From Fimbriimonadaceae bacterium (lineage in GTDB: Bacteria > Armatimonadota > UBA10988), in contig JADZEX010000020.1 in NCBI GenBank assembly GCA_020850355.1, positions 124,001-188,000 of the forward strand: a stretch of 64,000 bases of DNA, written 5' to 3'. A program made the position numbers and the translations under genes. The notes below the pieces were generated by a model. That model saw nothing but the letters and a program-made list of their open reading frames with translations. It was not told the DNA's origin and ran no database searches. Below, one piece after another: positions 1 to 64,000 of this stretch (position 1 is the first letter of the stretch; every line of letters begins with the position of its first letter).

Positions 1-1694
1 AGGAACTGCGTCCGCGCCAGCGGTTCGGGCACGCTCAAGCTGAGCTGCGCCAGCGCTGGTGACTCGTCGGGCACCTCGCGCGTGGCCAGCCGGAACTGGT
101 GCGGTCGCAGGGCGTGGACTCGCAGGCAGGCCTCGCCCTCGCTGAGTTCGGCCAGGCCGGCCGACCGCACGGCCGCGGTGCCGCTGGTGTGCAGCAGCCA
201 CTCCAGCCGGACCGGCCGCTCCGCGGTGATCTGGTCCCAGACCAGGACGTAGCCGTCGGCGAAGGCGAGGTGGCGGTCGAAGGTGCGCAGCCCACAGGAG
301 GCCGGATAGGCCCCGGCGGCTCGCCCCAGCAAGGCCCCGCCAGCGGCCGTCAGCCACGCCGCCGCCAGGGTCGCCGCGCCGGGGCGGTGCTGGCTGGTCG
401 GCAACTGGCCCTCCCCGTCGACCAGCAGGGTGTTGTGGTAGCGGGTCGCCCCGCCGACGCGGCGACCGCCGTCGGCCGCCAGGGGCACCCCACCCCACCA
501 CAGCAGGAAATGGTTGGCGTCGCCATCGAGCTCGGTGACCGGCTGCCAGCTCCGGTTGACCTGTCCGTAGGCCGGGCCGACGGCGAAGGCCAGGCAAGCC
601 TCGTGCGGCCCCCAGCCGCTGCGCCAGACCGCCAGACCGTGCGCCTCGAAGCAGTGGTGGGGCGTGTCGGGCAGCAGGTTGGCGGGCGCGCGGGAGCGCT
701 CCCAGAGCACCGCGAAGGCCGCGCCCCGGCCAAGCTGCTGCTGCCGCCAGCGCTCGGCAGCCAGCCGGAAGCCGGCGTGACTGAAGCGCAGTGCCAGCCG
801 GTCAAGGGCCCAGGTGCAGGGCTCTTGGAGCCACCGGTACTGCGCCCCCGGATGATGCGCGGCGAGCGCGTGGCGGCGCGAGGTCTCGGCGTGGCCGACG
901 GCATCCAGGTCGAGCGCCTCCCGCCCGCTGGGCGCCAGCCCGTGCAGCGCCACGCGCCAGGCCTCGCGGAGCAGCCCACAGTCGAAACGGTCGCGGTCGG
1001 CCAGCCGCTCCCAGGCATCGGCCAACCGCACCAGCAGCGGCAGCAGCAGGTTCCAGTCCTCGAAGCCGGTCGGCCACCAGCCATCGGTGCCAACCTCGTG
1101 CAAGACGCGGTCCAGGCGCTGGTCGCTGACATCGATCCAGTGCGCCGCCGCGGGATCCTCGCCGAGCACCGCCAGCCCGGCCAGGTTCAGCCCGACCAGC
1201 GTCGCCACCGTGCGGGGCGACTCCAGCGGCCAATCGGCATCGAGGCCGAGGGCGACCGCCTCGCAAGCGCGCCGGGCATGGTCGGTCAGGGTGCGCCCCA
1301 AGGCCGCGCGCTCGGGCTCCGAGAGCACTTCGCCCAAGAGGTCGTAACAGAAGGCCAGCGCCGCCAGGAAGTGCCCGCGCAGGACCCCGATCAGGTCCAT
1401 CCCGCGGGAGGCCAGGACGATGTCCAGCCACTGCTTCAGGAACTGGACGTCGCTCCGCCCGCGGGTCACCGCGGCGACCAGCGCGGCGGACTCCAAGACT
1501 GCGGTGTTGAAGCGCGGTGGGCGAGTCGGGCCGGGGCGCGAGTCGTGGCGGCAGATCTGCAGCATCACCGATGGGCTGTCGGCGAGGCGCTGTCGCCAGC
1601 GCGGCCAGCTCTGTGGGTCGCAGTGCAGGTACGGCCGCTCGCGCAGCCGGCCGGGCGCGATGCCGAAGCGCTGGGCCAGCGGCGCGGCGTTCAC
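1..1694 (-). CDS. Heparinase II/III-like secreted polysaccharide lyase family protein, C-terminus cut by window edge
   Basis: Seen: one uninterrupted frame of 564 residues that starts at a GTG whose last bases overlap the TGA of the upstream CPBP gene (GTGA) and runs off the window start. The N-terminal half reads as an alpha-helical toroid-type domain (residues 1 to about 330). A beta-rich half follows, containing DGDANHFLLWWGG near residues 390-402 and DQITAERPVRLEWLLHTSG further on. This layout matches heparinase II/III-like proteins, which cleave uronate-containing polysaccharides or are uncharacterised relatives. It is similar in layout to the complete protein at 53177-55504. No signal peptide is visible after the GTG, so either the true start differs or the protein is cytoplasmic. 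It is coupled to the CPBP gene. Substrate unknown. Confidence 0.72.
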   Translation of the reverse strand, partial: MNAAPLAQRFGIAPGRLRERPYLHCDPQSWPRWRQRLADSPSVMLQICRHDSRPGPTRPPRFNTAVLESAALVAAVTRGRSDVQFLKQWLDIVLASRGMDLIGVLRGHFLAALAFCYDLLGEVLSEPERAALGRTLTDHARRACEAVALGLDADWPLESPRTVATLVGLNLAGLAVLGEDPAAAHWIDVSDQRLDRVLHEVGTDGWWPTGFEDWNLLLPLLVRLADAWERLADRDRFDCGLLREAWRVALHGLAPSGREALDLDAVGHAETSRRHALAAHHPGAQYRWLQEPCTWALDRLALRFSHAGFRLAAERWRQQQLGRGAAFAVLWERSRAPANLLPDTPHHCFEAHGLAVWRSGWGPHEACLAFAVGPAYGQVNRSWQPVTELDGDANHFLLWWGGVPLAADGGRRVGGATRYHNTLLVDGEGQLPTSQHRPGAATLAAAWLTAAGGALLGRAAGAYPASCGLRTFDRHLAFADGYVLVWDQITAERPVRLEWLLHTSGTAAVRSAGLAELSEGEACLRVHALRPHQFRLATREVPDESPALAQLSLSVPEPLARTQF

Positions 1695-2596
1695 TCGGCC
1701 GGCCGCCGCACGCCGCGCAGCGCCAACAGACCGAGCAGCCCGCCAACCAGCGACGGCAGGCCGAGCGACTGCTCCAGCCCGACCTCGCCGCCGCCGAACA
1801 GCACCAGCCCCGCCACCGCGTTGTTGGCGGCGTGGGCCGCGACACACGGCCAGACGCTGCCACTGCGGTAGCGCAGCAGGCCGAGGTAGAGCCCCATGAT
1901 CGTCGCGGAGACCGACTGCACGCCGTCGAAGTGGATCAGGCCAAACAACAGGCTGGTGACCAGGATGGCTGCCCGCGGCCCCCAGCGTGGCAGCCAGGCG
2001 GTCAGGAGCACCCCGCGGAAGAGCAGCTCCTCGCAGCACGCCGGCAGCAGCGCGGCACCGACCGCGATGGCCACCCGCGCCGGCAGGCTGAGGGCGCTCA
2101 GGGCGGCGAGGATCCTCGCCAGCGAGCTGGGCGCCTGCAGCCCGAGCGCCTGCAGCCCGGCCACCGCCGCGTCGCCCAGCAGGCTGAAGGCCAGGCAGCC
2201 GACTCCCGCCAGCAGCAGCACGCCCGGCCGGATCGGTCGCCAGCCGAGCGCCTCGGTCGCCGGCACGCGGGTCGCCGCGGGGACCAGCAGCACCACCAGC
2301 AGCAGACCGAGCTGCCCGGCGACAGTGCTGACGATGATCAGCGAGGGCTCGCTGGCGAGGGCCAGCAGCGCGTCGGGGCCGCGCAGCGCCGACCGTTCGT
2401 CGCCCGACATGGCGGAGCCGAGCATCACCAACGTCGCGACCACCGCCAGCAAGAGCATCGCGCCGACGGCGACGATGAAGATCAGGCAGCCGTGCGAGGG
2501 CTTCAGCTCGGGCGGCAGCGGACCTTCGGCCGGCGGCAGAGCGCCCTCGACCGGCGGTTGCAGCGGCCCGGGTGTTGCGGCTGGTGGCTCAGACAT
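1691..2596 (-). CDS. CPBP family intramembrane metalloprotease (Abi/CAAX-like)
   Basis: 301 residues with a Pro-rich cytoplasmic N-terminus (1-36) and about seven membrane segments. The three family motifs are intact: EELLFRG (189-195), FGLIHFD (218-224) and HAANN (255-259). These supply the glutamates and histidines expected to activate water at the metal site in CPBP/Rce1-type proteases. Members process prenylated or peptide substrates, or act in bacteriocin self-immunity; the substrate here is unknown. The ATG at 2596 follows a purine-rich AGGGGAAG ribosome site. The gene lies 51 bases after the PH-like gene and overlaps the heparinase-like gene by 4 bases, so it probably sits at the distal end of the lpt transcription unit. 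Confidence 0.85.
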   Translation of the reverse strand: MSEPPAATPGPLQPPVEGALPPAEGPLPPELKPSHGCLIFIVAVGAMLLLAVVATLVMLGSAMSGDERSALRGPDALLALASEPSLIIVSTVAGQLGLLLVVLLVPAATRVPATEALGWRPIRPGVLLLAGVGCLAFSLLGDAAVAGLQALGLQAPSSLARILAALSALSLPARVAIAVGAALLPACCEELLFRGVLLTAWLPRWGPRAAILVTSLLFGLIHFDGVQSVSATIMGLYLGLLRYRSGSVWPCVAAHAANNAVAGLVLFGGGEVGLEQSLGLPSLVGGLLGLLALRGVRRPAE

Positions 2597-2647
2597 CGGC
2601 GCTTCCCCTGGCTATCCTGACGCAACGCCGCGGCTCAGGCCAGCGGC

Positions 2648-3544
2648 TCAGCCGGCCGGCGGGGCGATGTCCTGGGTCGTCGCCGGCTCGTCCAATGACG
2701 CGGTCAGCCGCTCCGGCGAGGCCTCTGCGCGCGACAGCGCAGCACCGCTCACAGCCGGCGCCTCCCGCGCCAGAGAGACGGCACCGGGCGACAGGTCGAC
2801 ATCATCCTGCACCCGCCCACTGCGGTTGCTGGCGGCAGCCCGGTTCAGCGCGTTCAGGATCTGCCGGCTGGGCTGCGACAGGACGATTTGCCCAGCGGTG
2901 GTCTGCACCACGACCTGCTCGCCCCGCTGCCGGACATCGCGGACCGCGGTCCAGGCGACCTGCTGCCGCCACGGGCCAATCCACCGCTCCAGCCCGGCCG
3001 CGTCGGCCCGTTGCCCGACCCAGCCCTGCTGCTCGCCGAGGCGCACGGCCAGGCGGGCCGTGGTAGCCAGCAGGGCCGCGATCAGGATGAGCGAGAATGG
3101 CCAGACCAAGGCTCGGTGGGCGTGCGTCACGAGCAGCACCGCCGGGCCCAACAGCAGCGCCCAGGCGAGCGCGGCGAGCGGTCCACCTGCCTCCCGGCCG
3201 CGCCGCTCGCCGCCCGGCCCGACCTCCAGCCAGGCTTCGGCGGCAGCGGCCGGAATCGCCACGGCGCGATTGGCGTCGAACTGATCCTGACCGATCCGTT
3301 CGGAGATTGCCTCGCCCAACTCCCGCCAGCCGGCGAAGGCGAGCGGCAGTCGCAGCACGCCCTGGGTGGTCTCGACGCGCGCTCCGGCCTCGTCCCAGAC
3401 AACCCGCTGCACCTCGTGCCAGCGGATCAGCCGGCGGGGCAGGAACCAGCGTAGCTCGGTGATGCCGAGGAAGTTGAGCAGCAGGCCCGAGGCGCCCTGC
3501 AGGCGCAGCATGAAGACCGGTTTGCGCCGCTCACTGCCCATCAC
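2648..3544 (-). CDS. Membrane protein with two PH-like modules flanking a transmembrane hairpin
   Basis: 298 residues, with no enzyme motif. Two short beta-rich modules (about 30-85, with RWHEVQRVVWDEAGARVET; and 185-235, with WTAVRDVRQRGEQVVVQTT) resemble each other and the bacterial PH/YdbS-type fold. They flank two adjacent membrane helices (about 121-141 and 144-166). The tail (240-298) is polar and probably disordered. The resemblance is a pattern judgement, not a search result. The gene follows lptF by 15 bases in the same direction, so a role tied to the envelope or to LPS export is possible but unproven. The start could be either of the two consecutive Met codons. Confidence 0.6.
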   Translation of the reverse strand: MMGSERRKPVFMLRLQGASGLLLNFLGITELRWFLPRRLIRWHEVQRVVWDEAGARVETTQGVLRLPLAFAGWRELGEAISERIGQDQFDANRAVAIPAAAAEAWLEVGPGGERRGREAGGPLAALAWALLLGPAVLLVTHAHRALVWPFSLILIAALLATTARLAVRLGEQQGWVGQRADAAGLERWIGPWRQQVAWTAVRDVRQRGEQVVVQTTAGQIVLSQPSRQILNALNRAAASNRSGRVQDDVDLSPGAVSLAREAPAVSGAALSRAEASPERLTASLDEPATTQDIAPPAG

Positions 3545-3559
3545 CCGCTCCCGTGCGGG

Positions 3560-4692
3560 TCAGTCGGCGACCCGCCGCCAGAGGAACGCGCCGATCGCCA
3601 CGCCGACCAGGTTGGTGCTCCAGCTCATCAGCACCGGGTAGCGCGACCCTTCGCCAAGCAGGCTGATCGACTGCCAGGCGATGTAATAACTGGCGATCAG
3701 CGCCAGCGAGATGATCACCGGCCGCGACTTGCTGGCCCCGCGCTGCGGCTGCACGGCCAGCGGGGCGCCAATCAGCACGAACAGGAAGCAACTGGTCGCC
3801 AGGGTGTAGCGCTTGTGCAGGTAGACCACGACCCGGTTGACCTCACGCGGCTCGTGCTTCTCCTGCCGCATCCAAGCGATCCGCTTGCGGATCAGGCCGC
3901 CGACCAGATAGTCGGGTTTGTCGGTCCCGTAGACCGCCACCTCATTCGGCGAGCTTTCGAAGACGATGGTCCCGGTGTAGCCGGCCTGCCGCGCCAGATC
4001 GGTGACCGTCGTCCGGTCGAAGACGCCGTCCACGGTCTGCTGGCCACGGTAGAAGGTGTAGCGCCCGTCGATCAGGTCCCACTCGCGGATCTTCTCGTTC
4101 CACTCGCCGCGCCGCGCCGAGATCCGGGCCTTCTCGCGGTGCTCCTCGGTGAGGCTGATCTGCACCGTCTCGAGGACCTTGTCGCGGGTGTCGAGCCGTT
4201 CCGCGGTGAGCGTCACGCGCCGCGCGTCGTCATGCTTGGTGAGCCGGTAGTGGACCTCGTTGATGTCGGTGCGCGACTTGTTCTGCAGGCTCAGCTTGTT
4301 GACGTGATACCGCATCATCGTCGCCGGGCCGGCGATCTCTTGGACGTACAACGCCAACGCGGTGACCAGACTCGCGAACAGCAGCATCGGGCGCATCACG
4401 CGGTTGAAGCTGACGCCGCCGACGATCATCGCGACGTACTCATGGTCTTTGCAGAGCCGGCCGAGGGCGACGATCACCGCCATGCCCGTCGACATCGGCA
4501 ACGTCCAGGCGAGGGCCCAGGGCATCCGCAAGAGGAGCAGCTTGATCACTTCGAACCAGGGCAGCCCGAAGCGGCTGATCAGCTTGACCGCCTCGGTCAT
4601 CGCCTCCGTGCCCATAAACAGGATGATGAAAATGGTCTGCGCCAGCACAAACGGCGCGGCCACTTCGGTGAAGAGGTACCGGTCGAGGCGCT

Positions 4693-4696
<4 letters not shown>
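3560..4696 (-). CDS. lptF: LptF/LptG family LPS export permease
   Basis: 378 residues with the LptF/LptG layout: N-terminal membrane segments (from about residue 15 to 115, including the cytoplasmic LCKDHEYVAM segment), a periplasmic beta-jellyroll domain (about 125-275) and three C-terminal membrane helices (about 290-378). Known role: the permease extracts lipopolysaccharide from the inner membrane and passes it to LptC/LptA using LptB ATP hydrolysis. The ATG overlaps the lptB stop by 4 bases (ATGA), so the two are coupled. Only one permease gene is present here. A second one (LptG) must be encoded elsewhere, or this protein works as a homodimer. LptF and LptG cannot be told apart with certainty from sequence alone. 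Confidence 0.88.
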
Positions 4697-5441
<745 letters not shown>

Positions 5442-5445
<4 letters not shown>

Positions 5446-6014
5446 GGTTTGGCTTCCGGCCCGAGCAGTTCGGCCGGCGGCTCGCCGAGGCGATAGTCGA
5501 GGGTCCGCCGGGCGGTCAGTTGCAGGTCGTAGCGCTCGGGCTGCTTGAGCTTGTTGCGCTCGTTCGGCAGCCGCTCCACCTTCACCACCACGACGATCTG
5601 CTGGTCGCTGTCACTGAGCAGGTGAACGACTTCTTCGGCGGCGACGTAGTGGACGCGGTCGCAGTCGCCAACCATCCGCCGAGTCTCGCCGTTCAGCTCG
5701 TCGCGGGTGGTCGCCTCGATATGGACCGGCCCGCTGGCGAACAGCTTCTGGACCACCATCTTGCCCGACTTGTCGGCCCCGGTGATGATGCTCACGGCGG
5801 CGGCGGTGATGTCGGCGACGATGCCGTCCTGGCCGAACCGCTCCAGATGCACCACGACGTTGCCCTCCAGGCGGGCCAGGTTCTTGGTGCTGTAGTACTC
5901 AGCCTTGTCGGCCACGGCGGTGCCGTTGAGCAACGCCACGGTCGGCCGCTCCTGCGCCGTCGCCGCCGTCAGGCAGCCAGTGACCGCGATCACCACCGCA
6001 AGCCGTGTGAACAT
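5442..6014 (-). CDS. lptA: LptA/OstA-like periplasmic LPS transport protein
   Basis: 190 residues from the chosen ATG, beginning with a signal peptide (MFTRLAVVIAVTGCLTAATA, cleavage probably after residue 20). The mature part is beta-rich with OstA-like repeats such as ADKAEYYSTKNLARLEGNV and DRVHYVAAEEVVHL, as in the LptA bridge that carries LPS across the periplasm. The ATG at 6014 is preceded by AGGAG with 5-base spacing. A GTG at 6062 would overlap the upstream stop (GTGA) and add 16 residues ahead of the signal peptide. I prefer 6014 because of the ribosome site and signal peptide. The adjacent lptB and lptF support the call more strongly than sequence similarity does. Confidence 0.8.
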
Positions 6015-6058
6015 CCTAACTCCTGAGCTGCGGGCGACCGCGGCAGGCGGCGCCGCGC

Positions 6059-6352
6059 TCACGGGAAGACCTGCTTCCCGTGGACCTCAACATGGTCGAT
6101 GATGGCGATGATGGCGGTGTCGATGGGCTTGTCAGCCGTGGTGTCGGTCAACCGGGCGCTCGACCCGCCGACCGTCAGCACGATCTCCCCCTCGGCCGCA
6201 CCGACGCCGACCGTGTCGTAGGCCACGGTGTAGCTGTCTTTGAGCTGCATCGTGAGCGCGTCGACATCTTGCACCACGAGCAGCTTGCCGCCCACCAGCG
6301 AGGCGCTCTTCTGCGTCGCGACCACCGTGCCGACCACCTTGCCAAGCCGCAT
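6059..6352 (-). CDS. EutN/CcmL family (BMC-P) shell pentamer homologue, orphan
   Basis: 97 residues covering the complete EutN/CcmL domain. It begins MRLGKVVGTVVATQK, continues with a KLLVVQDVD core strand and a VAYDTVGVGAAEGEIVL segment (the usual loop before the pentamer interface), and ends with AIIAIIDHVEV. In known systems this family forms the pentameric vertices of bacterial microcompartments such as carboxysomes and ethanolamine or fucose organelles. No hexameric BMC-H/T shell gene or signature enzyme is present in this window. Instead this gene leads the lptA-lptB-lptF operon, directly behind its own promoter. The ATG at 6352 follows CGGAG with 6-9 base spacing. The fold call is firm; the function in this context is unknown. 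Confidence 0.87.
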   Translation of the reverse strand: MRLGKVVGTVVATQKSASLVGGKLLVVQDVDALTMQLKDSYTVAYDTVGVGAAEGEIVLTVGGSSARLTDTTADKPIDTAIIAIIDHVEVHGKQVFP

Positions 6353-6369
6353 GCGCCGCTCCGAGGAGC

Positions 6370-6399
6370 ATTGTAACCAGCGCAGGCGGGCAACGTCAA
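6370..6399 (-). promoter_or_regulatory. Sigma-70-type promoter for the eutN-like/lptA/lptB/lptF operon
   Basis: On the minus strand, TTGACG (6399-6394) and TACAAT (6375-6370) are separated by 18 bases. The expected transcription start is near 6363, about 10 bases before the ATG at 6352, leaving just enough room for the CGGAG ribosome site. The -35 overlaps the last codons of the upstream membrane-protein gene. Confidence 0.7.
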
Positions 6400-8063
6400 C
6401 GCGCGGTCGCGGCGCCCGGCGCTGCCAGCAGCAGACGCTCGCCCGGCACCCGGCTCTCCAGCGGCTGCCAGTGGCTCCAGCCCTGTGGCATCTGCTTCGC
6501 CCAGGACCACCAGTCGCCGGGCTGATCGCCGCCGCTGAGGCCGGCGGCGGTGAAGTAGAGGGCCTGGATCGGCTCTTTGGCGTGGATCGCCTCGAGGTCC
6601 TCGGCGGCCTGCGGCAGCCAGAGGCATGGTCGGGCGAGGTGCCAGGCGACCCGCCACGGGTCGTCGGTGGCCACGGCCGCGGCGGCTGGCAACCGCGCGG
6701 CGAGCAACTTGAGGTTGGGCGACGAGGTGCCCGCGTCGCTGTCCTCGGCGCTGGTCGCCTCGACAGCCTGCGGCCGGCCGCCGCCGAAGATCTGCGGCCC
6801 AACACCCGGCAGCGCCAACAGCAGCAGCAGCCCGGCGACCGCCCAGCGGGCCAGCGCTGCCGGCTGCCACGTCAGCCCCCACCGCCGCACGGGCGCCGTC
6901 CACTGGGTGGCCAGCCGACTGGTCAGCCCCCACGCCCCGAAGACCGCCAGCGGCGCACACCATAGCGTCAGCAGCGACCACTCCTGCGTACCCAGGGCGA
7001 GCCAGCCGAGGTGGCCCAGGATGGCCCAGACTAACGCACTGCGGGCCCGGGCGCGGCTGCCGCTGAGCGGCTGCAGCAGGCCCAGCACAAAGATCGCCAG
7101 CAGCGGCCAGTCGAGCTGGCGGCTGAGCGTGCCGCCGATCCAGGTGCCGCCGAGGGAGGTCTTCTGGAGCAGTTGCCGCTTGTGCGTGGCGACGAACCCG
7201 AGCGGGGTGGCGCCCGGATCGCTGTACCGCCGCTCGATGCCCCGCCCGGGCGAGTCCTCGGTGAACGACATCACGGCATAGGCGCCCAGGCTGGGCAGCG
7301 GACTGCCGGCGACGCGCTGATTGCGCACCAGCCAGGGGAACAGCACCAGCAGCAGCAGCGCCAAGGCCAGCAGCGGCGCCTGCGGGTCGCGCCGTGGCGG
7401 GTCGCCCGGGGCCTCGCCACCACCGGTCCAAAGAGCCGCCAGCACCGCCGGCAGGAGCGGCCAGAGCAGGTGCAGGCTGACCAGCGCCACGGCGCCGAGC
7501 AGCGCGCCCACCAGCACCGGGCGGGCCGCGCCGGTGAGCGGCCAGGCCAACAGCAGCCACAGCAACAGCAACAGCGGCGCGGCCCAGGCGCGCCCGTCGC
7601 CGGTCACCGACGACGCCAGCACCGCCGGGCTGGCGCAGAGCAGCAGACAGGCCGTGGTGCCGGCGGTGGCCCCGAACAGGGCGCGGCCCACCAGGAACGC
7701 CAGCCAGGCGGTCAGCACAAAGGCGCCCAGCGAGCTGAAGCCCAGCGACTTGCTGCGGATGCCGACGGTCTTGAAGAGTAGCGCCGCCGGGAGCACCGCC
7801 AGCGGCCCCTGCCGCAGTTCGGGGTGCGCGGTGAGGCTCGGGTTGTAGGCCAGCCCGCGGGGGGTCACCACCGGCGTGGTGAAGCCCTGCCCGGCGACCA
7901 GCCGGCGGGCCGTGGCGCCCTGCTCATAGGCGGCCTGCGTGCCCGGCTCGACGAACTGCGCGACGTTCACCAGCACGCCCACCACAAACGGCAGAACCAG
8001 CAGACCGCTGGCGGTCAGCCAACGCTGATAGGCGCCGCTCGCTGGCGCTGCACCCGTTGCCAT
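6396..8063 (-). CDS. GT-C-like multi-pass membrane protein (ArnT/PMT-type glycosyltransferase candidate)
   Basis: 555 residues. Membrane helices fill residues about 15-435, and a soluble region follows (about 450-555). After the first helix comes an extracytoplasmic loop with FVEPGTQAAYEQGATARRL, where GT-C enzymes usually carry an acidic catalytic residue; E38 is a candidate. The helices and loops (RSKSLGFSSLGAFVLTAWL, FPWLVRNQRVAGSPLPSLG) resemble dolichyl/undecaprenyl-phosphate sugar transferases such as ArnT. The family would transfer a lipid-linked sugar to a lipid or protein outside the membrane. No acceptor or donor can be read. GGGAG lies 7 bases before the ATG. Confidence 0.6.
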   Translation of the reverse strand: MATGAAPASGAYQRWLTASGLLVLPFVVGVLVNVAQFVEPGTQAAYEQGATARRLVAGQGFTTPVVTPRGLAYNPSLTAHPELRQGPLAVLPAALLFKTVGIRSKSLGFSSLGAFVLTAWLAFLVGRALFGATAGTTACLLLCASPAVLASSVTGDGRAWAAPLLLLLWLLLAWPLTGAARPVLVGALLGAVALVSLHLLWPLLPAVLAALWTGGGEAPGDPPRRDPQAPLLALALLLLVLFPWLVRNQRVAGSPLPSLGAYAVMSFTEDSPGRGIERRYSDPGATPLGFVATHKRQLLQKTSLGGTWIGGTLSRQLDWPLLAIFVLGLLQPLSGSRARARSALVWAILGHLGWLALGTQEWSLLTLWCAPLAVFGAWGLTSRLATQWTAPVRRWGLTWQPAALARWAVAGLLLLLALPGVGPQIFGGGRPQAVEATSAEDSDAGTSSPNLKLLAARLPAAAAVATDDPWRVAWHLARPCLWLPQAAEDLEAIHAKEPIQALYFTAAGLSGGDQPGDWWSWAKQMPQGWSHWQPLESRVPGERLLLAAPGAATAR

Positions 8064-8119
8064 GCACTGCTCCCGATGCTAAAGGACAACCTCCCCGGCG
8101 GGCGGTTGTGCGCGTCCCT

Positions 8120-8149
8120 TTGACTATCGGCCGGTCGGAGCCGAAAGTT
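8120..8149 (+). promoter_or_regulatory. Weak candidate promoter for the TPR lipoprotein and exosortase pair
   Basis: TTGACT (8120-8125) is a good -35. The matching -10 is poor: GAAAGT or AAAGTT at 8143-8149. It lies in the 136-base gap between the divergent genes at 8063 and 8200. No better pair was seen there. Confidence 0.35.
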
Positions 8150-8199
8150 ACCCGAAGCCTGGCCGATGGCAGAATGTCAGAGAGACTGGAGTGCGGCGG

Positions 8200-9729
8200 A
8201 TGCAGCGAGCGGTGCTGGTACTGGGCCTGCTGACCCTCGGCGGCTGTGGGCGGCCGGGGCCGCCCTTCGAGGCGCTGCTGCCGCCCGCGGTGCAGGCGCT
8301 GCGCCTGACGGCGGAGCGGACCAAGAACGCTGCGGACTGGGCCGCCGTGGGTCGGGCAGAGGTCGCCCGGCGGCAGTGGCTGAACGCTGCCGAGGCCTAT
8401 GAGGAGGCCCTGCGCCGCGACCCGCGGCAGCGCGCGGCGTTGGGCGAGTTGGCCGGACTGCGGCTGCACCACGGCGAACGCGCCGCCGCCGAGGGCCTGC
8501 TCCAGCGGTTGCTGGCGGCCCACCCCAACGACGCCGAGGCGTTGGCGGTGGCCGGCGTGCTGCAGGGCCAACTGCAACGCCCACGCGAGGCGCGGGCGAC
8601 TTTCCAGCGCGCCGTGGCCCTCGATCCGGAGCAACCGGTGGCGGTGCTGGCGCTCGGTCAGGCGGCGCTGGCAGCCCACGACCTGGCGGCGGCCCGGACC
8701 GCCCTCGGCAAGCTGCAGCGACGCGCCGCAAGCTGGCGTGAGACGCGCATCTTTGAGCTGCAGGTGGCCCAGGCCGGAAGCGACTCCGCCGGCTTCGAGC
8801 GCCTGCTGCTGGCGGCCTGGGCGAGCGATCCCAGCCCGGAGATCCGCAAGCTGCTGACCGCCCATTACCTGCAGACCGCCCAGGCGCCGCAGGCGTTGCG
8901 GTTGAACCAGCAGTGGCTGACCGAGCACCCCGACGACTTGGACGCGAAACTGGCGCTGGCCTTGGCCCAGCAGCAGGTCGGCGACACCAAGACCGCCCGT
9001 CACGCGCTGCAGAGCCTGGTCGACGCGGGCACGCCGGACCCGCGGCCTTACGTGGAGCTGGCCCGCCTGCACTTCAGCGCCGGCCGTAACGACGAGGCTG
9101 AGGGCTTGCTGCGCGACGCACTGGCGCGGGCCGAGACCGACTCGACCGCCCACCTGGCCATCGCCGACCTGTACGCCGCGCACGACCGGCCGAGCGACGC
9201 CAGTGTGATCTACCAGCGCCTGGTGGCCGACGATCCGCAGCTCGCCCCGGAGGTCGCCTGGCGCCTGGCCGCGTTGTACCAGGAAGCCGACATCGCCCCG
9301 CCAGAGCGCGGGCCGGACCCGATCGAGCAGCTCTACCAGACCACCCTGGCCCGCCTGCCGCAGCACCTCACCGCCCTCAACAACCTGGCCTTCCACTACG
9401 CCCACCGCAACCAGAAGGTCGACCTCGGGCGGCAGTTGATCGACCGGGCCCTGAAGCTGCGGCCGGCGGATCCGAACCTGATCGAGACCCGCGCCTGGCT
9501 GCGCTTCCGCGCCAAGGACTACCGCGGGGCGCTGAGTGACCTGACGCTGGCGGCTCAGGCGTTGCGCGATGACCCGCTCTGGCAGTACCACCAGGCCGCG
9601 GTCCTGAGCGCGCTGCAGCGGCGAGGCGAGGCCCTCCCGCTGGCGCGCCGGGCGCTGGCCAGCAGCAAGCCGTTCCCGGGCAAGCGGGACTGCGAGGACT
9701 TGCTGGCCGACCTCGAGGCCAAGCCGTGA
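8200..9729 (+). CDS. TPR-repeat lipoprotein, exosortase-associated
   Basis: 509 residues from the ATG at 8200, which GGAG precedes by 8 bases; a GTG at 8191 would add three residues. A signal sequence ends in a lipobox, LGGC, at residues 12-15 (MQRAVLVLGLLTLGGCG), so export and lipidation are expected. The rest is a run of about ten tetratricopeptide repeats with the typical small/large residue spacing, such as ALGELAGLRLHHGERAAAEG and ALNNLAFHYAHRNQ. TPR lipoproteins of the PrsT type often accompany exosortases. This gene overlaps the exosortase gene by 4 bases (GTGA), so the two are probably made together. A role in exopolysaccharide assembly or protein sorting is inferred. Confidence 0.82.
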   Translation: MQRAVLVLGLLTLGGCGRPGPPFEALLPPAVQALRLTAERTKNAADWAAVGRAEVARRQWLNAAEAYEEALRRDPRQRAALGELAGLRLHHGERAAAEGLLQRLLAAHPNDAEALAVAGVLQGQLQRPREARATFQRAVALDPEQPVAVLALGQAALAAHDLAAARTALGKLQRRAASWRETRIFELQVAQAGSDSAGFERLLLAAWASDPSPEIRKLLTAHYLQTAQAPQALRLNQQWLTEHPDDLDAKLALALAQQQVGDTKTARHALQSLVDAGTPDPRPYVELARLHFSAGRNDEAEGLLRDALARAETDSTAHLAIADLYAAHDRPSDASVIYQRLVADDPQLAPEVAWRLAALYQEADIAPPERGPDPIEQLYQTTLARLPQHLTALNNLAFHYAHRNQKVDLGRQLIDRALKLRPADPNLIETRAWLRFRAKDYRGALSDLTLAAQALRDDPLWQYHQAAVLSALQRRGEALPLARRALASSKPFPGKRDCEDLLADLEAKP

Positions 9730-11237
9730 ACCGCTCGCGGTCCCTGCCGGCCGGGCTGGCGCTGGGGTTGGCGGTCGGTCTGGCCTACCGCGACACCCTC
9801 GGCTGGATCTGGGAAGGATGGCGGGAGAACCCCTACTTCAGCCACGGCCCGCTGGTGCCGTTGCTGGTCGGCTACGTGGTCTGGCGGCTCCGCCCGGCGC
9901 TGGCCGCGGCCGCCTGGCGGACCTGGTGGCCCGGCCTGGGCGTGGTGGTCGCCGCCGGGGTGGCGACAGTCGTCGGGCGGATCCTGGACATCAACCTCGG
10001 CCTGGCCCTGGGCCTTTGGCTGCTGCTCCACGGCGTCGTGCTGACGGCGGGTGGGCCAGTGGTCTATCGCCTGCTGCTGTTCCCGCTTTGCTTCCTGATC
10101 TTCGCCCTGCCGGTCTCGCAACTGGTGATCCACCACTACAGCTTCCCGCTGCAACTGGTCAGCGCTCGCGGCGCGGCGCTGCTGATGTCGCTGCTGACCG
10201 GCGCGGCCGCCACCGCGCGCGGGACGCTGATGCAGATGGACGGCCAGGACTACCTGGTGGCCGCCGAGTGCAGCGGCTTCAAGGCCCTGCTCGGTCTGAC
10301 CATGGTCGGCGTGCTGGTGGCCTGGCTGACCGCCACCAGCCCCGGCCGTAAGGCGGCGATCGCCGCGCTGGCCGCACCTATCGCGGTGGCCGCCAACATC
10401 GTGCGGCTGCTGGCGATTCTGGTGGTCGGCCGGCTGTGGGGGCACGACTTCGCGGTGACCACCTTCCACGACGCCTCGGGCCTGGTGATGCTGCTCGCCG
10501 CGCTGGGCATCCTGATGGCGGCGGCCCGGCTGATCGTCGGGCCTGGTGCCGAGCTGGCCGCGGCGCCGTTGCCAGCGGGCGACGGCAACGTGCGTTGGCA
10601 GCTCGCCTGGCCGCCGCTGGCCGTCAGCGCGCTGCTGGTCTTGCTGGCGGGCGGCCTGGGCCGGGCCCTGGTGCCGCCGCCGCCGCCCGCGCCACGGGTC
10701 GACCTCGCCAGCATCCCGCTCCGGCTGGGCGCCTACCGCGGCAGCGACCTGCCGATCGACGAGCGGGTCCGCCGCGAGCTGGGGGAGGTGGCCATCATCC
10801 AGCGCGCTTACACCGCGCCGGATGGTGGGATGCCGCACCAGTTGATTGTGATCTGCGGCAGCGGCCGGCGCAGCCTGCATCCGCCGGCGGCCTGCTACGT
10901 CGGGGCCGGCTACCAGGTGATGGAAGAGCACGAGCGGCTGCTGCGCAGCGGCTCCGACGAGCTGCACTTCCAACGCCTGATCGTCGGCGAGGGCGGCCGG
11001 GCCGGGCTGATTGCGCTGTACACCTTCAGCGACGGCCGCACCACGACGCCCGACTACGCGCGCCACCAGCGCGAGAGCCTGGCCCGCGGGCAGGTGATCT
11101 GGACGCAGGTCCACTTCGCCGCCGCCTGGCGCGGGTCGGTCGAAAAGACCGAGGCGCAGTTGTTGCCGTTCGTCGCCACGGCTTGGCCCCGGATCCGCGG
11201 GGCGCTGCCGCAAGGCGAGCTGCCGGCGCCGCGTTAG
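9726..11237 (+). CDS. Exosortase fused to an EpsI-type domain
   Basis: 503 residues. The N-terminal half (about 1-275) is a multi-pass exosortase with its three conserved residues: Cys182 in AAECSGFKALLGL, Arg227 in AANIVRLLAI and His248 in TTFHDASGL. After another helix (about 295-318), residues 325-480 form an EpsI domain with the HPPAACYVGAGY motif (385-396). Exosortases are membrane transpeptidases that process PEP-CTERM-tagged proteins. EpsI domains accompany exopolysaccharide loci and are sometimes fused, as here. The GTG start overlaps the TPR gene stop. No protein in this window shows a clear PEP-CTERM tail. The stop codon overlaps that of the convergent aminotransferase gene. Confidence 0.9.
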   Translation: MNRSRSLPAGLALGLAVGLAYRDTLGWIWEGWRENPYFSHGPLVPLLVGYVVWRLRPALAAAAWRTWWPGLGVVVAAGVATVVGRILDINLGLALGLWLLLHGVVLTAGGPVVYRLLLFPLCFLIFALPVSQLVIHHYSFPLQLVSARGAALLMSLLTGAAATARGTLMQMDGQDYLVAAECSGFKALLGLTMVGVLVAWLTATSPGRKAAIAALAAPIAVAANIVRLLAILVVGRLWGHDFAVTTFHDASGLVMLLAALGILMAAARLIVGPGAELAAAPLPAGDGNVRWQLAWPPLAVSALLVLLAGGLGRALVPPPPPAPRVDLASIPLRLGAYRGSDLPIDERVRRELGEVAIIQRAYTAPDGGMPHQLIVICGSGRRSLHPPAACYVGAGYQVMEEHERLLRSGSDELHFQRLIVGEGGRAGLIALYTFSDGRTTTPDYARHQRESLARGQVIWTQVHFAAAWRGSVEKTEAQLLPFVATAWPRIRGALPQGELPAPR

Positions 11238-12454
11238 CCGCTCCAGGCGGCCTTGATCTTGGCCACGGCCGTGGCGATCTCGTCCATCTCGGCGCGGCCT
11301 TCGAGCAGCATGTTCTGGGTGAACCAGACGCTGCGCTCCATGATCTGCACGGTCTGCGGACAGGGCATCGCGCGGACCCGGTCGGGGTAGCGCCCGGCCA
11401 TCGCCTGCACCCCCTCCTGCTCACTGAGCAGCTTGTTGTACCCCACCCCGCAGGCGATGCCCTCGGCGTTGAGGGCCTTCAGGAACTCATCGCGGGAGTG
11501 CCCGCCGAAGGCGTCGCCGTCGTACTGCATGATGTACAGATGGTAGGCGTGCCGCCCACACCAGGGCTGGCGCCGCGGCGGAGTCAGGCCGCCCAGGCCG
11601 GCCAGCAGTTCGCCGAGGTAAGCGCCGTTGGCATCACGCCGGTCGGTCTCCTCGTCCAGCGTCGCGAAACGGGCCCGCAGCAGCGCCGCGGCGTACTCGT
11701 TGGAGCGGTAGTTCCAGCCAATCCGGGGATGCTCCCACCGCTCGCCGCCCAAGTAGCGGCCGATGTTCAGGTAGGCGTAGCAGCGGTACCACGTCTCGGT
11801 GTCCTGGGTCGTCACCAGCCCACCCTCGCCGGAGGTCAGGTTCTTGCTCGACTGGTAGCTGAACGCGCCAGCGTCGCCGAGACTGCCGACTTGGGTCTGG
11901 TGGTGCCTGGCGCCGTGGGCCTGGGCGCAGTCCTCGATGATCTTCAGACCGCGCCGGGCGGCGATGGCCCGCAGGGCGTCGAGATCGGCGGGGTGCCCGC
12001 CCAGGTGGACCGCCACGAGGCCGACGGTGTCGGGCCCGATGGCGGCTTCGACCGCGGCCGGATCGAGGTTGAAGCTGTCGGGATCGACGTCGACGAAGCA
12101 GACCCCGCACTGCAGCGCCATCGGCGCCGAGGCGCTGGCGATGAAGGTGTAGTTGGGCACGATCACCTCGCCCGCGCGACCCAGACCGTCGGCGTCGAGG
12201 GCACCCGCGACGGCGGCCATCAGCGCATCGGTGCCGTGGCTGGTAAGGGTGGCGTGCTGGACCCCAGCGTACTCACACCACTGGGCCTCGAAGGCTCGCG
12301 CCTGCGGGTTCGGCAGACCCTCGGTGCGGCTGAGGTAGACCTCCTTCAGCCGCGGCGCGACCTCGGTCTCCCACTTCGCCTCGCTGACCTCGGGCCAGGC
12401 CGGCCAGGGCCTGCTGCGCACCTTGTCGCCGCCGTCGATCGCCAGTCTCGCCAT
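11234..12454 (-). CDS. DegT/DnrJ/EryC1/StrS family PLP-dependent aminotransferase
   Basis: 406 residues from MARLAIDGG; GGGAG sits 9 bases upstream of the ATG at 12454. Seen: the cofactor-binding Asp in IIEDCAQAHG (Asp175) and the Schiff-base lysine in SSKNLTSGEGG (Lys204), both canonical. The family transfers amino groups to keto-sugars for O-antigen, capsule or antibiotic sugars, or acts as a dehydratase. NIGRYLGGERWEHPRIGWNYR near residue 230 is the usual substrate-pocket region. The sugar substrate cannot be told. No nucleotide-sugar genes flank it, so it may serve a polysaccharide pathway encoded elsewhere. A TTGACC/TAGACT promoter lies upstream. Confidence 0.9.
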   Translation of the reverse strand: MARLAIDGGDKVRSRPWPAWPEVSEAKWETEVAPRLKEVYLSRTEGLPNPQARAFEAQWCEYAGVQHATLTSHGTDALMAAVAGALDADGLGRAGEVIVPNYTFIASASAPMALQCGVCFVDVDPDSFNLDPAAVEAAIGPDTVGLVAVHLGGHPADLDALRAIAARRGLKIIEDCAQAHGARHHQTQVGSLGDAGAFSYQSSKNLTSGEGGLVTTQDTETWYRCYAYLNIGRYLGGERWEHPRIGWNYRSNEYAAALLRARFATLDEETDRRDANGAYLGELLAGLGGLTPPRRQPWCGRHAYHLYIMQYDGDAFGGHSRDEFLKALNAEGIACGVGYNKLLSEQEGVQAMAGRYPDRVRAMPCPQTVQIMERSVWFTQNMLLEGRAEMDEIATAVAKIKAAWSG

Positions 12455-12477
12455 CGGTGCCATCTCCCGCTGGGCGG

Positions 12478-12505
12478 AGTCTAGCAGCGCGGCGGAGCAG
12501 GTCAA
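12478..12505 (-). promoter_or_regulatory. Promoter of the DegT-type aminotransferase gene
   Basis: On the minus strand, TTGACC (12505-12500) and TAGACT (12483-12478) are separated by 16 bases. The expected start near 12471 gives a leader of about 17 bases to the ATG at 12454, which contains the GGGAG ribosome site. Confidence 0.6.
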
Positions 12506-12514
12506 CCCGCAGTC

Positions 12515-12943
12515 TCAGGCGGCTCCGAGCGGCACGAATCCGGCGATCGCGAAGTGCGTGTCGGCGGTCAGCGCCTCCGACACCCCGCGCGCCTGCATCA
12601 GCGCGAACGACGTGCAGTCGGTGAAGCTGAAGCGCTGGTCAGCGTAGCGGCGCAAGATGTCGACAGCGGCCGCCCAGACCGCGTCATCGACGCCGAGAAC
12701 CTCGAGCGCACCCGCCTCAGACATCAGCTCCGCCATGGACACCAGTGCCAGCGCGGCAGGCAGACCGGAGTCGTACCGCAGTCTGGTCAAGGCCTCGCAG
12801 AGCACCATTTTGCTGGTGAGCAGCCGGCCGCCGCCCTCCCGGATCTCCTTGCTGAGGGCAGCCACGCGCGGATGCGCGCGGTCCTGGCGTTGGACCCAGG
12901 CAATCCACGCCCAGCTATCGACGAACACGACTCGGCGTGTCAA
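12515..12943 (-). CDS. VapC-like PIN-domain ribonuclease toxin
   Basis: 142 residues forming a complete PIN domain. The acidic metal ligands are in place: Asp9 (FVDSWAW), Glu50 (LCEALT), Asp109 (SFTDCTSFALMQ) and Asp128 (TADTHF). PIN toxins of toxin-antitoxin pairs cleave tRNA or rRNA to halt translation. The start is a TTG overlapping the stop of the upstream small gene (TTGA), a weak coupled start that would keep toxin output low relative to the partner. The partner gene and promoter lie directly upstream on the same strand. Confidence 0.85.
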   Translation of the reverse strand: MTRRVVFVDSWAWIAWVQRQDRAHPRVAALSKEIREGGGRLLTSKMVLCEALTRLRYDSGLPAALALVSMAELMSEAGALEVLGVDDAVWAAAVDILRRYADQRFSFTDCTSFALMQARGVSEALTADTHFAIAGFVPLGAA

Positions 12944-13209
12944 GGCCGGCGGCCGTAGACAGCTTCGTCGATGTTCTGGGAGAGGTCCGTGCGCGGGTGG
13001 TCAGTCAGGCCGGCCTCCAACTGCTTCCACGCCTCCAGGCCGCGGCGGAACACCTCCGGAGTGACCCCTGCGGGCACCTCCAACCCGTCGACGTACTGCA
13101 CCTCCCGCGCGATCGGCGGCTCAGGCGGGCCGTCCAGCACGGCGCGGATGCGCTCCTGCTCAGCCGCCGGCAACGCCCGGATTTGGGCGACGATCTCTTC
13201 GACGCTCAT
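12940..13209 (-). CDS. Putative antitoxin partner of the PIN toxin
   Basis: 89 residues, charged. The N-terminal helix (MSVEEIVAQIRALPAAEQERIRAVL) resembles the start of several small antitoxins. The middle is Pro/Gly-containing, and the C-terminal segment (FRRGLEAWKQLEAGL onward) could wrap the toxin. I see no clear AbrB, RHH or Phd DNA-binding fold, so the family is unassigned. Its order before, and 4-base overlap with, the PIN gene is the standard antitoxin-toxin arrangement. GGAGGGAG lies just before the ATG, giving strong translation compared with the TTG of the toxin. Confidence 0.65.
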   Translation of the reverse strand: MSVEEIVAQIRALPAAEQERIRAVLDGPPEPPIAREVQYVDGLEVPAGVTPEVFRRGLEAWKQLEAGLTDHPRTDLSQNIDEAVYGRRP

Positions 13210-13226
13210 CGCTCCCTCCTGCCCTC

Positions 13227-13255
13227 ATTATAGCCCGCCCGCGGTCAGCCCAACC
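13227..13255 (-). promoter_or_regulatory. Promoter of the PIN toxin-antitoxin pair
   Basis: On the minus strand a perfect TATAAT (13232-13227) lies 17 bases after a weak GGTTGG -35 (13255-13250). The start would be near 13220, leaving a leader of about 10 bases with a strong GGAGGGAG ribosome site. The -35 overlaps the last codons of the GNAT gene. Confidence 0.6.
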
Positions 13256-14177
13256 AGAACGGTAGCGGCCAGTTGACCAGCCCCGGCTCGCCGCCGGAGT
13301 CGACCGCGGCAAAGTAGTCGGCGAGCGCGCCCGGGACCAACTCGCGGGCCATCAAGGCGGGATGCACCGCGCGGGGGCCGGTGGTGGCGAACTCCGGCCG
13401 GAGCACCTCGCGGGCCAGCCAACCCGCCGGGTGGTGCGCCAGGCTGGCCGGTCGCATCGCCCGCAGCGCGGCCAGGGCATCGTCGCGGTTCGCGGCCAGC
13501 ACGGTGGCGTCGCGCGGCGGCTCGAACGGCGAGTTCGGCTTCGCCAGGGTGTAAGCCGCCAGCCGGCCGTCGGGATCGCGCCAACAGACTGCGTTGACGC
13601 CCGACAGGCGCCAGCAGTCGAGGGTGCCCGGCCAGAGCCAGCCGAAGTCGACCTCCGCCAACTCGGCCGCCTGGCGCTGCGTCAGCCACGGCAGATCCGC
13701 CGGCGAGACCGGCGTCGCCCGCAGCGGCGGGCCGCCAGCGGGCAGGGCGTCGGGCTGGATGGTCAGGTTGGCGAAGCCGTGGCATGGCCGATAGCCGTGC
13801 TGCGGGTAGTACGACGGCACGCCCGCCAACAACACGAACTCGGCACCAGCCAGCCGGCCGGCCTCGTGCAGGGCCGTCAACAGGCGACCACCGAGGCCCT
13901 GCCGTTGGACCGCCGGCTCGACACAGACGGGACCGACGGACATCGCCAGGCGGGTCGCGCCGCGCAGCCGCACCGCCGCGGTCAGACCGAGCACATGGCC
14001 CAGCAGCCGCTCGCCGTCGGTGGCGACCAGCGACAGGCGCGGGTCCCAGCCAGGCCAGTAGCGCTGCAGCGGCGGCAGGATCCCCGCGCCGTCGCTGTAG
14101 TTGTCGAAGGCTGCGGTCAGCAGCGCTTCCAAGGCTGGCTCATCGCCCGGCCGTTGCGCCCGGATCGAGATGTCCAT
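13245..14177 (-). CDS. GNAT family N-acetyltransferase (Eis-like, two-domain)
   Basis: 310 residues. The N-terminal GNAT domain (1 to about 145) shows the acetyl-CoA pyrophosphate loop VEPAVQRQGLGGRLL (86-100) and a substrate strand ending SYYPQHGYRPC. A second region (about 150-300) resembles the C-terminal part of Eis-type acetyltransferases but is not clearly assignable. Likely role: transfer of an acetyl group to an amine, of unknown identity. The ATG at 14177 has GGAG about 8 bases upstream. The gene lies 12 bases downstream of the oxidoreductase gene on the same strand and is probably cotranscribed with it. Confidence 0.82.
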   Translation of the reverse strand: MDISIRAQRPGDEPALEALLTAAFDNYSDGAGILPPLQRYWPGWDPRLSLVATDGERLLGHVLGLTAAVRLRGATRLAMSVGPVCVEPAVQRQGLGGRLLTALHEAGRLAGAEFVLLAGVPSYYPQHGYRPCHGFANLTIQPDALPAGGPPLRATPVSPADLPWLTQRQAAELAEVDFGWLWPGTLDCWRLSGVNAVCWRDPDGRLAAYTLAKPNSPFEPPRDATVLAANRDDALAALRAMRPASLAHHPAGWLAREVLRPEFATTGPRAVHPALMARELVPGALADYFAAVDSGGEPGLVNWPLPFWLG

Positions 14178-14189
14178 CGTGATCTCCGC

Positions 14190-15218
14190 CTAGATTCCGG
14201 CCGGCAGAAGCTCGGCCAGCTCGACTGCGGCGCCGCCGCGGCGGACCGACTCGTAGCCCGCCAAGGAGACCGCCAGCGACTTGATCCCTTCGTCATACGG
14301 CACGCTGGCCGTGCCCTGACCCTGCACCGCCTGCACGAACTCGACCAGCACGGCGTTGACCCACGACGGGTCCGCCTGCGCGTTGTAGGCCCCGTCTTCG
14401 TTCTGCCAGCGCACGTTGGGTCCCTCGATGGTCAGCATCGCGTTCTCGGCGACCACCTTGAAGCCGTTGTCCCAGGCCACCTGCGGCACCAGGCTGCAGC
14501 TCAGGGTGCCCATCGCGCCGCTGGCATACTCCAGGATCAGCGCCGTCGTGTCCGGGATGTCCATCTCCGGCCAGTAGCCCACCAGCCCGCCGCTCGGCTC
14601 CCAGCCTGCTGGCGGGGTCCAGTCGCGAACCTGCTTGCAGCGCCCCACCACCGACTTCACGTCGCCGGCCAGGAAGCGCCCCAGGTCGAGCATGTGGGTC
14701 GCCTGCTCGACCAGTTGGCCGCCGCCCAGGGACTGCTTGGCCCACCAGCCTTTGCCGGGCATACCCGGCATGTAGTAGTGCGCCTGGACCATCGCCACGG
14801 CTCGCTTCGCGAGCATCGCGCGGGCCTGGCGAATCGGCTCGGCCAGCCGGAACATGTAGCCGACCTGGGCGATCACGCCGTGCTCGCGAACCGCGTCCCA
14901 GACCCGGCCCGCCAGCTCCATGCTGATCGCTACCGGCTTCTCGACGAAGAAGTGGATCCCGCGCCGCGCGGCCTCTTCCTCGATCTCGCCGTGCGCAAAG
15001 GGCGGCGTGCAGATCACGATGGCGTCGGGCTGCTGCGCGTCGTACATCGCGCGGAAGTCAGTGTAGGGCACGCCACCGTACTGCGCCGCGGCGGCCTCCG
15101 CCAGGGCCCGCACCACGTCGCAGGTGCCGACGATCTCCATGTCCGGATGCGCCTGGGCGCAGGTCAAGTGCCGATTGGCAATGCCGCCGGTGCCCACGAA
15201 GCCGAGTCGAACCGCCAT
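14190..15218 (-). CDS. Gfo/Idh/MocA family NAD(P)-dependent oxidoreductase
   Basis: 342 residues. The N-terminal Rossmann fold carries GFVGTGGIANRH (6-17), and the family's catalytic EKP motif is at 93-95 (HFFVEKPVAISMELA). The C-terminal alpha/beta substrate domain continues to the end. Family members oxidise or reduce sugars, inositols and sugar-linked compounds. With the many carbohydrate genes nearby, a sugar substrate is likely, but it cannot be specified. GGGAGAGG precedes the ATG. The gene is divergent from the haem protein at 15338; the 119 bases between them show no convincing promoter on either strand. Confidence 0.9.
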   Translation of the reverse strand: MAVRLGFVGTGGIANRHLTCAQAHPDMEIVGTCDVVRALAEAAAAQYGGVPYTDFRAMYDAQQPDAIVICTPPFAHGEIEEEAARRGIHFFVEKPVAISMELAGRVWDAVREHGVIAQVGYMFRLAEPIRQARAMLAKRAVAMVQAHYYMPGMPGKGWWAKQSLGGGQLVEQATHMLDLGRFLAGDVKSVVGRCKQVRDWTPPAGWEPSGGLVGYWPEMDIPDTTALILEYASGAMGTLSCSLVPQVAWDNGFKVVAENAMLTIEGPNVRWQNEDGAYNAQADPSWVNAVLVEFVQAVQGQGTASVPYDEGIKSLAVSLAGYESVRRGGAAVELAELLPAGI

Positions 15219-15337
15219 GCTGCCTCTCCCAACCCGGCTGGCCGGGTCACTCGCGGCTTCGCAGCGGGAGCCGCGGTCCCTGCCGCCGGTTGCAGGAGAA
15301 TCCGCTGCAGTGCCGAAGTGCTGACCGGAGGACGGTG

Positions 15338-18184
15338 GTGCTCGAGATCTGGCTGCTGCTGGCGACCACGGTGGGCGCGCTGGCGGCCGAGCCGTTCGCC
15401 GCGAGCTCGGTGCACGACTCGCGCTACTTGCCGGAGTACGCCGTCGACGGACGGCCGGACACCCGCTGGGCCAGCCTGGTCAACACCGGGCGACCGGAGC
15501 ACCTGACCATCGACTTCGGCCGCACCGTGTCGCTGGACCGCGTGACTCTCGTTTGGGAAGCCGCTTACGCGGTGGTCTACGAGCTGCAGGCGAGTGACGA
15601 CGGACAGACCTGGCGCACGCTACGGCGCATCACCGTCGGACGTGGCGGACGCGTCGAGCATACCGACCTGGTGGCCCGGGCGCGCTGGCTGCGCGTGCGC
15701 TGCGAGCAGACCGGGCCGCACGCCCTCTACTCGATCTGGGAACTGGAACTGCCGGCCGAGGCTGCCGCCGCGGTCCAGGCGCAGTTCGCCGGGCTGGCCG
15801 GTCTGCGCGCCGCCGCCGAGGCGGAGCGCCGGGCCGCGCTGCGACAACGCGCCAGCCAACTCGGCCTGGGCGAGGTCGTCTTCGCGGTGCGGCATCCCGG
15901 GCTCGACGGCCATTGGTACGCCAACTTCGGCTACTACGCTGCCGACTCGGCGCAGAAGTGCTACCGGCCGAACGGCGGGCGGTTGGCCGCGTATGACCCC
16001 CAGAGCGGCGCTGTGCGAACCATTTTGGACGTCCCCGACGGCAGCGTGCGCGACCCTCAGGTGCACTACGACGGGCGGACCATCCTCTTCAGCATGCTGC
16101 CGAGCGGTGGCTCGCACTATCATCTGTACGAGATCCAGGCCGACGGCAGCGGCTTGCGGCAGTTGACCGACGGCGACTGCGACGACCTCGAACCGAGCTA
16201 CCTGCCTGACGGCGACATCGTCTTCTGCAGCAGCCGCTGCAACCGCTGGGTGAACTGCTGGCTGACCCCCGTCGCCACGATCTACCGCTGCGACCGCGAC
16301 GGCGGCCACGTGCGGATGCTCTCGGCCAACGTCGAACACGACAACACCCCCTGGCCGCTGCCCGATGGCCGCATCCTCTACCAGCGCTGGGAGTACGTCG
16401 ATCGCAGTCAGGTCGATTACCACCACCTCTGGACCTTCAATCCTGATGGCACCCGGCAGATGGTCTACTTCGGCAACCTCCACCCGGGCATCGCGATGCT
16501 CGACGCCAAGCCCGTGCCGGGCACCGGGGAAGTCGTGACGGTTTTCTCACCCGGCCATGGCAAGCGGGAGCACGAGGGCCAGATCGCCCTGCTCGATCCG
16601 CGCGCCGGGCCGGATGAGCGGGGCATGGCGAAGGTCATCCCGACGGGCGACACCTTGCGCGACCCCTACCCGCTGGACCCCGCCAACTTCCTGGTCGCCG
16701 ACGGCAGCGCGCTGAAGTGGCTGGAGGTCGACGGCACGCTGACCACGGTCTACGAGCTGCCGGCCGGCGACGTCGACGCCGGGCGCTGGTTGCACGAGCC
16801 GCGGCCCCTGGCGCCACGCCACCGCGAAGCCGTGATCCCGCCGGCGGTCCAGCCGACCCGGCCGAGTGGCCGTCTGATCGTCTCAGCAGCGCATCTGGGC
16901 CGCAACATGGCGGGGGTGCAGCCGGGGCAGATCAAGTCGCTGCTGGTCATCGAAAGCCTGCCGAAGCCCATCAACTACACCGGCGGCATGGACCCCATCA
17001 GCTACGGCGGCACCTTCACCCTGGAGCGGCTGATCGGCACGGTGCCCGTCGAACCCGACGGCAGCGCCAACTTCGAGGTGCCGGCCCTGCGGAGTCTCTT
17101 CCTGGTTGCGCAAGACGCCGAGGGCAACGCCGTCAAGCGGATGCAGAGCTTCCTGACGGTGCAGCCGGGTGAGACGATGAGCTGCGTCGGCTGCCATGAG
17201 CCGCGCACCCAGACGCAGGCCCGTCGCGGCAGCCTGTTGGCGTTGCGGCGACCGCCGAGTCAGCCACAACCGCTGGCCGACCTGCCCGATGTCTTCGACT
17301 ACCCGCGCGACGTGCAGCCGATCCTCGATCGACACTGCCTGCCGTGCCACGGCTGCGAGCCCACCGCGGCCGGCGGGCCGGCCGCCGGGGGCGCCGTGCT
17401 GACCGGTGACCGCGGGCCGGTCTACTCGCACAGCTACTACACCTTGACCTGGCGGAACCAGATCGCCGACGGGCGCAACGAAGCCCGCGGCAACCGCGCG
17501 CCGTACGCCATCGGGGCGGCTGCCAGTCCGGTCTTTCAGAAGGTGCTGCAGCACCACCATGGCGTGCAGCTTAGCGATCACGAAGTGCGCACGCTGCGGT
17601 ACTGGCTGGAGAGCGGCGCCGCCTACCCGGGCACCTATGGGGCGCTGGGCGGCGGTAGCATCGGCGGCTACTACGCCAACAACCTCGTCGAGACCGACCT
17701 CAAGTGGCCGACCACCGTCGCCGGTGCCGAGGTCATCGAACGCCGTTGCAGCAGTTGCCACCGCGGGACGAAGGTCCTACCAACCGCCCTCAGCGACGAG
17801 CGCGACGTCAGCTTCTGGCGGCCCGACTGGCGGGACCCCCGGTTGGCCCTGGCGCGGCACCGCGTCTTCAACCTCAGCCGGCCGGCGCAGTCGCTGCTGC
17901 TGCTGGCCCCCTTGGCCAAGGCCGCTGGCGGCTGGGAGCGCTGCGGCACGATCTTCACCGACCCCTCCGACGCCGACTACCGCAAGCTGCTGGCGATGGT
18001 CGAGGCGGGACACCGGCGGCTGGGCGAGATCAAGCGCTTCGACATGCCTGGCTTCCGGCCGCCCGCGCCGTATCTGCGGGAGATGCAGCGCTATGGGGTG
18101 CTGGCCGCCCTGCCGCCGCCGGACCAGGCGGTCGACAGCTACGCGCTGGACCGCGCCTACTGGGGGTTGGCGCCGCGACCGTGA
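15338..18184 (+). CDS. Secreted discoidin / beta-propeller / three-haem c protein (HzsA-like)
   Basis: 948 residues from the GTG at 15338; GGAGG lies 6 bases upstream and a signal peptide follows (LEIWLLLATTVGALAAEP). Seen in order: an F5/8-type discoidin domain (about 20-140); a TolB/hydrazine-synthase-alpha-like beta-propeller (about 180-600) with repeats such as YEIQADGSGLRQLTDGDCDD; and three c-type haem sites, CVGCH (616-620), CLPCH (667-671) and CSSCH (804-808), within cytochrome-like segments. Proteins of this layout occur in Planctomycetes and relatives and are often called HzsA-related, but that does not imply hydrazine synthesis. A periplasmic redox or sugar-binding role is inferred. 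Its stop is 14 bases before the next gene. Confidence 0.85.
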   Translation: MLEIWLLLATTVGALAAEPFAASSVHDSRYLPEYAVDGRPDTRWASLVNTGRPEHLTIDFGRTVSLDRVTLVWEAAYAVVYELQASDDGQTWRTLRRITVGRGGRVEHTDLVARARWLRVRCEQTGPHALYSIWELELPAEAAAAVQAQFAGLAGLRAAAEAERRAALRQRASQLGLGEVVFAVRHPGLDGHWYANFGYYAADSAQKCYRPNGGRLAAYDPQSGAVRTILDVPDGSVRDPQVHYDGRTILFSMLPSGGSHYHLYEIQADGSGLRQLTDGDCDDLEPSYLPDGDIVFCSSRCNRWVNCWLTPVATIYRCDRDGGHVRMLSANVEHDNTPWPLPDGRILYQRWEYVDRSQVDYHHLWTFNPDGTRQMVYFGNLHPGIAMLDAKPVPGTGEVVTVFSPGHGKREHEGQIALLDPRAGPDERGMAKVIPTGDTLRDPYPLDPANFLVADGSALKWLEVDGTLTTVYELPAGDVDAGRWLHEPRPLAPRHREAVIPPAVQPTRPSGRLIVSAAHLGRNMAGVQPGQIKSLLVIESLPKPINYTGGMDPISYGGTFTLERLIGTVPVEPDGSANFEVPALRSLFLVAQDAEGNAVKRMQSFLTVQPGETMSCVGCHEPRTQTQARRGSLLALRRPPSQPQPLADLPDVFDYPRDVQPILDRHCLPCHGCEPTAAGGPAAGGAVLTGDRGPVYSHSYYTLTWRNQIADGRNEARGNRAPYAIGAAASPVFQKVLQHHHGVQLSDHEVRTLRYWLESGAAYPGTYGALGGGSIGGYYANNLVETDLKWPTTVAGAEVIERRCSSCHRGTKVLPTALSDERDVSFWRPDWRDPRLALARHRVFNLSRPAQSLLLLAPLAKAAGGWERCGTIFTDPSDADYRKLLAMVEAGHRRLGEIKRFDMPGFRPPAPYLREMQRYGVLAALPPPDQAVDSYALDRAYWGLAPRP

Positions 18185-18198
18185 GGAGGCACCACACC

Positions 18199-20547
18199 AT
18201 GCCGTACGTCGTCCTGGGACTGGTCGGCCTGGCAACGCTGGCGGCACCCGGCGCGGCGGCCGTGCCCGCGGTCTATCCCTGGCCCCAGGCCGTCCAGCCT
18301 TTGGACGGCGAGGTGGTCGTCTGGGATGGCTCCGCCGTTCGGCTGACGGTGCCGCCCGGCGCAATCGCCGCGACGGCGGCGCGGGCGATCGAGCGGTGTC
18401 GCGCTCGGATCAGCGAGCTCTCCGGCCAGCCCGCCGCCTGGCCGAACCAGGCGGCTGTCGAACTGCGGCTGAGCTGCGGAGCCGCTGCCCCAGACCGGCC
18501 ACAGGGGTACCGGCTGCGGATCTCCGCCGCGCCGCCGCGGGTCGAGATCACCGGCCACGACCCGGCGGGGCTGGTCTACGGGCTCGGAACCTTGCGCCAA
18601 CTCCTGCTGGCGGCCGGTCGTCGGGTGGTCCTGCCAGCCTGTGAGATCAGCGACTGGCCCGACCTGCCATGGCGCTCGCTGCCGATGACCCGCTTGAGCC
18701 GCCCGTACCTCGACTGGGCCACCGCCACGGCCCGGATCAATGCCTGCTTCACCGAGCCCCTGGCGATGAACTGGGGCACCCGGCGAGTTGCTCGCCAGAG
18801 CCGCGAGCAGATTGCGGCCGACACCGCCCTGCTGCACGAGTACGGTCTGACTGTGGTGCCCACCAGCGGCTGGCACCGCCAGTGGGCGCGGCAGGAGCTG
18901 GGCCGCGACTTCTGTCCGTCGCAGGACACCGCCGCGGTGCTGGACGTCTTTGCCGACTGCATCGCCGCCGGCGTCGACGGCCTGGCCTGGCACTTCGACG
19001 ACCTGACCGAAGCCGAGATGAAGCACCACCTGACCTGTCCGCAGTGCCGCGGACGCTTTCCGACACTGGCCTCGTGGCAGGTCCATTGCCTGCGGCAGAT
19101 GCTGCAGCTCGGACAGCGCCACGGGCTGCGGGTCTACTGGGCCTGCCCCAGCATCTACAGCCTCCATGCTGGCGGCTCGCGGCCGGATCACTACCAGAAG
19201 ATCCTCGGGCTGCCGCTCGAGGCCTACCTGCGCGAGCTTTGCGGCTTCGCCGGCGCCGAGGCGGTCAGCTTCTACTACTGCGAGTTCGTGGGTGAGCAGC
19301 TCACCTGGCTCAAGGAGCAGGGACTGCGCAACTACATCTGGTGGAACAACGGCCCCTGGTCGGCTGGCGGCCCTGAAGTGTGGGGTTCCTACATCGCGTT
19401 TCCCAGAATGCGCTACTCCTGGGACCTCTACGATCGGCGCCGCATCATCAAGGACCAGACCGAGGTGTTCGACGACGCGGCCTACCGTGACCTCGGCAAC
19501 CTCCGCCAGCACACCAATCTGGTCTACAGCGGCACCAGCGATCCCATCGCAGTCGGTCTGGGCGGGCACTTTGGCTGGCACAACGCGGCGTTTGTGGAAC
19601 ACGAAGAGGAGCTGCGCGATTGGCTGGCGGACCAGCTTTTTTCACCGTCTGGCCACATCGCGATGCGGCAGTGGGAGGCGCTGGCGCCACCGCTGTGGGT
19701 GAAGTGCCTGCGGCTGCAAGCCTTTGACGCTGCCGACCGCGCCAAGATTGACGGACTCGACGCCACTCTGGCTGACCTGCGACGGTCACGCAGCGATCCC
19801 TACCTGCTGCGCGAGAACCTGCCGGCGATGCAGCAGGTGGTCCACAACTTGCGCGGCTTCGCCGACCTGATCGCCCCGTTGCCGGGCAGCGATCCGACCC
19901 AGCCGGGCTGGTTCTGCGGGCGTTCGGCCACCGAACTGCTGGTGGTGGGGCCGGCGGCCACGGTCAGCGGGACGGCGCGCGAAGCCACCTTGCAGGGGCC
20001 GCCGGTCGGGCAGGCCCTGGTCGGCGGTCGGCCAGCCCTGCTGGTCTCCACCAGCCAGTGGCAGGTGCGCGACCCGGCCTTCAGCTTCGGGGAGCGGCCC
20101 TTCAGCATCGACGTCTGGTTCACGCCCACCGTGCTGGGCAGCGACCAGTACACGGCCTTTGCCGGCAACCGCGGGACCTATCGCGAGATCTACCCCGGCA
20201 ACCCCGGCTGGGCCTTCGGCTACGATGGTCGCTCGCGGCGGGCGCGGTTCACCGTGGAGGATGCTCAGCGGCAGATCAGCAGCGTCGAGGCCAGGACGGG
20301 GCTGGAGCTGAACAAGCCGTTCCGGCTGACCGCTGTGCGCGACACGGCGCAGCGCAAGTTGCTGCTCTACGTCAACGGCAAGCTCGAGGCCAGCGTGGCC
20401 GAGACCGGCGCGCTGGCGCTGTCTGGCGGGTCAGCCGTCTCGATCGGCTACGACGGCTGGGGCGGGAGCTATGTGATCGGTGGGTTGCACCGGCTGGCGC
20501 TGCTGGACCGGGCGCTGGCGCCGGCCGAGATCACCGCGCTGCCCTAG
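18199..20547 (+). CDS. Secreted GH84-like beta-N-acetylglucosaminidase with LamG-like C-terminal domain
   Basis: 782 residues from the ATG at 18199, preceded by AGGAGG (18184-18189). Seen: a signal peptide (PYVVLGLVGLATLAAPGAAAV), a GH20b-type N-terminal domain (about 25-140) with PQGYRLRI and LVYGLGTLRQLL, and a TIM-barrel-like domain with the adjacent aspartates of WHFDDLTEAEM (Asp267-Asp268), the acid/base pair expected of GH84 hexosaminidases. A concanavalin/LamG-type domain closes the protein (about 630-782). A CPQC pair follows the catalytic strand. The likely reaction is cleavage of N-acetylglucosamine-like sugars; GH84 versus a related uncharacterised family needs a profile search. 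It is cotranscribed with the haem protein. Confidence 0.76.
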   Translation: MPYVVLGLVGLATLAAPGAAAVPAVYPWPQAVQPLDGEVVVWDGSAVRLTVPPGAIAATAARAIERCRARISELSGQPAAWPNQAAVELRLSCGAAAPDRPQGYRLRISAAPPRVEITGHDPAGLVYGLGTLRQLLLAAGRRVVLPACEISDWPDLPWRSLPMTRLSRPYLDWATATARINACFTEPLAMNWGTRRVARQSREQIAADTALLHEYGLTVVPTSGWHRQWARQELGRDFCPSQDTAAVLDVFADCIAAGVDGLAWHFDDLTEAEMKHHLTCPQCRGRFPTLASWQVHCLRQMLQLGQRHGLRVYWACPSIYSLHAGGSRPDHYQKILGLPLEAYLRELCGFAGAEAVSFYYCEFVGEQLTWLKEQGLRNYIWWNNGPWSAGGPEVWGSYIAFPRMRYSWDLYDRRRIIKDQTEVFDDAAYRDLGNLRQHTNLVYSGTSDPIAVGLGGHFGWHNAAFVEHEEELRDWLADQLFSPSGHIAMRQWEALAPPLWVKCLRLQAFDAADRAKIDGLDATLADLRRSRSDPYLLRENLPAMQQVVHNLRGFADLIAPLPGSDPTQPGWFCGRSATELLVVGPAATVSGTAREATLQGPPVGQALVGGRPALLVSTSQWQVRDPAFSFGERPFSIDVWFTPTVLGSDQYTAFAGNRGTYREIYPGNPGWAFGYDGRSRRARFTVEDAQRQISSVEARTGLELNKPFRLTAVRDTAQRKLLLYVNGKLEASVAETGALALSGGSAVSIGYDGWGGSYVIGGLHRLALLDRALAPAEITALP

Positions 20548-21701
20548 CCGGCCAGCACTTCGCCGGCCCCATCGCCCGAGCGGGTGGCGTAGACATCGGC
20601 CACCAGGTTGTAGCGTGGGTTGTACTCGGCGGCCACCCGGCGCTGCAGGATCTCGACGGCCGGCGGCTCGCAGACTGCCATCGCGCAGCCGCCAAAGCCG
20701 CCACCGACCATTCGGGCACCGTAGACGCCCGGCGTGTCCCAGGCAATCTCAACGATGCTGTTGAGCTCGTCGCAGCTCACCTCGTAGTCGTCGCGCAGGC
20801 TGACGTGGCTGGCGTTGATGCGCTGGCCGAGGGCGGGCAGGTCGCCCTGCTTGAGGATGTCGACGCACTCCAGGGTGCGGGCATTCTCGCTCACCACGTG
20901 GCGGCAGCGGCGGTAGACCACCTCGCTGAGGTCGCCGCGGCAGGCTTCCAGCATCGCCGTGGTGACATCGCGCAGGTGGGTCACCCCGCCGTAGCGCCGG
21001 GCAATCGTCTTGGCGCCTTCCTCACACTGCGCCCGCCGCTCGTTGTAGGCGGTGGTCGCCAGGCTGCGGGGCTTGCGGGTGTCGGCCACCACCAGGGTCA
21101 TCGGCGGCATCGGCACCAGCGTGTAGTCGAAGGTGCGGCAGTCGATCAGCAGGGCGTGGTCCCGCTGGGCCAGCCGGCTGGTGAACTGGTCCATGATCCC
21201 GCCGCGGAGGCCTGTCGCGCTGTTCTCGGCGATCTGCGTCAGCTTCACCAACTTCGTCGGCTCGCACTCCCACGGGGCCAGCCCCTCGTAGGTCATCGCC
21301 GCGGCCACCGTGATGGCCGAGGAACTGCTGACGCCACCCTCAATCGGCACGTCGCCGGCGATCACGCCCTCGAAGCCGTAGCACGGGTAGCCGGCCTCTT
21401 CAAGCGCTTTGGCCATCGCCTTGATGTAGTTGGTCCAGTGGCCGCTGGGCGTCCAGCTCATGGCGTCGAGCGAGAACTGCTCTTCCTTGCCGAGGTCCAG
21501 CGCGTAGAGGTGGCAGGAGCGGTCCGCGGTCGGCCGCACGGCGTAGGCGACCTCGCGGTCCATCGCCACGGGGAACACGAAGCCGTCGTTGTAGTCGGTG
21601 TGCTCGCCGATCAGGTTGACCCGGCCGGGCGCCCGGAAGACGCGGGCCTCACCCGCGAAGCGCTTCCCGAACTCCTGGCGCAGCCATCCGTAATCCAGCA
21701 T
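20544..21701 (-). CDS. galK: Galactokinase
   Basis: 385 residues from MLDYGWLRQ, with GAGGAG upstream of the ATG at 21701. All GHMP galactokinase signatures are present: RAPGRVNLIGEHTDYNDG near the N-terminus, PIEGGVSSSSAITVAA as the ATP loop and GARMVGGGFGGCA near the C-terminus. It phosphorylates galactose at C1 in the Leloir pathway. galT and galE are not in this window, so the gene stands alone. It is divergent from a DUF1802 gene across a 79-base region holding candidate promoters for both. Its stop codon shares bases with that of the convergent glycosidase gene (CTAG). Confidence 0.93.
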   Translation of the reverse strand: MLDYGWLRQEFGKRFAGEARVFRAPGRVNLIGEHTDYNDGFVFPVAMDREVAYAVRPTADRSCHLYALDLGKEEQFSLDAMSWTPSGHWTNYIKAMAKALEEAGYPCYGFEGVIAGDVPIEGGVSSSSAITVAAAMTYEGLAPWECEPTKLVKLTQIAENSATGLRGGIMDQFTSRLAQRDHALLIDCRTFDYTLVPMPPMTLVVADTRKPRSLATTAYNERRAQCEEGAKTIARRYGGVTHLRDVTTAMLEACRGDLSEVVYRRCRHVVSENARTLECVDILKQGDLPALGQRINASHVSLRDDYEVSCDELNSIVEIAWDTPGVYGARMVGGGFGGCAMAVCEPPAVEILQRRVAAEYNPRYNLVADVYATRSGDGAGEVLAG

Positions 21702-21725
21702 CACGACACTCCTCGCCGGCCGCTC

Positions 21726-21754
21726 ATCGTAGCACGGCGCCGCGCTTGACGGAA
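21726..21754 (-). promoter_or_regulatory. Candidate galK promoter, overlapping the divergent DUF1802 promoter
   Basis: On the minus strand, TACGAT (21731-21726) is a good -10. Seventeen bases upstream the -35 is only TTCCGT (21754-21749). It overlaps the -35 of the opposite promoter, so the two would compete. Confidence 0.4.
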
Positions 21755-21774
21755 GGCCGCCGGCACCGTAGCCT
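21746..21774 (+). promoter_or_regulatory. Candidate promoter for the DUF1802 gene, probably giving a leaderless mRNA
   Basis: TTGACG (21746-21751), a 17-base spacer and TAGCCT (21769-21774). The ATG at 21781 is only 6 bases after the -10, so the transcript would begin at or next to the start codon. Confidence 0.5.
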
Positions 21775-21780
21775 GAGGGT

Positions 21781-22359
21781 ATGAGCACCTCTGCCGTGGC
21801 CCTCAAAGAGTGGGCCGTGATCGTCGAAGCGCTGCTGCGCGGCGAACAGATCCTGCTGCTGCGCAAGGGCGGTATTGCCGACGTCGGCGGCGAGTTCCGC
21901 CTGGAGGCCGAGCGCTTCGTGCTGTGGCCGACCTACCTGCACCAAGAGCCCGACTGGCTGGCCCCGGAGCACGCCGCCCGGCTGGCGCCGGTGCTGGCCG
22001 CGCGCGGCGCGGGCAACGCCTACCGCCTGGCTGGCTGGGCCGACGTTGCCGCCATCTACGAGGTGCCCAGCCGAGCCGCACTGGACGGCCTCGCAGGCGA
22101 GCACCTCTGGTCGGCCGAGTACCTCGATCTGCGCTGGCGCTACCGCCCAGAGCTGCCGCTCTACCTGCTGCTACTGCGCGCCTACCGCCTGCCGGCCGTG
22201 GTGACCGTGACGGAGACCGCCGCCCAGAGCGGCTGCCGCTCGTGGGTCCCGCTGGACCCGCCGCTGGCGCTCGGTCCGGCCGACCCGGTGGTGGCCGAGG
22301 CCGACTTCAGCCGGCGCAGCGCGGCCATCGCGGCCGCCCTGGCAGGAGGTGCCCGATGA
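21781..22359 (+). CDS. DUF1802 family protein
   Basis: 192 residues matching my knowledge of DUF1802, whose members begin with an ALKEWAVxVEALLxGxQxLLLRKGGI-like segment. Here it reads ALKEWAVIVEALLRGEQILL (residues 7-26), followed by a conserved FRLEAERFVLWPTYLHQ stretch. The function of the family is unknown; there are no catalytic motifs, signal peptide or membrane segments, so it is cytoplasmic. No normal ribosome site spacing is seen (GAGGG one base from the ATG), and the promoter position suggests a leaderless mRNA. It overlaps the next small gene by 4 bases. Confidence 0.8.
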   Translation: MSTSAVALKEWAVIVEALLRGEQILLLRKGGIADVGGEFRLEAERFVLWPTYLHQEPDWLAPEHAARLAPVLAARGAGNAYRLAGWADVAAIYEVPSRAALDGLAGEHLWSAEYLDLRWRYRPELPLYLLLLRAYRLPAVVTVTETAAQSGCRSWVPLDPPLALGPADPVVAEADFSRRSAAIAAALAGGAR

Positions 22360-22673
22360 GCCGTCGCGACGACCCGGTGCGGGCTTGGGAGAACCAACTG
22401 GTCAGCGCCTACCGCGAGTACCAGTACGGCAAGGTGCTCGGGCCGCTGTTGGAGCAACTGCGCGCCTGGGAAGCCGGCGACCTGGAGGTCGCAGAGGCCG
22501 ACCAGGCGGTACACCACGCGCACCGCGCCAACCAGCGGTTGTACAGCCTGTTCCAAGCTGGCCGCAAGAGCGTGATTGCCGAGATCGCCCACGACCCGAC
22601 GTTTCTGGACCAGTTCGCCGCGCTGCATCCCCCGCCGCCGGAGGTCGAGCTGCGCAAAGACCCGGAACTGTGA
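22356..22673 (+). CDS. Small cytoplasmic protein of unknown function, coupled to the DUF1802 gene
   Basis: 105 residues, mostly helical and charged, with no motif that I recognise. The central part (VAEADQAVHHAHRANQRLYS) could form a helical hairpin or coiled coil. The ATG overlaps the DUF1802 stop (ATGA), and GGAGG lies about 6 bases upstream within the preceding gene. The coupling suggests the two products act together. The gene ends 12 bases before the convergent gene at 22686. Confidence 0.65.
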   Translation: MSRRDDPVRAWENQLVSAYREYQYGKVLGPLLEQLRAWEAGDLEVAEADQAVHHAHRANQRLYSLFQAGRKSVIAEIAHDPTFLDQFAALHPPPPEVELRKDPEL

Positions 22674-22685
22674 GCCGCCGGGCCC

Positions 22686-23471
22686 TCAGCGCGTCGCCGG
22701 CGGGCTGTCCTGGAGCGACACCCGCAGCGCCAGGCGGCTCTCGTTGAGGGGGTCGAAGGTCGTCAGCTCGACGCCTTCGGCGGTCCGGGCGAGCTGCTGC
22801 GGTACCAGGCCCGGGCTGCCCGGGGCGGTCCAGGTCCGCCCACTGCGCGGATCGGTGACGGTCCAGGTCTGCGTCTGCGGGGTCAGCTCGAGCTGCACGC
22901 CGCGACTCCGGAGGCGGGCCAGGGCGGCGCCCTGGAAGGCGGTCTGGTAGTCGGCGACGTTGCCGAGCCTGACGCAGGTCAGCTCGTCGACCAGCACGTC
23001 GGTCGGCCCCGTGCCGATCACCCGCGGCTCGACGAAGGTCAGGCCGGCCGGCACCAGCAGTCGCGTGCGGAGCTGCACCCAGGCGGTGCGTGGCCCGCGG
23101 GCGGAGACGGCGCCGGCGGCCCACTGCACGCCGCTGTCGCCGGTCGGCGGCCAGAGGGTCGCACACAGCACGATCTCGCCGCTGTCGGCTGGCAGCACCC
23201 AGGCGGTCAGCTCGAAGAAGTCCCCGGCCACCGCCGGCAGGCGCGGGCCCGGGTTCAGCGACCAATCCTGCGCACCGCGATGCTGCACCCGCAGCGCCCG
23301 CTGCCCGCTGTGGGCGCGCTCCGCCAGGCTGACCGTCAGCTCGGCCGCACCAGCGCGGCACCAGCCGCGGGACCAGCCGCTGGGCCAACCGTCGGTCAGC
23401 TCCTCGCAACCACCGTTGGGTAGCAGGTTCGGCCCTGCCAACCAGAGGCTCAGCCAGAGCAGCGTGTTCAT
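22686..23471 (-). CDS. Secreted carbohydrate-binding-like protein, third gene of the DUF6785/FtsX operon
   Basis: 261 residues. A short signal peptide (MNTLLWLSLWLAGPNLLP) is followed by a jellyroll-like region starting NGGCEELTDGWPSGWSRGW, a pattern common at the front of secreted CBM-type beta-sandwiches (roughly 20-150). A second segment (about 175-255) with TWTVTDPRSGRTWTAPG resembles the N-terminal beta-domain of large glycoside hydrolases, yet the frame stops soon after. It may therefore be a truncated enzyme or a stand-alone binding protein. The ATG overlaps the FtsX-fusion stop (ATGA), so it is coupled. It ends 12 bases from a convergent gene. Confidence 0.6.
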   Translation of the reverse strand: MNTLLWLSLWLAGPNLLPNGGCEELTDGWPSGWSRGWCRAGAAELTVSLAERAHSGQRALRVQHRGAQDWSLNPGPRLPAVAGDFFELTAWVLPADSGEIVLCATLWPPTGDSGVQWAAGAVSARGPRTAWVQLRTRLLVPAGLTFVEPRVIGTGPTDVLVDELTCVRLGNVADYQTAFQGAALARLRSRGVQLELTPQTQTWTVTDPRSGRTWTAPGSPGLVPQQLARTAEGVELTTFDPLNESRLALRVSLQDSPPATR

Positions 23472-26400
23472 GCGGCAACCTCCCCGCGCAGGGCGGCTGC
23501 GCCGCGTTCGGCGTAGGCTGCCCGCTGCGGCGGCGCGACGGTGCGCCAGATCAGGAACTGCTGGCGCAGGATGTTGATGAACAGCCAGTTGGTCCGCCGC
23601 CACCCGTTGTCATCGCCGCTGATACGTTCGATGCCGATGTCGACGGCGTAGACCTGCGGGTCGTCGGGTTCAGGAATGGTCAGCAGCTCGACGCGTTGAC
23701 TGACTCCCAGATCGTACGGCGCCAGCCAGACCGTGAAGGCCAGCCGCAGGCCGCCGCCCGGGCGTGGCGCAAAGTCGGTGCGGTCGCAGTAGAAGTCGCC
23801 CCCGGCGAAGTCGACGTAGCTGTCGAAGTACTCGCGCAGGAAGGTGTTGCAGGCCAGGCCGTCGCGGCCGGTCAGCATGAACGGTAGCCGGAACCGCATC
23901 ACGTGGCCGTCGGGCACCGGCAACCGCCAGCGCCGCTCGACATCCGGGGTCGCCGCCCGGGCCGCCTTGCGGGCCGGGTAGAGCGAGCTCAGCAACACCG
24001 TGGCGATGATGATCGCCGCGACTCCGACGGTCGCCGTCGAGGAGTAGTTCAGGCTGATGCCCGCCAGCCCGCCCAGGTACTGCTGGCTGACCGCCCAGGT
24101 CACCAGCTTGGCGACCGCCTGACCCAGCAGGTAGCCCAGAATCACGCCCAGGTTGGCGAAGACGCAGCTCTCGGCCAAGAACAGCGTCGCGACATGGGCC
24201 GGCGCCAGGCCGATGCTGCTGAAGATGCCGATCTCGCGGAAGCGCTCCATGACCGCGCCGAGCATCGTGTTAAGCACGATCAGCGCGGCGATGATCAACG
24301 GGATCACGACCGTCGTCAGACCGCTGACTCCGGTGCTGCCGATGCTGCTGTAGAGCGCCACCCGCCCCTCGCCAGCTCCGTAGGCCGACAGCTCGAAGCG
24401 GTCCATCAGGGCCTTCGCCGCCGGATGCACCTGCCGCTCGTCGCCGAACCGAACGGCCACCGAACGGAGCGTTCCCCCGAGGGCCATCACGCGGTCGAAT
24501 GGCAGCAGGATCTGCGCCTCGGCCGCGTAGTGCGTGTAGCGGTCAATCGGCGGCGGTGCCACGCTGCCGAGCTTCAGCTTCTGGGCCTGCTGGTCGGTCA
24601 GCATCTTCAGCTTCTCGGGCTCCAGCTTGGAGAAGTCGACCGGCGTCAGCGGCTCGCCGTCGAGGTCGACCACCTGGTCCAGAGCGCTGTCTTCGAGCAC
24701 CCCGATCACCGCCAGCGAGCTCCCGAAGGCGGCCACCCGGCCGAACACCCCCGGCTCCCCGGTAGGCTGCAGCTTGAGCTTCGCGGCGACGCTGCTCGGC
24801 ACGATGCAGACGTTCTGCTCGCCCGGCCGGAACCAGCGCCCGGCACCCATCTGGCGGCCCAGGCCGCTGACCGCGGGCTCCTCGGCGGTGACGCCCAGGA
24901 TCGCGTTGATCACCAGCGGATCGCCCCCACCGGCGGCGTTGGCGATGTTCAGCTTGAGCTGCTTGTCGAGCTGCGAGCTGACCAGCCAGCAGCGCGCCGT
25001 AACCAGCCCCTGACGACCGAACTGGTTGCCCAGAATGCGCGCCGTCGGCTGCTCCAGGGCGCTCCAGACGGGGTCGCGGACCAACAGGCCGGGATAGACC
25101 ACTTGCGTCTGCACCGGCAACTCATTGCTGCGCAGGCCGGTCTTGACCGAGGTGAAGCTGAGCACCGTGAAGGTCAGCAGGATCAGCGTCACCGCGGTCA
25201 GCGCGGTGCGCAGCGGCCGGCGGCGCATGTTGCTGATACCCAGGGCAAACGCCGCGCCGAGCGTGCCGGCGCGACTCACATCGGCGGTGTGCTGCCCGCT
25301 GACCGCCTGCTGCAGCACCTGCAACTCTTCGTTGAAGCGCCGGCTGACGATGGCGATCACCAGCGTCGCCAGCGACATGATCACGAACCCGAGCAGAATG
25401 ATCCAGGGCGTGTCGAGCAGCCGGAAGGCCGGATGCACGGCGTTCAGGGCGCAGTAGACGACCACGAAGATGGCGATGGTCTTGAGGATCTGATCCTGAA
25501 TCCGCGGCGCTGCGAAGAGCAGCCGCTCGGCGAAGAAGGCGAACGGCAGCAGCAGCGCGAGGTAGAAGAGGACGCCCTTGATGGTGTCGGACTCGGTGCC
25601 ACGAACATCGGGATAGGCCCGCGCCTCGAACGCCCAGGCGGTGCGCGCTGCGGCCAGGTGCGCCGCCCAGTCGCGCGCCTGCAGCGCCGCGCTGGCGGTG
25701 TCGAGGTACTGCTTGGCCTTGCCGTGCAGATCGTCCAGCCGCAGGCTGCTGATGCCGAAGCCACGCTGCCGCTGCATTCGGAACTCGTCGACCCGCCACA
25801 TGTCGAGGGCCGCCTGGTAGGAGGTCCGCACCAGCCGCGGCGTCGCCGCCGGGTCGAAGCCCTCGCCCTCCGGCGTCTGCGGCGTGGCGTTGACCAGAAT
25901 CAGCCGCAGGCCCAGCAGGCCCATGCCCATCGTGACCTTAACCCGCATCGCCCGCGGCGCATAGACCACCGCCACCGGCTCGACGTAACTGGCTGACACG
26001 GTCCCGGTGATCTTGGCCGGCGGGCTGTGGACCGGCAACTCGTAGCCGAAGGTCCGCGGCTCGCTGTCGGTGCGGGCGTCGTAGATGTAGAGCTGCTGCA
26101 GAGTCTCGAAATAGCGCTCGTCGGTGAGGTCGAACAACGACAGCGGCTGGCACGGGAAGACGATCAGCGGCCGGCGCAGCCCGCTGCGGCCTTGGGTCAA
26201 CCGCGGGTACTTCAGCTCGCCCTCGGGGCCGAGGTCGGGCGCGTAGCTGATCTGCCCGGTCCCCGGCTCGATCCCATAGGCGTCGATCTTCAGCGTCGCG
26301 CTGTCCGGCTGGCCGACTAGCCGCCAGTCGCCGCGGGCGTCCGCCATCGTCAGGATGTCGGGCCGCACGCCCATCATGCTGACGGCGTCGTTCTTCAGCA

Positions 26401-28093
26401 CCACCAGCGCGTGCGGCACCGGGGTGTTTGGCAAGAACGTCTTCTTGCGCTCGAACTCGTAGATCATCCCGGCCAGCGGCTGGTACTTGTAGGGCAGCCG
26501 CTTGACCCGCCGCAGCCCGTCGCTGACCAGTCCGCGGTCGTCGGCCGCGGCGGCCAGGACCGCGCAGACGGCCTGCGTCTGGCGCAGCAGGTTGGCCTGG
26601 TTGAGGAACTCCGGCCGGTCGCTGGGGGTGTCGACCCGCGGCCGGGAGTCCTCGATGGTGAACAGCGTCACCGCCGGTCGGCCGGCCTGCACCAGCGGCT
26701 CGGCATCGCTGGCGAACTGGTCGGGGACCCAACTGTCCCAGGCCCGGTCCTGCGCCGGGTTGACGCAGTCGACTACCGCGCCAGGCAGCCCAGCGCTCCC
26801 TCCATAGCCGACGAAACGCTTGCCGAGCGGCGACAGGAAGCGCAGCAGGCTGTTGTCGCCGTAGAAGTGACCGGCGTGGAAGATGCCCAGGCGGTTGCTG
26901 CCGCTGGAAAGGTCCAGGGCGATGCTGAGGGTGTAGTCGAAGTTGGCGTAGAACTCGCTGGCGAGCTCCGCATCCTGCTGCGCGATGGCCTGCTGGACCG
27001 CCAGCTCCTGCCGCCAGATCGCCAACTCGGCGGCGGCGAGGCGCGGCTCGGCGGCCTGCTGGAGCTGCTGCAACTCGGTTACCAGCGCGCGGTTGGCGGC
27101 GTCGATCTGCGGCCAGGCCTGCGGCCAGCGGTCGCGGGGATGCTCGCGGCGCAGCACGTTGGCGAAGGCCCGCGCCCCGGCCAGGGCCTGGTGATGCGCG
27201 TCGAGCGCCACGAACAGCACCGTCCGCGCCGGCTGGTGCTCAAACAGCAGCCGCGCCGCCTCCAAGAGCGCCGCCAGGCCGCCAAGCTGCTCGGCGCCGG
27301 GGGCCGCTTCGAGCACCACCGAGCTGCTGTCGTAGTAGGCCGTGACGATCAGGCACTCCCGCCGCAGCGTCTCGTCGCGGCCGGGCAGGAACCCAAGGAT
27401 GTTGTTGCCTTCGACCATCCGCCAGTCGGCCGCCGCCTGGATCTGCCCGCGGCCGAGCTCCCGGCCGCGCGGACCGTTCGCCAGCAGCGCGGCGGCGACG
27501 GCTTGCGACAACCAGAAGCGCGGCACGTCGACCGGGGTGTTGAGCACCTTGGTGCTCAACTCGCCACGCCCGGCATGGGCCGTCTCGACGAAGACCACCG
27601 CGCCCGCGCCGAGCAAGGCGGCATCCAGCCAGCGCTGCCCGCAGTCGGCCGCGACCAGCACAATCGCGCCGTCGAGGTTGCGCCCGCGGTACCGCCCCAG
27701 GTCGCCGTCGACCGCGTCGACCACCGGTCCCGCCAGCCCGCCGACCGGCAGCGCGCTGAGCCGTACCAGATTCGGGGCGAGGGTCCCCAGCGGCAGCCGC
27801 TGCCCGGCGAGGGTCAGCCAGGCGCCCTGGCTCTGCGGCACCGGCAGCAGGAAGCGCTGTCGCACGACGCTCTGCAGGCCGAGTTCGCGGAACCGCGCTT
27901 CGATCATCGCGGCGGCGCCCTGACCGCCGGAGGCGCCCGGCGCGCGGGGCGCAATGTTGCAGAAGCGCTGCTGGTACTCGCGCAGCAGCGTCGGCGAGAC
28001 GCCCGCGGCGACTTCCGCCGGCCCCGCCGCCAGCGGCGCCAGAGCCAGCAGCAGCGCCGTCAGCGCCAGGCGGCTAGCCGAACCAGATGCCAT
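23468..28093 (-). CDS. Giant fusion of a degenerate M28 peptidase domain and an FtsX/MacB-type permease
   Basis: 1541 residues from the ATG at 28093 (GGAG upstream, signal peptide ASGSASRLALTALLLALAPL). Residues about 30-480 have the M28 aminopeptidase outline, but the metal site is lost: the HYD histidine is Tyr253 (YYDSSS), the bridging Asp is Gln269, and the Glu-Glu pair is His300-His301 (ALDAHHQALAG). A beta-rich region follows (500-830), then an FtsX-like permease with about eight membrane helices, including RRPLRTALTAVTLILLTF and a C-terminal LIVLNTMLGAVMERFREIGI segment, and a soluble tail. FtsX permeases usually pair with a MacB/LolD-type ATPase; none is adjacent. It overlaps both neighbours in its operon. 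The architecture is clear, the function unknown. Confidence 0.85.
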   Translation of the reverse strand: MASGSASRLALTALLLALAPLAAGPAEVAAGVSPTLLREYQQRFCNIAPRAPGASGGQGAAAMIEARFRELGLQSVVRQRFLLPVPQSQGAWLTLAGQRLPLGTLAPNLVRLSALPVGGLAGPVVDAVDGDLGRYRGRNLDGAIVLVAADCGQRWLDAALLGAGAVVFVETAHAGRGELSTKVLNTPVDVPRFWLSQAVAAALLANGPRGRELGRGQIQAAADWRMVEGNNILGFLPGRDETLRRECLIVTAYYDSSSVVLEAAPGAEQLGGLAALLEAARLLFEHQPARTVLFVALDAHHQALAGARAFANVLRREHPRDRWPQAWPQIDAANRALVTELQQLQQAAEPRLAAAELAIWRQELAVQQAIAQQDAELASEFYANFDYTLSIALDLSSGSNRLGIFHAGHFYGDNSLLRFLSPLGKRFVGYGGSAGLPGAVVDCVNPAQDRAWDSWVPDQFASDAEPLVQAGRPAVTLFTIEDSRPRVDTPSDRPEFLNQANLLRQTQAVCAVLAAAADDRGLVSDGLRRVKRLPYKYQPLAGMIYEFERKKTFLPNTPVPHALVVLKNDAVSMMGVRPDILTMADARGDWRLVGQPDSATLKIDAYGIEPGTGQISYAPDLGPEGELKYPRLTQGRSGLRRPLIVFPCQPLSLFDLTDERYFETLQQLYIYDARTDSEPRTFGYELPVHSPPAKITGTVSASYVEPVAVVYAPRAMRVKVTMGMGLLGLRLILVNATPQTPEGEGFDPAATPRLVRTSYQAALDMWRVDEFRMQRQRGFGISSLRLDDLHGKAKQYLDTASAALQARDWAAHLAAARTAWAFEARAYPDVRGTESDTIKGVLFYLALLLPFAFFAERLLFAAPRIQDQILKTIAIFVVVYCALNAVHPAFRLLDTPWIILLGFVIMSLATLVIAIVSRRFNEELQVLQQAVSGQHTADVSRAGTLGAAFALGISNMRRRPLRTALTAVTLILLTFTVLSFTSVKTGLRSNELPVQTQVVYPGLLVRDPVWSALEQPTARILGNQFGRQGLVTARCWLVSSQLDKQLKLNIANAAGGGDPLVINAILGVTAEEPAVSGLGRQMGAGRWFRPGEQNVCIVPSSVAAKLKLQPTGEPGVFGRVAAFGSSLAVIGVLEDSALDQVVDLDGEPLTPVDFSKLEPEKLKMLTDQQAQKLKLGSVAPPPIDRYTHYAAEAQILLPFDRVMALGGTLRSVAVRFGDERQVHPAAKALMDRFELSAYGAGEGRVALYSSIGSTGVSGLTTVVIPLIIAALIVLNTMLGAVMERFREIGIFSSIGLAPAHVATLFLAESCVFANLGVILGYLLGQAVAKLVTWAVSQQYLGGLAGISLNYSSTATVGVAAIIIATVLLSSLYPARKAARAATPDVERRWRLPVPDGHVMRFRLPFMLTGRDGLACNTFLREYFDSYVDFAGGDFYCDRTDFAPRPGGGLRLAFTVWLAPYDLGVSQRVELLTIPEPDDPQVYAVDIGIERISGDDNGWRRTNWLFINILRQQFLIWRTVAPPQRAAYAERGAAALRGEVAA

Positions 28094-30047
28094 ACTTCTC
28101 CGCCAGCTCTTCATTGAAGACCGCCACCGTGCCCCAGAGCACCCCGGCCGTGAAGAAGTGCCCCAGCACAATCCCCACGAACAGCGGGATCAACTGCTTG
28201 TAGAGCCGCACCCCACCGACCCGCAGGATGCCGCTCTTGACGATCCAGACCAGCAGCGAGGGTCCCCACATGTGGGGATGCGCCAAGGTCATCGCGAAGC
28301 CCAGCGGGTGGAGCGGGAACCGCAGGAAGGCCGCTCGCAGGACCACCAGCCCGCCGGTGATCAGGAACCCGGTGAAGAGCGCCAGGTTGCGCCGCAGGTC
28401 CGGCGCCAGGGGGCTCTTGATCCACGTCGCGATATCGGTCTGCGCGTCGCGCATCAGCTTGATGCGGTAGCCGCCGTCGGTGGTGCCGCGCTCCAGGACG
28501 TTGCCGCCGTACTGGTAAAAGGTGTCGAGATGCGACCAGGCGGCCAGCCCGAAGCCGATCACCGCCGCCAGCAGCAGCGCCCAGACCAGGTCGCGCCGCC
28601 GGGCGTGGACCTCGTCACCCAGCCGCAAGGCCTCGATCTGGCTGCCCGCGGTGGTCGGGTAGAAGCCGCGCGCCAGCCAGGCGAAGCCATGCAAGATGGC
28701 CAGCGACTGGAAGTTCTCGCCCGGCGCCAGCCGCGCGGAGCCGAACAGGTTGGTGAGGCACTTCTGCTGCTCCCAGTACGGGAACAGCCAGACCATCGGC
28801 GCCCCGGTCTCGGCGCGGATCCGGGTGTAGGTCAGCGCCACCCCGAGGATCAGGCCGAAGTAGAGCAGCGCCAGCCAGAGCGCCATGCCCGCCAGGACCG
28901 CCCAGCCGAGGATGAACGCCAGGCAGACCACCAGCCCGGCGAAGGCCGCCCGGTAGCTCACGGCTTCACCCGCATCGAGACCCGGGTCACCGCGCCCTAC
29001 CACGCGCTGCAGCGCGGCCCAGAGATGCCGTCGGCCGACCCAGACGACGAACAGCGTCAGTGCCAGGTAGCCGCCCATGCAGAGTTCGCGGTCGAACGGG
29101 AAGCCCGGAATGCGGTCGGCCGCGCCGGTCATCGTGGCCAGCACCTTGCTCAGCCGGACCAACAGATAGAAGACCCAACAGGAGAGCGTGATCTCGGTCG
29201 ACATGAGGTAGCCGAGGCCGAAGATCTCCGGTCGCCAGGCGATGTTCAGGTCGGACAGTGCGCTCCAGGGGCGTTCGGTGAACAGTCCGCCGACCTGAAA
29301 CCCGACCCCGGGCGCGGGGACCGCCGGGTTCACAGCGTGCAGCATGTTGAGCAGATTGTAGATGAACGAGACGCCGATACCGACCCAGAACAGCGGGTTC
29401 CGCAGCACCGTGGCGAGGCCGCGCTGGTTGTCCGGGGTGAGCGTCAGGACGAACTGCACCAGCGGGAAGCTGAGCCGCTCGCGCTCGGTCCACTGTTTGC
29501 GCAACAGCAGGTTGAGGCACAGCATCGCGCCGAAGATGGCCAGGGCGAAAAGGCCCCACAGCAGCATCGGCTGCAGCCAGACGCCCCAGGGCACGGCCTC
29601 GCCCGCGGCGCCTTCGTAGAGTTCTCGAATCACCTCGGGGTCGCGCGGGCCGTACCAGCTCGGAATCAGCTCCCAGATCTGCGCCAGGCCGTTCTCGGGA
29701 GTCGCGAAGTACTGCGCGACGTTGGTGGCCGGCAGCATCATCCGCATCATGCCGACCGAGCTGAAGGTCGGCGCCACCGACATCACCACGAAGATCACCA
29801 CCAGCTCGGCGCGGCGGAGCGCCAGGCGGGGGTGCAAGCGGGTCAGCAGCGGATTGAGCAGCAGGAACAGCGCCAGCGCGGCGACCGCCGGGACGACCGG
29901 GACGGCCTCGCTGATCTGCGTGGTGTGGCTGATCATCTCGACCCGGCGAATCCAGAGCGTGGCCCCAAACGCCAGGGCCAACGCCAGCACGAGCGAGCGG
30001 AGCGTCAGTCCGCGCTCCAGGGGAGCCGGTCGATCGGGCGGTTCCAC
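28074..30047 (-). CDS. DUF6785/DUF6784 multi-pass membrane protein (OPT-transporter-like)
   Basis: 657 residues from the GTG at 30047; GGAGG lies 8 bases upstream. About 14 membrane helices fill the chain. Recognised features are LRSLVLALALAFGATLW at the start, SYRAAFAGLVVCLAFILGWA in the middle and a C-terminal LAHPHMWGPSLLVWIVKSG, as I recall for DUF6785/DUF6784 proteins of Planctomycetes, Armatimonadota and relatives. These look distantly like oligopeptide (OPT) transporters, but no substrate is known. Its end overlaps the FtsX-fusion start by 20 bases, and it is the first gene behind a strong promoter. I infer a transport or export role shared with the next two genes. Confidence 0.82.
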   Translation of the reverse strand: MEPPDRPAPLERGLTLRSLVLALALAFGATLWIRRVEMISHTTQISEAVPVVPAVAALALFLLLNPLLTRLHPRLALRRAELVVIFVVMSVAPTFSSVGMMRMMLPATNVAQYFATPENGLAQIWELIPSWYGPRDPEVIRELYEGAAGEAVPWGVWLQPMLLWGLFALAIFGAMLCLNLLLRKQWTERERLSFPLVQFVLTLTPDNQRGLATVLRNPLFWVGIGVSFIYNLLNMLHAVNPAVPAPGVGFQVGGLFTERPWSALSDLNIAWRPEIFGLGYLMSTEITLSCWVFYLLVRLSKVLATMTGAADRIPGFPFDRELCMGGYLALTLFVVWVGRRHLWAALQRVVGRGDPGLDAGEAVSYRAAFAGLVVCLAFILGWAVLAGMALWLALLYFGLILGVALTYTRIRAETGAPMVWLFPYWEQQKCLTNLFGSARLAPGENFQSLAILHGFAWLARGFYPTTAGSQIEALRLGDEVHARRRDLVWALLLAAVIGFGLAAWSHLDTFYQYGGNVLERGTTDGGYRIKLMRDAQTDIATWIKSPLAPDLRRNLALFTGFLITGGLVVLRAAFLRFPLHPLGFAMTLAHPHMWGPSLLVWIVKSGILRVGGVRLYKQLIPLFVGIVLGHFFTAGVLWGTVAVFNEELAEKYGIWFG

Positions 30048-30081
30048 GCGCCACACCTCCACGCTGTTGCAGCCCGCCCGG

Positions 30082-30110
30082 ACATTACCGCAGCGCGATC
30101 CGCGCGTCAA
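30082..30110 (-). promoter_or_regulatory. Promoter of the DUF6785 / degenerate M28-FtsX / binding-protein operon
   Basis: On the minus strand, TTGACG (30110-30105) and TAATGT (30087-30082) are separated by 17 bases. The start near 30075 leaves a leader of about 28 bases that contains GGAGG before the GTG at 30047. No other promoter is seen for the two downstream genes. Confidence 0.65.
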
Positions 30111-30138
30111 GCCTCGGCCAGCCGCGCATTATGGTACG

Positions 30139-31197
30139 ATGCGCCGACCGGAGTTGCTGGTGGCCACCCGCTATCTACGCCCCGCCGACGGCCTGCTGGC
30201 CCGCGCCCGCGCCACGTCGCGGCCGTTCCACTTCAGCGGTACCGATCCCGTCGCCTGGGCAGCCTGGCGGCGCGGCTTGTGGAGCGCCCTGCAGCAGCGG
30301 CTGGGGCCGTTCCCGGAGAGCTGCCCGCTGGACGCCGAGGTCACCGCCACCGTGGACTGCGGCCGCTACCGGCGGGAGCGGGTGCTCTTCAACAGCGAGC
30401 CCTACAGCACCGTCGCCGCCTGGGTGCTGGTGCCCCACGGGGTCGACGCGGCGCACCCCGCGCCGGCGGTGCTCTGCTGTCACGGTCACGGCCCCCACGG
30501 CAAGAACGCCCTGGTCGGCCTGACCCTCGACGAGCAGCCGCTGGAGCGCGACATCTACCTCTCGCTGGGCAGCCGCCTGGCCGAACGAGGCTACGTGGTG
30601 ATCGCACCCGACTGGCGCGGCTTTGGCGAGCGGATGGACACCGACGAGTGGGTCCGCCGGCCCGGCCGCGACGGCTGCAATGTGCTCTATCTGGCCGCCG
30701 GCTACTTCGGCTTCCATCTGCTGACCCTCAACATCCACGACGGCCTACGCTGCATCGACTACCTGCTGACCCGCCCCGAGGTCGCTGGCGACCGGCTGGG
30801 AGTCACCGGCCTCAGCTTCGGCGGGACCATGACCACCTGGCTGGCGGCGCTCGACGAACGCCTCGCCTGCGCCGGGATCTGCTGCTACCTGAGCACCCTC
30901 CACGACGCCCTCGAACGCGCCAACTTCTGCGGCTCGCAGTACGTCCCCGGGCTGGGCGAGCTGGCCGACCTCAGCGACCTCGGCGGCCTGATCGCGCCCC
31001 GGCCGCTGCTGGCCGAGATCGGCGAGCAGGACCTCTGCTTCACCATCGACGACGCCCAGGCCGCGTGTGACCAGGTCGCTGCGATCTACGCCGCCGCCGG
31101 CGTGCCCGAGCGCTTCGCCGTGGATCGCTTCGCGGGCGGACACGAGGTCCATGGGGTCGAGCTGCTGGCCTGGTTCGACCGCTGGCTGCGCCGATGA
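30139..31197 (+). CDS. Dienelactone-hydrolase-type alpha/beta hydrolase
   Basis: 352 residues with a complete catalytic triad as judged from position: Ser226 in TGLSFGGT, Asp298 in IGEQD and His335 in GGHEVHG. The oxyanion segment is PAVLCCHGHGPHGKNALVG and a WRGFGERMDTDEW segment precedes the nucleophile, like the acetylxylan-esterase/7-type hydrolases (Abhydrolase_7) that act on acylated sugars or lactones. The ATG at 30139 is chosen from the frame; no ribosome site is visible, so a leaderless transcript is possible. It leads a run of four genes overlapping by 4 bases, followed by rapZ. Confidence 0.85.
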   Translation: MRRPELLVATRYLRPADGLLARARATSRPFHFSGTDPVAWAAWRRGLWSALQQRLGPFPESCPLDAEVTATVDCGRYRRERVLFNSEPYSTVAAWVLVPHGVDAAHPAPAVLCCHGHGPHGKNALVGLTLDEQPLERDIYLSLGSRLAERGYVVIAPDWRGFGERMDTDEWVRRPGRDGCNVLYLAAGYFGFHLLTLNIHDGLRCIDYLLTRPEVAGDRLGVTGLSFGGTMTTWLAALDERLACAGICCYLSTLHDALERANFCGSQYVPGLGELADLSDLGGLIAPRPLLAEIGEQDLCFTIDDAQAACDQVAAIYAAAGVPERFAVDRFAGGHEVHGVELLAWFDRWLRR

Positions 31198-32060
31198 GTC
31201 CCCCACCCCGGCTGGGCGGCCAGACCTGCTGGATCGACACGCCCGCCGGCCCCCTGGCGGCCGAAAGCGTTGGCAGCGGGCCGCTGCTGCTGGCCGTGCA
31301 CGACCTCGAGCCGGGCGCCGGCCGGGCCGAGTGGGGGCCGCTCGCCGCACTGCTTGACGGCTACCGCCTGCTGGCGCTGGACCTCCCCGGCTGCGGCGAC
31401 ACGGCAGCCCCCGCGCTGGACGCGGCCACGATGCTCACCGCCCTGCGGGCGGCGAGCGCGGCGGTCGGACCGTGCCACCTGCTGGGCCGCGGCTGGGGCG
31501 CGGCCTACCTGACGCACCTCGCGGCCGGGCAGCCGGACCAGCACCCCACGCTGCTGGCAATCGCCCCCGAGGGCCTGCGCCCCCGTCCCGCGGCCACGGC
31601 TGCGCTGTGGGAACTGCAAGCCGCGGTCGCCGAGCTGCTGACGCCCGCGGCCCTGACCGACTGGTTGCGCTGCGAGGTCTGGTGGCAGCCGGCCGCGGTG
31701 ACGCCGGAGCTGGTGGCGGCGGTGGCTGCCCGCAGCCGGCCGGAGCTGCTGGCGCTGCTGGCGGCCGGTCGGCTGGAGGTGGACATTCGGCAGGCCTGGA
31801 TCGACGCCCCGCAGCCGGTGTTGCTGCTGTGGGGCGAGGCCTGCGAGAACCCGCCGTGGGACGACGCTGCGGACTTCATCATGCCGCTGCGGCCGAATGC
31901 CCCGTTCATGATGATCGACCGGCGGCCGGTCGGGGTGTGGAAGCGGAGTGTCACCTACAAGAGCATCGCGGCGACGCGCCGGGTGCCGCACCTCGAACGG
32001 CCGGGCGCGGTCGCCGCGGTGATCCGCGAGTTTCTGAGCTGGCCCGTAGAGACGCCATGA
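31194..32060 (+). CDS. Alpha/beta hydrolase-fold protein lacking the nucleophile serine
   Basis: 288 residues with the alpha/beta hydrolase layout: a VHDLEPG oxyanion region, then LLALDLPGCGDT, then the nucleophile elbow, which reads GRGWG (98-102), where GxSxG would be expected. Gly100 thus replaces the catalytic serine. A C-terminal His in PHLERPGAVAAVIREFL is retained. It is therefore probably a non-catalytic relative, perhaps a binding or regulatory protein, unless another residue serves. It overlaps the preceding hydrolase and the following ogt by 4 bases each, so all are coupled. Confidence 0.74.
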   Translation: MSPPPRLGGQTCWIDTPAGPLAAESVGSGPLLLAVHDLEPGAGRAEWGPLAALLDGYRLLALDLPGCGDTAAPALDAATMLTALRAASAAVGPCHLLGRGWGAAYLTHLAAGQPDQHPTLLAIAPEGLRPRPAATAALWELQAAVAELLTPAALTDWLRCEVWWQPAAVTPELVAAVAARSRPELLALLAAGRLEVDIRQAWIDAPQPVLLLWGEACENPPWDDAADFIMPLRPNAPFMMIDRRPVGVWKRSVTYKSIAATRRVPHLERPGAVAAVIREFLSWPVETP

Positions 32061-32551
32061 GCTGCTATCGGTTGGAGACCCCGCTTGGTTGGATCGGCTG
32101 GCGCGAGGGCCCGCACGGGCTGCAACGCCTGGTCCTGCCGCTGCCGGAGTGGGGCCAACTCGTCGCCGACCTGGGCGGCGAGCCGCAAGCGCCGCCGGTC
32201 GGTCAGCCCGTCGCCGCGGCCTTCGCCGCGTTCTGGGCCGGCCAGCCGACCGACCTCGGCTGGATCGTCCTCGACCAGCGGGGCAGCTCGCCGTTCGCGT
32301 CGGCCGTGCGGCAAGTGGTGCGCGGCATCCCGTGGGGTGCTACGATGACCTATGGCGAGGTGGCCCGCGCGGCTGGTCGCCCCGGCGCCGCGCGAGCGGT
32401 GGGGCAGGTCATGCGGCTCAACCCGTTCGCGCCGGTGGTGCCCTGCCACCGGGTGCTCGCCGCGGCCGGCCTGGGCGGCTTCGGCGGCCAGACGGGCGGG
32501 CGCGAGTTGCGACTCAAGGAGCAGATGCTGCGGGCGGAGGGTAGACCATGA
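32057..32551 (+). CDS. ogt: Methylated-DNA--protein-cysteine methyltransferase
   Basis: 164 residues. The alkyl-acceptor site is PCHRV (129-133) with Cys130. TYGEVARAAGRPGAARAVG (99-117) is the DNA-recognition helix region including the arginine finger, and GFGG follows. It removes alkyl groups from O6-alkylguanine by irreversible transfer to Cys130. The N-terminal domain is short and lacks the Ada DNA-binding part. Coupled by 4-base overlaps on both sides to unrelated-looking genes, which suggests an operon of convenience. Confidence 0.93.
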   Translation: MSCYRLETPLGWIGWREGPHGLQRLVLPLPEWGQLVADLGGEPQAPPVGQPVAAAFAAFWAGQPTDLGWIVLDQRGSSPFASAVRQVVRGIPWGATMTYGEVARAAGRPGAARAVGQVMRLNPFAPVVPCHRVLAAAGLGGFGGQTGGRELRLKEQMLRAEGRP

Positions 32552-32985
32552 AGGGCTTTGTGCTGCGCTGCCTGGTGAACGCCGGGGTGCTGCTGGTGGT
32601 GGCCAACCAGATCGACGGTCGCGGCCCCGGCGGGCGCGACATCTTCGAGGTCAGCGGCTTCGGCGCGGCGGTCGGTGCGGTGCTCTGCATCGCCGTCGTC
32701 AATGCGCTGCTGCAGCCGTTGGCCAGCATCATCAGGGCGCTCGGCTGTGTCTTCAACGTGCTCACCCTCGGCCTGTTCGGCCTGGCGCTGTCGTTCGCCG
32801 CCTACACCGCGGCGTTCTGGGTGATCGGCACCTTCGACCCCTTCGGCGGGTTCAATGTCGCCGGGCTCCGTGAGGCGGCCATCGGCGCCTGCTGGCTGTC
32901 CATCGCCAACGCGCTGCTGACGCCCCTGACCCGCGAGCCGGACGACCGGGACGAGCCGCGACGGCGACCCGAGGAACGGCGGTAG
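32548..32985 (+). CDS. Small four-helix membrane protein (phage holin 4/DUF4-type superfamily)
   Basis: 145 residues with four membrane segments (about 6-22, 38-60, 66-92 and 100-122) and a charged basic C-terminal tail rich in Arg and Glu. It resembles the family of small integral membrane proteins annotated as Phage_holin_4_2 or mycobacterial four-TMS proteins; function unknown despite the phage label. No phage genes are near, so it is most likely a chromosomal envelope protein. The ATG overlaps the ogt stop by 4 bases. Confidence 0.75.
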   Translation: MKGFVLRCLVNAGVLLVVANQIDGRGPGGRDIFEVSGFGAAVGAVLCIAVVNALLQPLASIIRALGCVFNVLTLGLFGLALSFAAYTAAFWVIGTFDPFGGFNVAGLREAAIGACWLSIANALLTPLTREPDDRDEPRRRPEERR

Positions 32986-32988
32986 ACC

Positions 32989-33858
32989 ATGAGCAGCACC
33001 GAGCTGGTGATCATCACCGGGCTCTCGGGCGCCGGGAAGTCGACCGCCATCCGCTGCTTCGAGGAGATGGGCTTCTTCACCGTCGACAACATGCCGCCGG
33101 CGCTGCTGCCGCTGTTCGTGAAGCTCTGCAACGAGCGCGCCCAACCAGTCCGGCACGTCGCCGCGGTGGTCGACGTGCGCGGCGGCAGTTTCTTCGACGA
33201 TGTCCGCGCGGCGCTCGACGAGTTGGACGAAGCCAGCGTGCCGTACCGCATTCTGTTCCTCGACGCCAGCACCGAGTCGCTGCTGCAGCGGTTCAAAGAA
33301 CATCGCTTCCCGCACCCGCTGGCGCACCTCTCGGAGAGCTTGCTGGACTGCCTGGAGACCGAGCGGCGGCTGCTGGAGGAACTGAAGGGCCGCGCCAGCG
33401 TGGTGCAGGACACCTCGCGGCAGACCGTCCGCCAACTGCGGGGCGAGATCCTGCGGCTGTTCTCGCCCGAGGAGGGGCCCCGGCGGCGGACCATTCTGGT
33501 CACCAGCTTCGGCTTCAAGTACGGGCTGCCCCCCGATGTCGACTACCTCTTCGACGTGCGCTACCTGCGGAACCCCTACCACGACGAAGCGCTGCGCCCG
33601 CATACCGGCGAAAACCCCGACGTCCGTGCCTACATCGAAGCCGATCCTCGCACGGCGGAACTGCGCGCCCGGCTGGCCGACTGGCTGACCTTCGTGCTGC
33701 CCGGCCATTGGGACGAGGGCCGCTGGTACGTTGGCGTCGGCATCGGCTGCACCGGCGGCAAGCACCGCAGCGTGATGTTGGCCTGCGACGTCGCCGCCTG
33801 GTGCGAGTCCGCCGGCTACCGCGCCGTGCTGCGCCACCGCGACCGCGGCCGCGAGTAG
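32989..33858 (+). CDS. rapZ: RNase adapter/P-loop protein RapZ
   Basis: 289 residues. Walker A is GLSGAGKS (11-18). The family's DNMPPALLP segment follows, and the C-terminal domain carries GVGIGCTGGKHRSVMLA, the binding pocket described for RapZ. In enterobacteria RapZ senses glucosamine-6-phosphate and steers RNase E cleavage of GlmZ. In other bacteria (YvcJ) it is a GTPase/kinase-like protein of less certain role. The usual rpoN-hpf-ptsN neighbours are absent here. It starts 3 bases after the preceding gene and ends 5 bases before a convergent gene. Confidence 0.9.
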   Translation: MSSTELVIITGLSGAGKSTAIRCFEEMGFFTVDNMPPALLPLFVKLCNERAQPVRHVAAVVDVRGGSFFDDVRAALDELDEASVPYRILFLDASTESLLQRFKEHRFPHPLAHLSESLLDCLETERRLLEELKGRASVVQDTSRQTVRQLRGEILRLFSPEEGPRRRTILVTSFGFKYGLPPDVDYLFDVRYLRNPYHDEALRPHTGENPDVRAYIEADPRTAELRARLADWLTFVLPGHWDEGRWYVGVGIGCTGGKHRSVMLACDVAAWCESAGYRAVLRHRDRGRE

Positions 33859-33863
33859 GGCGC

Positions 33864-34808
33864 TCAGCTCAGGGTGATCACGCCCTTGAGGTACCCATCC
33901 TCCGCGCGCATCGCCACGCGATAGGCCGAGTCGACCTGTTCCAGGGGCCAGCGGTGGGTGATCGCGTCGTCCAACCCCCAGACTCCCCGCGCCGCGAACT
34001 CGAGCCCCAGTTGCAGCTCGCGCCGGCTGTCGGGCGCATACTTCGGGTGTGGATTGCGTAGCACCACACCGTTCGCCAGCAGCCCCAGGTTCTGCAGCGT
34101 CAGCGGCTGGTTGAGCCACGAGATCACGTTGACCACCGGGCGGAAGCCGCCTGTCAACTGCAACGCCAGATCGAGCCCGGCCCCGACCCCGGTCGCTTCG
34201 CCGACGACCTGGCAGAGCGCCCCGGCGGTGATCTCACGGACCGCCGCGACGACGTCGCCGCGGGCGTCGACCGTGTGCGTCGCGCCATGCCGCTGGGCGA
34301 ACGCCAGCCGCTCGGGACGCAGGTCGATCGCGATCAGGCAACGGGCGGTGGCGCGCACCAACTGCGCCGAGAGGACGCCCATGAAGCCGCAGCCGACCAG
34401 CGCCAGGTGGTCGCCCACCTCGTGCTGCCAGCCCCGGGCGCAGGTCACCAGGCAGGCCAGCACCTCGCCCAGCGCGTGCTCGGTGGGCAGGTCCGGCGGC
34501 ACCAGCACCACCTGCGCCGGGTCGGCCAGCGCGTAGGTTGCACAGCCGGGGCCCCAGTAGCCGCTGATCCGCTGGCCGACTTGCCAGTCGCCGGTTACTT
34601 CGCGGCCGACTTCGACGATCTCGCCGACCGGCTCATGGCCCAGGCCGATGTTGCGGTCGCCCGGGTCCTGGACCCAGTTGAACTTCTCACTGTGGCAGAT
34701 GCCACTGGCCAGGTTGCGGACCAGCAGGCGATCGGGGCGCGGTTCCAGGGCGACCTCTTCGAGCGCGATGCGCTCGGCGGCCACCAGCCGCGCACGGGTG
34801 ATCTTCAT
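33864..34808 (-). CDS. Medium-chain zinc-type alcohol dehydrogenase/threonine-dehydrogenase-like protein
   Basis: 314 residues. The catalytic zinc ligand Cys38 sits in ASGICHSE, and GHEPVGEI (57-64) carries the His-Glu pair. The Rossmann dinucleotide loop is VGCGFMG (138-144). The four-cysteine structural zinc loop typical of longer family members is missing, so it belongs to a short MDR class. It probably oxidises a sugar alcohol or secondary alcohol with NAD(P); the substrate is unknown. It is separated from the upstream gene by only 7 bases and may be cotranscribed with the GH-like lipoprotein. Confidence 0.85.
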   Translation of the reverse strand: MKITRARLVAAERIALEEVALEPRPDRLLVRNLASGICHSEKFNWVQDPGDRNIGLGHEPVGEIVEVGREVTGDWQVGQRISGYWGPGCATYALADPAQVVLVPPDLPTEHALGEVLACLVTCARGWQHEVGDHLALVGCGFMGVLSAQLVRATARCLIAIDLRPERLAFAQRHGATHTVDARGDVVAAVREITAGALCQVVGEATGVGAGLDLALQLTGGFRPVVNVISWLNQPLTLQNLGLLANGVVLRNPHPKYAPDSRRELQLGLEFAARGVWGLDDAITHRWPLEQVDSAYRVAMRAEDGYLKGVITLS

Positions 34809-34815
34809 GGTTTTC

Positions 34816-36420
34816 TCACGGCGCGCCGACGGTCTGGCCGCGGCGCTTCGCCCAGTCCATCACCGCGCCGAACTTCGGGGCTTCGGCCGGGTTGTCGTCC
34901 CACTGCTCCAGGATGCCCCAACTACCCCACTTGCTCCAGCGCGAGGTGCTCGCGAAGTAGCAGAACAGGTCGCCGCCGGCACGCTCCCAGGCGTCGAAGT
35001 AGGCCCGGTAGATGGTCGCCATCCGCGGGTGCCGGTTGGCCTGCTGCAGCAACTTGGTGAGCGCGTCATTGTTCTCACCGCCCTGCACCCCGACGAAGTG
35101 CTGGCCACCCTCGTAGGCGACCAGCTTCAGCCCAAACTTGGCCGCCACCTGCTGCTGCGCGGCCATCCACTTGACGCATTCCGGCAGGCTGACCCGCTCG
35201 ACATGGTCCAGCAGTTGCTCGACCGTCCAGCCAGCCACCGTCGCGGCGTTCGGCTCGCGGCCGGTGGCCGGCAGGTTGAGCGAGATGTAGGGCGCCACAG
35301 CCAGCGCGTCGGCGGTCTGCCAGGCGTTCTGGAACTCGACGATCCGCTCGGAGACGTAGGCGTTGGCGGCCTGCGTCGGCAGCACCCGGACCAGCCGCGT
35401 GGCGCCGCCGAAGACTTCCTCCCAGATCCGGTGAATCTGCGCCGAGCGGTAGCCGGTGTACTTCCACCCTGCCTCCCAGGGCTGCTGCGCGAAGTGGCGC
35501 GCCTGACCCTCCCGGCCGGCGTAGCGGCTCTGTTCAAACATCCCGTTCCAGGTCTCGTTCGACCACTCCACATAGACCTTCAGGGTGGGCTTGAGCTGCG
35601 CCTTGACCTGCGCCGCGAACTGCCGGACATAGTCGTCGTCGGCGAGGTGTGGCAGACAGAACCAGGGCGCTGCGTCGAGCCGGTTGGCGAGCTCGAGCAT
35701 CACCTCCAGCGGCGCGCCATGGCGGGCCCAGGTGGCGTCGTCCATCTGCGGCCGCTCGGCCCACGACTTGATCGGTGAGCCGTTAGTCTCCATCCAGTCC
35801 ATGAACCGCAGACAGGCCACCCCGCGCCACATCTTCAGGAACTCCGGCCGGAACGGCTCGTTGCGCCAGGTCTCCAGGTAGCCTGGCAGGATCACCTTGA
35901 TGTGGCGCACCGGATTGGCGGGGTCGGTCTGCCGGATCGCCAGAAACACGGTGCCCTTGCCGCGGGAGGTGTGGAAGACGATCCGGCCCGGCTCGTTGGA
36001 GACGACGCGGTCGATGTTGTTGAAGGTGATCTGCCCGCTGCCCTCGTAGAGGCAGGTGTAGTCGCCCTCGGGGGTGTGCCCCGCGGAGTCGGTCAGCATC
36101 AGGGTCTCGGCGAAGCAGCCGGCCTCCAACCGGGCCGGGTAGCCCTGGGGGGTCAACTCCAGTTTCGGTCCCTGCCCCCAGCCGGCGCCCTGCCGCTGGC
36201 TGATCCACTCCCGCGAGGTGCGGAAAGCGTCGACAAAGGGTCGCTCGCTATTCCAGTCGGGCAGCCCGCTGAGGTTGATCCCCACCTTGGCGTCGGCCGC
36301 GGGCGCTGTTCGCGGGGCTGGCGCGGCCTGCACCGCCTGGGGTGCCGGCGCTGCGCGGCACGCTACCAGAAGCCCCAAGTGCAGCCCCACCACCGCCCAG
36401 CCGCGCGCGTGCAGTCGCAT
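34816..36420 (-). CDS. Lipoprotein with a GH5/cellulase-like catalytic region
   Basis: 534 residues. A signal sequence ends in a lipobox LVAC (18-21), then an Ala/Pro-rich linker leads into a barrel-like domain. Two acidic positions fit a retaining GH pair: Glu289 in YVEWSNETWNG and Glu437 in AYEGGQHF. The SNE motif is typical of GH5-type and related clan-A glycosidases. Identification as cellulase, mannanase or an uncharacterised family is not possible by eye. Being lipidated, it would sit on a membrane facing the periplasm or outside. An inverted repeat lies inside its promoter, suggesting a repressor. Confidence 0.7.
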   Translation of the reverse strand: MRLHARGWAVVGLHLGLLVACRAAPAPQAVQAAPAPRTAPAADAKVGINLSGLPDWNSERPFVDAFRTSREWISQRQGAGWGQGPKLELTPQGYPARLEAGCFAETLMLTDSAGHTPEGDYTCLYEGSGQITFNNIDRVVSNEPGRIVFHTSRGKGTVFLAIRQTDPANPVRHIKVILPGYLETWRNEPFRPEFLKMWRGVACLRFMDWMETNGSPIKSWAERPQMDDATWARHGAPLEVMLELANRLDAAPWFCLPHLADDDYVRQFAAQVKAQLKPTLKVYVEWSNETWNGMFEQSRYAGREGQARHFAQQPWEAGWKYTGYRSAQIHRIWEEVFGGATRLVRVLPTQAANAYVSERIVEFQNAWQTADALAVAPYISLNLPATGREPNAATVAGWTVEQLLDHVERVSLPECVKWMAAQQQVAAKFGLKLVAYEGGQHFVGVQGGENNDALTKLLQQANRHPRMATIYRAYFDAWERAGGDLFCYFASTSRWSKWGSWGILEQWDDNPAEAPKFGAVMDWAKRRGQTVGAP

Positions 36421-36437
36421 CCTCGTCTCCCGCCGCC

Positions 36438-36467
36438 AGTATGCGCCACCGCGCGGGTGGCCGGCAA
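36438..36467 (-). promoter_or_regulatory. Promoter of the GH-like lipoprotein gene
   Basis: On the minus strand, TTGCCG (36467-36462) and CATACT (36443-36438) are separated by 18 bases. The expected start is near 36431. GGGAG sits close to the ATG at 36420. Confidence 0.5.
36445..36461. repeat. Inverted repeat within the lipoprotein promoter (operator candidate)
   Basis: GCCACC (36445-36450) and GGTGGC (36456-36461) form perfect 6-base arms around a 5-base centre. They lie exactly between the -35 and -10, where repressors commonly bind. In a GC-rich genome chance is possible. Confidence 0.4.
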
Positions 36468-36474
36468 GGAGCAG

Positions 36475-36509
36475 CCCGCCGGCCAGCTCGCCGGGAGCCG
36501 GCCGGCGGG
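36475..36509 (-). terminator. Hairpin downstream of the tryptophanase-family gene
   Basis: CCCGCCGGCC (36475-36484) and GGCCGGCGGG (36500-36509) are perfect 10-base arms around a 15-base loop, just past the stop at 36532 on the minus strand. Only a short pyrimidine-rich CTGCTCCTTG follows instead of a T run, so termination may need help. Confidence 0.45.
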
Positions 36510-36531
36510 TCGGCGGACGCCTGGCCGGGCC

Positions 36532-37977
36532 TCAGCAGGCCGGGCCGAAGTCGGCCTCGAAGGCCGCCGCCAGCTTGGCGCCCCAGCCGCCGAGGGCTTC
36601 CATCTTGCCGGTGAAGAAGCGCAGCACCGGCGGCTCGTGGTAGAACTTCAGCCCACCGACCAGCTCCTGGTGCGCGTGCAGCCAGGCCAGCCGGTCGACC
36701 ACGTACTCCATGTGGGCCATCGAGTAGACCCGCCGCGGCACCGCGAAGCGGCACAACTCCAGGTCGCTCGGCACGTCGTTGCCGGCGGCGTCGCGGTCCA
36801 TCGAAACGGTGCCACGCTCCATCGGTCGCACGCCCGAGGCGATGTAGATGGCCGCCGCCAGCGCCCCGGCGGGGTACTCGGTCTGCGGGATGTGCGGCAA
36901 GAAGCGCATCGCGTCGACATGGCCGGCCAGACCGCCGGCCGGGGTCACCGCCGGCACGCCGCGGTCGATCATCCGCTGCACGAAGAACTGAATCAGGTCG
37001 GCCGAGCTGCTGGCGACTTCGTAGTCGCACATCTCGCGCAGGCCGACGGCCATCGCTTCGACTTCCTTCGAGCTCATCCCGCCGTAGGTCAGGAAGCCTT
37101 CGTAGACCGGCAGCCAAGCCTTCAGTTGCTCGTAGTAAGCGTCGTTGCTGGTGGCGATTAGCCCGCCGCGGACGCAGGTGCTCTTGCGGCCGGAGAGGTA
37201 GATCAGGTCGGCCTGGTCCATCATCTCGCGGATGATCGCGGCGATGCTGACGTCGGCGTAGGCCGCCTCGCGGCTCTTGATGAAGTAGGCGTTTTCGCTG
37301 ATCAGCGAGCAGTCGATCACCAACGGGATGCCGTGCTTGGCGCAGATCGCCCGGGCAGCCTTCAGGTTGGCCATCGCGAAGGGCTGCCCGCCGATCAGGT
37401 TGGTGGTCGCCTCCATCCGCACGAACGGCACTTTCGCGGCGCCTTCGGTGTCGATCACCCGCTGCAGCCAGTCGAGGTCGATGTTGCCCTTGAACTGCTC
37501 GCTGCTCTCGGTCTGCAGCGCCTGCGGTGAATGCGCCTCGACGACCTTCGCGCCAGCGATCTCGAAGTGCGCCTTGGTGGTCGTGAAGTGGTAGTTCATG
37601 ACCACGGTGTCGCCGGGCTTGCAGAAGATCTTGGCGAGCAGGTGCTCGGCGGCGCGGCCCTGGTGGACCGGCACGGCGTACTTGTAGCCGAGCACTTCCT
37701 GCACCGCGGCTTCCAGCTTGTAGAAGCTCTCACCACCGGCGTAGGCATCGTCCGAGACCATCATCGCGGCGAGCTGGTTGTCGCTCATCGCGTTGGTGCC
37801 GCTGTCGGTCAGCATGTCGAGGAAGACGTCACGTGTGCGCAACAAGAACGTATTGTAGCCGGCCGCCTCGATCGCGGCGAGGCGTTGCGCCACGGGCGGC
37901 AGGGCGGTCGCCTGGACGATCCGCACCTTGTGCATCTCAATCGGGATCAGCGAACCGGTTGACAGACGGATGTTCAC
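36532..37977 (-). CDS. tnaA: Tryptophanase/tyrosine phenol-lyase family enzyme
   Basis: 481 residues of the beta-eliminating PLP lyase family. Seen: LTDSGTNAMSDNQLAAMM (56-73), VHQGRAAEHL (104-113), the cofactor Asp222 in LVIDCS and the Schiff-base Lys265 in LSGRKSTCVRGG. In E. coli tryptophanase the lysine is followed by Asp; here Ser266 takes that place. The family splits tryptophan to indole, or tyrosine to phenol, with pyruvate and ammonia. I cannot separate the two by eye, so the symbol is tentative. The start at 37977 lies after GGGAGG; a second Met occurs at residue 15. A palindrome 36 bases upstream may be an operator. The neighbouring E1-beta gene uses 2-oxoacids, a possible metabolic link. 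Confidence 0.78.
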   Translation of the reverse strand: MNIRLSTGSLIPIEMHKVRIVQATALPPVAQRLAAIEAAGYNTFLLRTRDVFLDMLTDSGTNAMSDNQLAAMMVSDDAYAGGESFYKLEAAVQEVLGYKYAVPVHQGRAAEHLLAKIFCKPGDTVVMNYHFTTTKAHFEIAGAKVVEAHSPQALQTESSEQFKGNIDLDWLQRVIDTEGAAKVPFVRMEATTNLIGGQPFAMANLKAARAICAKHGIPLVIDCSLISENAYFIKSREAAYADVSIAAIIREMMDQADLIYLSGRKSTCVRGGLIATSNDAYYEQLKAWLPVYEGFLTYGGMSSKEVEAMAVGLREMCDYEVASSSADLIQFFVQRMIDRGVPAVTPAGGLAGHVDAMRFLPHIPQTEYPAGALAAAIYIASGVRPMERGTVSMDRDAAGNDVPSDLELCRFAVPRRVYSMAHMEYVVDRLAWLHAHQELVGGLKFYHEPPVLRFFTGKMEALGGWGAKLAAAFEADFGPAC

Positions 37978-38012
37978 GAAGGCCTCCCTACAACATTGCT
38001 GAGCGAACCAGG

Positions 38013-38034
38013 AAGGTCTTGTTACAACGACCTT
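38013..38034. promoter_or_regulatory. Near-perfect palindrome upstream of the tryptophanase-family gene (operator candidate)
   Basis: Arms AAGGTC and GACCTT enclose TTGT-T-ACAA with one extra C, giving up to ten paired bases. It sits in the 69-base gap between the E1-beta stop (38047) and the start at 37977. It has no T run on either side, so a regulator site is likelier than a terminator. Confidence 0.5.
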
Positions 38035-38046
38035 GCCGGCGGGCGG

Positions 38047-39027
38047 CTAGGCGTTGGCGAGCCGGTAGGCCGCGCTGGCGATGCGGCTGCGCTCGGGCAG
38101 CACGACCTGCTCCAGGGCGCCGGCGCAGGGGATCGGCGCGTCCAGGCCGCAGACCCGCTGCAATGGCGCGTCGAGGTACTCGAAGGCGGTCTCGAAGATC
38201 CGGAACCCGATCTCGGCGGCGACCCCACAGGTGGTCGGGCCTTCCTCGACGATCATCGCGCGCCCGGTCGCGGCGACCGCGGCGGCGATGCTCTCGACGT
38301 CGAGCGGCACCAGGGTGCGCAGGTCGAGGACCTGGGCCTCGATGCCGTGCTGCGCCGCCAGCGCGTCGGCGGCGATCACGGCCTCGCCGACCATTCGCGA
38401 CCAGGCGATGATGGTCAGGTCGCTCCCGGCGCGAGCTTCGCGGGCCTGGCCGAAGGGCACGGCGCAGTCGCCGGCGGGCACCTCGCCCTGCTCCTGATAG
38501 AGCAGCTTTCCCTCGACGAAGAGCACCGGATTGTCGTCTCGCATGGCGGTCAGCAGCAGCCCCTTGGCGTCGGCGGGGGTCGCGGGGCAGGCGATCTTGA
38601 GGCCGGGCGAGTGCATCAACCAGGCTTCCAGCGACTGGCTGTGAGTCGGGCCGTAGCCGCGTCCGCCGCCGGCCGGGGTGCGCACCACCAGCGGCACGGG
38701 GCGTTGCTGGCCGTACATGTAGAAGAACTTCGCGGCGTGGTTGACGAGCTGGTCCATCGCCAGGGCGATGAAGTCCATGAACATGATCTCGACGACCGGC
38801 CGCAAGCCCATCAGGGCGGCCCCGGTGCCGAGGCCGACGAGGGTGTTCTCGCTGATCGGCGTGTCGCGGACTCGGCGCGGTCCGTAGCGCTCCAAGAGGC
38901 CGCTGGTGACCTTGAAGGCGCCGCCGTAGGCCGCGATGTCCTCACCGATCAGCAGGACCCGCTCGTCGCGGTCCATCTCGTGAATCAGCGCCTCGCGGAG
39001 GGCGTGCGAGTAGTACATCTGCGGCAT
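38047..39027 (-). CDS. pdhB: 2-oxoacid dehydrogenase E1 component, beta subunit
   Basis: 326 residues, full length, with the two-domain beta-subunit layout. The N-terminal ThDP pyrimidine domain contains LLIGEDIAAYGGAFKVT (Glu29 is the cofactor-activating glutamate), AGGGRGYGPTHSQSLEAWL follows, and the transketolase C-terminal domain carries VLDLRTLVPLD. It pairs with an alpha subunit to decarboxylate pyruvate, acetoin or branched-chain 2-oxoacids. The alpha gene is about 20 kb away at 59489 instead of adjacent, and no E2 or E3 gene is seen. The exact substrate is not decided. The gene is divergent from nuoA; a TACACT lies upstream but without a matching -35. Confidence 0.88.
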   Translation of the reverse strand: MPQMYYSHALREALIHEMDRDERVLLIGEDIAAYGGAFKVTSGLLERYGPRRVRDTPISENTLVGLGTGAALMGLRPVVEIMFMDFIALAMDQLVNHAAKFFYMYGQQRPVPLVVRTPAGGGRGYGPTHSQSLEAWLMHSPGLKIACPATPADAKGLLLTAMRDDNPVLFVEGKLLYQEQGEVPAGDCAVPFGQAREARAGSDLTIIAWSRMVGEAVIAADALAAQHGIEAQVLDLRTLVPLDVESIAAAVAATGRAMIVEEGPTTCGVAAEIGFRIFETAFEYLDAPLQRVCGLDAPIPCAGALEQVVLPERSRIASAAYRLANA

Positions 39028-39115
39028 CGCCGGGGGCCTCTCTGACGGTCAGGGTGCCAACAGTGTAGGGACGCCGTCAAGGGCGCCGTGTTCCCGGCCA
39101 GCTTCGCGGTGCTGG

Positions 39116-39144
39116 TTGTCGGTTGGTGCGCCGGCGGTCATACT
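39116..39144 (+). promoter_or_regulatory. Candidate promoter of the nuo operon
   Basis: TTGTCG (39116-39121), a 17-base spacer and CATACT (39139-39144) lie in the 174-base gap between E1-beta and nuoA. The start near 39151 gives a leader of about 50 bases before the ATG at 39202. No other pair as good was found there. Confidence 0.45.
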
Positions 39145-39201
39145 GGGCTGCGACGGCGGACGGGTGGCCGGCGGGTGGCCGAGCCGGCGTCGGAGCGGTG
39201 C

Positions 39202-39573
39202 ATGCACGGCAGTTACGTCAGTGTCGGGGTCTTCTTCCTGCTCGGCATCGCCTTCGTGGCTGGCACCTTCGCGGCGAGCTGGCTGCTGCGGCCGCACCAC
39301 CCGCATCGTGAGAAGCTGGCCACCTACGAGTGTGGCGAGAAGCCCCGCGGCGGGGCCTGGGTGCAGTTCCGGATTGTCTTCTACTGCCTGGCGCTGTCGT
39401 TTGTGGTGTTCGATGTTGAGGTGGTCTACCTGATCCCGTGGGCCGTAGGGCTGCGCGAAATGGACGCGGCGGGCGGCGGCTGGTACGCCATCGGGGCGAT
39501 GGCCCTGTTCCTCTTCATCCTCCTCCTGGGCTGGCTCTGGGAGCTCAAGCGCAAGGCCTACGATTGGGAATGA
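39202..39573 (+). CDS. nuoA: NADH-quinone oxidoreductase subunit A
   Basis: 123 residues with three membrane helices (about 7-29, 62-82 and 91-112). The conserved YECGEKPRGGAWVQFRIVFY segment lies between helices 1 and 2, and FVVFDVEVVYL marks helix 2. NuoA lines the quinone tunnel near NuoH and NuoD. The ATG follows CGGAG by 6 bases. It is the first gene of the nuo run, and its stop overlaps the nuoCD start (ATGA). In most bacteria nuoB lies next; here it is absent. Confidence 0.93.
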   Translation: MHGSYVSVGVFFLLGIAFVAGTFAASWLLRPHHPHREKLATYECGEKPRGGAWVQFRIVFYCLALSFVVFDVEVVYLIPWAVGLREMDAAGGGWYAIGAMALFLFILLLGWLWELKRKAYDWE

Positions 39574-41276
39574 GCATGACTGAGCAAGCCGTGGCGACCC
39601 CTCTCGATGAGCTCTTGGCGCGCTGCCGGGCGGCCTGTGGCGAGCTGCTCGGGGAGCCCGTGCAGCGGGCTGCGATCAGCGAGTGCAGCGTCGCGGCCAG
39701 CGACCTGCGGCGCGTCGCGCAGTGGCTGCGCGACGAGGCCGGATACAACTATCTGGCGCTGATCGGCGGAATCGACCGGCTGGCGCAGCTCGAGGTGGTC
39801 TACCTGCTGGACCGGCTGCCCGCCCCGACGCCGACCGGCCGCCTGGCGCTGCGGGTGGCGGTCCCCCGCGAGGCCGCCGTGGTGCCGACGGTCAGCGACC
39901 TCTGGCCGGCCGCCGACTGGCACGAGCGAGAGTGCTGGGACCTGCTCGGCGTGCGCTTCGAGGGGCATCCCGACCTGCGGCGGATCCTGCTGCCGGAGTA
40001 CTGGCAGGGCTTCCCGCTGCGCAAGGACTACGTCTACGACAGCAACACGATGGTCGACGAGATCCTCGAGCGGGAGCTGACCCCCGAGGAGGACCACAGC
40101 GCTGGCGCGGGCGACTTGCCGGCGATCTTCACCGAGGGCCACCGTCGCGACCACGATGGGCTGGTGACCGAGGACATCGCCATCAACATGGGGCCGCAGC
40201 ACCCCTCGACCCACGGTGTGCTGCGACTGCGGCTGAGCCTCGATGGCGAGTACGTCCGCAACGTCGATCCCGACCTGGGGTTTCTGCACCGCTCCTTCGA
40301 GAAGCTCGCCGAGCTGAAGACCTACGTCAACGGCATTCCGTTGACCGACCGCTGGGACTACCTCGACGCGATGGGCAACAACCTGATCCACTGCCTCGTG
40401 ACCGAGCAGTTGATGGGTCTGGAGCTGCCCGAGCGGGCGCACTGGATTCGGATGCTGGTGCTGGAGCTGAACCGCCTGGCCAGCCACCTGGTGTTCGTCG
40501 GCACCTACGGCCTGGACGTCGGCGCGGCGACGCCGTTCCTGCACTGCTTCCGCGACCGCGAGATGATCCTCGACATGTTCGAGCTGCTCTGCGGCGCGCG
40601 GCTGACCTACAACTACATCCGGATCGGCGGCGTCTCGGCCGACCTGCCGCGGAACTTCCTGGCCGACCGCGTGGAGTCGTTCCTGGACTACTTCCCGGCG
40701 CGGCTGACCGAGGTGGACAACCTCCTGACCGGCAACGAGGTCTTCCGCCAGCGGACCATCGGGGTGGGCGTCTGGAGCGCCGCGGACTGCATCGGGTACG
40801 GTCTCACCGGACCGCTGCTGCGGGCCTCCGGCGTGCGGCGCGACGTGCGGAAGGCCTATCCCTACGCGCGCTACGACCAGCTCACCTTCGAGGTGCCGGT
40901 CGGCGAGCGCGGCGACTGCATGGACCGCTATCTGGTGCGAGTCGCCGAGATGCACCAGAGCATCAGCCTGCTGCGGCAGATCTGCGCCTGGTTCCGCGAA
41001 CACGACGCCGCCACGCGCGGCGACTTCCAGGGGCGGCTGCCGAAGAGCATCAAGCCGCCGGCCAGCGAGACCTACACCGCCATCGAAACGCCGCGCGGCG
41101 AACTCGGCATCTGGATGGTCAGCGACGGCAGCGAGCAGCCCTACCGCTGCAAGATCCGGCGGCCGTCGTTCTGCAACTTGAGTTTGTTCCCGAAGGTCGG
41201 CTCGGACCAGAAGGTGGCCGACCTGATCGCCATTCTGGGCACCACCGACATCGTCATGGGCGAGGTCGACGGCTGA
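39570..41276 (+). CDS. nuoCD: Fused NADH-quinone oxidoreductase subunits C and D
   Basis: 568 residues. Residues 1 to about 190 are NuoC (WHERECWDLLGVRFEGHPDL), and from about 200 on it is NuoD, with MGPQHPSTHGVLRL near the junction, ERAHWIRMLVLELNRLASHL, TEVDNLLTGNEVFRQRT and the C-terminal ADLIAILGTTDIVMGEVDG. The fusion is known from E. coli and others. It forms part of the peripheral arm beside the quinone site. The start may be 39570 (ATGA overlap with nuoA, giving MSMTEQ) or the ATG at 39576. A 43-base gap then precedes nuoH. Confidence 0.94.
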   Translation: MSMTEQAVATPLDELLARCRAACGELLGEPVQRAAISECSVAASDLRRVAQWLRDEAGYNYLALIGGIDRLAQLEVVYLLDRLPAPTPTGRLALRVAVPREAAVVPTVSDLWPAADWHERECWDLLGVRFEGHPDLRRILLPEYWQGFPLRKDYVYDSNTMVDEILERELTPEEDHSAGAGDLPAIFTEGHRRDHDGLVTEDIAINMGPQHPSTHGVLRLRLSLDGEYVRNVDPDLGFLHRSFEKLAELKTYVNGIPLTDRWDYLDAMGNNLIHCLVTEQLMGLELPERAHWIRMLVLELNRLASHLVFVGTYGLDVGAATPFLHCFRDREMILDMFELLCGARLTYNYIRIGGVSADLPRNFLADRVESFLDYFPARLTEVDNLLTGNEVFRQRTIGVGVWSAADCIGYGLTGPLLRASGVRRDVRKAYPYARYDQLTFEVPVGERGDCMDRYLVRVAEMHQSISLLRQICAWFREHDAATRGDFQGRLPKSIKPPASETYTAIETPRGELGIWMVSDGSEQPYRCKIRRPSFCNLSLFPKVGSDQKVADLIAILGTTDIVMGEVDG

Positions 41277-41319
41277 CGACGGGATCGGGCGGGGTAGCCC
41301 GCTCAGCGAGGCGGAGCCG

Positions 41320-42603
41320 ATGGCTAAGGGTGGCACACAGACCGCACGGGCCGAGCGCGATTGGACGCTGGTCGTCGTCTGGATCGGCATCGCCGCGGTG
41401 GTGCTGCTGGTGGTGGGCGTGGTGTTGGGCCGGCTCTCGGGCGCGGTGCCGCATCTGCAGGCCTGGTGGCAGGCCGGACCGAGCCTGACCGGCCTGGTCG
41501 AGCACCTGCTGGTCAACTGGGTTGGCGCCTGGAACTGGCCGGCCAGTCTGGCCTGGCTGCGGCCGCACGCTGGCTGGGTCGCGCCGGTCACCGCGGTGCT
41601 AGCCTGGGTCGTGCTGATCTTCTTGTTCATGCTGCCGATGGTGACCTATCAGATCTACGCCCTGCGCAAGGTCGTCGGCTTCATGCAGGCGCGGGTCGGG
41701 CCGACCCAGGTCGGGCCCTGGGGCCTGCTGCAGACCCCGGCCGACGTGCTCAAGCTGCTCACCAAAGAGGATGTGATCCCGCGTCACGCCGACCGCATCG
41801 TCTTCACCATCGCCCCGTTCCTGGTGTTGGTGCCGGCCTCGATGGCCTACCTGGTGATCCCCTTCGGCAACCAGCAGGTGGTCGATGGGAAGGTGGTCTA
41901 CAGCCTGATCGGCGGTGACCTCAACGTCGGGCTGCTGTACCTCTCAGCGATCAGCTCGGTCGCCGTGATTGGCATCATTGCCGCCGGCTGGGCGTCCAAC
42001 AACAAGTACTCGCTGCTCGGCGGGATGCGTTCGGCGGCGCAGTTGATCACCTACGAGATCCCGCTCACCCTGGCGGTCGTGCCGTCGATTCTGTGGGTCG
42101 GGTCGCTGAACCTCAACACCATCGCGCAGTATCAGGACCACCTCGGCAACTGGCTGGTCTGGCCCTGCTTCCCTGGGCTGATCCTGTTCGCCATCTCGGC
42201 GCTCAGCGAGCTGGGCCACGTGCCCTTCGACCTGCCCGAGGCGGAGTCCGAGCTGGTCTCGGGGTACAACGTCGAGTACTCCGGCATGAAGTTCGCGATG
42301 TTCTTCCTGGCCGAGTTCTCGAACGCCTTCATCCTCTCGGCACTCGGCGTGACGCTGTTCCTGGGCGGCTGGCAATCACCGTTCCCCGAGAGCGTGCCGC
42401 TGCTGGGCTGGGACCACGGCATCTTCGCGGTCGGCTGGTTCTTCTTGAAGACGCTGAGCTGCGTGTTCTTCCTGTTCTGGCTGCGGGCCACCCTGCCGCG
42501 GCTGCGGATCGACCAGTTGATGAGCCTCGGCTGGAAGATCCTGATCCCGGTGGGTCTGCTGAATGTGCTCCTGGTGGCGGTCTTGCGGGTCGTGCTGGGC
42601 TAA
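41320..42603 (+). CDS. nuoH: NADH-quinone oxidoreductase subunit H
   Basis: 427 residues, somewhat longer than the typical 320-350 owing to an N-terminal extension of about 80 residues that carries an extra membrane helix (about 17-38). The family core is clear: QARVGPTQVGPWGLLQTPAD, KEDVIPRHADRIVF and AESELVSGYNVEYSGMKFAM. NuoH is the membrane anchor that forms the quinone chamber together with NuoB, NuoD and NuoA. A purine-rich GGCGGAGCCG precedes the ATG. Confidence 0.93.
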   Translation: MAKGGTQTARAERDWTLVVVWIGIAAVVLLVVGVVLGRLSGAVPHLQAWWQAGPSLTGLVEHLLVNWVGAWNWPASLAWLRPHAGWVAPVTAVLAWVVLIFLFMLPMVTYQIYALRKVVGFMQARVGPTQVGPWGLLQTPADVLKLLTKEDVIPRHADRIVFTIAPFLVLVPASMAYLVIPFGNQQVVDGKVVYSLIGGDLNVGLLYLSAISSVAVIGIIAAGWASNNKYSLLGGMRSAAQLITYEIPLTLAVVPSILWVGSLNLNTIAQYQDHLGNWLVWPCFPGLILFAISALSELGHVPFDLPEAESELVSGYNVEYSGMKFAMFFLAEFSNAFILSALGVTLFLGGWQSPFPESVPLLGWDHGIFAVGWFFLKTLSCVFFLFWLRATLPRLRIDQLMSLGWKILIPVGLLNVLLVAVLRVVLG

Positions 42604-42614
42604 CGAGGTCGCGG

Positions 42615-43589
42615 ATGAATAACAAGCTCAAGGCGCTGGTGAACACGCCTGTCAGCCTCCTCAAGGGGTTGCGGGTGACGCTCACCAACCTCGCCCGGAC
42701 GAAGGCGACGGTGCGCTATCCGGAGGTGATGCCGACGCCGACCGGGCAGACGCCGCGGCCGGCTGGGGGCGACCCGTTCGAGCGGCCGTACGAAATCGCG
42801 CCGCGCTTCCGGGGGCTGCACGGGCTGACCAAGGACGAGACGGGCGACCTCAACTGCATCGGCTGCATGGCCTGCGCCAAAGTTTGTCCCGACGACCTGA
42901 TCAGCATGGACCTGGAGAAGCGCGAGGGTCACAGCGGGCGCTTCCCGGTGACCTTCCACGTCAACATCGGGCCGTGCTGCTTCTGCGGGCTGTGCGCCGA
43001 GGTCTGCCCCACCCCGATGCGCGCGATCGTGATGACCGACTTCTTCGAATGGGCGGCCTACCGCCGCGACGGCGCCAACCTGGTGCTCGGTCGCGATGAC
43101 CTGGAACGACACGGCGACGCCGAAGTGGCCCGCCGGCGGGCCGGGCGGCAGTGGCAGGATGGCGAGCTGGTGGGGGTCAACCCCGAGGAAGAGGGCAACC
43201 CCTACTTCCAGTTCGCCCCGGAGTATGAGGCGGCGCGGCGCAAGGGCGAAAGCGGCGAGCAGGCCGACAAGCCGGCCCGGCCCGCCAAACCGGCCCCGCC
43301 CGCGGCCCCGCCCGCGGCCCCGCCCGCGGCGGTCGCCGCGCCAGAGCCCGCTGGCGCCGCAGAGCCCGCCCCGGCGGCCGCCGTCGCGGCGCCGGCCGAG
43401 CCGGTCGACGAGGTCGCCGAGTTGCGCGCCAAGATCGCCGCGGCGCTGGCGGGCAGCGAGTTTGCGGGCTGCGCCGAACCTGAGAAGCTGACGCTGGAGG
43501 CGCTCGACGCGCTGGCCGACCGCAAGGTCCGGGCGCAGGCGAAGTCGGCGGTGCGCAAGTTGCAGAAGGCCCTGGGGCTGGTCGAGTAA
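42615..43589 (+). CDS. nuoI: NADH-quinone oxidoreductase subunit I with Ala/Pro linker and extra C-terminal domain
   Basis: 324 residues, against about 150-200 in most NuoI. The ferredoxin core has two intact 4Fe-4S motifs, CIGCMACAKVCP and CCFCGLCAEVCP (roughly 82-93 and 120-131), carrying electrons to NuoB. From about residue 215 it continues into an Ala/Pro-rich linker, encoded in part by three exact 12-base repeats, and ends with a helical charged segment (about 265-324, VAELRAKIAAALAGSEF onward) that looks like a small folded tail. The tail is not part of standard NuoI and its role is unknown. The ATG has GAGGTCGCGG upstream. It precedes nuoJ by 12 bases. Confidence 0.92.
   Translation: MNNKLKALVNTPVSLLKGLRVTLTNLARTKATVRYPEVMPTPTGQTPRPAGGDPFERPYEIAPRFRGLHGLTKDETGDLNCIGCMACAKVCPDDLISMDLEKREGHSGRFPVTFHVNIGPCCFCGLCAEVCPTPMRAIVMTDFFEWAAYRRDGANLVLGRDDLERHGDAEVARRRAGRQWQDGELVGVNPEEEGNPYFQFAPEYEAARRKGESGEQADKPARPAKPAPPAAPPAAPPAAVAAPEPAGAAEPAPAAAVAAPAEPVDEVAELRAKIAAALAGSEFAGCAEPEKLTLEALDALADRKVRAQAKSAVRKLQKALGLVE
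43294..43329 (+). repeat. Three exact tandem copies of a 12-base unit in nuoI
   Basis: CCCCGCCCGCGG occurs three times in direct succession inside the linker of nuoI, encoding an Ala/Pro repeat. Such units are prone to slippage, and because 12 is a multiple of 3, changes in copy number keep the reading frame. Confidence 0.85.
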
Positions 43590-43601
43590 GGCGGTGGCGC
43601 G

Positions 43602-44120
43602 ATGAGTGCAGCGGCAACCGGGGTCGGACCAGCCTTCTGGCTGCTGGCGGTGGGCATCATCGGCGGCGCGCTGGGCGTCGTGCTGCTCCGTAACATGGTG
43701 CAGTCGGCGCTCTGCCTGGGGCTGGTGCTGCTGCTCGTCGGCGGCATCTACCTCAACCTGCACGCCGACCTGCTGGCCGGGTTCCAGGTGCTGCTGTATG
43801 TCGGCGCGGTGGTCACGCTGGTCCTGATTGCGATCATGCTGATCCACAACCTGGCGGCGCGGTATGTGGTGCAGACGAACCAACGCTGGGGGCTCGGCGC
43901 TGTCGCCGCGGTGGCCAGTGGGGCGCTGCTGGTGTGGGCGATCAACGACACCCGCTGGCCGGTGACGCTGCGGCCGGTGGACTACTCGGAGCAGCTTCGG
44001 CAGTTCTGCCTGGCGCTGCTGGACAAGTACATTCTGCCCTTCGAGGTCGCCGCGGTGGTTCTTCTGGTGGCGCTCCTGGGCGCCATCGTCTTCGCGCAGC
44101 AGACCGAAAGGAGCGAGTAG
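43602..44120 (+). CDS. nuoJ: NADH-quinone oxidoreductase subunit J
   Basis: 172 residues with five membrane helices. The family pattern is visible in LRNMVQSALCLGLVLLLVGG and GFQVLLYVGAVVTLVLIAI, including the helix-3 motif thought to pi-bulge and rotate during turnover. It lies in the distal proton-pumping arm. It starts 12 bases after nuoI, and nuoK starts 3 bases after its stop. Confidence 0.93.
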   Translation: MSAAATGVGPAFWLLAVGIIGGALGVVLLRNMVQSALCLGLVLLLVGGIYLNLHADLLAGFQVLLYVGAVVTLVLIAIMLIHNLAARYVVQTNQRWGLGAVAAVASGALLVWAINDTRWPVTLRPVDYSEQLRQFCLALLDKYILPFEVAAVVLLVALLGAIVFAQQTERSE

Positions 44121-44123
44121 GCG

Positions 44124-44483
44124 ATGAGCGATCCCGCCGCCAGCGCCGCGGTGCAGCCCTACCTGCTGCTCTCCGCCGTGCTCTTCTGCATCGGCCTCTA
44201 CGGCGTCTTCTCGCGCCTCAATGCGGTCGGCGTGTTGATGAGCCTGGAGCTGCTCCTGAACGCCTGCAACATCAACCTGATTGCCTTCAGCCGCTACTGC
44301 GACCGCGGCGTCGAACTCGCCCGCTTCGGCGGCACGGCGCTCGGCGCGCAAGGGCAGGTGCTGGCCCTGCTGAGCATCACCATCGCCGCCGCCGAGGCCG
44401 CGGTTGGGCTGGCGATTGTGATCAGCATCTACCGCAGTTTCCGGCACATCAACGTCGACGACCTGGATCTCTTGCGCTGGTAG
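44124..44483 (+). CDS. nuoK: NADH-quinone oxidoreductase subunit K
   Basis: 119 residues, slightly longer than the usual 100, with three membrane helices. Glutamates conserved for proton transfer are present in MSLELLLNACNINLIAF and in IAAAEAAVGLAIVIS. The nuoJ-nuoK adjacency is typical. The ATG at 44124 follows AAGGAGCGAGTAGGC, a strong ribosome site. Confidence 0.92.
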   Translation: MSDPAASAAVQPYLLLSAVLFCIGLYGVFSRLNAVGVLMSLELLLNACNINLIAFSRYCDRGVELARFGGTALGAQGQVLALLSITIAAAEAAVGLAIVISIYRSFRHINVDDLDLLRW

Positions 44484-44507
44484 CGAGCCCGAGGGGAGAA
44501 GCCTGGC

Positions 44508-46649
44508 ATGGCAGTGGAAGCAATCTCCGGGCAGTGGGTGTGGATCGTCCCGCTGATTCCGGTGCTCCCGGCGCTGGCGTTTTTCGTCGGCATCATCGGC
44601 GGCGGCCTGGGGCTGCACAAGCGCGTCTCGAACCTCACCATCGGCGCGATGGCGCTCTCCTGCCTGCTGGCTTGGGGCACAGTCTTCCTGCCGGTCCTGC
44701 TGAACTTCCTGGGCGGTCTGCAGCATGGCCATCCGGAGCCCTTCTCGTGGAGCCACAACTGGTTCTGGGCAGGCGCTGGCGGGCCGGGCGACGGGCTCTT
44801 CATCGGAGTGATGGTCGACCATCTGACCGCCGCGATGCTGGCGATGGTGACCCTCGTGGTGCTGATGATCGAGGTCTACGCCGTCGGCTACATGGCCCAC
44901 GAGCCACACTACGGACGCTTCCACAGCTACGTCTCGCTGTTCGCCGCCGGCATGTTGGGGCTGGTGGTCTCCAACAACTACCTCACGCTGCTGGTCTCCT
45001 GGGAGATCATGGGCGTCTGCTCGTACCTGCTGATCGGCTTCTGGTACCACAAGGACAGCGCTCGCAAGGCCGCCAAGAAGGCCTTCATGGTGACCCGCCT
45101 GGGCGACTGCGGGATGCTGATCGGGATCTTCATCGCCTACGCCTACTGCGGCTCGTTTCAGTTTGAGCAGGTCTTCCTGTGGGCCAAGACCGCGGCGCCG
45201 GTGCTGGTCGCGCTGACCGCCCTGGGGCTCTTCATGGGCAGCGTCGGCAAGTCGGCGCAGTTCCCGCTGCATGTCTGGCTGCCCGACGCGATGGAGGGCC
45301 CGACCCCCGTCTCGGCGCTGATCCATGCCGCCACGATGGTCTCGGCCGGGGTCTACCTGGTGGCGCGCAGCTACCCGCTGTTCTACGGCGCCCACGGCGA
45401 CCTGGCCGGCGACCTCGAGCTCACCGCGCTGGGGCAGGTCTACACCCTTGAGCCGCTGACCGTGGTGGCCTGGATCGGCGGGTTCACCGCGCTCTTCGCA
45501 GCGACGATGGCGGTCTTCGCGGCGGACATCAAGAAGGTCTTGGCCTACTCGACGATCTCGCAGCTCGGCTACATGTTCCTGGCGTTGGGCGTCGGCGGCT
45601 ACACCGCGGCGGTCTTCCACCTGTTGACCCACGCCTTCTTCAAGGCGCTGCTGTTCCTCGGCTCGGGCTCGGTGATCCACGCGGTCGAGCATGCGATGCA
45701 CCACGAGCACGTCCACGAGGACCCGCAGAACATGTACCACATGGGCGCCCTCTGGACGAGGATGCCGGCAACGGCCTGGACCTTCCTGTTGGGTACCCTG
45801 GCGCTGGCCGGCGTGCCGCCCTTCGCGGGGTTCTTTTCGAAGGACGAGGTGCTGCTGGAGGCCCTCCGCGGGCACCACGCCAACCCGATCCTCGGAGGCT
45901 TCGGCCTGGCGGTGGCGTTCCTCACCGCGTTCTACATGACCCGGCTGCTGATGCTGACCTTCTTCGGCCGGCCGCGCTTCCCGCAGGTCTGGGCCCACAC
46001 CGAGGACAGCCCGGCGGTGATGACCCGGCCGCTGATGGTGCTGGCCATCTTCGCGGTGATCCTGGGCCTGCCGGCGGCGCCGGCTTTCTTCGGCGGCGAG
46101 AACTACGTCCACGCCTTCCTCAACATGGACGGCCTGGCGCTCTTCGGCGTGGAGGCCCCGCACGCCCTGCGGCCCGACTTCGGGGTGGCCACCATCGCCA
46201 CGTTGCTGGCGCTGAGCGGGATCGTGCTGGGGGTGGCGCTGTACGGCACCCCGGCGGGCGCCGCGGCGCGGCGATTGGCCTGGGGCAACGCGCTGCTGCG
46301 GGCGGCGATGACGGCGCCGAAGCGGCTCTACTGGATGAATGAGCTGCTCTACGCGGTCTTCGTGGTCCCGACCTTCGCGGTGATGCGCTGGTGCAATGCG
46401 GTCGACCGCTACGTGATCGACCTGACCGTCAACCTGGTCGGCTGGCTGACGCTGGTGATGTCCAACGGCTGGCGGTGGTTCGACCAGACCATCATCGACA
46501 AGGTTGGCGTGGAAGGCCCGGCCCGCACCGCACAGGGTGTGGCCGAGGTCGGCAAGTTTGCGCAGACGGGCAAAGTGCAGGGCTACGCCCTGGTGGCGGT
46601 GACCGGGCTGCTGCTGCTGGTGGCGGTGCGCGTCTGGCTGGTGCGCTGA
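44508..46649 (+). CDS. nuoL: NADH-quinone oxidoreductase subunit L
   Basis: 713 residues, a full antiporter-like subunit with about 15 membrane helices. Signature segments are LVSWEIMGVCSYLLIGFWY, FPLHVWLPDAMEGPTPVSAL, IHAATMVSAGVYLVAR and FFSKDEVLLE. The last part, after about residue 540, includes the region that in other species forms the lateral helix along the membrane arm. Known role: the most distal proton channel. It is separated from nuoK by 24 bases carrying GGGGAG. Confidence 0.94.
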   Translation: MAVEAISGQWVWIVPLIPVLPALAFFVGIIGGGLGLHKRVSNLTIGAMALSCLLAWGTVFLPVLLNFLGGLQHGHPEPFSWSHNWFWAGAGGPGDGLFIGVMVDHLTAAMLAMVTLVVLMIEVYAVGYMAHEPHYGRFHSYVSLFAAGMLGLVVSNNYLTLLVSWEIMGVCSYLLIGFWYHKDSARKAAKKAFMVTRLGDCGMLIGIFIAYAYCGSFQFEQVFLWAKTAAPVLVALTALGLFMGSVGKSAQFPLHVWLPDAMEGPTPVSALIHAATMVSAGVYLVARSYPLFYGAHGDLAGDLELTALGQVYTLEPLTVVAWIGGFTALFAATMAVFAADIKKVLAYSTISQLGYMFLALGVGGYTAAVFHLLTHAFFKALLFLGSGSVIHAVEHAMHHEHVHEDPQNMYHMGALWTRMPATAWTFLLGTLALAGVPPFAGFFSKDEVLLEALRGHHANPILGGFGLAVAFLTAFYMTRLLMLTFFGRPRFPQVWAHTEDSPAVMTRPLMVLAIFAVILGLPAAPAFFGGENYVHAFLNMDGLALFGVEAPHALRPDFGVATIATLLALSGIVLGVALYGTPAGAAARRLAWGNALLRAAMTAPKRLYWMNELLYAVFVVPTFAVMRWCNAVDRYVIDLTVNLVGWLTLVMSNGWRWFDQTIIDKVGVEGPARTAQGVAEVGKFAQTGKVQGYALVAVTGLLLLVAVRVWLVR

Positions 46650-46687
46650 GGCGCGGCGAGTGTGACGGAGACCGGGAGGTCGGTGCC

Positions 46688-48346
46688 ATGAGTCACGTGA
46701 TTTCGATCATGACGTTCTTGCCGCTGGTCGGGATGCTGCTGGTTTGCTGCATCCCGAACGCGCAGGAGCGGCTGATCAAGCAGGTCGCCCTGGTGACTTG
46801 CGTCTTGACGCTGCTGGTGTCGGGCGTCGCCTACTACCAGTTCTCGCTCCTGCCCGCCGAACAGCAGCGCATCGACTACCAGCCAGCCGCTGTCGAAGGC
46901 GCCGCGATCACCGGGTTCCAGCCGCCGCTCGGCGAGAAGGTGCCCTGGATCACGCAGCTCAACATCAACTACGAGGTCGGCGTCGACGGGCTCAGTTTGC
47001 CGCTGATCCTGCTCACCACGGTGTTGATGGTGCTCGTGGTGATCTACTCCTGGGACGTCATCAAGGACCGCCCGAAGTGGTACTACGCCTTCTTCCTGCT
47101 GCTTGAGACAGCGATGCTAGGCGTCTTCGTCTCGCTCGACGTGTTCCTGTTCTACGTCTTCTTCGAAATCGGCCTGGTGCCGATGTACTTCCTGATCGGC
47201 ATCTGGGGCGGCCCGCGGCGGGAGTACGCGGCGATCAAGTTCTTCCTGTACACCCTGGTCGGCAGCCTGGCGATGCTGCTGGCGTTGCTGGCGCTGTACA
47301 TCTACAGCGGGCAGGTCGGGCCGGCCACCTTCAGCATCCTGCAACTGGCCGCGGTGCAGCCGCTGCAGCAACTGCAGCTCTCGCCGACGGTCGGGGCACT
47401 GATCTTCTGGGGCATCTTCCTGGGCTTCGCCATCAAGGTGCCGATGTGGCCGTTCCACACCTGGCTGCCCGACGCCCATGTCGAGGCCCCGACCGCCGGG
47501 TCGGTGATCCTGGCCGGCGTCTTGCTGAAGCTGGGGACCTACGGCTTCTTGCGGATCTTGTTGCCCTGTCTGCCGGCGCAATGTGAGATCTACGGCAGCT
47601 TCATCGTGATCCTGGCGGCCATCGCCGTCGTCTACGGCGCGCTGGTGGCGATGGCGCAGAAGGACCTCAAGAAGCTGGTGGCCTACTCCTCGGTCAACCA
47701 CATGGGCTACGTGATGCTGGGCATCGGGACGGCGATGATGTACGCCAGCCAGCTCGGCGCCAACACCGAGCTGGGCCAGAAGGCCACGATGGCCGTCAAC
47801 GGCGCGGTACTTCAGATGATCTGCCACGGCGTGATCACCGCCGGGCTGTTCTTCCTGGTCGGGATCGTCTACGAACGCACCCACACCCGCATGATCGGCG
47901 ACTATGGCGGGATCATGAAGCTCGTGCCGCAGTACTCCGGGGTGCTGATGGTGATGTGCTTCGCGTCGCTCGGGTTGCCCGGCCTGGCCGGCTTCGTGGC
48001 CGAGTTCCATGTCTTCGTCGGCGCCATTGGCACAGCCCTGCAGGCCGGGCGGCTCGGTCTGGCCGACAGCAACCTGCTGCTCTGGGCGAGCTGCTTCAGC
48101 ATCCTCGGGGTGCTGGTCACCGCCGCCTACTTCCTCTGGATGCTGCAGCGGCTGATTCTGGGGCCGGTCAACGAGAGCCTCGTCGAGCGGGCGCACGGGC
48201 ACCTGACCGACCTGGACCGCCGCGAGCTGGTCACGATGACCCCGCTGGTGGTGCTGACGCTGCTGATCGGCATCATCCCCGGCCCGGTGGTGCTCAACCT
48301 GGTCAACGACTACGTCTGGTACACGCTGACCACGCTGAAGTTCTAG
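46688..48346 (+). CDS. nuoM: NADH-quinone oxidoreductase subunit M
   Basis: 552 residues from the ATG at 46688, with GGGAGG upstream. The antiporter-like core is clear: HTWLPDAHVEAPTAGSVILA, followed by KLGTYGFLRI, KLVAYSSVNHMGYVMLGI and GVITAGLFFLVGIVYERT. It forms one of the three proton channels in the membrane arm. A loop after the first helix carries an inserted hydrophilic stretch (about 55-95) that is somewhat longer than usual. Confidence 0.94.
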   Translation: MSHVISIMTFLPLVGMLLVCCIPNAQERLIKQVALVTCVLTLLVSGVAYYQFSLLPAEQQRIDYQPAAVEGAAITGFQPPLGEKVPWITQLNINYEVGVDGLSLPLILLTTVLMVLVVIYSWDVIKDRPKWYYAFFLLLETAMLGVFVSLDVFLFYVFFEIGLVPMYFLIGIWGGPRREYAAIKFFLYTLVGSLAMLLALLALYIYSGQVGPATFSILQLAAVQPLQQLQLSPTVGALIFWGIFLGFAIKVPMWPFHTWLPDAHVEAPTAGSVILAGVLLKLGTYGFLRILLPCLPAQCEIYGSFIVILAAIAVVYGALVAMAQKDLKKLVAYSSVNHMGYVMLGIGTAMMYASQLGANTELGQKATMAVNGAVLQMICHGVITAGLFFLVGIVYERTHTRMIGDYGGIMKLVPQYSGVLMVMCFASLGLPGLAGFVAEFHVFVGAIGTALQAGRLGLADSNLLLWASCFSILGVLVTAAYFLWMLQRLILGPVNESLVERAHGHLTDLDRRELVTMTPLVVLTLLIGIIPGPVVLNLVNDYVWYTLTTLKF

Positions 48347-48356
48347 GAGTGGTGCC

Positions 48357-49883
48357 GTGAGCGGCTTTCCGTGGGCTTCGCTGGCAACCGAAACGGCGCT
48401 CTTGGGGCTCGGGCTGCTGCTCGTGACCCTCGATATCGTCGTCACCGACAAGCACCGTAAGCACCTCTTGGGCTATGTGGCGCTGGGCGGGCTGCTGCTC
48501 TGCCTGCTGCCGGCCGCCGGGTCCTGCGTCGGCCCCGACGCGCCCGAGGAGCTGTTCGGCGGGCTCTACCGCACCGATGACTTCCAGCGCTACTTCCGGT
48601 TGCTGAGCATCGTGGTGAGCCTGCTGGTGGGGCTCCTGACGCTGGACTATCTGGAACATATCCGGATCGACCGCGGGGTGTTCTTCATCATCCTGGTGTT
48701 CGGCACGCAGGCCATGATTCTGCTGGCCGGCGCCAACGACCTGGTCCTGATCTACCTCTCGTTCGAGTTCCTGAGCATCGCCAGCTACATTCTGGTGGGC
48801 TTCCTGCTGGGCAAGGACAAGGGCGCCCAGAACGAGGTCAAGCGCTCCACCGAAGCCTCGCTGAAGTACCTGATCTACGGTGCGGTGGCCTCCGGCGTGA
48901 TGCTCTACGGGTTCTCACTGTTCTACGGCCTGGCCGGCTCGACCAGCCTGCCGCGGATTGCCGAGGTCTACGGCCAGGCCGGCAATGAGATGATCAAGGT
49001 CGTCGCGCTGGCGCTGGTGCTGGTCGGGATGGGCTTCAAGGTCGGCGCGGCACCGTTCCACCAGTGGGCACCCGACGTCTACGAGGGCGCGCCGACGCCG
49101 ATCGCGGCGTTCCTGGCAGTTGGTTCGAAGGGCGCCGCGTTGGCCGTGCTGACCCGCTTCCTGGTGATCGGCCTGGGCGTCAGCGACTTCGCCAGCCCGA
49201 TCCTCGACTGGCGGGTGATGGTCGCCATCCTGGCTGTCCTGACGATGTTCGTCGGCAACTTGCTGGCGCTGCTGCAGGCCAACATCAAGCGGCTGCTGGG
49301 CTACTCCAGCGTGGCCCACGCCGGGTACCTGCTGGCGGCAGTCGCCTGCAACTTCGCGGTGACCACCGGCGGCGCCGGCGCCGCGGTGCGCCTCGACGGC
49401 GTGCAGGCGATGTTGATCTACCTCGCCGCCTACCTCTTCATGACGGTTGGCGCCTTCGCGGTGGTGGTCTGGTACCAGCGCAACTCCGGCAGCGAACTGG
49501 TCGAGGACTACGCCGGCCTGGCCCAGCGGTCGCCCGGCATGGCCGTCGCGATGCTGATCTTCATGCTCTCGCTGACCGGCATCCCGCCCACCGCTGGCTT
49601 CGTCGGCAAGCTCTTCATCCTGCGTGCGACCATCGCCCAGGGCGAGCTCTGGTGGCTTGGCCTGGCGATCGTCCTGAACAGCGTGATCTCCGCGTTCTAC
49701 TACATGAACGTGGTGCGGGTGATGTTCTACCTCAAGCCGAAGGCCGGCGTCGTGCTGCGACCGACCTTTGCCACGCCGGCGGTGGTCGGCCTCTGCGCCG
49801 CGGCGACGATCCTGCTGCTGCTGCAGTTCGGCGTGCTGGTCGAACTGACCGCAGCGCCGCTCGGGGCGATCCTGACCAACTGA
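48357..49883 (+). CDS. nuoN: NADH-quinone oxidoreductase subunit N
   Basis: 508 residues with a GTG start. Family motifs seen are KVGAAPFHQWAPDVYEGAPT, RLLGYSSVAHAGYLLAA and MLSLTGIPPTAGFVGKLF. It is the channel subunit next to NuoK and the last gene of the cluster. A short hairpin follows at 49886-49904. The next gene, a VWA protein, starts 75 bases later and may or may not be on the same transcript. Confidence 0.94.
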   Translation: MSGFPWASLATETALLGLGLLLVTLDIVVTDKHRKHLLGYVALGGLLLCLLPAAGSCVGPDAPEELFGGLYRTDDFQRYFRLLSIVVSLLVGLLTLDYLEHIRIDRGVFFIILVFGTQAMILLAGANDLVLIYLSFEFLSIASYILVGFLLGKDKGAQNEVKRSTEASLKYLIYGAVASGVMLYGFSLFYGLAGSTSLPRIAEVYGQAGNEMIKVVALALVLVGMGFKVGAAPFHQWAPDVYEGAPTPIAAFLAVGSKGAALAVLTRFLVIGLGVSDFASPILDWRVMVAILAVLTMFVGNLLALLQANIKRLLGYSSVAHAGYLLAAVACNFAVTTGGAGAAVRLDGVQAMLIYLAAYLFMTVGAFAVVVWYQRNSGSELVEDYAGLAQRSPGMAVAMLIFMLSLTGIPPTAGFVGKLFILRATIAQGELWWLGLAIVLNSVISAFYYMNVVRVMFYLKPKAGVVLRPTFATPAVVGLCAAATILLLLQFGVLVELTAAPLGAILTN

Positions 49884-49885
49884 GA

Positions 49886-49904
49886 GCGGCGGACAAGCCG
49901 CCGC
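49886..49904 (+). terminator. Hairpin after nuoN
   Basis: GCGGCGG and CCGCCGC are perfect 7-base arms around a 5-base loop, 2 bases past the nuoN stop. There is no T run, so it may act as an mRNA-stabilising end or weak terminator only. Confidence 0.35.
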
Positions 49905-49958
49905 GCTGGCCGCATCCTGAACCTGGCTGCCGGCATCTGGCGGTGGCTGAGGTGCCGG

Positions 49959-51068
49959 ATGTACCGCTTTCGCTATAGTCGCTGGGATCCCAGCCTGTTC
50001 GAGGAGTTGCAGCGCTTCAAGGGCCTGTTGCAGCTCTTCAACTTCCTGCTGCTGAAGACCGACGGCAACGTCGCACAGACCATCGACTGGATGCGCACGC
50101 TGCTCCGGCGCGGGCTGCTGCAGCGGCTCGGGTTGGCGGAGACCGAGGCCGAGCTGGAGGCGTTCTTCGCGGAGCTGCGGCGGCAGGAGTATGTCCGGGA
50201 GGACCCCAGCGGCAGCGGCGAGCTGACGCTGGCGGCCCGTGGCGAGCGGGGGCTGCGGCGGGATGCGTTGAAGCTGATCTTCGACGGGCTCCAGAAGGGC
50301 GGCGTTGGCGACCATCCGGTGGTCTGGGACGGTCTGGGGCAAGACCCCCTGCCGGAGCTGCGGCCGTTCGAGTGGGGCGACGACCTGCGCAGCATCGACT
50401 TCAACCGGAGCTTCCAGAACGCCATGCGGCGCGGCGGGCTGACGCTCAGCGAAGAGGACCTGGAAGTCCGGGCGACCGAGACCAGCACGTCTTGCGCCAC
50501 GGCCCTGCTGGTCGATGTCTCGCACAGCATGACGCTTTATGGCGAGGACCGCATCACCCCCGCGAAGCAGGTGGCGCTGGCGCTGAGCGAGCTGATTCTG
50601 ACGGAGTTTCCGCGGGACAAGCTGACCATCATCCTGTTCGGCGACGACGCCCGCGTGGTCGACGTGGCCGACCTGCCCTACCTCAGCAACGGGCCCTACC
50701 ACACCAACACCAAGGCCGGCCTGCGCGCGGCGCGTGAGATCCTGATGCGCCAGAAGACTGGCAACAAGCAGATCTTCATGATCACCGACGGCAAGCCCTC
50801 GCTGATCTTCGAGAGCGACGGCACAGTCTACCGCAACAGCTTCGGCCTGGACCCGCGGATCGTCAACCAGACGCTCGACGAGGCGGTGGTCTGCCGCCAG
50901 CGCCGCATCCCGATCACGACCTTCATGGTCGCCAGCGACCCGTACCTGCAGCAGTTTGTGATGCAGCTCACCGAACTGAACCACGGCCGGGCCTACCTCT
51001 CGAGCAGCGACCAGCTCGGGTCGTATGTCTTCGCGGACTTCATGCGCAATCGGCGGCGGACGATCTGA
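49959..51068 (+). CDS. VWA domain protein (CoxE/YehP-like, without its usual ATPase partner)
   Basis: 369 residues. A helical N-terminal region (1 to about 175) with RFRYSRWDPSLFEELQRF is followed by a von Willebrand A domain. The metal-ion-adhesion site reads LVDVSHSM (Asp186, Ser188, Ser190), followed by ITDGKPSL. The layout is that of proteins that partner MoxR/ChlI-type AAA ATPases, which use the VWA to deliver or activate metal-containing or membrane targets. No such ATPase lies adjacent in this window. It lies directly behind nuoN, but a link to complex I is only positional. No signal peptide or membrane segment is seen. Confidence 0.82.
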   Translation: MYRFRYSRWDPSLFEELQRFKGLLQLFNFLLLKTDGNVAQTIDWMRTLLRRGLLQRLGLAETEAELEAFFAELRRQEYVREDPSGSGELTLAARGERGLRRDALKLIFDGLQKGGVGDHPVVWDGLGQDPLPELRPFEWGDDLRSIDFNRSFQNAMRRGGLTLSEEDLEVRATETSTSCATALLVDVSHSMTLYGEDRITPAKQVALALSELILTEFPRDKLTIILFGDDARVVDVADLPYLSNGPYHTNTKAGLRAAREILMRQKTGNKQIFMITDGKPSLIFESDGTVYRNSFGLDPRIVNQTLDEAVVCRQRRIPITTFMVASDPYLQQFVMQLTELNHGRAYLSSSDQLGSYVFADFMRNRRRTI

Positions 51069-51149
51069 CGGCAGGGACCCGCTGCCGCTCGCTGAACCAA
51101 GCGGCAGGACCTTTCGACCAACTACGTGTCCAACCACCAGGAGTCGTCG

Positions 51150-52802
51150 ATGCGCCGTCTGCTGCCAGCCCTGCCAATCGCCCTGCTGCTGACCGCGTGC
51201 GGTGGCGGCGGCAACATCAACACCCTGGAGAACATCACCGGGCGGATCCTCTCGGGTAGCGACGCGGTGCCTGGCGTGACCGTCACCCTGACCGGCACCA
51301 GCCTCACCACGACCACTGACGCCGCGGGGCTGTTTGCGCTGCGCGGCGTCCCGGCGGGCAACTGGACGGTGACCGCCGAGCTGCTCAGCAGCGGGCGCCT
51401 GCGGCGGGTCGAGAGCCGGCTGTTCGAGTACGATGGCCGCCACCAGGTGGCCCTCGGCGACCTCGTCCTGCGCAGTGTCGATGCGGCCACCAGCGGCGTA
51501 GGCGAAGTCACCGGCCGGGTGGTCGATCTGGCAGGCGTCGCCTTGCCGGGCGCCACGGTCGAGCTACGTCGCGGCGGCGGGGCGCTGGTGGCGACTGCCA
51601 TCACCGCTTACGACGGCGGGTTCGTGCTGCGCGAGCTGCCGGCTGGCAGCTTCAGCCTGCTGGCGTCGGCCACCGTTGGGGGCAGCACGCTTTCCGGGCA
51701 GCGCGACGACCTGAGCATTGGCACCACCGCGGCGACACGGCTGCTGCAGAACGCCAGCCTGGTCGCCGCTGCGGCGAACCGGCTCGGCACGCTGCAGGGC
51801 ACGGTCACCGACCGCTCGGCGCTGCCGATTGCCGGGGCCCAGGTGGCCGTCGGGTTCAGCGTCGCCGGTCACGATGGGGTCGCCTTCAGTTACACCGCCA
51901 GCAGCGACGCGACCGGCGGCTGGGTGCTCACCAACGTGCCGGTGATCACGGGCGGGGTGCCGCTGCGCTGCACCGCCGCGGGTTTCGCCACCGCCGCCAG
52001 CACCGTCCGACCGACCGCCGGGGCGGTGGTCACTGCCGACTTCAGCCTCGCCGCGGCCGACTTCGCGGTCCCGCAGGCGCCGACCCAGCTCACGGCGCTG
52101 GCCACCACCTGGCCGCTCGGCAGCGCCCGCAGTGCCGCCTTCGTGGCGGCGGCGCGGCGCCGCAGCCTGGGGCGCGGGGCCGCCGTCGCCGCGGCTCCCA
52201 GCCGGTTGGCGCCGAGCGGTTACGCCATCGAGGTGGCAGTCGGTTACCGCCCGGCGAGCGGCGGCGATTTGACCGGTCAGGTGCTCTACCGCAGCCACCA
52301 GGAGAAGAACCTCGACCAGTACGTCGCCGTGGCCCGCTCGGCGCAGCCGCAGCAGACGCTGTTGTCGGATGCCTCAGGGGCGCTCTCGGTGGGCAGCACG
52401 GCCTGGTACCGGCTGACCAGCCGAGGCTCGCGCGGCAATGAATCCGACCTCAGCGCCGCGGTCAGTGTGAAGCCCCTGCCGCAACTGACGACCACCGCGC
52501 CGCGGGCTGGCGAGACCGGCGTCGCGCTGACCAATACCACTTTCCGCTGGAACCTGCTGCCCGTCGCGGCCGGCTATCAGGTGCTGCTGTACAGCGCGCT
52601 GCCCGGGCCGGACGTGGACCCGGTACTGACCAGCGCGGTGATTCCAGGCCGCACCGCGGAGTACACCTACAGTGGCCCGGCGCTGGCCGCCAGCGCGGCT
52701 TACTACTGGCTGGTGGTGGCCTTCGACAAGGCTGATCCCAGCACGGCGACGGCCGAGAGCTACTCCGCCCTCAACACCTTCACCACCGCGGCGGCGCCGT
52801 AG
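51150..52802 (+). CDS. Lipoprotein with three carboxypeptidase-regulatory-like repeats and Fn3-like domains
   Basis: 550 residues from the ATG at 51150 (AGGAG 6 bases upstream; an upstream GTG at 51126 is less likely). The lipobox is LTAC near residues 14-17, followed by GGGG. Three CnaB/carboxypeptidase-regulatory-like beta domains follow (about 25-110, 120-200 and 215-305), with repeated motifs such as GVPAGNWTVTAE and ELPAGSFSLLAS. Two Fn3-like segments come next, one ending in WYRLTSRGSRGNESDLSA and one with YYWLVVAFDKADP. It is probably an outer-membrane or surface scaffold or adhesin; no enzyme motif is seen. Confidence 0.8.
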   Translation: MRRLLPALPIALLLTACGGGGNINTLENITGRILSGSDAVPGVTVTLTGTSLTTTTDAAGLFALRGVPAGNWTVTAELLSSGRLRRVESRLFEYDGRHQVALGDLVLRSVDAATSGVGEVTGRVVDLAGVALPGATVELRRGGGALVATAITAYDGGFVLRELPAGSFSLLASATVGGSTLSGQRDDLSIGTTAATRLLQNASLVAAAANRLGTLQGTVTDRSALPIAGAQVAVGFSVAGHDGVAFSYTASSDATGGWVLTNVPVITGGVPLRCTAAGFATAASTVRPTAGAVVTADFSLAAADFAVPQAPTQLTALATTWPLGSARSAAFVAAARRRSLGRGAAVAAAPSRLAPSGYAIEVAVGYRPASGGDLTGQVLYRSHQEKNLDQYVAVARSAQPQQTLLSDASGALSVGSTAWYRLTSRGSRGNESDLSAAVSVKPLPQLTTTAPRAGETGVALTNTTFRWNLLPVAAGYQVLLYSALPGPDVDPVLTSAVIPGRTAEYTYSGPALAASAAYYWLVVAFDKADPSTATAESYSALNTFTTAAAP

Positions 52803-52804
52803 GG

Positions 52805-53056
52805 TCAGTAGATGGCGCCGCGGGTGACGTCGGACGAATCGTCCGGCGGCCTCGGCTGGGCCGCGCGGAGCGCCAGCCCGAGCATGCCCGACGCCGCCAC
52901 CAGCAGCCCGACGCCGCCCAGCAGCAGCGCGTTCGAGCCCCCGCTGGCCTGGCGGCTGGCACCGCTCACGATCAGGATCACCCCCAGGCTGTCGCACAGC
53001 AGACCGACCAGGAAGGTCGGCTGGCGCAGCAGGACTCGAAGCGGCGGTCGGCGCAT
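52805..53056 (-). CDS. Small two-helix membrane protein
   Basis: 83 residues with two hydrophobic segments (TFLVGLLCDSLGVILIVSG and LLLGGVGLLVAASGMLGLAL) joined by a short polar loop, and a polar C-terminus. The frame extends further upstream, but the ATG at 53056 with CGGAG upstream gives a natural small protein, and the longer extension overlaps the real plus-strand gene at 53177. It is convergent with the lipoprotein gene, the two stops being 2 bases apart. Function unknown. Confidence 0.5.
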   Translation of the reverse strand: MRRPPLRVLLRQPTFLVGLLCDSLGVILIVSGASRQASGGSNALLLGGVGLLVAASGMLGLALRAAQPRPPDDSSDVTRGAIY

Positions 53057-53176
53057 TGCAACTGCTCCGGCGCCCTGCCGGTGTCGCCAGGCGCCACCCA
53101 GAGTCTGCGCCGCGGGCGCCGCGCTGGCAGGATCACCGGCTGCCGCTGCGAACCGCGCCCGGGCCGGAGACCTGCC

Positions 53177-55504
53177 ATGGCCCTCTGCTCGCTGCTGTTG
53201 CTCTCGCTCTCGGCCGCCCCGACGCCGCGGCTGTTGTTCAGCGCGGCCGACCTGCCGGCGCTGCGGGCGAAGGCGCGTGAAGCCGGCTGGCAGCGCTGGC
53301 TGACTGAGCAGCGCAGGTCGGCCAGCGAGTTCAGCGACCCGCGGGCCGCCAACTACGCCGATCCGGCCAAGGTTGGCCTGTCGACCTGGGGCGACCGCCG
53401 GCCGCAGGTCACCGCGCACGAGTACGGGCGGCGACTCACCAACCAGCTTGAGACCCTTGGTCTGGTCTACCAACTCGACGGCGTGGCGGTGGCCGGGCAG
53501 CACGGCGCCCGCCTGCTGGTGGCCGCGGCGCAGGAGCTGCCGATCACCCGGGCCGATGTCGCCGGGAGCTTCGCAGGCGCTCGCGGCGACCTGCTGCGGG
53601 CCTACGCCGTGGGCTACGATCTGGTCGGCGAGTGCCTCACCCCGCCCGAGCGCGGATTGGTCGACGGGCTGCTGGCCAGCTACATCGAGAACATGCTGGT
53701 CGAGGCGGAGAAGCCGGGCACCTGGTGGATGCCGCACCACAACTTCTGCGGCGTCGGGCTGGGCGGTGCGGGCCTCGCGGCGCTCTGCCTGCAAGACCGC
53801 GACGCGCGGGCCGCGGGCTGGCTGGCGCGCGTCGACAGCGGCCTGCGGCGCTGGTTCGAAGGCGGCTTCGACGCCCACGGGGCCGGGGTTGAGGGCACCG
53901 GCTACGCGCTCTACGGGCTCGACAACAGCGTCACCTACGCGGTCGCCCGGCAGCGGCTGGGCGGGCCGGATCTGCTCGACCAGCCCCGCCTGCGCCTGGT
54001 GCCGCGCTTCTTCTGTCAGCAGTTGCTGCCCGGCGAGATGGTCTTCGAGGCCCGCAACGACGCCAACTACGAAGGGCTCCGGACGCCGCTGATGTTGGCC
54101 CTGGCGAACGCCTGGAACGACCCGCTGGCGCGCTGGTTGGACGGGCAGGCCGACAGCAACCTCGACTGGCGCCGCCTGGTCTGGGCCCGCGCCGGTGCGG
54201 TGACCGACCCGGCGGCGGCCGGGCTGCCGCTCGACGACCACTTCGAGGGCCGTGGGCTGACGGTCCACCGCACCGGTTGGGGCGCCGCCGACACACTGCT
54301 GGCGGTCGAGGCCGGGCGCTTCTTCCCGGTGACGCACAACCAGTCGGACAAGGGGCACTTCACGTTCTACAGCCACGGCCAACGCTGGGCGATCGACTCG
54401 GGGTACGGCAACAACCGCGAGCCGGCGGGGCGCTGCGCTTCGCTGGCCCACAACCTGGTGCTGATCGATGGCCAGGGCCAGACGCTGGCCGGCGCCGGGG
54501 CCGGCAACGACGGGGCGGTCGTGGCCTTCCAGCCGGGACCGCAGGTCAGCCGCACGACCACCGACGCGGCGCCCGCCTGGCGGGGCAACAGCGCCCGGCA
54601 GGTCGGACTACCGGTCGAGCGCGCGCTACGCCACACGCTGCTGGCACGGCCAAGTCACGGCGTGCCGGCCTACGCCGTGATCGCCGACGACCTGCGCCTC
54701 GACGCGCAACCGCACGAGTTCACCTGGCTGCTGCACAGCGGAGGCGCCAATCAGGTGGAGCTGCTCCCCGACGGCTGCCGGCTGCGGCCGGTGGACCCGG
54801 GCACCGACTACCTGCAGACCCCGCTCGGCAGCGCTGCTGGTGGCGCGGCGGTCTGGCGCCTGCCCAACCTGCCGGCCGGGCGCTACGCCCTGCATGGCCT
54901 GGTGCGAGCGCTGCCGCCGGAACTGGCGAAGACCGACTCGTTCGTCGTGGTGGCCGGCGGGCGCACCGTGCAATGGCACTGTCCGAGCAGCGCCGCCTGG
55001 GTCTGGGGGCGGGTGGCCGACGGGGTGCCGGCGAAGGAGGTCTGGTTCGACCTGCCGAGCGGCCCGACCAGCATCGAGCTGCGCACCCGTGAGGCCGGCG
55101 CGATGCTGGCGAAGCTGGTGCTCACGCCGGCCGCCACCTGGCAGCCCTCCGGACCGGCCGCGGAGACGACCGCGGAACTGCTGCCGGTCGCCGCAACGGT
55201 CGCCGCGCCGATGGCGCGGCAGCGGGTCGACAGCCCGCCGGTGCCCACCTGCCGGGTCTACCTGACAGCCGCCGCCGCCGTGCGGGGCACCGTCGACGGG
55301 TACGACGGCCACCCCCGCTACCAGGCAACGCTGCGGGCGGTCGAGCCGCGGACCCTGGCCTTCCTGATCCCCGTGCCACCTGGTCTGGCCGAGCCCCGCC
55401 TGGAGCGGGCCGCCGACGGCGCCGTGACGCTGCACTGGGCTGGACGCACCGACCGCTGGACCTGGCCGGCCGGCGCGCCGCCGAGTGGTGTGATTTCCCC
55501 GTAA
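53177..55504 (+). CDS. Heparinase II/III-like secreted protein
   Basis: 775 residues from the ATG at 53177, with GGAG about 8 bases upstream and a short signal peptide (ALCSLLLLSLSAAPTP). The helical toroid domain spans about 20-330 with TWWMPHHNFCGVGLGGAGLA and NDANYEGLRTPLMLALA. The beta-sheet domain (about 370-620) has GRFFPVTHNQSDKGHFTFYS, in which His residues could be catalytic. The C-terminal part (about 620-775) is beta-rich and unassigned. The family cleaves acidic polysaccharides by beta-elimination. A similar protein is encoded at the window start. The gene stands alone between a small membrane protein and the Hsp20 gene. Confidence 0.8.
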   Translation: MALCSLLLLSLSAAPTPRLLFSAADLPALRAKAREAGWQRWLTEQRRSASEFSDPRAANYADPAKVGLSTWGDRRPQVTAHEYGRRLTNQLETLGLVYQLDGVAVAGQHGARLLVAAAQELPITRADVAGSFAGARGDLLRAYAVGYDLVGECLTPPERGLVDGLLASYIENMLVEAEKPGTWWMPHHNFCGVGLGGAGLAALCLQDRDARAAGWLARVDSGLRRWFEGGFDAHGAGVEGTGYALYGLDNSVTYAVARQRLGGPDLLDQPRLRLVPRFFCQQLLPGEMVFEARNDANYEGLRTPLMLALANAWNDPLARWLDGQADSNLDWRRLVWARAGAVTDPAAAGLPLDDHFEGRGLTVHRTGWGAADTLLAVEAGRFFPVTHNQSDKGHFTFYSHGQRWAIDSGYGNNREPAGRCASLAHNLVLIDGQGQTLAGAGAGNDGAVVAFQPGPQVSRTTTDAAPAWRGNSARQVGLPVERALRHTLLARPSHGVPAYAVIADDLRLDAQPHEFTWLLHSGGANQVELLPDGCRLRPVDPGTDYLQTPLGSAAGGAAVWRLPNLPAGRYALHGLVRALPPELAKTDSFVVVAGGRTVQWHCPSSAAWVWGRVADGVPAKEVWFDLPSGPTSIELRTREAGAMLAKLVLTPAATWQPSGPAAETTAELLPVAATVAAPMARQRVDSPPVPTCRVYLTAAAAVRGTVDGYDGHPRYQATLRAVEPRTLAFLIPVPPGLAEPRLERAADGAVTLHWAGRTDRWTWPAGAPPSGVISP

Positions 55505-55521
55505 CGACTGCCGCGGAGCGG

Positions 55522-55551
55522 TTGACGGTCGCCGTGCGGCGTGCCTATACT
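55522..55551 (+). promoter_or_regulatory. Promoter of the hsp20-lon-rsmG unit
   Basis: TTGACG (55522-55527), an 18-base spacer and TATACT (55546-55551). The start near 55558 gives a leader of about 15 bases with an AAAGGA ribosome site before the ATG at 55573. It is the best promoter match in the window. Confidence 0.75.
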
Positions 55552-55572
55552 CGCCTCAAAGGAACGTTGGCG

Positions 55573-56007
55573 ATGACGCGATCCCGAGGCTCCCAGCGCG
55601 CCGTGGGCGGTGCCTGGGGCATCTTGCATGACACGCCGGCCGGCGCACCACAGCTCCGCGAGGCGCGTTGGGAGCCGGCCACCGACCTCTACCAGGTTGG
55701 CGGCGGCTTCGTGCTGAAGCTGGAGGTGGCCGGCGTCTCCGCCGAGGACCTGGACATCACCAGCGAAGGGCGGATTCTGCGGATTCGGGGCCAGCGGCCG
55801 AACGCCTGTCTGGGCCCCGACTGCGAGTTCCGGCAGGTCGAAATCGCCTACGGCTGCTTCGAGCGCGCCTTCGAGTTCCCATTCCCGCTGGATGACGCGA
55901 CCGTCGAGGCGAGCTGCCGCGATGGCATGTTGCTGGTGCGGGTCGGGCCGCCAACTTCGCCCGTGCGGCGGATTGCGGTGCAGCCGTCCGCAGACACCCA
56001 GGGGTAG
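55573..56007 (+). CDS. Small heat-shock protein (Hsp20/alpha-crystallin family)
   Basis: 144 residues. The alpha-crystallin core runs from about 38 to 130: YQVGGGFVLKLEVAGVSAED, ILRIRGQRP and a final strand DGMLLVRV. The family forms ATP-independent chaperone oligomers that hold unfolded proteins. The start chosen is the ATG at 55573; a longer frame from 55522 would run through the promoter. It is placed 12 bases before lon, so chaperone and protease would be made together. Confidence 0.88.
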   Translation: MTRSRGSQRAVGGAWGILHDTPAGAPQLREARWEPATDLYQVGGGFVLKLEVAGVSAEDLDITSEGRILRIRGQRPNACLGPDCEFRQVEIAYGCFERAFEFPFPLDDATVEASCRDGMLLVRVGPPTSPVRRIAVQPSADTQG

Positions 56008-56019
56008 GCAGGTCGCCCG

Positions 56020-58407
56020 ATGTCTGAGCCACCCGTCACGCCCGCCGAGGCCCAGCCGCGGGACGTCTATCTGCTGGCCCTGCCCGAACTGCTCCTCTTC
56101 CCGGGTCAGTTCCTGCCGGTGGTGGTGGACCAGCCCGATCTGATCCGCACGGTCGACGCGGCCTTCGCCGAGACCGAGCGGCTGGTCGCGGTGGTCCCGC
56201 GGGCGGTCGACCCGGCCGCGCTCGAAGCCGTCGGCGGTGACGTCTCCAAGCTGGCGCCCGGCCCGCTCCGCGAGGTCGGCACCCTGGCCACGATTCCGCG
56301 CATGCGGCGGGCCAGCGATGGGTCGATGCAACTGCTGCTGCATGGCCAGCATCGCCTGCGGCTGCTCGATGCGGCCGAGGGCGCCGTGCCCGTCCGCGCC
56401 ACAATCCTGCCGGCGCCCGACCAGCCGCACAGCAACGACACCGTCGAAGCGCTCAGCCGCTCGCTGCAGCAGACCTTCGCCCGTATGGCGGAGTTGATCC
56501 CGCAGACCAATGAGGAACTGGTGCAGACGGTCCAGAACACCGACTCGCCGCTCGAGATGGTCTACCTGCTGGCCGTCACCGTGCGCATGGAGGCGGCCGA
56601 GCGGTACGCCGTGCTGGCGGCTGACGACTTGGAGCAGAAGCTCCGCACGATGCTCAAGGTGCTGCGCCGCGAGCTGGATCTGCTGGAGCTGGGCAGCAAG
56701 CTGCAGTCCGAGGCGGCCGGCGAGATCAGCCGCTCGCAACGGGAGTACTTCCTGCGGCAGCAGCTCAAGGCGATTCGCCAGGAACTGGGCGAGAGCGGCG
56801 ACGACGGCGCCGAGCTGGACGAGCTGCGGGACCGGCTGGAGGCGGCCGCGCTGCCCGAGGAGGCGCTGACCACGGCCCGCCGCGAGTTGCGCCGGCTGGA
56901 ACAGATCCCGCAGCAGGCGGCCGAATACCATGTCATTCGAACCTACCTCGACCTGATTCTGGAGCTGCCCTGGAACAGCCAGACAGCCGACGACCTGGAC
57001 CTGCGGCGGGCGCAGCGGGTGCTCGACGAAGACCACTGGGGTCTGGCGAAGGTCAAGGACCGGATCCTGGAGTACCTCGCGGTCCGCAAGCTGAAGCAGG
57101 ACTTGCGCGGGCCGGTGCTCTGCTTCGTCGGCCCCCCGGGGGTCGGCAAGACCAGCCTGGGACAGTCGATCGCCCGCAGCCTGGGCCGGCAGTTCGTGCG
57201 GTTGAGCCTGGGCGGCGTGCACGACGAGGCCGAGATCCGGGGCCATCGCCGGACCTACATCGGCGCGATGCCCGGACGGGTGATCGAGAGCTTGCGCCGC
57301 TGTGGGGTGCGCAACCCGGTGTTCATGCTCGACGAGATCGACAAGGTCACCGCGTCGCTCCACGGCGATCCCTCCTCGGCGCTGCTGGAGGTGCTCGATC
57401 CCGCCCAGAACAACACCTTCCGCGACAACTACCTGGACTTGCCGTTCGACCTCTCGCAGGTGCTCTTCATCACCACCGCCAACGTCTTGCAGACCGTCCA
57501 GCCGGCGCTGCGTGACCGGCTCGAGCTGCTGGAGATCGAGGGCTACACCGACCTCGAGAAGCAGCAGATTGCCCGCCGCTACCTGCTGCCCCGCCAAGTC
57601 CGCGACCATGGCCTGCAGGGCGGTCAGTTCGAGTTGACGGTGCCCGCGCTGCGGCGGGTGATTGGCGCCTACACCCGCGAGAGCGGCGTCCGCAACCTGG
57701 AACGGCAGATCGGCAGCCTCTGTCGCAAGGCCGCGCGTCAGGTGGCGGGCGGCAAGGAGCGGGTCGTCGTGCGACAGGGTGACCTGGCCGGGCTGCTCGG
57801 CCCGGAGACCGTCTACAACGAGGTCGCCGCGCGCACCGCCCGGCCGGGGGTGGTGACCGGCCTCAGCGTCACCGCGACCGGCGGCGATGTGTTGTTCATC
57901 GAAGCCCTGCGGATGCCCGGCACGGGGCAGCTCAAGCTGACCGGCCAGCTCGGCGACGTGATGCGCGAGTCGGCGGAAGCCGCTTTCAGCTTCGTGCGGG
58001 CCAACGCCACCGCGCTCGGCGTGGCGCCCGAGGTGATGGCGACCTCGGACTTCCACCTCCACGTGCCCGCCGGCGGGATCCCCAAGGACGGCCCCTCAGC
58101 CGGCATCACGATGGCCACAGCGCTGCTCTCGGCGCTGCTCGAGCGGCCGGTCGATCCGACCGTGGCGATGACCGGCGAGGTCACCCTGACCGGCCAGGTG
58201 CTCCCCATCGGCGGGGTCAAGGAGAAGGTCCTGGCCGCGCGCCGGGCGGGCATCAAGACGGTGCTGCTCCCGGCCCGTAACGCCCCGGAAGCGGCGCAGT
58301 TGCCGGCCGAGGTGCGCAGCAGCGTCGAGCTGGTGACCGTCGACCAGCTCCCGGTGGTCTTCCAGCGCGCCCTCGGGGTGGTGGTTAGCGGGCCGGCCCG
58401 TGGATGA
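56020..58407 (+). CDS. lon: ATP-dependent Lon protease
   Basis: 795 residues, a complete LonA. The substrate-binding N-domain spans about 1-215, followed by a coiled linker. The AAA module has Walker A GPPGVGKT (371-378) and Walker B FMLDEIDK. The protease domain has the catalytic dyad Ser693 ([11 protein letters not shown]) and Lys736 ([18 protein letters not shown]). It degrades damaged and regulatory proteins in the cytoplasm. Its end overlaps the rsmG start by 8 bases, and the promoter lies before the hsp20 gene. Confidence 0.96.
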
Positions 58408-59140
58408 CCTCGCCGGCTATCTGGCACAGACCGCCGAGGCCCTGGCGCTGCTGCTGCCGGAGCGGGCCGCCGAGCGAGTCGAGCGCTACGTCGAGCTGTT
58501 GACGGTCGCCAACACACACCAGAACCTGGTCGGCGACACCTGCCTCGAGGCGGTCCGGCAGCACCTCGCCGATGCCCTGCTGATCGCGGTGGCGCTGCGC
58601 CAGCCGGGCGAGCCATCGCGGGTGGCCGACCTCGGGTCCGGCGCCGGCCTGCCCGGCCTGGTGCTGGCGATCGTGATGCCCACCTGGCAGGTGACGCTGA
58701 TCGAAGCCCTGCAGCGCCGTGCCGCGTTTCTGCTGGAGACCGCCCGGCGGCTGAAGCTGAGCAACGTCACCATCGAGCCAGCGCGGGCCGAAGAGGCCGG
58801 GCGGAACGAGGAGCATCGCGGCCAGTACGACCGCGTCACAGCGCGCCGGGTGGCCGAGTTGCGGGTCCTGCTGGAGTACGGCTGCCCGCTGCTGGCGCCG
58901 GGCGGCTACAGCGTCTACCCGAAGGGCGCCGGGCTGGAGAACGAACTGGCGGCCGCGGCGGGCGTCCCGGCGATGCTGGGGGCCGGCGAGCCGAGCCTCA
59001 CCGCGGTGCCCGCCCCACCCGACTGGCCGGCCACCGAGCGCAGCTTCGTGGTGCTGCCGCAGCTTGCGCCCTGTCCGGAGCGGTATCCGCGACGGCCGGG
59101 GATGCCGGCCAAGCGGCCGCTCCGGGGCGCCGGGGCCTGA
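58400..59140 (+). CDS. rsmG: 16S rRNA (guanine527-N7)-methyltransferase RsmG
   Basis: 246 residues, GTG start overlapping the lon stop by 8 bases. Seen: NTHQNLVGD and the SAM-binding VADLGSGAGLPGLVLAI, followed by ARRVAELRVLLEYGCPLL. The enzyme methylates G527 of 16S rRNA, a streptomycin-sensitivity site. The usual gidA/mnmG and parAB neighbours are missing. It ends before the convergent rpmB gene with a hairpin between them. Confidence 0.93.
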   Translation: MDDLAGYLAQTAEALALLLPERAAERVERYVELLTVANTHQNLVGDTCLEAVRQHLADALLIAVALRQPGEPSRVADLGSGAGLPGLVLAIVMPTWQVTLIEALQRRAAFLLETARRLKLSNVTIEPARAEEAGRNEEHRGQYDRVTARRVAELRVLLEYGCPLLAPGGYSVYPKGAGLENELAAAAGVPAMLGAGEPSLTAVPAPPDWPATERSFVVLPQLAPCPERYPRRPGMPAKRPLRGAGA

Positions 59141-59148
59141 CAGCACAA

Positions 59149-59175
59149 AGCCGGGCGCCCGCGGGCTGCCCGGCT
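59149..59175. terminator. Bidirectional hairpin between rsmG and rpmB
   Basis: AGCCGGGC (59149-59156) and GCCCGGCT (59168-59175) are perfect 8-base arms around an 11-base loop. On the minus strand TTTGTG follows the stem; on the plus strand there is no T run. It sits exactly between the two convergent genes. Confidence 0.6.
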
Positions 59176-59200
59176 CTGGAACCAAACGGCAAAGCGGTCG

Positions 59201-59392
59201 TCAGACTGCGCGGACGACTTTGTTGGCCCGAATGCAAGACGTGCAAACGAGCTCCCGCCGCGTGGCCACGCCGACCTTGATGCGAATGCGCTGCAGGTTC
59301 GGGCTGAACCGACGCTTCGTCTTGCGGTCGGAGTGGCTGACACTATGGCCGATTCGCGGCCGCTTGCCGCAGACGACACAGACTTGCGACAT
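59201..59392 (-). CDS. rpmB: 50S ribosomal protein L28
   Basis: 63 residues, typical length. It begins [20 protein letters not shown], with a zinc-type CxxC pair (CVVC), and a second CxxC (CTSC) follows near the end. [12 protein letters not shown] is the RNA-binding core. The ATG follows AAGGAGAGGCCCG. L28 binds 23S rRNA. Here it is a single gene behind its own promoter instead of beside rpmG. Confidence 0.96.
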
Positions 59393-59419
59393 CGGGCCTC
59401 TCCTTGGTCGCGAAACACG

Positions 59420-59448
59420 ATACTATCATGGAACCGCCGCCCTGGCAA
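59420..59448 (-). promoter_or_regulatory. Promoter of rpmB
   Basis: On the minus strand, TTGCCA (59448-59443), a 17-base spacer and TAGTAT (59425-59420). The start near 59413 gives a leader of about 20 bases that contains the AAGGAG ribosome site. Confidence 0.6.
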
Positions 59449-59488
59449 CCACCCGGCCGCTGGCGACGGTAGGAACTGGAGGGATACC

Positions 59489-60475
59489 TTGAGCGCCGCG
59501 CCGTCGCCTGCCCTGACCTCGCCGGACCGCCTCCGACTCTACCGCCAGATGCACCTCGTGCGGCGCTTCGACGAGCGGGTCATGGAGCTCTTTGGGCAAG
59601 GCCTGATCAAGGGCACGGCGCACGCCTGCTGCGGTCAGGAAGCCTCCGCGGTCGGCGTCTGCGCGGCGCTCGGGCCGCACGACCAGGTCAGCAGCACCCA
59701 CCGCGGGCACGGCCACCTGATCGCCAAGGGCGGCTGCGTCGACCGGCTGATGGCCGAGCTGTTCGGCAAGGAGACCGGCTACTCCCGCGGCCGCGGCGGC
59801 TCGCAGCACGTCGCGGCCTACGAGGTCGGTTTCCTGGGCTCCAATGGCATCACCGCCGGCGGGCTGCCCATCGCCACCGGCGCGGCGCTGGCCATCGCGC
59901 ACCGCCAGGAGCCGCATGTCGTGGTCGCCTTCTTCGGGGAGGGCGCCACCGGGCAAGGGGCCTTCCACGAAGCGGTCAACCTCGGCGCCGCCTGGAAGCT
60001 GCCCATCGTCTATGTCTGCGAGAACAACCTCTACGCGATGGGCACGGTGATCAGCCAGACCTCCCCGGTGCCTCACGTCGCCGACCGCGCGCAGGGCTAC
60101 GGGATCCCCGGCGTAGTGGTCGACGGCAACGACCTCGACGCGGTCTACGCCGCCACCGTGGAGGCCGTCACCCGCGCCCGGGCCGGCGCCGGGCCCAGCT
60201 TGCTGGAGTGCAAGACCTACCGCATCTACGGCCACAGCAAGGGCGACAGCGAGCGAGTCTACCGCACGCGTGCCGAGGAAGCGACCTGGGCGGCGCACGA
60301 CCCGCTGGTGCTGGCCGCTGCCCGGCTGCGCGCCGACGGCCTGCTCGATGACGCCAGCGACGCCGCTCTGGTGGCCGCGGTCTACGACCGCATCGAACAG
60401 GCCGTCGAGTTCGCCAAGACCAGCCCCGACCCCGATCCGGCGGCGGCCGCGACGGGCGTCTTTGCCGGCGAGTAA
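59489..60475 (+). CDS. pdhA: 2-oxoacid dehydrogenase E1 component, alpha subunit
   Basis: 328 residues from a TTG preceded by GGAGGG (about 6 bases). Typical of the acoA/pdhA group: ThDP motif GEG at 150-152 with the paired NN of CENNLYAMG near residue 179, and RGGSQHVAAYEVGFLGSNGI near residue 100. It decarboxylates a 2-oxoacid and passes the acyl group to an E2 lipoyl domain. The beta subunit is at 38047-39027, on the other strand, about 20 kb away, and E2/E3 genes are not in view. Pyruvate, acetoin or branched-chain substrates are all possible. Confidence 0.88.
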   Translation: MSAAPSPALTSPDRLRLYRQMHLVRRFDERVMELFGQGLIKGTAHACCGQEASAVGVCAALGPHDQVSSTHRGHGHLIAKGGCVDRLMAELFGKETGYSRGRGGSQHVAAYEVGFLGSNGITAGGLPIATGAALAIAHRQEPHVVVAFFGEGATGQGAFHEAVNLGAAWKLPIVYVCENNLYAMGTVISQTSPVPHVADRAQGYGIPGVVVDGNDLDAVYAATVEAVTRARAGAGPSLLECKTYRIYGHSKGDSERVYRTRAEEATWAAHDPLVLAAARLRADGLLDDASDAALVAAVYDRIEQAVEFAKTSPDPDPAAAATGVFAGE

Positions 60476-60531
60476 GCGCACCCGGCAGGAACCGTCGGCC
60501 GGCGCGGCCAACAGCGGCTCGGGAGTCTGCC

Positions 60532-62079
60532 ATGCCGCCGCGACGACACCTCCACCGTGCTCTGCTGGCCGCGCTGTTGGCCGTCGGGCTGGGCCAGCCG
60601 CTGGCCGCCGAGACGCTGCAACTGGGCATTATGCACACCAACGACCACCACGGTCATGTGCTGCCGTTCCGGGAGAGCGGCCAGAACAACTGGGGCGGCG
60701 TGGCGCGGCGGCGGGTGGCGATTCAGCGGGAACGTGCCGACACCAGCTACCAGTGGCTGCTGCTCGACGCCGGCGACGTCTTCCAGGGCACGCCCATCAG
60801 CAACCTCCTGTCCGGCTTTCTGGACCTGGAGTGCATGAACCAGATGGGCTACGACGCGATGGCCCTCGGCAACCACGAGTTCGACTTTGGCTACGAGGTG
60901 CTCCGCAGCCGGATGGCCGACGTCCACTTCAAACTGCTCTGCGCCAACATCATCGACAAGGAGCGCGGCCTGGCGGTGGCCCAGCCCTACGCCATCTTCC
61001 GCCGCGGCGCCTATCGGATCGGCGTGATTGGGGTCACCACCGAGACCTTGCCCGGCGAGACGCACCCCAAGGTGCAGGATCATGTGCTGGCCTACCCCGG
61101 CCCCATCGTCAAGGGTCTGGCCCAGTACCTGCGCGGCGCCGGCTGTGATCTGGTCGTCGCGCTGACCCACCAGGGCTACCAGCGCGACCTGGCGATGGCC
61201 CGTGAGATTCCCGAACTTGACGTGATTGTCGGTGGTCACACGCACACCAAACTGGACCAGCCGACCCGCGTTGGGGATGTGCTGGTGACCCAAACCAACG
61301 GCTGGGGCCGCTACCTCGGCGTGCTCAAGATGGTCTTCGAGCGCCCGGCGCCGGGGCAGCGCTTCAAGCTGGCCAGCTACGCCAACAAGTACCAGCCAAT
61401 GTCGCCGGAACTGCCCGAGGACGACGGACTGAAGGCCTTCATCAACGAGTACGACCAGCGGTTGCGGCAGGAGATGAGCAAGGTCGTCGCGACCGCCACG
61501 ATGGACTTCCACGTCGAGCAGGTCAGACTGCGCGAGAACGCCCTGGCCAACCTGGTTGCCGACGCCCTGCGGGGCCAGACCGACAGCGATATCGGGCTCT
61601 TCAACGGCGGCAACTTCCGGGCCCCGCTGGCCGCGGGCGAGGTCACCGCCGGCGACCTCTACAGCGTGCTGCCGTTCGACAACTTCCTGGTGCGGGTCAC
61701 CCTCAGCGGCGCCCGCGTCAGGGAGATGCTGGAGTACAGCGCGCAGCAGTACGGCGATGGCGGCTTCCTGCAGGTCAGCGGCCTGCGCGTGAAGTACCGC
61801 GATGGCGCCCTGGCCGAGGTCAAAGTCGGCACCACCGAGGCGACCGCCGTGCCGCTCGATCCCGCGAAGTCCTACCGGGTCGTGATGACCGACTTCCTGG
61901 CGATCGGCGGCGACGGCTTCCCGCTCAAGGAAGACCCCTACGGTCCGGGCTACACCGGCTTGGAGCAGCGGGCCGCCTTCAGCCAGTGGGCCGCGGCCCA
62001 ACGCACCTTGACCGGCCAGGTTGACGGCCGGTTGCAGGTCGAGTGGGTCGGCAAGCCCGATCCCGGCCTGAAGGACTGA
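60532..62079 (+). CDS. Secreted 5'-nucleotidase / UshA-type metallophosphatase
   Basis: 515 residues. A signal peptide (RALLAALLAVGLGQPLAAE) is followed by the phosphoesterase domain with the two-metal ligands: MHTNDHHGH, DAGDVFQGTP, LGNHEFDFG and VGGHTHT. The C-terminal nucleotidase domain (about 315-500) has FNGGNFRAPLAAGE and SVLPFDNFLVRV, which bind the nucleotide. It hydrolyses nucleotides or UDP-sugars in the periplasm to recover nucleosides or phosphate. GGGAG is 7 bases before the ATG. It is probably transcribed alone or with E1-alpha, whose stop is 56 bases upstream. Confidence 0.92.
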   Translation: MPPRRHLHRALLAALLAVGLGQPLAAETLQLGIMHTNDHHGHVLPFRESGQNNWGGVARRRVAIQRERADTSYQWLLLDAGDVFQGTPISNLLSGFLDLECMNQMGYDAMALGNHEFDFGYEVLRSRMADVHFKLLCANIIDKERGLAVAQPYAIFRRGAYRIGVIGVTTETLPGETHPKVQDHVLAYPGPIVKGLAQYLRGAGCDLVVALTHQGYQRDLAMAREIPELDVIVGGHTHTKLDQPTRVGDVLVTQTNGWGRYLGVLKMVFERPAPGQRFKLASYANKYQPMSPELPEDDGLKAFINEYDQRLRQEMSKVVATATMDFHVEQVRLRENALANLVADALRGQTDSDIGLFNGGNFRAPLAAGEVTAGDLYSVLPFDNFLVRVTLSGARVREMLEYSAQQYGDGGFLQVSGLRVKYRDGALAEVKVGTTEATAVPLDPAKSYRVVMTDFLAIGGDGFPLKEDPYGPGYTGLEQRAAFSQWAAAQRTLTGQVDGRLQVEWVGKPDPGLKD

Positions 62080-62091
62080 CCGGGCTCCGCG

Positions 62092-63432
62092 TCAGCGCTG
62101 CGCCAGGAGCCAGTCAGCCGCGGCCGGCAGGTCATCCACCACGGCCGTGCCCGCCAGATCGGGCCGCTGCGCCAGGCGCGCCTCACTGGCGGCGCCGTGT
62201 CCGCTGCGCACCAGGATCGGCTGCAGACCGGCCAGCACGGCGGTCTCCAGATCGCCCAGCGTGTCGCCGATGTAGCAGCCGCCGGCGCTCTCCAGGTGCA
62301 GCTCGGACGCCGCGTCGAGCAGCAGTTGCGGGTTCGGCTTGGCGTTCTCAGTCGGCTCCAGGCTAGGATGCACCGCCCGCTCGCCCGCTCCGGTGCTGTA
62401 GCAGAAGGCGTCGAAGCAGGCGCCCTCTTGCTGCAGGAACCAGGCCAGCCGATCGAAAACGCTGTCGACCACGCTGGAGGTCACGTAGCCTGCGCCGACA
62501 GCGCTCTGCGAACTCAGCACGACGCTGGCCCAACCGGCCTCGTGCAGCCGCCGCAGGGCGCGTCCGGCGCCGGGGATCGGCTGCAGCAGCTCCGGCCCGC
62601 TGCGCCACGACGGCGCCACGTTGAGCACGCCGTCGCGGTCCAGACCGAGCAGCCGTCGCCCCGCTTCAGTCGGTTCCGGCAGCAGCGCCACGGTCTGCGG
62701 CGCAACCTCCTGCCGCCGCAGGTCGTAGAGCCGGTAGCGGTGCGGAAACTCGCCAAAGGCCGGCGCCGTCGTGAAGCAGGTGTCGCCGAGGTCGATTCGC
62801 TCGGTGCCGGGATGGTAGTGCCCCGAGAGACTCAGCACCACCTTGTTGGAGCCGACGATCTGCTGCACCAGGTGCTCGCCCTCGAAGTAAGTGTGCGGCC
62901 AGCCCTCGTTCAGCGCTGGCGTCACCACGAAGTGCTGCAGATGAACCTGCGGCGGGCTGTCAGCCGCGGCCAGGACCTGCTCCAGCAGCACCCGCTCGCG
63001 GTCCAGCCGCCGTGGCACGTTGGCCTGCGCGTCGCGGTCCCAGAAGCTGACGAAGCGGTAGCCGCCCAGATCAACCACCGGCTGCGGTGGGAAGATCCGC
63101 GCCAGGGCCCGATGGTCGTCGTGGTTGCCCGGCAGCACCAGGTAAGGCACCCCGCTGCGCTGCAGGATCTGTCGCAGCAGCTCGTAGTCGGCCAGCACCG
63201 CGGCGTCCCAGAGCGGTCGCTGATAGTCGTAGTAGTCGTCACCATCCAGCAGATAGCCTGGCACATCGAGCAGGTCGCCGGTCACCAGCAGCACCTGCGC
63301 CCCGGCGGCGACGGCCTGGCTGACGGCCTGCTCGAAGAGCGCCGGCATCAGCCGGCACCGCCGCTTGACACTGCGGCTGGTCCCTGGCTGGTGCCACCGC
63401 AGGTGCAGGTCGGAGAACTGCGCAAGACGCAT
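62092..63432 (-). CDS. Fusion of a calcineurin-like phosphoesterase and a HAD phosphatase (GmhB/HisB-N type)
   Basis: 446 residues. Residues 1 to about 255 are a metallophosphoesterase with ligands in FSDLHL (Asp8, His10), GDLLD (52-56), GNHDD (102-106) and SGHYH (203-207), as in CpdA-type enzymes. Residues about 260-446 are a HAD domain with the nucleophile motif GLDRDGVLN (263-271), SSQS (307-310), Lys365 and GDTLGD (389-394). The HAD lacks the zinc-binding cysteines of GmhB. No linker marks the join; the frame is continuous. Substrates are unknown; sequential or separate dephosphorylation is possible. It is divergent from the AAA gene with its own promoter. Confidence 0.85.
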   Translation of the reverse strand: MRLAQFSDLHLRWHQPGTSRSVKRRCRLMPALFEQAVSQAVAAGAQVLLVTGDLLDVPGYLLDGDDYYDYQRPLWDAAVLADYELLRQILQRSGVPYLVLPGNHDDHRALARIFPPQPVVDLGGYRFVSFWDRDAQANVPRRLDRERVLLEQVLAAADSPPQVHLQHFVVTPALNEGWPHTYFEGEHLVQQIVGSNKVVLSLSGHYHPGTERIDLGDTCFTTAPAFGEFPHRYRLYDLRRQEVAPQTVALLPEPTEAGRRLLGLDRDGVLNVAPSWRSGPELLQPIPGAGRALRRLHEAGWASVVLSSQSAVGAGYVTSSVVDSVFDRLAWFLQQEGACFDAFCYSTGAGERAVHPSLEPTENAKPNPQLLLDAASELHLESAGGCYIGDTLGDLETAVLAGLQPILVRSGHGAASEARLAQRPDLAGTAVVDDLPAAADWLLAQR

Positions 63433-63449
63433 CGGACGCTCCGCCCGCG

Positions 63450-63478
63450 AGCGTACCCGCCCACCGTGGCGGCGTCAA
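63450..63478 (-). promoter_or_regulatory. Promoter of the phosphoesterase-HAD fusion gene
   Basis: On the minus strand, TTGACG (63478-63473), a 17-base spacer and TACGCT (63455-63450). The start near 63443 leaves a leader of about 11 bases that contains GGAG before the ATG at 63432. Confidence 0.6.
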
Positions 63479-63521
63479 CGGCGAGGCCCTCCGGCCGCCA
63501 CTGCACGGCGAAGCCTGATGC

Positions 63522-63530
63522 TGTTACAAT
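63522..63530 (+). promoter_or_regulatory. Extended -10 promoter of the AAA ATPase gene
   Basis: TGTTACAAT is a TGn extended -10 (TACAAT at 63525-63530). No good -35 lies at the proper distance. The start near 63537 gives a leader of about 12 bases, ending with AGGAAA before the ATG at 63549. Confidence 0.45.
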
Positions 63531-63548
63531 GGACCGCAGGAAACGACG

Positions 63549-64000
63549 ATGCGTATCCTGCTCTCCAATCTCGGGTTGCTGCCCCACGCCGAGCTCCGCT
63601 TGGCTCCATTGACCATCATCTGCGGCGACAACAACAGCGGAAAGACCTACGCCACGTACGCAATCCACGGCCTCTTCAGCTACCTGCATGAGACCCATGA
63701 GCTCCCTGTCGACGACCTCGTGATCGACACACTGCTACGGGCCGGGACCGCGCACGTACCGCTGGGTCCCTATCTGGAAAAGGCCCAGGCTCACATGACC
63801 GCCGCCTGCGCTTCCTTCAGTCGGCGCCTGGCCGCGGTGTTTGCTGCTCGTGAGGAGCACTTTCGGGGTGCGGCTGTCGAGGTTCTGCTCGAAGATGGCG
63901 ACCTCCAGATCCCACCTTCCTACCGCCGCGGCCTCTCCTCGGCCTCGGCGGAGGTCTTCACAATCTCCAAGGAGCCAGCCGATGACCATCTTGTGCTGAC
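63549..64000 (+). CDS. AAA/OLD-type ATPase, N-terminal part only
   Basis: 150 residues are visible and the frame runs off the window end. It starts MRILLSNLGLLPHAELRLAP and has Walker A GDNNSGKT (26-33), the layout of AAA_15/AAA_23 ABC-ATPase-like proteins related to OLD and RecF. Such genes frequently serve in phage defence or DNA repair, often with a nuclease domain further on. The end of the protein is not visible, so its class is open. Codon use appears less extreme in GC than in the neighbours, which could mark transfer. AGGAAA precedes the ATG. Confidence 0.72.
   Translation, partial: MRILLSNLGLLPHAELRLAPLTIICGDNNSGKTYATYAIHGLFSYLHETHELPVDDLVIDTLLRAGTAHVPLGPYLEKAQAHMTAACASFSRRLAAVFAAREEHFRGAAVEVLLEDGDLQIPPSYRRGLSSASAEVFTISKEPADDHLVL

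Follow-up and report, generated by a model that had tools for sequence, protein, structure and literature searches.

The window analysed here, a stretch of 64,000 nucleotides from a member of the Armatimonadota, carries three genes on its minus strand: gene A (28074-30047), which encodes a polytopic protein of 657 aa with DUF6785 and DUF6784 domains; gene B (23468-28093), a giant M28-FtsX permease of 1541 aa and of the type that we call B1; and gene C (22686-23471), a putatively secreted protein of 261 aa. The first-pass annotation correctly described the three genes as overlapping on one strand, by exactly 20 bases between A and B and exactly 4 bases between B and C. Gene A starts at a GTG at position 30047, preceded by GGAGG, position 30110 being only the start of the mechanically called open reading frame. 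The promoter that had been read upstream (TTGACG-17-TAATGT, minus strand, 30082-30110) was not borne out: it agrees with the consensus at 5/6 and 3/6 positions (8/12), and a scan for sigma-70-like sites reports none, shuffled sequences giving 0.2. A further gene of the window, on the plus strand (15290-18184), encodes a protein of 964 aa that has haem-type CxxCH motifs close to its C-terminus and, by eye, WD40-like repeats.

Gene B matches Peptidase_M28 (Pfam, E 4.2e-10, 40.1 bits, cut-off 21.3) and, over residues 1263-1379, FtsX (PF02687, E 5.3e-12, 46.3 bits, cut-off 25.5). Its extracytoplasmic region begins with a PA plus M28 fold (residues 27-530; 26504-28015, minus strand), followed by a conserved beta-rich and then helical domain of unknown fold family (residues 531-836; 25586-26503, minus strand). 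An AlphaFold2 model of residues 27-836 reached a pLDDT of 93.8, and Foldseek matched this ectodomain to 2ek8, an M28 aminopeptidase with a PA domain (E 7.2e-23). In the membrane portion (residues ~838-1380; 23954-25582, minus strand), three extra N-terminal membrane segments, recognized by eye, precede a MacB/FtsX-type permease core; profile searches assign this half to the MacB/LolF/YtrF type, and a homologue of B (L065) has a Pfam match to MacB_PCD. The C-terminal domain (residues 1385-1541; 23471-23941, minus strand), highly conserved in the alignment and marked by the motif WLAPYDLGVSQ, is probably cytoplasmic, as judged from an inferred topology. A second B gene lies in the same genome, 60 kb from the first.

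The M28 part of B had been described as degenerate, which is misleading, because the altered site is nearly invariant among 91 diverse homologues. Specifically, D255, H300, R484 and D492 are kept in 91/91, whereas position 268 varies slightly (76 E and 12 D of 91); D255, E268 and H300 form the core of the re-specified site (27194-27331, minus strand). D394 presumably stands at the place of Asp179 (88 D, 3 E) and D488 at that of His256 (87/91), placements that we base on knowledge of the motifs; E465 was rejected as the replacement of His256 because alignment of the YHTPxD motif points to D488. In the numbering of the Aeromonas aminopeptidase, His97 has become Tyr or Phe, the catalytic Glu151 is His300 (91/91), Glu152 is mostly Phe (F/H) and His256 is Asp488, so that neither the dizinc ligand set nor the catalytic Glu of M28 enzymes is retained, D179 being kept and D117 likely being represented by E/D. 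H300 aligns with the His at the mutated position of 2anp, which we take to be the E151H mutant of the Aeromonas enzyme. The site is a fixed alternative one and not a product of decay. The M28 domain of window-type B also contains a helical hairpin insertion (26939-27127; residues ~323-385) that is short or replaced elsewhere, with hydrophobic inserts in L047 and L087.

Gene A is a DUF6785 membrane protein, as first annotated (Pfam E 1.4e-131, together with DUF6784); our search for literature on DUF6785 returned nothing. An AlphaFold2 model built with 50 relatives had a pLDDT of 91.5 and a pTM of 0.92, and a Foldseek search of the PDB returned barley YS1 at full length (7wst, E 2.3e-8, prob 1.00, TM 0.66/0.71 over 679 columns), the YS1 entries 7wst and 7wsr being the only ones below E 0.001 and the next match having an E of 0.075. 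Gene A is therefore predicted to have the OPT/Yellow-Stripe fold. The Pfam OPT model (PF03169) gave no match at E <= 1 to gene A and its 50 relatives, and PDB profile searches with gene A and with c2, a polytopic protein of ~670 aa encoded downstream of most B genes, found nothing. Naming c2 from Pfam failed at first, the initial scan being without a match; with divergent members included, c2 proteins scored against Pfam OPT at E 8.7e-6, 1.5e-5 and 2.7e-5, all below threshold (scores of 25.1 and 23.5 bits, gathering cut-off 25.8), the 1.5e-5 being the best value of a separate set. Over 453-602 columns, hhalign scored A and c2 at 92% in local and 96% in global mode, against 0.2-1.6% for reversed, block-shuffled and unrelated polytopic controls. 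We place A and c2 as distant homologues within one OPT-like superfamily, since three independent lines converge: the structure match of A, the near-threshold OPT scores of c2 and the A-c2 alignment. This makes them relatives of carriers that move oligopeptides or iron chelates in plants and fungi. YS1 itself carries iron-phytosiderophore by a proton-coupled elevator mechanism (PMC9691689).

DUF6785 is an expanded family, with 23 genes in the window's genome and, in relatives, 1 to at least 20 scored copies and up to 48 first-look candidates. A constant partner was sought for the other 22 copies of the window's genome, and none emerged among their mixed neighbours. The closest in-genome paralogue of gene A (48% identity; L146, G000:C15:105607-107106) adjoins a phosphoesterase-like gene and not B, and a separate M28-family protein with an AHKDS-type HxD motif is encoded directly upstream of another DUF6785 gene (L131:2798-3880, G000:C15).

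A search of 61 Armatimonadota genomes found B in 53 of them. A search of named records placed B in the Armatimonadota (Zipacnadia and others) and showed relatives of B in records labelled Latescibacterota, Gemmatimonadota (some of which may be Latescibacterota), Omnitrophota and TA06, with 529 stretches confirmed; the genomes compared are mostly metagenome-assembled. An all-against-all comparison of the open reading frames of the 53 Armatimonadota loci, the second B locus and the window brought out a usual series, in which B is followed by c2, often then by c4 (~330 aa), a PqqD-like protein, a short FtsX permease (c7) and a LolD/MacB-type ATPase (c6). The full series is present in 23 of 91 non-redundant B loci. 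Where there was room to see the neighbour, c2 lies directly downstream of B in 62/80 non-redundant loci and DUF6785 directly upstream in 21/77. Profile searches of 80 named loci showed that other phyla keep this order. There the gene directly upstream of B is often DUF6785, an adjacency that recurs in at least two phyla, and at one locus (L215) all seven genes stand in a row. The order varies nonetheless, as the short FtsX and ATPase genes precede B in L048, L049 and L054. A tandem DUF6785 pair lies directly upstream of B in two stretches (L177:4804-9889 and L165:5800-9889), and in three loci of one family (L058, L075 and L077) two small genes separate B from c2, their products named by eye as a membrane protein of GYF-like type and a CPTCGMTR protein resembling DUF2752. 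Two tandem M16-like (PqqF/pitrilysin-like) peptidase genes are found upstream of B in L051, L062, L076, L078 and L176. The RiPP system suggested by PqqD was discarded: among open reading frames of at least 90 aa, no conserved modifying enzyme or precursor follows the ATPase.

The window has neither c2 nor the short FtsX permease nor the ATPase. In its genome, c2 is found at G000:C12:29039-30937, and a PqqD-FtsX-ATPase module, with the single-copy c6 ATPase, at G000:C89:2665-4938. Because these essential partners lie outside the window, the trio is not the system; the idea of a complete three-gene unit was abandoned in favour of a conserved system of which the trio is a rearranged and incomplete part. 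Gene C is not part of the conserved core, being next to B in the window's genome and in G002 only, both of one family. It is real, as a homologue follows B at the same place in a related genome (L041), and we regard it as a binding protein of local, accessory role. Its Pfam search gave no match. Of the earlier description of C as a secreted beta-sandwich-like protein, the first half is probable from a signal-like N-terminus recognized by eye, and the second was not confirmed, a CBM_4_9 match of a relative at E 0.009, below the cut-off, being the only hint of such a fold.

Genes A and B are not only neighbours. Across 291 Armatimonadota genomes, 195 have both DUF6785 and B, 84 have neither, 1 has B only and 11 have DUF6785 only, mostly incomplete genomes, which makes 12 discordant ones (Fisher p 1e-59, in a test that ignores phylogeny). 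Presence varies within families and even within one genus (g16), which indicates repeated gains or losses. Within the set of 61, c2 is found in 52/53 genomes with B and 0/8 without, and the dedicated ATPase in exactly one copy in 51/53 and 0/8, respectively; the gaps (c2 in G060, the ATPase in G051 and G058) fall in genomes that are 61-86% complete. G052 retains all of them unlinked: one contig carries B and DUF6785 at separate places, and two further contigs carry c2 and the ATPase. Copies of c2 equal those of B, as found by reading two match lists side by side (2/2 in G000, G002, G013 and G027, 3/3 in G004 and G040, and 1/1 in most other genomes). The unlinked c2 genes of genomes with window-type B form one clade whose order follows the B tree, the B1 and c2 distances correlate at 0.90 (8 of 40320 permutations), a value to which species relatedness contributes, and in L163 a window-type B is still linked to c2. 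Of the co-occurrence expected for the trio, the part that concerns A and B thus stands: far from being rarely adjacent, they are side by side in many lineages and are co-inherited when unlinked, and a functional link between them is strongly supported. The part that concerns C does not.

Taken together, the results show a type VII ABC machine, of the MacB/LolCDE/FtsEX type, whose large permease is B with its M28-derived ectodomain; the machine's other parts are the single-copy LolD-like ATPase c6, the short FtsX permease c7, c2, the PqqD-like protein and c4; and DUF6785, a protein of predicted OPT fold, is tied to this machine. We hold this anatomy with high confidence. Its mechanism is a more tentative matter. 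The reading that we favour, at somewhat below an even chance, is that the machine is a capture device for peptide-like or metal-chelate ligands and acts together with transporters of OPT fold. Under this reading, c6, c7 and B would form a heterodimeric ABC assembly whose own core carries no substrate and which passes ATP-driven motion to the M28-like domain of B; this domain, no longer a canonical dizinc aminopeptidase, would capture a peptide-like ligand or a peptide/chelate complex and hand it to OPT-fold partners, or gate its passage through them. c2 would be the constant partner and the DUF6785 paralogues (23 in the window's genome) the variable, substrate-specific ones, and the window operon would make one specialized pair (A and B1), with c2 and the shared PqqD-FtsX-ATPase module supplied from elsewhere. 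The guess at the ligand comes from the M28, OPT and PqqD families all being peptide-related, and it agrees with the pairs of M16-like peptidase genes that precede B in some genomes. The first-pass annotation had proposed an envelope export or mechanotransmission complex; a mechanotransmission-type ABC with an extracytoplasmic binding domain is indeed the best class for B, whereas export alone is disfavoured, since A as an OPT-fold transporter would point to the uptake or handling of small ligands. Several points weigh against capture and transfer: import is not the usual task of type VII ABC systems, most of which export or perform mechanical work; the majority of DUF6785 copies lie away from B, among mixed neighbours; and a common lifestyle could explain the co-inheritance. 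Moreover, HvYS1 shows that a protein of OPT fold may need no ABC partner to be a complete, proton-driven transporter (PMC9691689). An ATP-energized OPT system is possible, if doubtful; in it, the type VII ABC engine, with its re-specified M28 capture domain, would itself drive OPT-fold transporters or gate them, and a single ATPase would be shared by as many c2 proteins as there are copies of B and by numerous DUF6785 paralogues.

The numerical imbalance between one ATPase, 1-4 copies of B and 1 to 23+ copies of DUF6785, and their joint loss even when unlinked, would also suit a hub for the biogenesis or quality control of membrane proteins of OPT fold, in which the inactive M28 domain would grip extracytoplasmic parts of c2 or DUF6785 while ATP-driven motion helps to insert, assemble or extract them. 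Such a hub would be loosely nicalin-like: the M28-fold matches of B include nicalin, itself an inactive M28 fold, which in the endoplasmic reticulum belongs to a translocon that handles multipass proteins (PMC7505659). We nevertheless think it unlikely, as c2 scales 1:1 with B in the manner of a subunit, not of a client, and other OPT relatives (HvYS1) do without one. In an export machine, B, the short FtsX permease and the ATPase would send out a lipoprotein, a peptide or a metallophore, with proteins of OPT fold as re-importers or accessories. The ATPase and the short permease are closest to LolD, MacB, YbbA and LolCE models, and a member of the peptide-binding PqqD family is encoded in the cluster; yet B, the ATPase and the short permease all stay far below the NCBIfam equivalog cut-offs for LolCDE, MacB and FtsEX, and neither a conserved RiPP enzyme nor a precursor was found after the ATPase among open reading frames of at least 90 aa. 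OPT-fold proteins are, to our knowledge, importers wherever their role is known, and we rate export no higher than the hub. That the site is a re-specified mononuclear or metal-free hydrolase, trimming peptides before OPT-type uptake, is improbable. In its favour, D255, E268, H300, D394, D488 and D492 are near-invariant, the plan is comparable to the type VII ABC plus hydrolase of YbbAP-TesA (PMC12646458), and a functional E151H mutant of the Aeromonas aminopeptidase (2anp) is on record, going by a title cited in PMC4320195, but three of the five metal-ligand positions have changed type (His97 to Tyr/Phe, Glu152 mostly to Phe, His256 to Asp). An accidental operon of functionally unrelated neighbours, to which the lineage-specific gene C and the lack of c2 and the ATPase in the window might point, is very improbable, being contradicted for A and B by their adjacency in at least two phyla and the co-inheritance of unlinked genes; for C it may still hold.

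These results give DUF6785/DUF6784, an expanded membrane family of unknown function, a predicted fold and a partner, describe an M28 active site apparently fixed in a different state, and define a multi-gene machine common to Armatimonadota and to genomes labelled Latescibacterota/Gemmatimonadota, further lineages having B and c2. If the ABC engine does energize OPT-fold carriers, this would be a modular ABC/secondary-carrier hybrid, ECF-like in plan and built of unrelated parts. The system described here would add a new class of partner to type VII ABC machines, and defined gene sets would make uptake and transport in these largely uncultured phyla testable.

Among known systems, YbbAP-TesA of Escherichia coli (PMC12646458) likewise joins a type VII ABC permease and a YbbA/LolD-type ATPase to an extracytoplasmic partner of hydrolase fold; here, by contrast, the hydrolase-fold part is an M28 domain that belongs to the permease chain itself and has an altered catalytic site, and the set also includes an OPT-like partner and a PqqD-like protein. 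LolCDE, MacB and FtsEX share the FtsX-type permease domain and the LolD/MacB-like ATPase, whereas the present machine has a giant 800-residue M28-containing ectodomain and an obligate OPT-like partner, and its B, c6 and c7 miss the curated cut-offs of known type VII families despite the FtsX domain and the cognate ATPase. OPT/YSL transporters such as barley YS1 (7wst) resemble gene A over the full length of the predicted fold and c2 in near-threshold sequence scores, but gene A has no OPT sequence match and is tied to an ABC machine. With the M28 aminopeptidases (2ek8, BSAP and the Aeromonas enzyme), B shares the PA plus M28 fold, the Asp of HxD, the Asp179 position and the TPxD motif, although its metal ligands and general base are replaced by another conserved set. 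Nicalin and the transferrin receptor, matched by profile and/or structure search, also carry an M28 fold without peptidase function, but they are eukaryotic and have no ABC permease. ECF transporters offer an analogy only, that of one single-copy energizing module serving many multi-copy membrane proteins, neither the permeases nor the S components being related in sequence. The system differs from LolCDE, MacB, FtsEX and YbbAP-TesA alike and is an undescribed bacterial membrane machine.

Follow-up and report, generated by a model that had tools for sequence, protein, structure and literature searches.

The locus raises two questions: what could drive an FtsX permease that has no matching ATPase beside it, and what an M28 peptidase-like domain with an altered active site does when it is fused to such a permease. 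Within the window, by which we mean the whole stretch of 64,000 nucleotides that was analysed, the gene concerned encodes the protein P0001. Its Pfam matches to Peptidase_M28 (residues 231-336, E 4e-10, 40.1 bits against a cut-off of 21.3) and to FtsX (residues 1263-1379, E 5e-12) lie in one frame, so the first-pass annotation was right to place both in one gene. An artefact or frameshift was ruled out by the clean frame and by full-length relatives. The features of the locus are as follows.

23468..28093, minus strand: M28(PA)-FtsX fusion protein P0001, 1541 aa, single open frame
28001..28093, minus strand: N-terminal hydrophobic signal or anchor, residues 1-31 (sequence and hydropathy)
26534..27961, minus strand: PA and M28-like extracytoplasmic domain, residues ~45-520 (profile matches to 2ek8 and 6hc6; conservation by region)
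27329..27337, minus strand: Y253-Y254-D255, the HxD motif with His replaced by Tyr (profile alignment and 37-member alignment)
27287..27292, minus strand: E268-Q269 at the bridging-Asp position (same two alignments)
27191..27196, minus strand: H300-H301 in place of Glu-Glu (same two alignments)
26912..26914, minus strand: D394, proposed equivalent of the retained metal Asp (motif and position; 37-member and first family alignments)
26618..26635, minus strand: V487-D488-T-P-S-D492, with Asp488 replacing the last metal His (profile alignment and 37-member alignment)
25334..25588, minus strand: three extra TM helices, residues ~836-920 (hydropathy)
24344..25261, minus strand: FtsX TM1 and MacB-type extracytoplasmic domain, residues ~945-1250 (profile match and hydropathy)
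23954..24343, minus strand: FtsX TM2-4 core, residues ~1251-1380 (Pfam and hydropathy)
24200..24247, minus strand: coupling-helix motif ERFREIGIFSSIGLAP, residues 1283-1298, between TM2 and TM3 (family alignment)
23471..23944, minus strand: conserved C-terminal domain, residues 1384-1541, without Pfam match
28074..30110, minus strand: DUF6785/DUF6784 polytopic protein, directly upstream of P0001 (Pfam and gene context)

A poorly conserved insert (residues ~322-385) lies inside the PA/M28-like domain, and the C-terminal domain is probably cytosolic. The FtsX unit has four TM helices with its outer domain between TM1 and TM2, as in Type VII ABC permeases. The coupling helix, positioned after an excerpt of PMC5985334, carries a motif that is conserved with few changes in all 37 rows of the family alignment, the P0001 clade included, as in Type VII systems at the sequence level. 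The profile of these 37 members matched solved M28 aminopeptidases with the PA domain covered (2ek8, E 1.6e-23; 6hc6, E 1.6e-20), and its second half matched MacB (5lil), YtrF, LolF and LolC (7arh). The MacB_PCD match in the paralogue of P0001 was sub-threshold. Curated NCBIfam scores of P0001 for LolCDE, MacB, FtsEX and ADOP were all far below cut-off; the best match was to the ADOP family of duplicated permeases (TIGR03434), at 31.5 bits against a cut-off of 622. ADOP FtsX permeases are described as orphan. Unlike them, P0001 is not duplicated, and they have no M28 domain. Insensitive scans gave one unrelated Bacteroidetes permease match for P0001 among genome contigs and no match for the family alignment among viral contigs. 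In the open-access PMC literature we found no paper on an M28-FtsX fusion system and none on DUF6785.

Our sample comprised 61 genomes of one phylum, namely the genome of this locus (G000) and 60 relatives. The fusion was present in 53; the other eight (G006, G016, G023, G029, G033, G036, G042 and G056) gave weak permease matches only (E 2.5e-12 or weaker). G000 itself carries a second fusion, of the ordinary type (C21:212648-218617), 60 kb from P0001 and with a gene for p680 (~670 aa, polytopic by sequence) directly downstream. In a tree of the permease part (quick search, without bootstrap), P0001 and six relatives formed one clade with an SH-aLRT of 100. An eighth P0001-type member, in G055, is truncated at a contig end and was assigned by best score (1408 bits to a clade member, 960 to the best ordinary member). 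Overall, the P0001 type occurred in 8 of 61 genomes and in seven families of the phylum. The remaining fusion-bearing genomes were called ordinary by the tree or by a p680 gene adjoining the best match, and G034 and G060 by their relatives only.

The only frame with ABC ATPase motifs in the window lies at ~4.7-5.6 kb, 18 kb from P0001, just as the first-pass annotation had noted in naming it LptB. It was rejected as the partner, with 85-89 bits against the ATPases of the fusion family. On another contig of the genome, two genes are likely to supply the missing parts.

G000:C89:4150-4935: LolD-like ATPase of the fusion family
C89:3148-4146: small FtsX subunit

The C89 ATPase scored 381-405 bits against three family ATPases, compared with 236-246 bits for the next ATPase of the genome, and in the ATPase tree it fell among those of the fusion clusters (family branch SH-aLRT 90, long branches outside). 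The small FtsX subunit has the full coupling-helix motif and is almost without outer domain. Used as a query, the C89 ATPase found exactly one match at E<=1e-90 in 51 of the 61 genomes. Fusion and ATPase were both present in 51 genomes and both absent in eight, with the fusion alone in two and the ATPase alone in none (Fisher 1.5e-8, relatedness ignored). One fusion-only genome, G051, is 61% complete; in the other, G058, a frame for the family ATPase does lie where one would look for it (L065), shorter than usual and scoring 285 bits. The earlier claim that the permease has no ATPase thus holds within the window and fails for the genome, which encodes a dedicated ATPase with the matching phyletic pattern together with a small FtsX gene; this is one of the outcomes that the first-pass annotation itself had named as refuting its view. 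The coupling-helix motif is also kept. The four other LolD-like ATPases, on C52, C46, C71 and C41, were rejected as dedicated partners, each adjoining an FtsX gene of its own.

In many cases the ordinary fusion belongs to a cluster of genes on one strand, in the order fusion, p680, often p300, and then small FtsX and LolD-like ATPase. The last two were found within 6 kb on the same strand in 19 of 35 ordinary members (16 downstream, 3 upstream), and the other 16 lacked this ATPase nearby in the stretch read. Near the P0001-type fusions it was found in none of the seven clade members. Of the 35 ordinary members, 33 had a p680 gene no more than 3 kb downstream, against 0 of 7 P0001-type members. 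Across the 61 genomes, fusion and p680 were both present in 52 and both absent in eight; one genome had the fusion only and none p680 only (Fisher 3e-9, relatedness ignored). P0001 instead follows the DUF6785 gene, whose end shares 20 bases with the beginning of the P0001 gene (28074 vs 28093). This neighbour is directly upstream in five of the seven clade members and within 3 kb in six.

The eight genomes that have the P0001 type, namely G000, G002, G004, G013, G027, G040, G050 and G055, are also the only ones with a second p680, which has no neighbouring fusion. Its context was read in all eight, in three cases on a contig of 3.8-5.7 kb, and further p680 pieces in G055 were left unplaced. 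Two identical sets of eight among 61 would arise by chance with a probability of 3e-10 if the genomes were independent, which they are not. Within the family of G000 itself, G000 and G002 have both the P0001 type and the second p680, and G001 and G003 have neither. The second copies formed one clade (SH-aLRT 92) with a branching order similar to that of the P0001 tree, and the ATPase stays single in all eight genomes. As for p680 itself, the OPT family (PF03169) matched 1 of 15 members at E 1.4e-5 and none of the 10 members of another set that partly overlapped the first (E<=0.01), and PDB profile searches with p680 and with DUF6785 gave no match. We do not claim common descent of p680 and DUF6785, for which hhalign was weak (probability 44%, N-terminal third only).

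The explanation that we favour, and consider moderately probable, is a Type VII ABC motor common to alternative pseudo-peptidase receptor subunits, of which P0001 would be one. P0001 would then be the large subunit of an uncharacterised complex resembling MacB, LolCDE and FtsEX, in which two copies of the C89 ATPase sit beneath an asymmetric FtsX-fold pair made of the minimal subunit and a large subunit bearing the M28-like domain. By mechanotransmission, the TM2-TM3 coupling helices would relay ATP binding to the outer face and thereby move the M28/PA domain. Excerpts of PMC12646458 and PMC5985334 describe Type VII systems as relaying ATP-driven motion to outer domains, with the partner often defining the function. 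By analogy, the M28/PA domain may be the part that is moved and that binds a ligand or partner. One ATPase and small-FtsX core would serve two large subunits, the ordinary one with p680 and P0001 with DUF6785 and the separated second p680. On the simplest reading, fusion and p680 were duplicated together and both versions use one motor. ECF transporters, in which one motor is common to several binding proteins, offer a comparison. We are slightly more doubtful than confident about a broader version, a phylum-wide envelope machine with a single-copy ATPase and mini-FtsX motor and at least two interchangeable pseudo-peptidase receptors, each with its own polytopic partner.

Because none of the seven clade members has this ATPase nearby, the coupling of P0001 to the C89 ATPase is something that we infer, as are the physical complex and the receptor role. 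Two observations count against sharing: seven of the eight P0001-type genomes also have an ordinary copy, which might be the only partner of the ATPase, and G000 has its further LolD-like ATPases, paired as noted above. Alternatively, P0001 could have become a true orphan: after duplication of the large subunit it would have lost its motor and would now act with DUF6785 as an ATP-independent receptor or scaffold. The empty neighbourhood in the clade and the new, conserved, overlapping DUF6785 gene speak for this. Nevertheless, we consider it unlikely, as the coupling-helix motif and FtsX core are equally conserved in the clade and elsewhere. Distance between genes means little here, since ordinary members often lack the family ATPase nearby as well (the 16 of 35 above), while only 2 of the 53 fusion-bearing genomes are without the ATPase match. 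Moreover, G050 (a single draft genome, 96% complete) has only a P0001-type fusion, all three of its ordinary-fusion matches at E<=1e-20 falling in one gene, and no fusion frame precedes its p680; it nonetheless retains the ATPase and the small FtsX subunit.

The second question concerns the M28 domain of this putative shared-motor subunit. Alignment to 2ek8, 6hc6 and the M28 peptidases of the same genome bore out three of the substitutions first reported, His to Tyr253, Asp to Gln269 (where P0001 has one residue deleted relative to 2ek8) and Glu-Glu to His300-His301. The fourth, a Val in place of the last His, was a misplacement: the profile alignment sets V487 over the preceding Tyr of YHTPxDT and D488 over the His ('vdtpfDt' vs 'yhTPnDT'), and the peptidase L095 of the same genome, which reads WHTTHDT, agrees with this. 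The profile alignment is weak over the second half of the M28 fold (second stretch -2.4 bits with 2ek8), so that D394 and D488 were assigned by motif and position. The two-metal ligands His, Asp, Glu, Asp and His accordingly read Y253, Q269, H301, D394 and D488, with one of five kept, and the catalytic Glu is replaced by H300.

These changes are not peculiar to P0001, a point absent from the first-pass annotation. In the 37-member alignment D255, H300 and D394 are invariant, E268 is kept in 35 members and position 488 is Asp in 36. The other positions vary: Y 30, F 4, H 1, W 1 and N 1 at 253; S 14, Q 9, A 7, N 5, D 1 and G 1 at 269; F 25, H 5, C 4 and others 3 at 301. No aligned member has a canonical M28 site, and the first family alignment (42 members) gave the same picture. 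Conservation is about equal over the M28 region and over the FtsX outer domain (majority fraction 0.57 vs 0.55). Among nine M28 profile matches in G000, two are the fusions; the stand-alone peptidases L096 and L097 retain HxD, Asp and EE, and L095 retains HxD, Asp and the final His, with E-D at the acidic pair. L098, L100, L101 and L103 look M20-type by eye and were left out of these controls. Since five residues at the site (D255, E268, H300, D394 and D488) are invariant or nearly so in 37 members, the altered site, read from these alignments, is under family-wide constraint and is not a product of decay. It looks as if the site was rebuilt once and then kept.

Within the shared-motor complex, the M28/PA domain would have lost peptide-bond hydrolysis by the usual route and would bind a ligand or the polytopic partner, as receptor or scaffold. 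The earlier suggestion of a ligand-binding module fits this and is strengthened by the family-wide constraint, although an alternative putative metal site may exist instead. Such a site, probably mononuclear, could be built from Glu268, His300, Asp394 and Asp488; of these, Glu268, which the first-pass annotation did not mention, is placed so that it might restore a ligand. Hence the M28 domain might still be an enzyme, with a rebuilt one-metal site (these four residues and, in P0001, also His301) and a different acyl or peptidyl transfer, which we regard as improbable. The near-invariant polar residues at the old site are consistent with it. In the profile alignment 2anp, a PDB chain of an Aeromonas-type aminopeptidase that we take to be a functional E151H mutant, likewise carries His in place of this Glu. 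In GPAA1 neither metal His is present (Pro149, Tyr328), and an excerpt of PMC7522609 models the protein as an enzyme with one zinc, a precedent because of which changed chemistry is worth considering. Against this, nearly all members have lost the catalytic Glu, the bridging Asp, the second Glu and both His, so that a single canonical Asp is left of the five ligands. Single-sequence AF2 modelling of residues 33-520 reached a pLDDT of 37.9, and the model was not used. Lastly, P0001 could be a decaying pseudo-paralogue without function, as its patchy distribution (8 of 61 genomes) would allow, but this is very improbable and already disfavoured by the conserved long frames, by the spread of the clade over seven families and by the conservation of the M28 region, which matches that of the FtsX outer domain.

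With MacAB-TolC, LolCDE, FtsEX-EnvC and YbbAP-TesA the P0001 family shares the FtsX-fold permease, the MacB-type outer domain, the TM2-TM3 coupling helix and a LolD-like ATPase. An excerpt of PMC12646458 describes how YbbAP adds a hydrolase on the outer face. In the P0001 family, by contrast, the outer partner is a fused, site-altered M28/PA domain, there are three extra TM helices and a second FtsX subunit nearly without ectodomain, and the system is tied to polytopic p680 or DUF6785, with an ATPase that is apparently shared and often unlinked. The picture is that of an undescribed machine of the cell envelope, in which P0001 would be one exchangeable receptor subunit. If this is true, a pseudo-M28 receptor fused to a Type VII ABC permease would form a system beside LolCDE, MacB, FtsEX and YbbAP, and one motor would serve several outer subunits.

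The PA and M28 layout is that of the M28 aminopeptidases (2ek8; YwaD, 6hc6), from which P0001 differs in the replaced catalytic Glu and four of five metal ligands. Nicalin, nicastrin and the transferrin receptor retain an M28-type domain without the canonical site. Together with GPAA1 they resemble P0001 in carrying such a domain in membrane proteins, and the family would be a bacterial parallel to these eukaryotic M28 pseudo-enzymes. Unlike P0001, the eukaryotic relatives have no FtsX permease or ABC ATPase, and the likeness of use is an analogy rather than shown descent. According to the excerpt of PMC7522609, GPAA1, a proposed enzyme, is complexed with a ten-TM partner. The family profile gave weak matches to nicalin (2.5e-8) and to the PA region of the transferrin receptor (9e-8).

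A second, solitary copy of p680, the polytopic partner of the ordinary M28-FtsX fusion, was present in eight of the 61 genomes, exactly those with the P0001-type fusion. In the small FtsX, a proposed motor gene of the fusion family, the outer loop between TM1 and TM2 was almost absent and the coupling-helix motif was intact (L089:3148-4146 and orthologues).

G000:C12:29039-30976 (L108), second p680 of the own genome
Window 23471-23944, fusion residues 1384-1541 (conserved C-terminal domain)
Window 28074-30110, DUF6785/DUF6784 gene directly upstream of P0001
L061:3537-4610, example of p300
L048:13933-14922, example of p300

The C-terminal domain of the fusion, for which a Pfam search gave no match, is probably cytosolic. 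Downstream of P0001, a co-directional gene (window 22686-23528) encodes a secreted-looking protein, again with no match in Pfam. DUF6785/DUF6784 is a large paralogous family in these genomes, with 24 matches in the own genome and 45 in a relative (G015); a literature search of open-access PMC found no paper naming DUF6785.

In many clusters an unnamed gene, p300 (~300-360 aa), separates p680 from the small FtsX; its Pfam search returned no significant match. Two family ATPases (L076:5967-6878 and L114:2006-2938) carry a zinc-ribbon-like extension at the N-terminus, with the pattern CPxC...CPxC.
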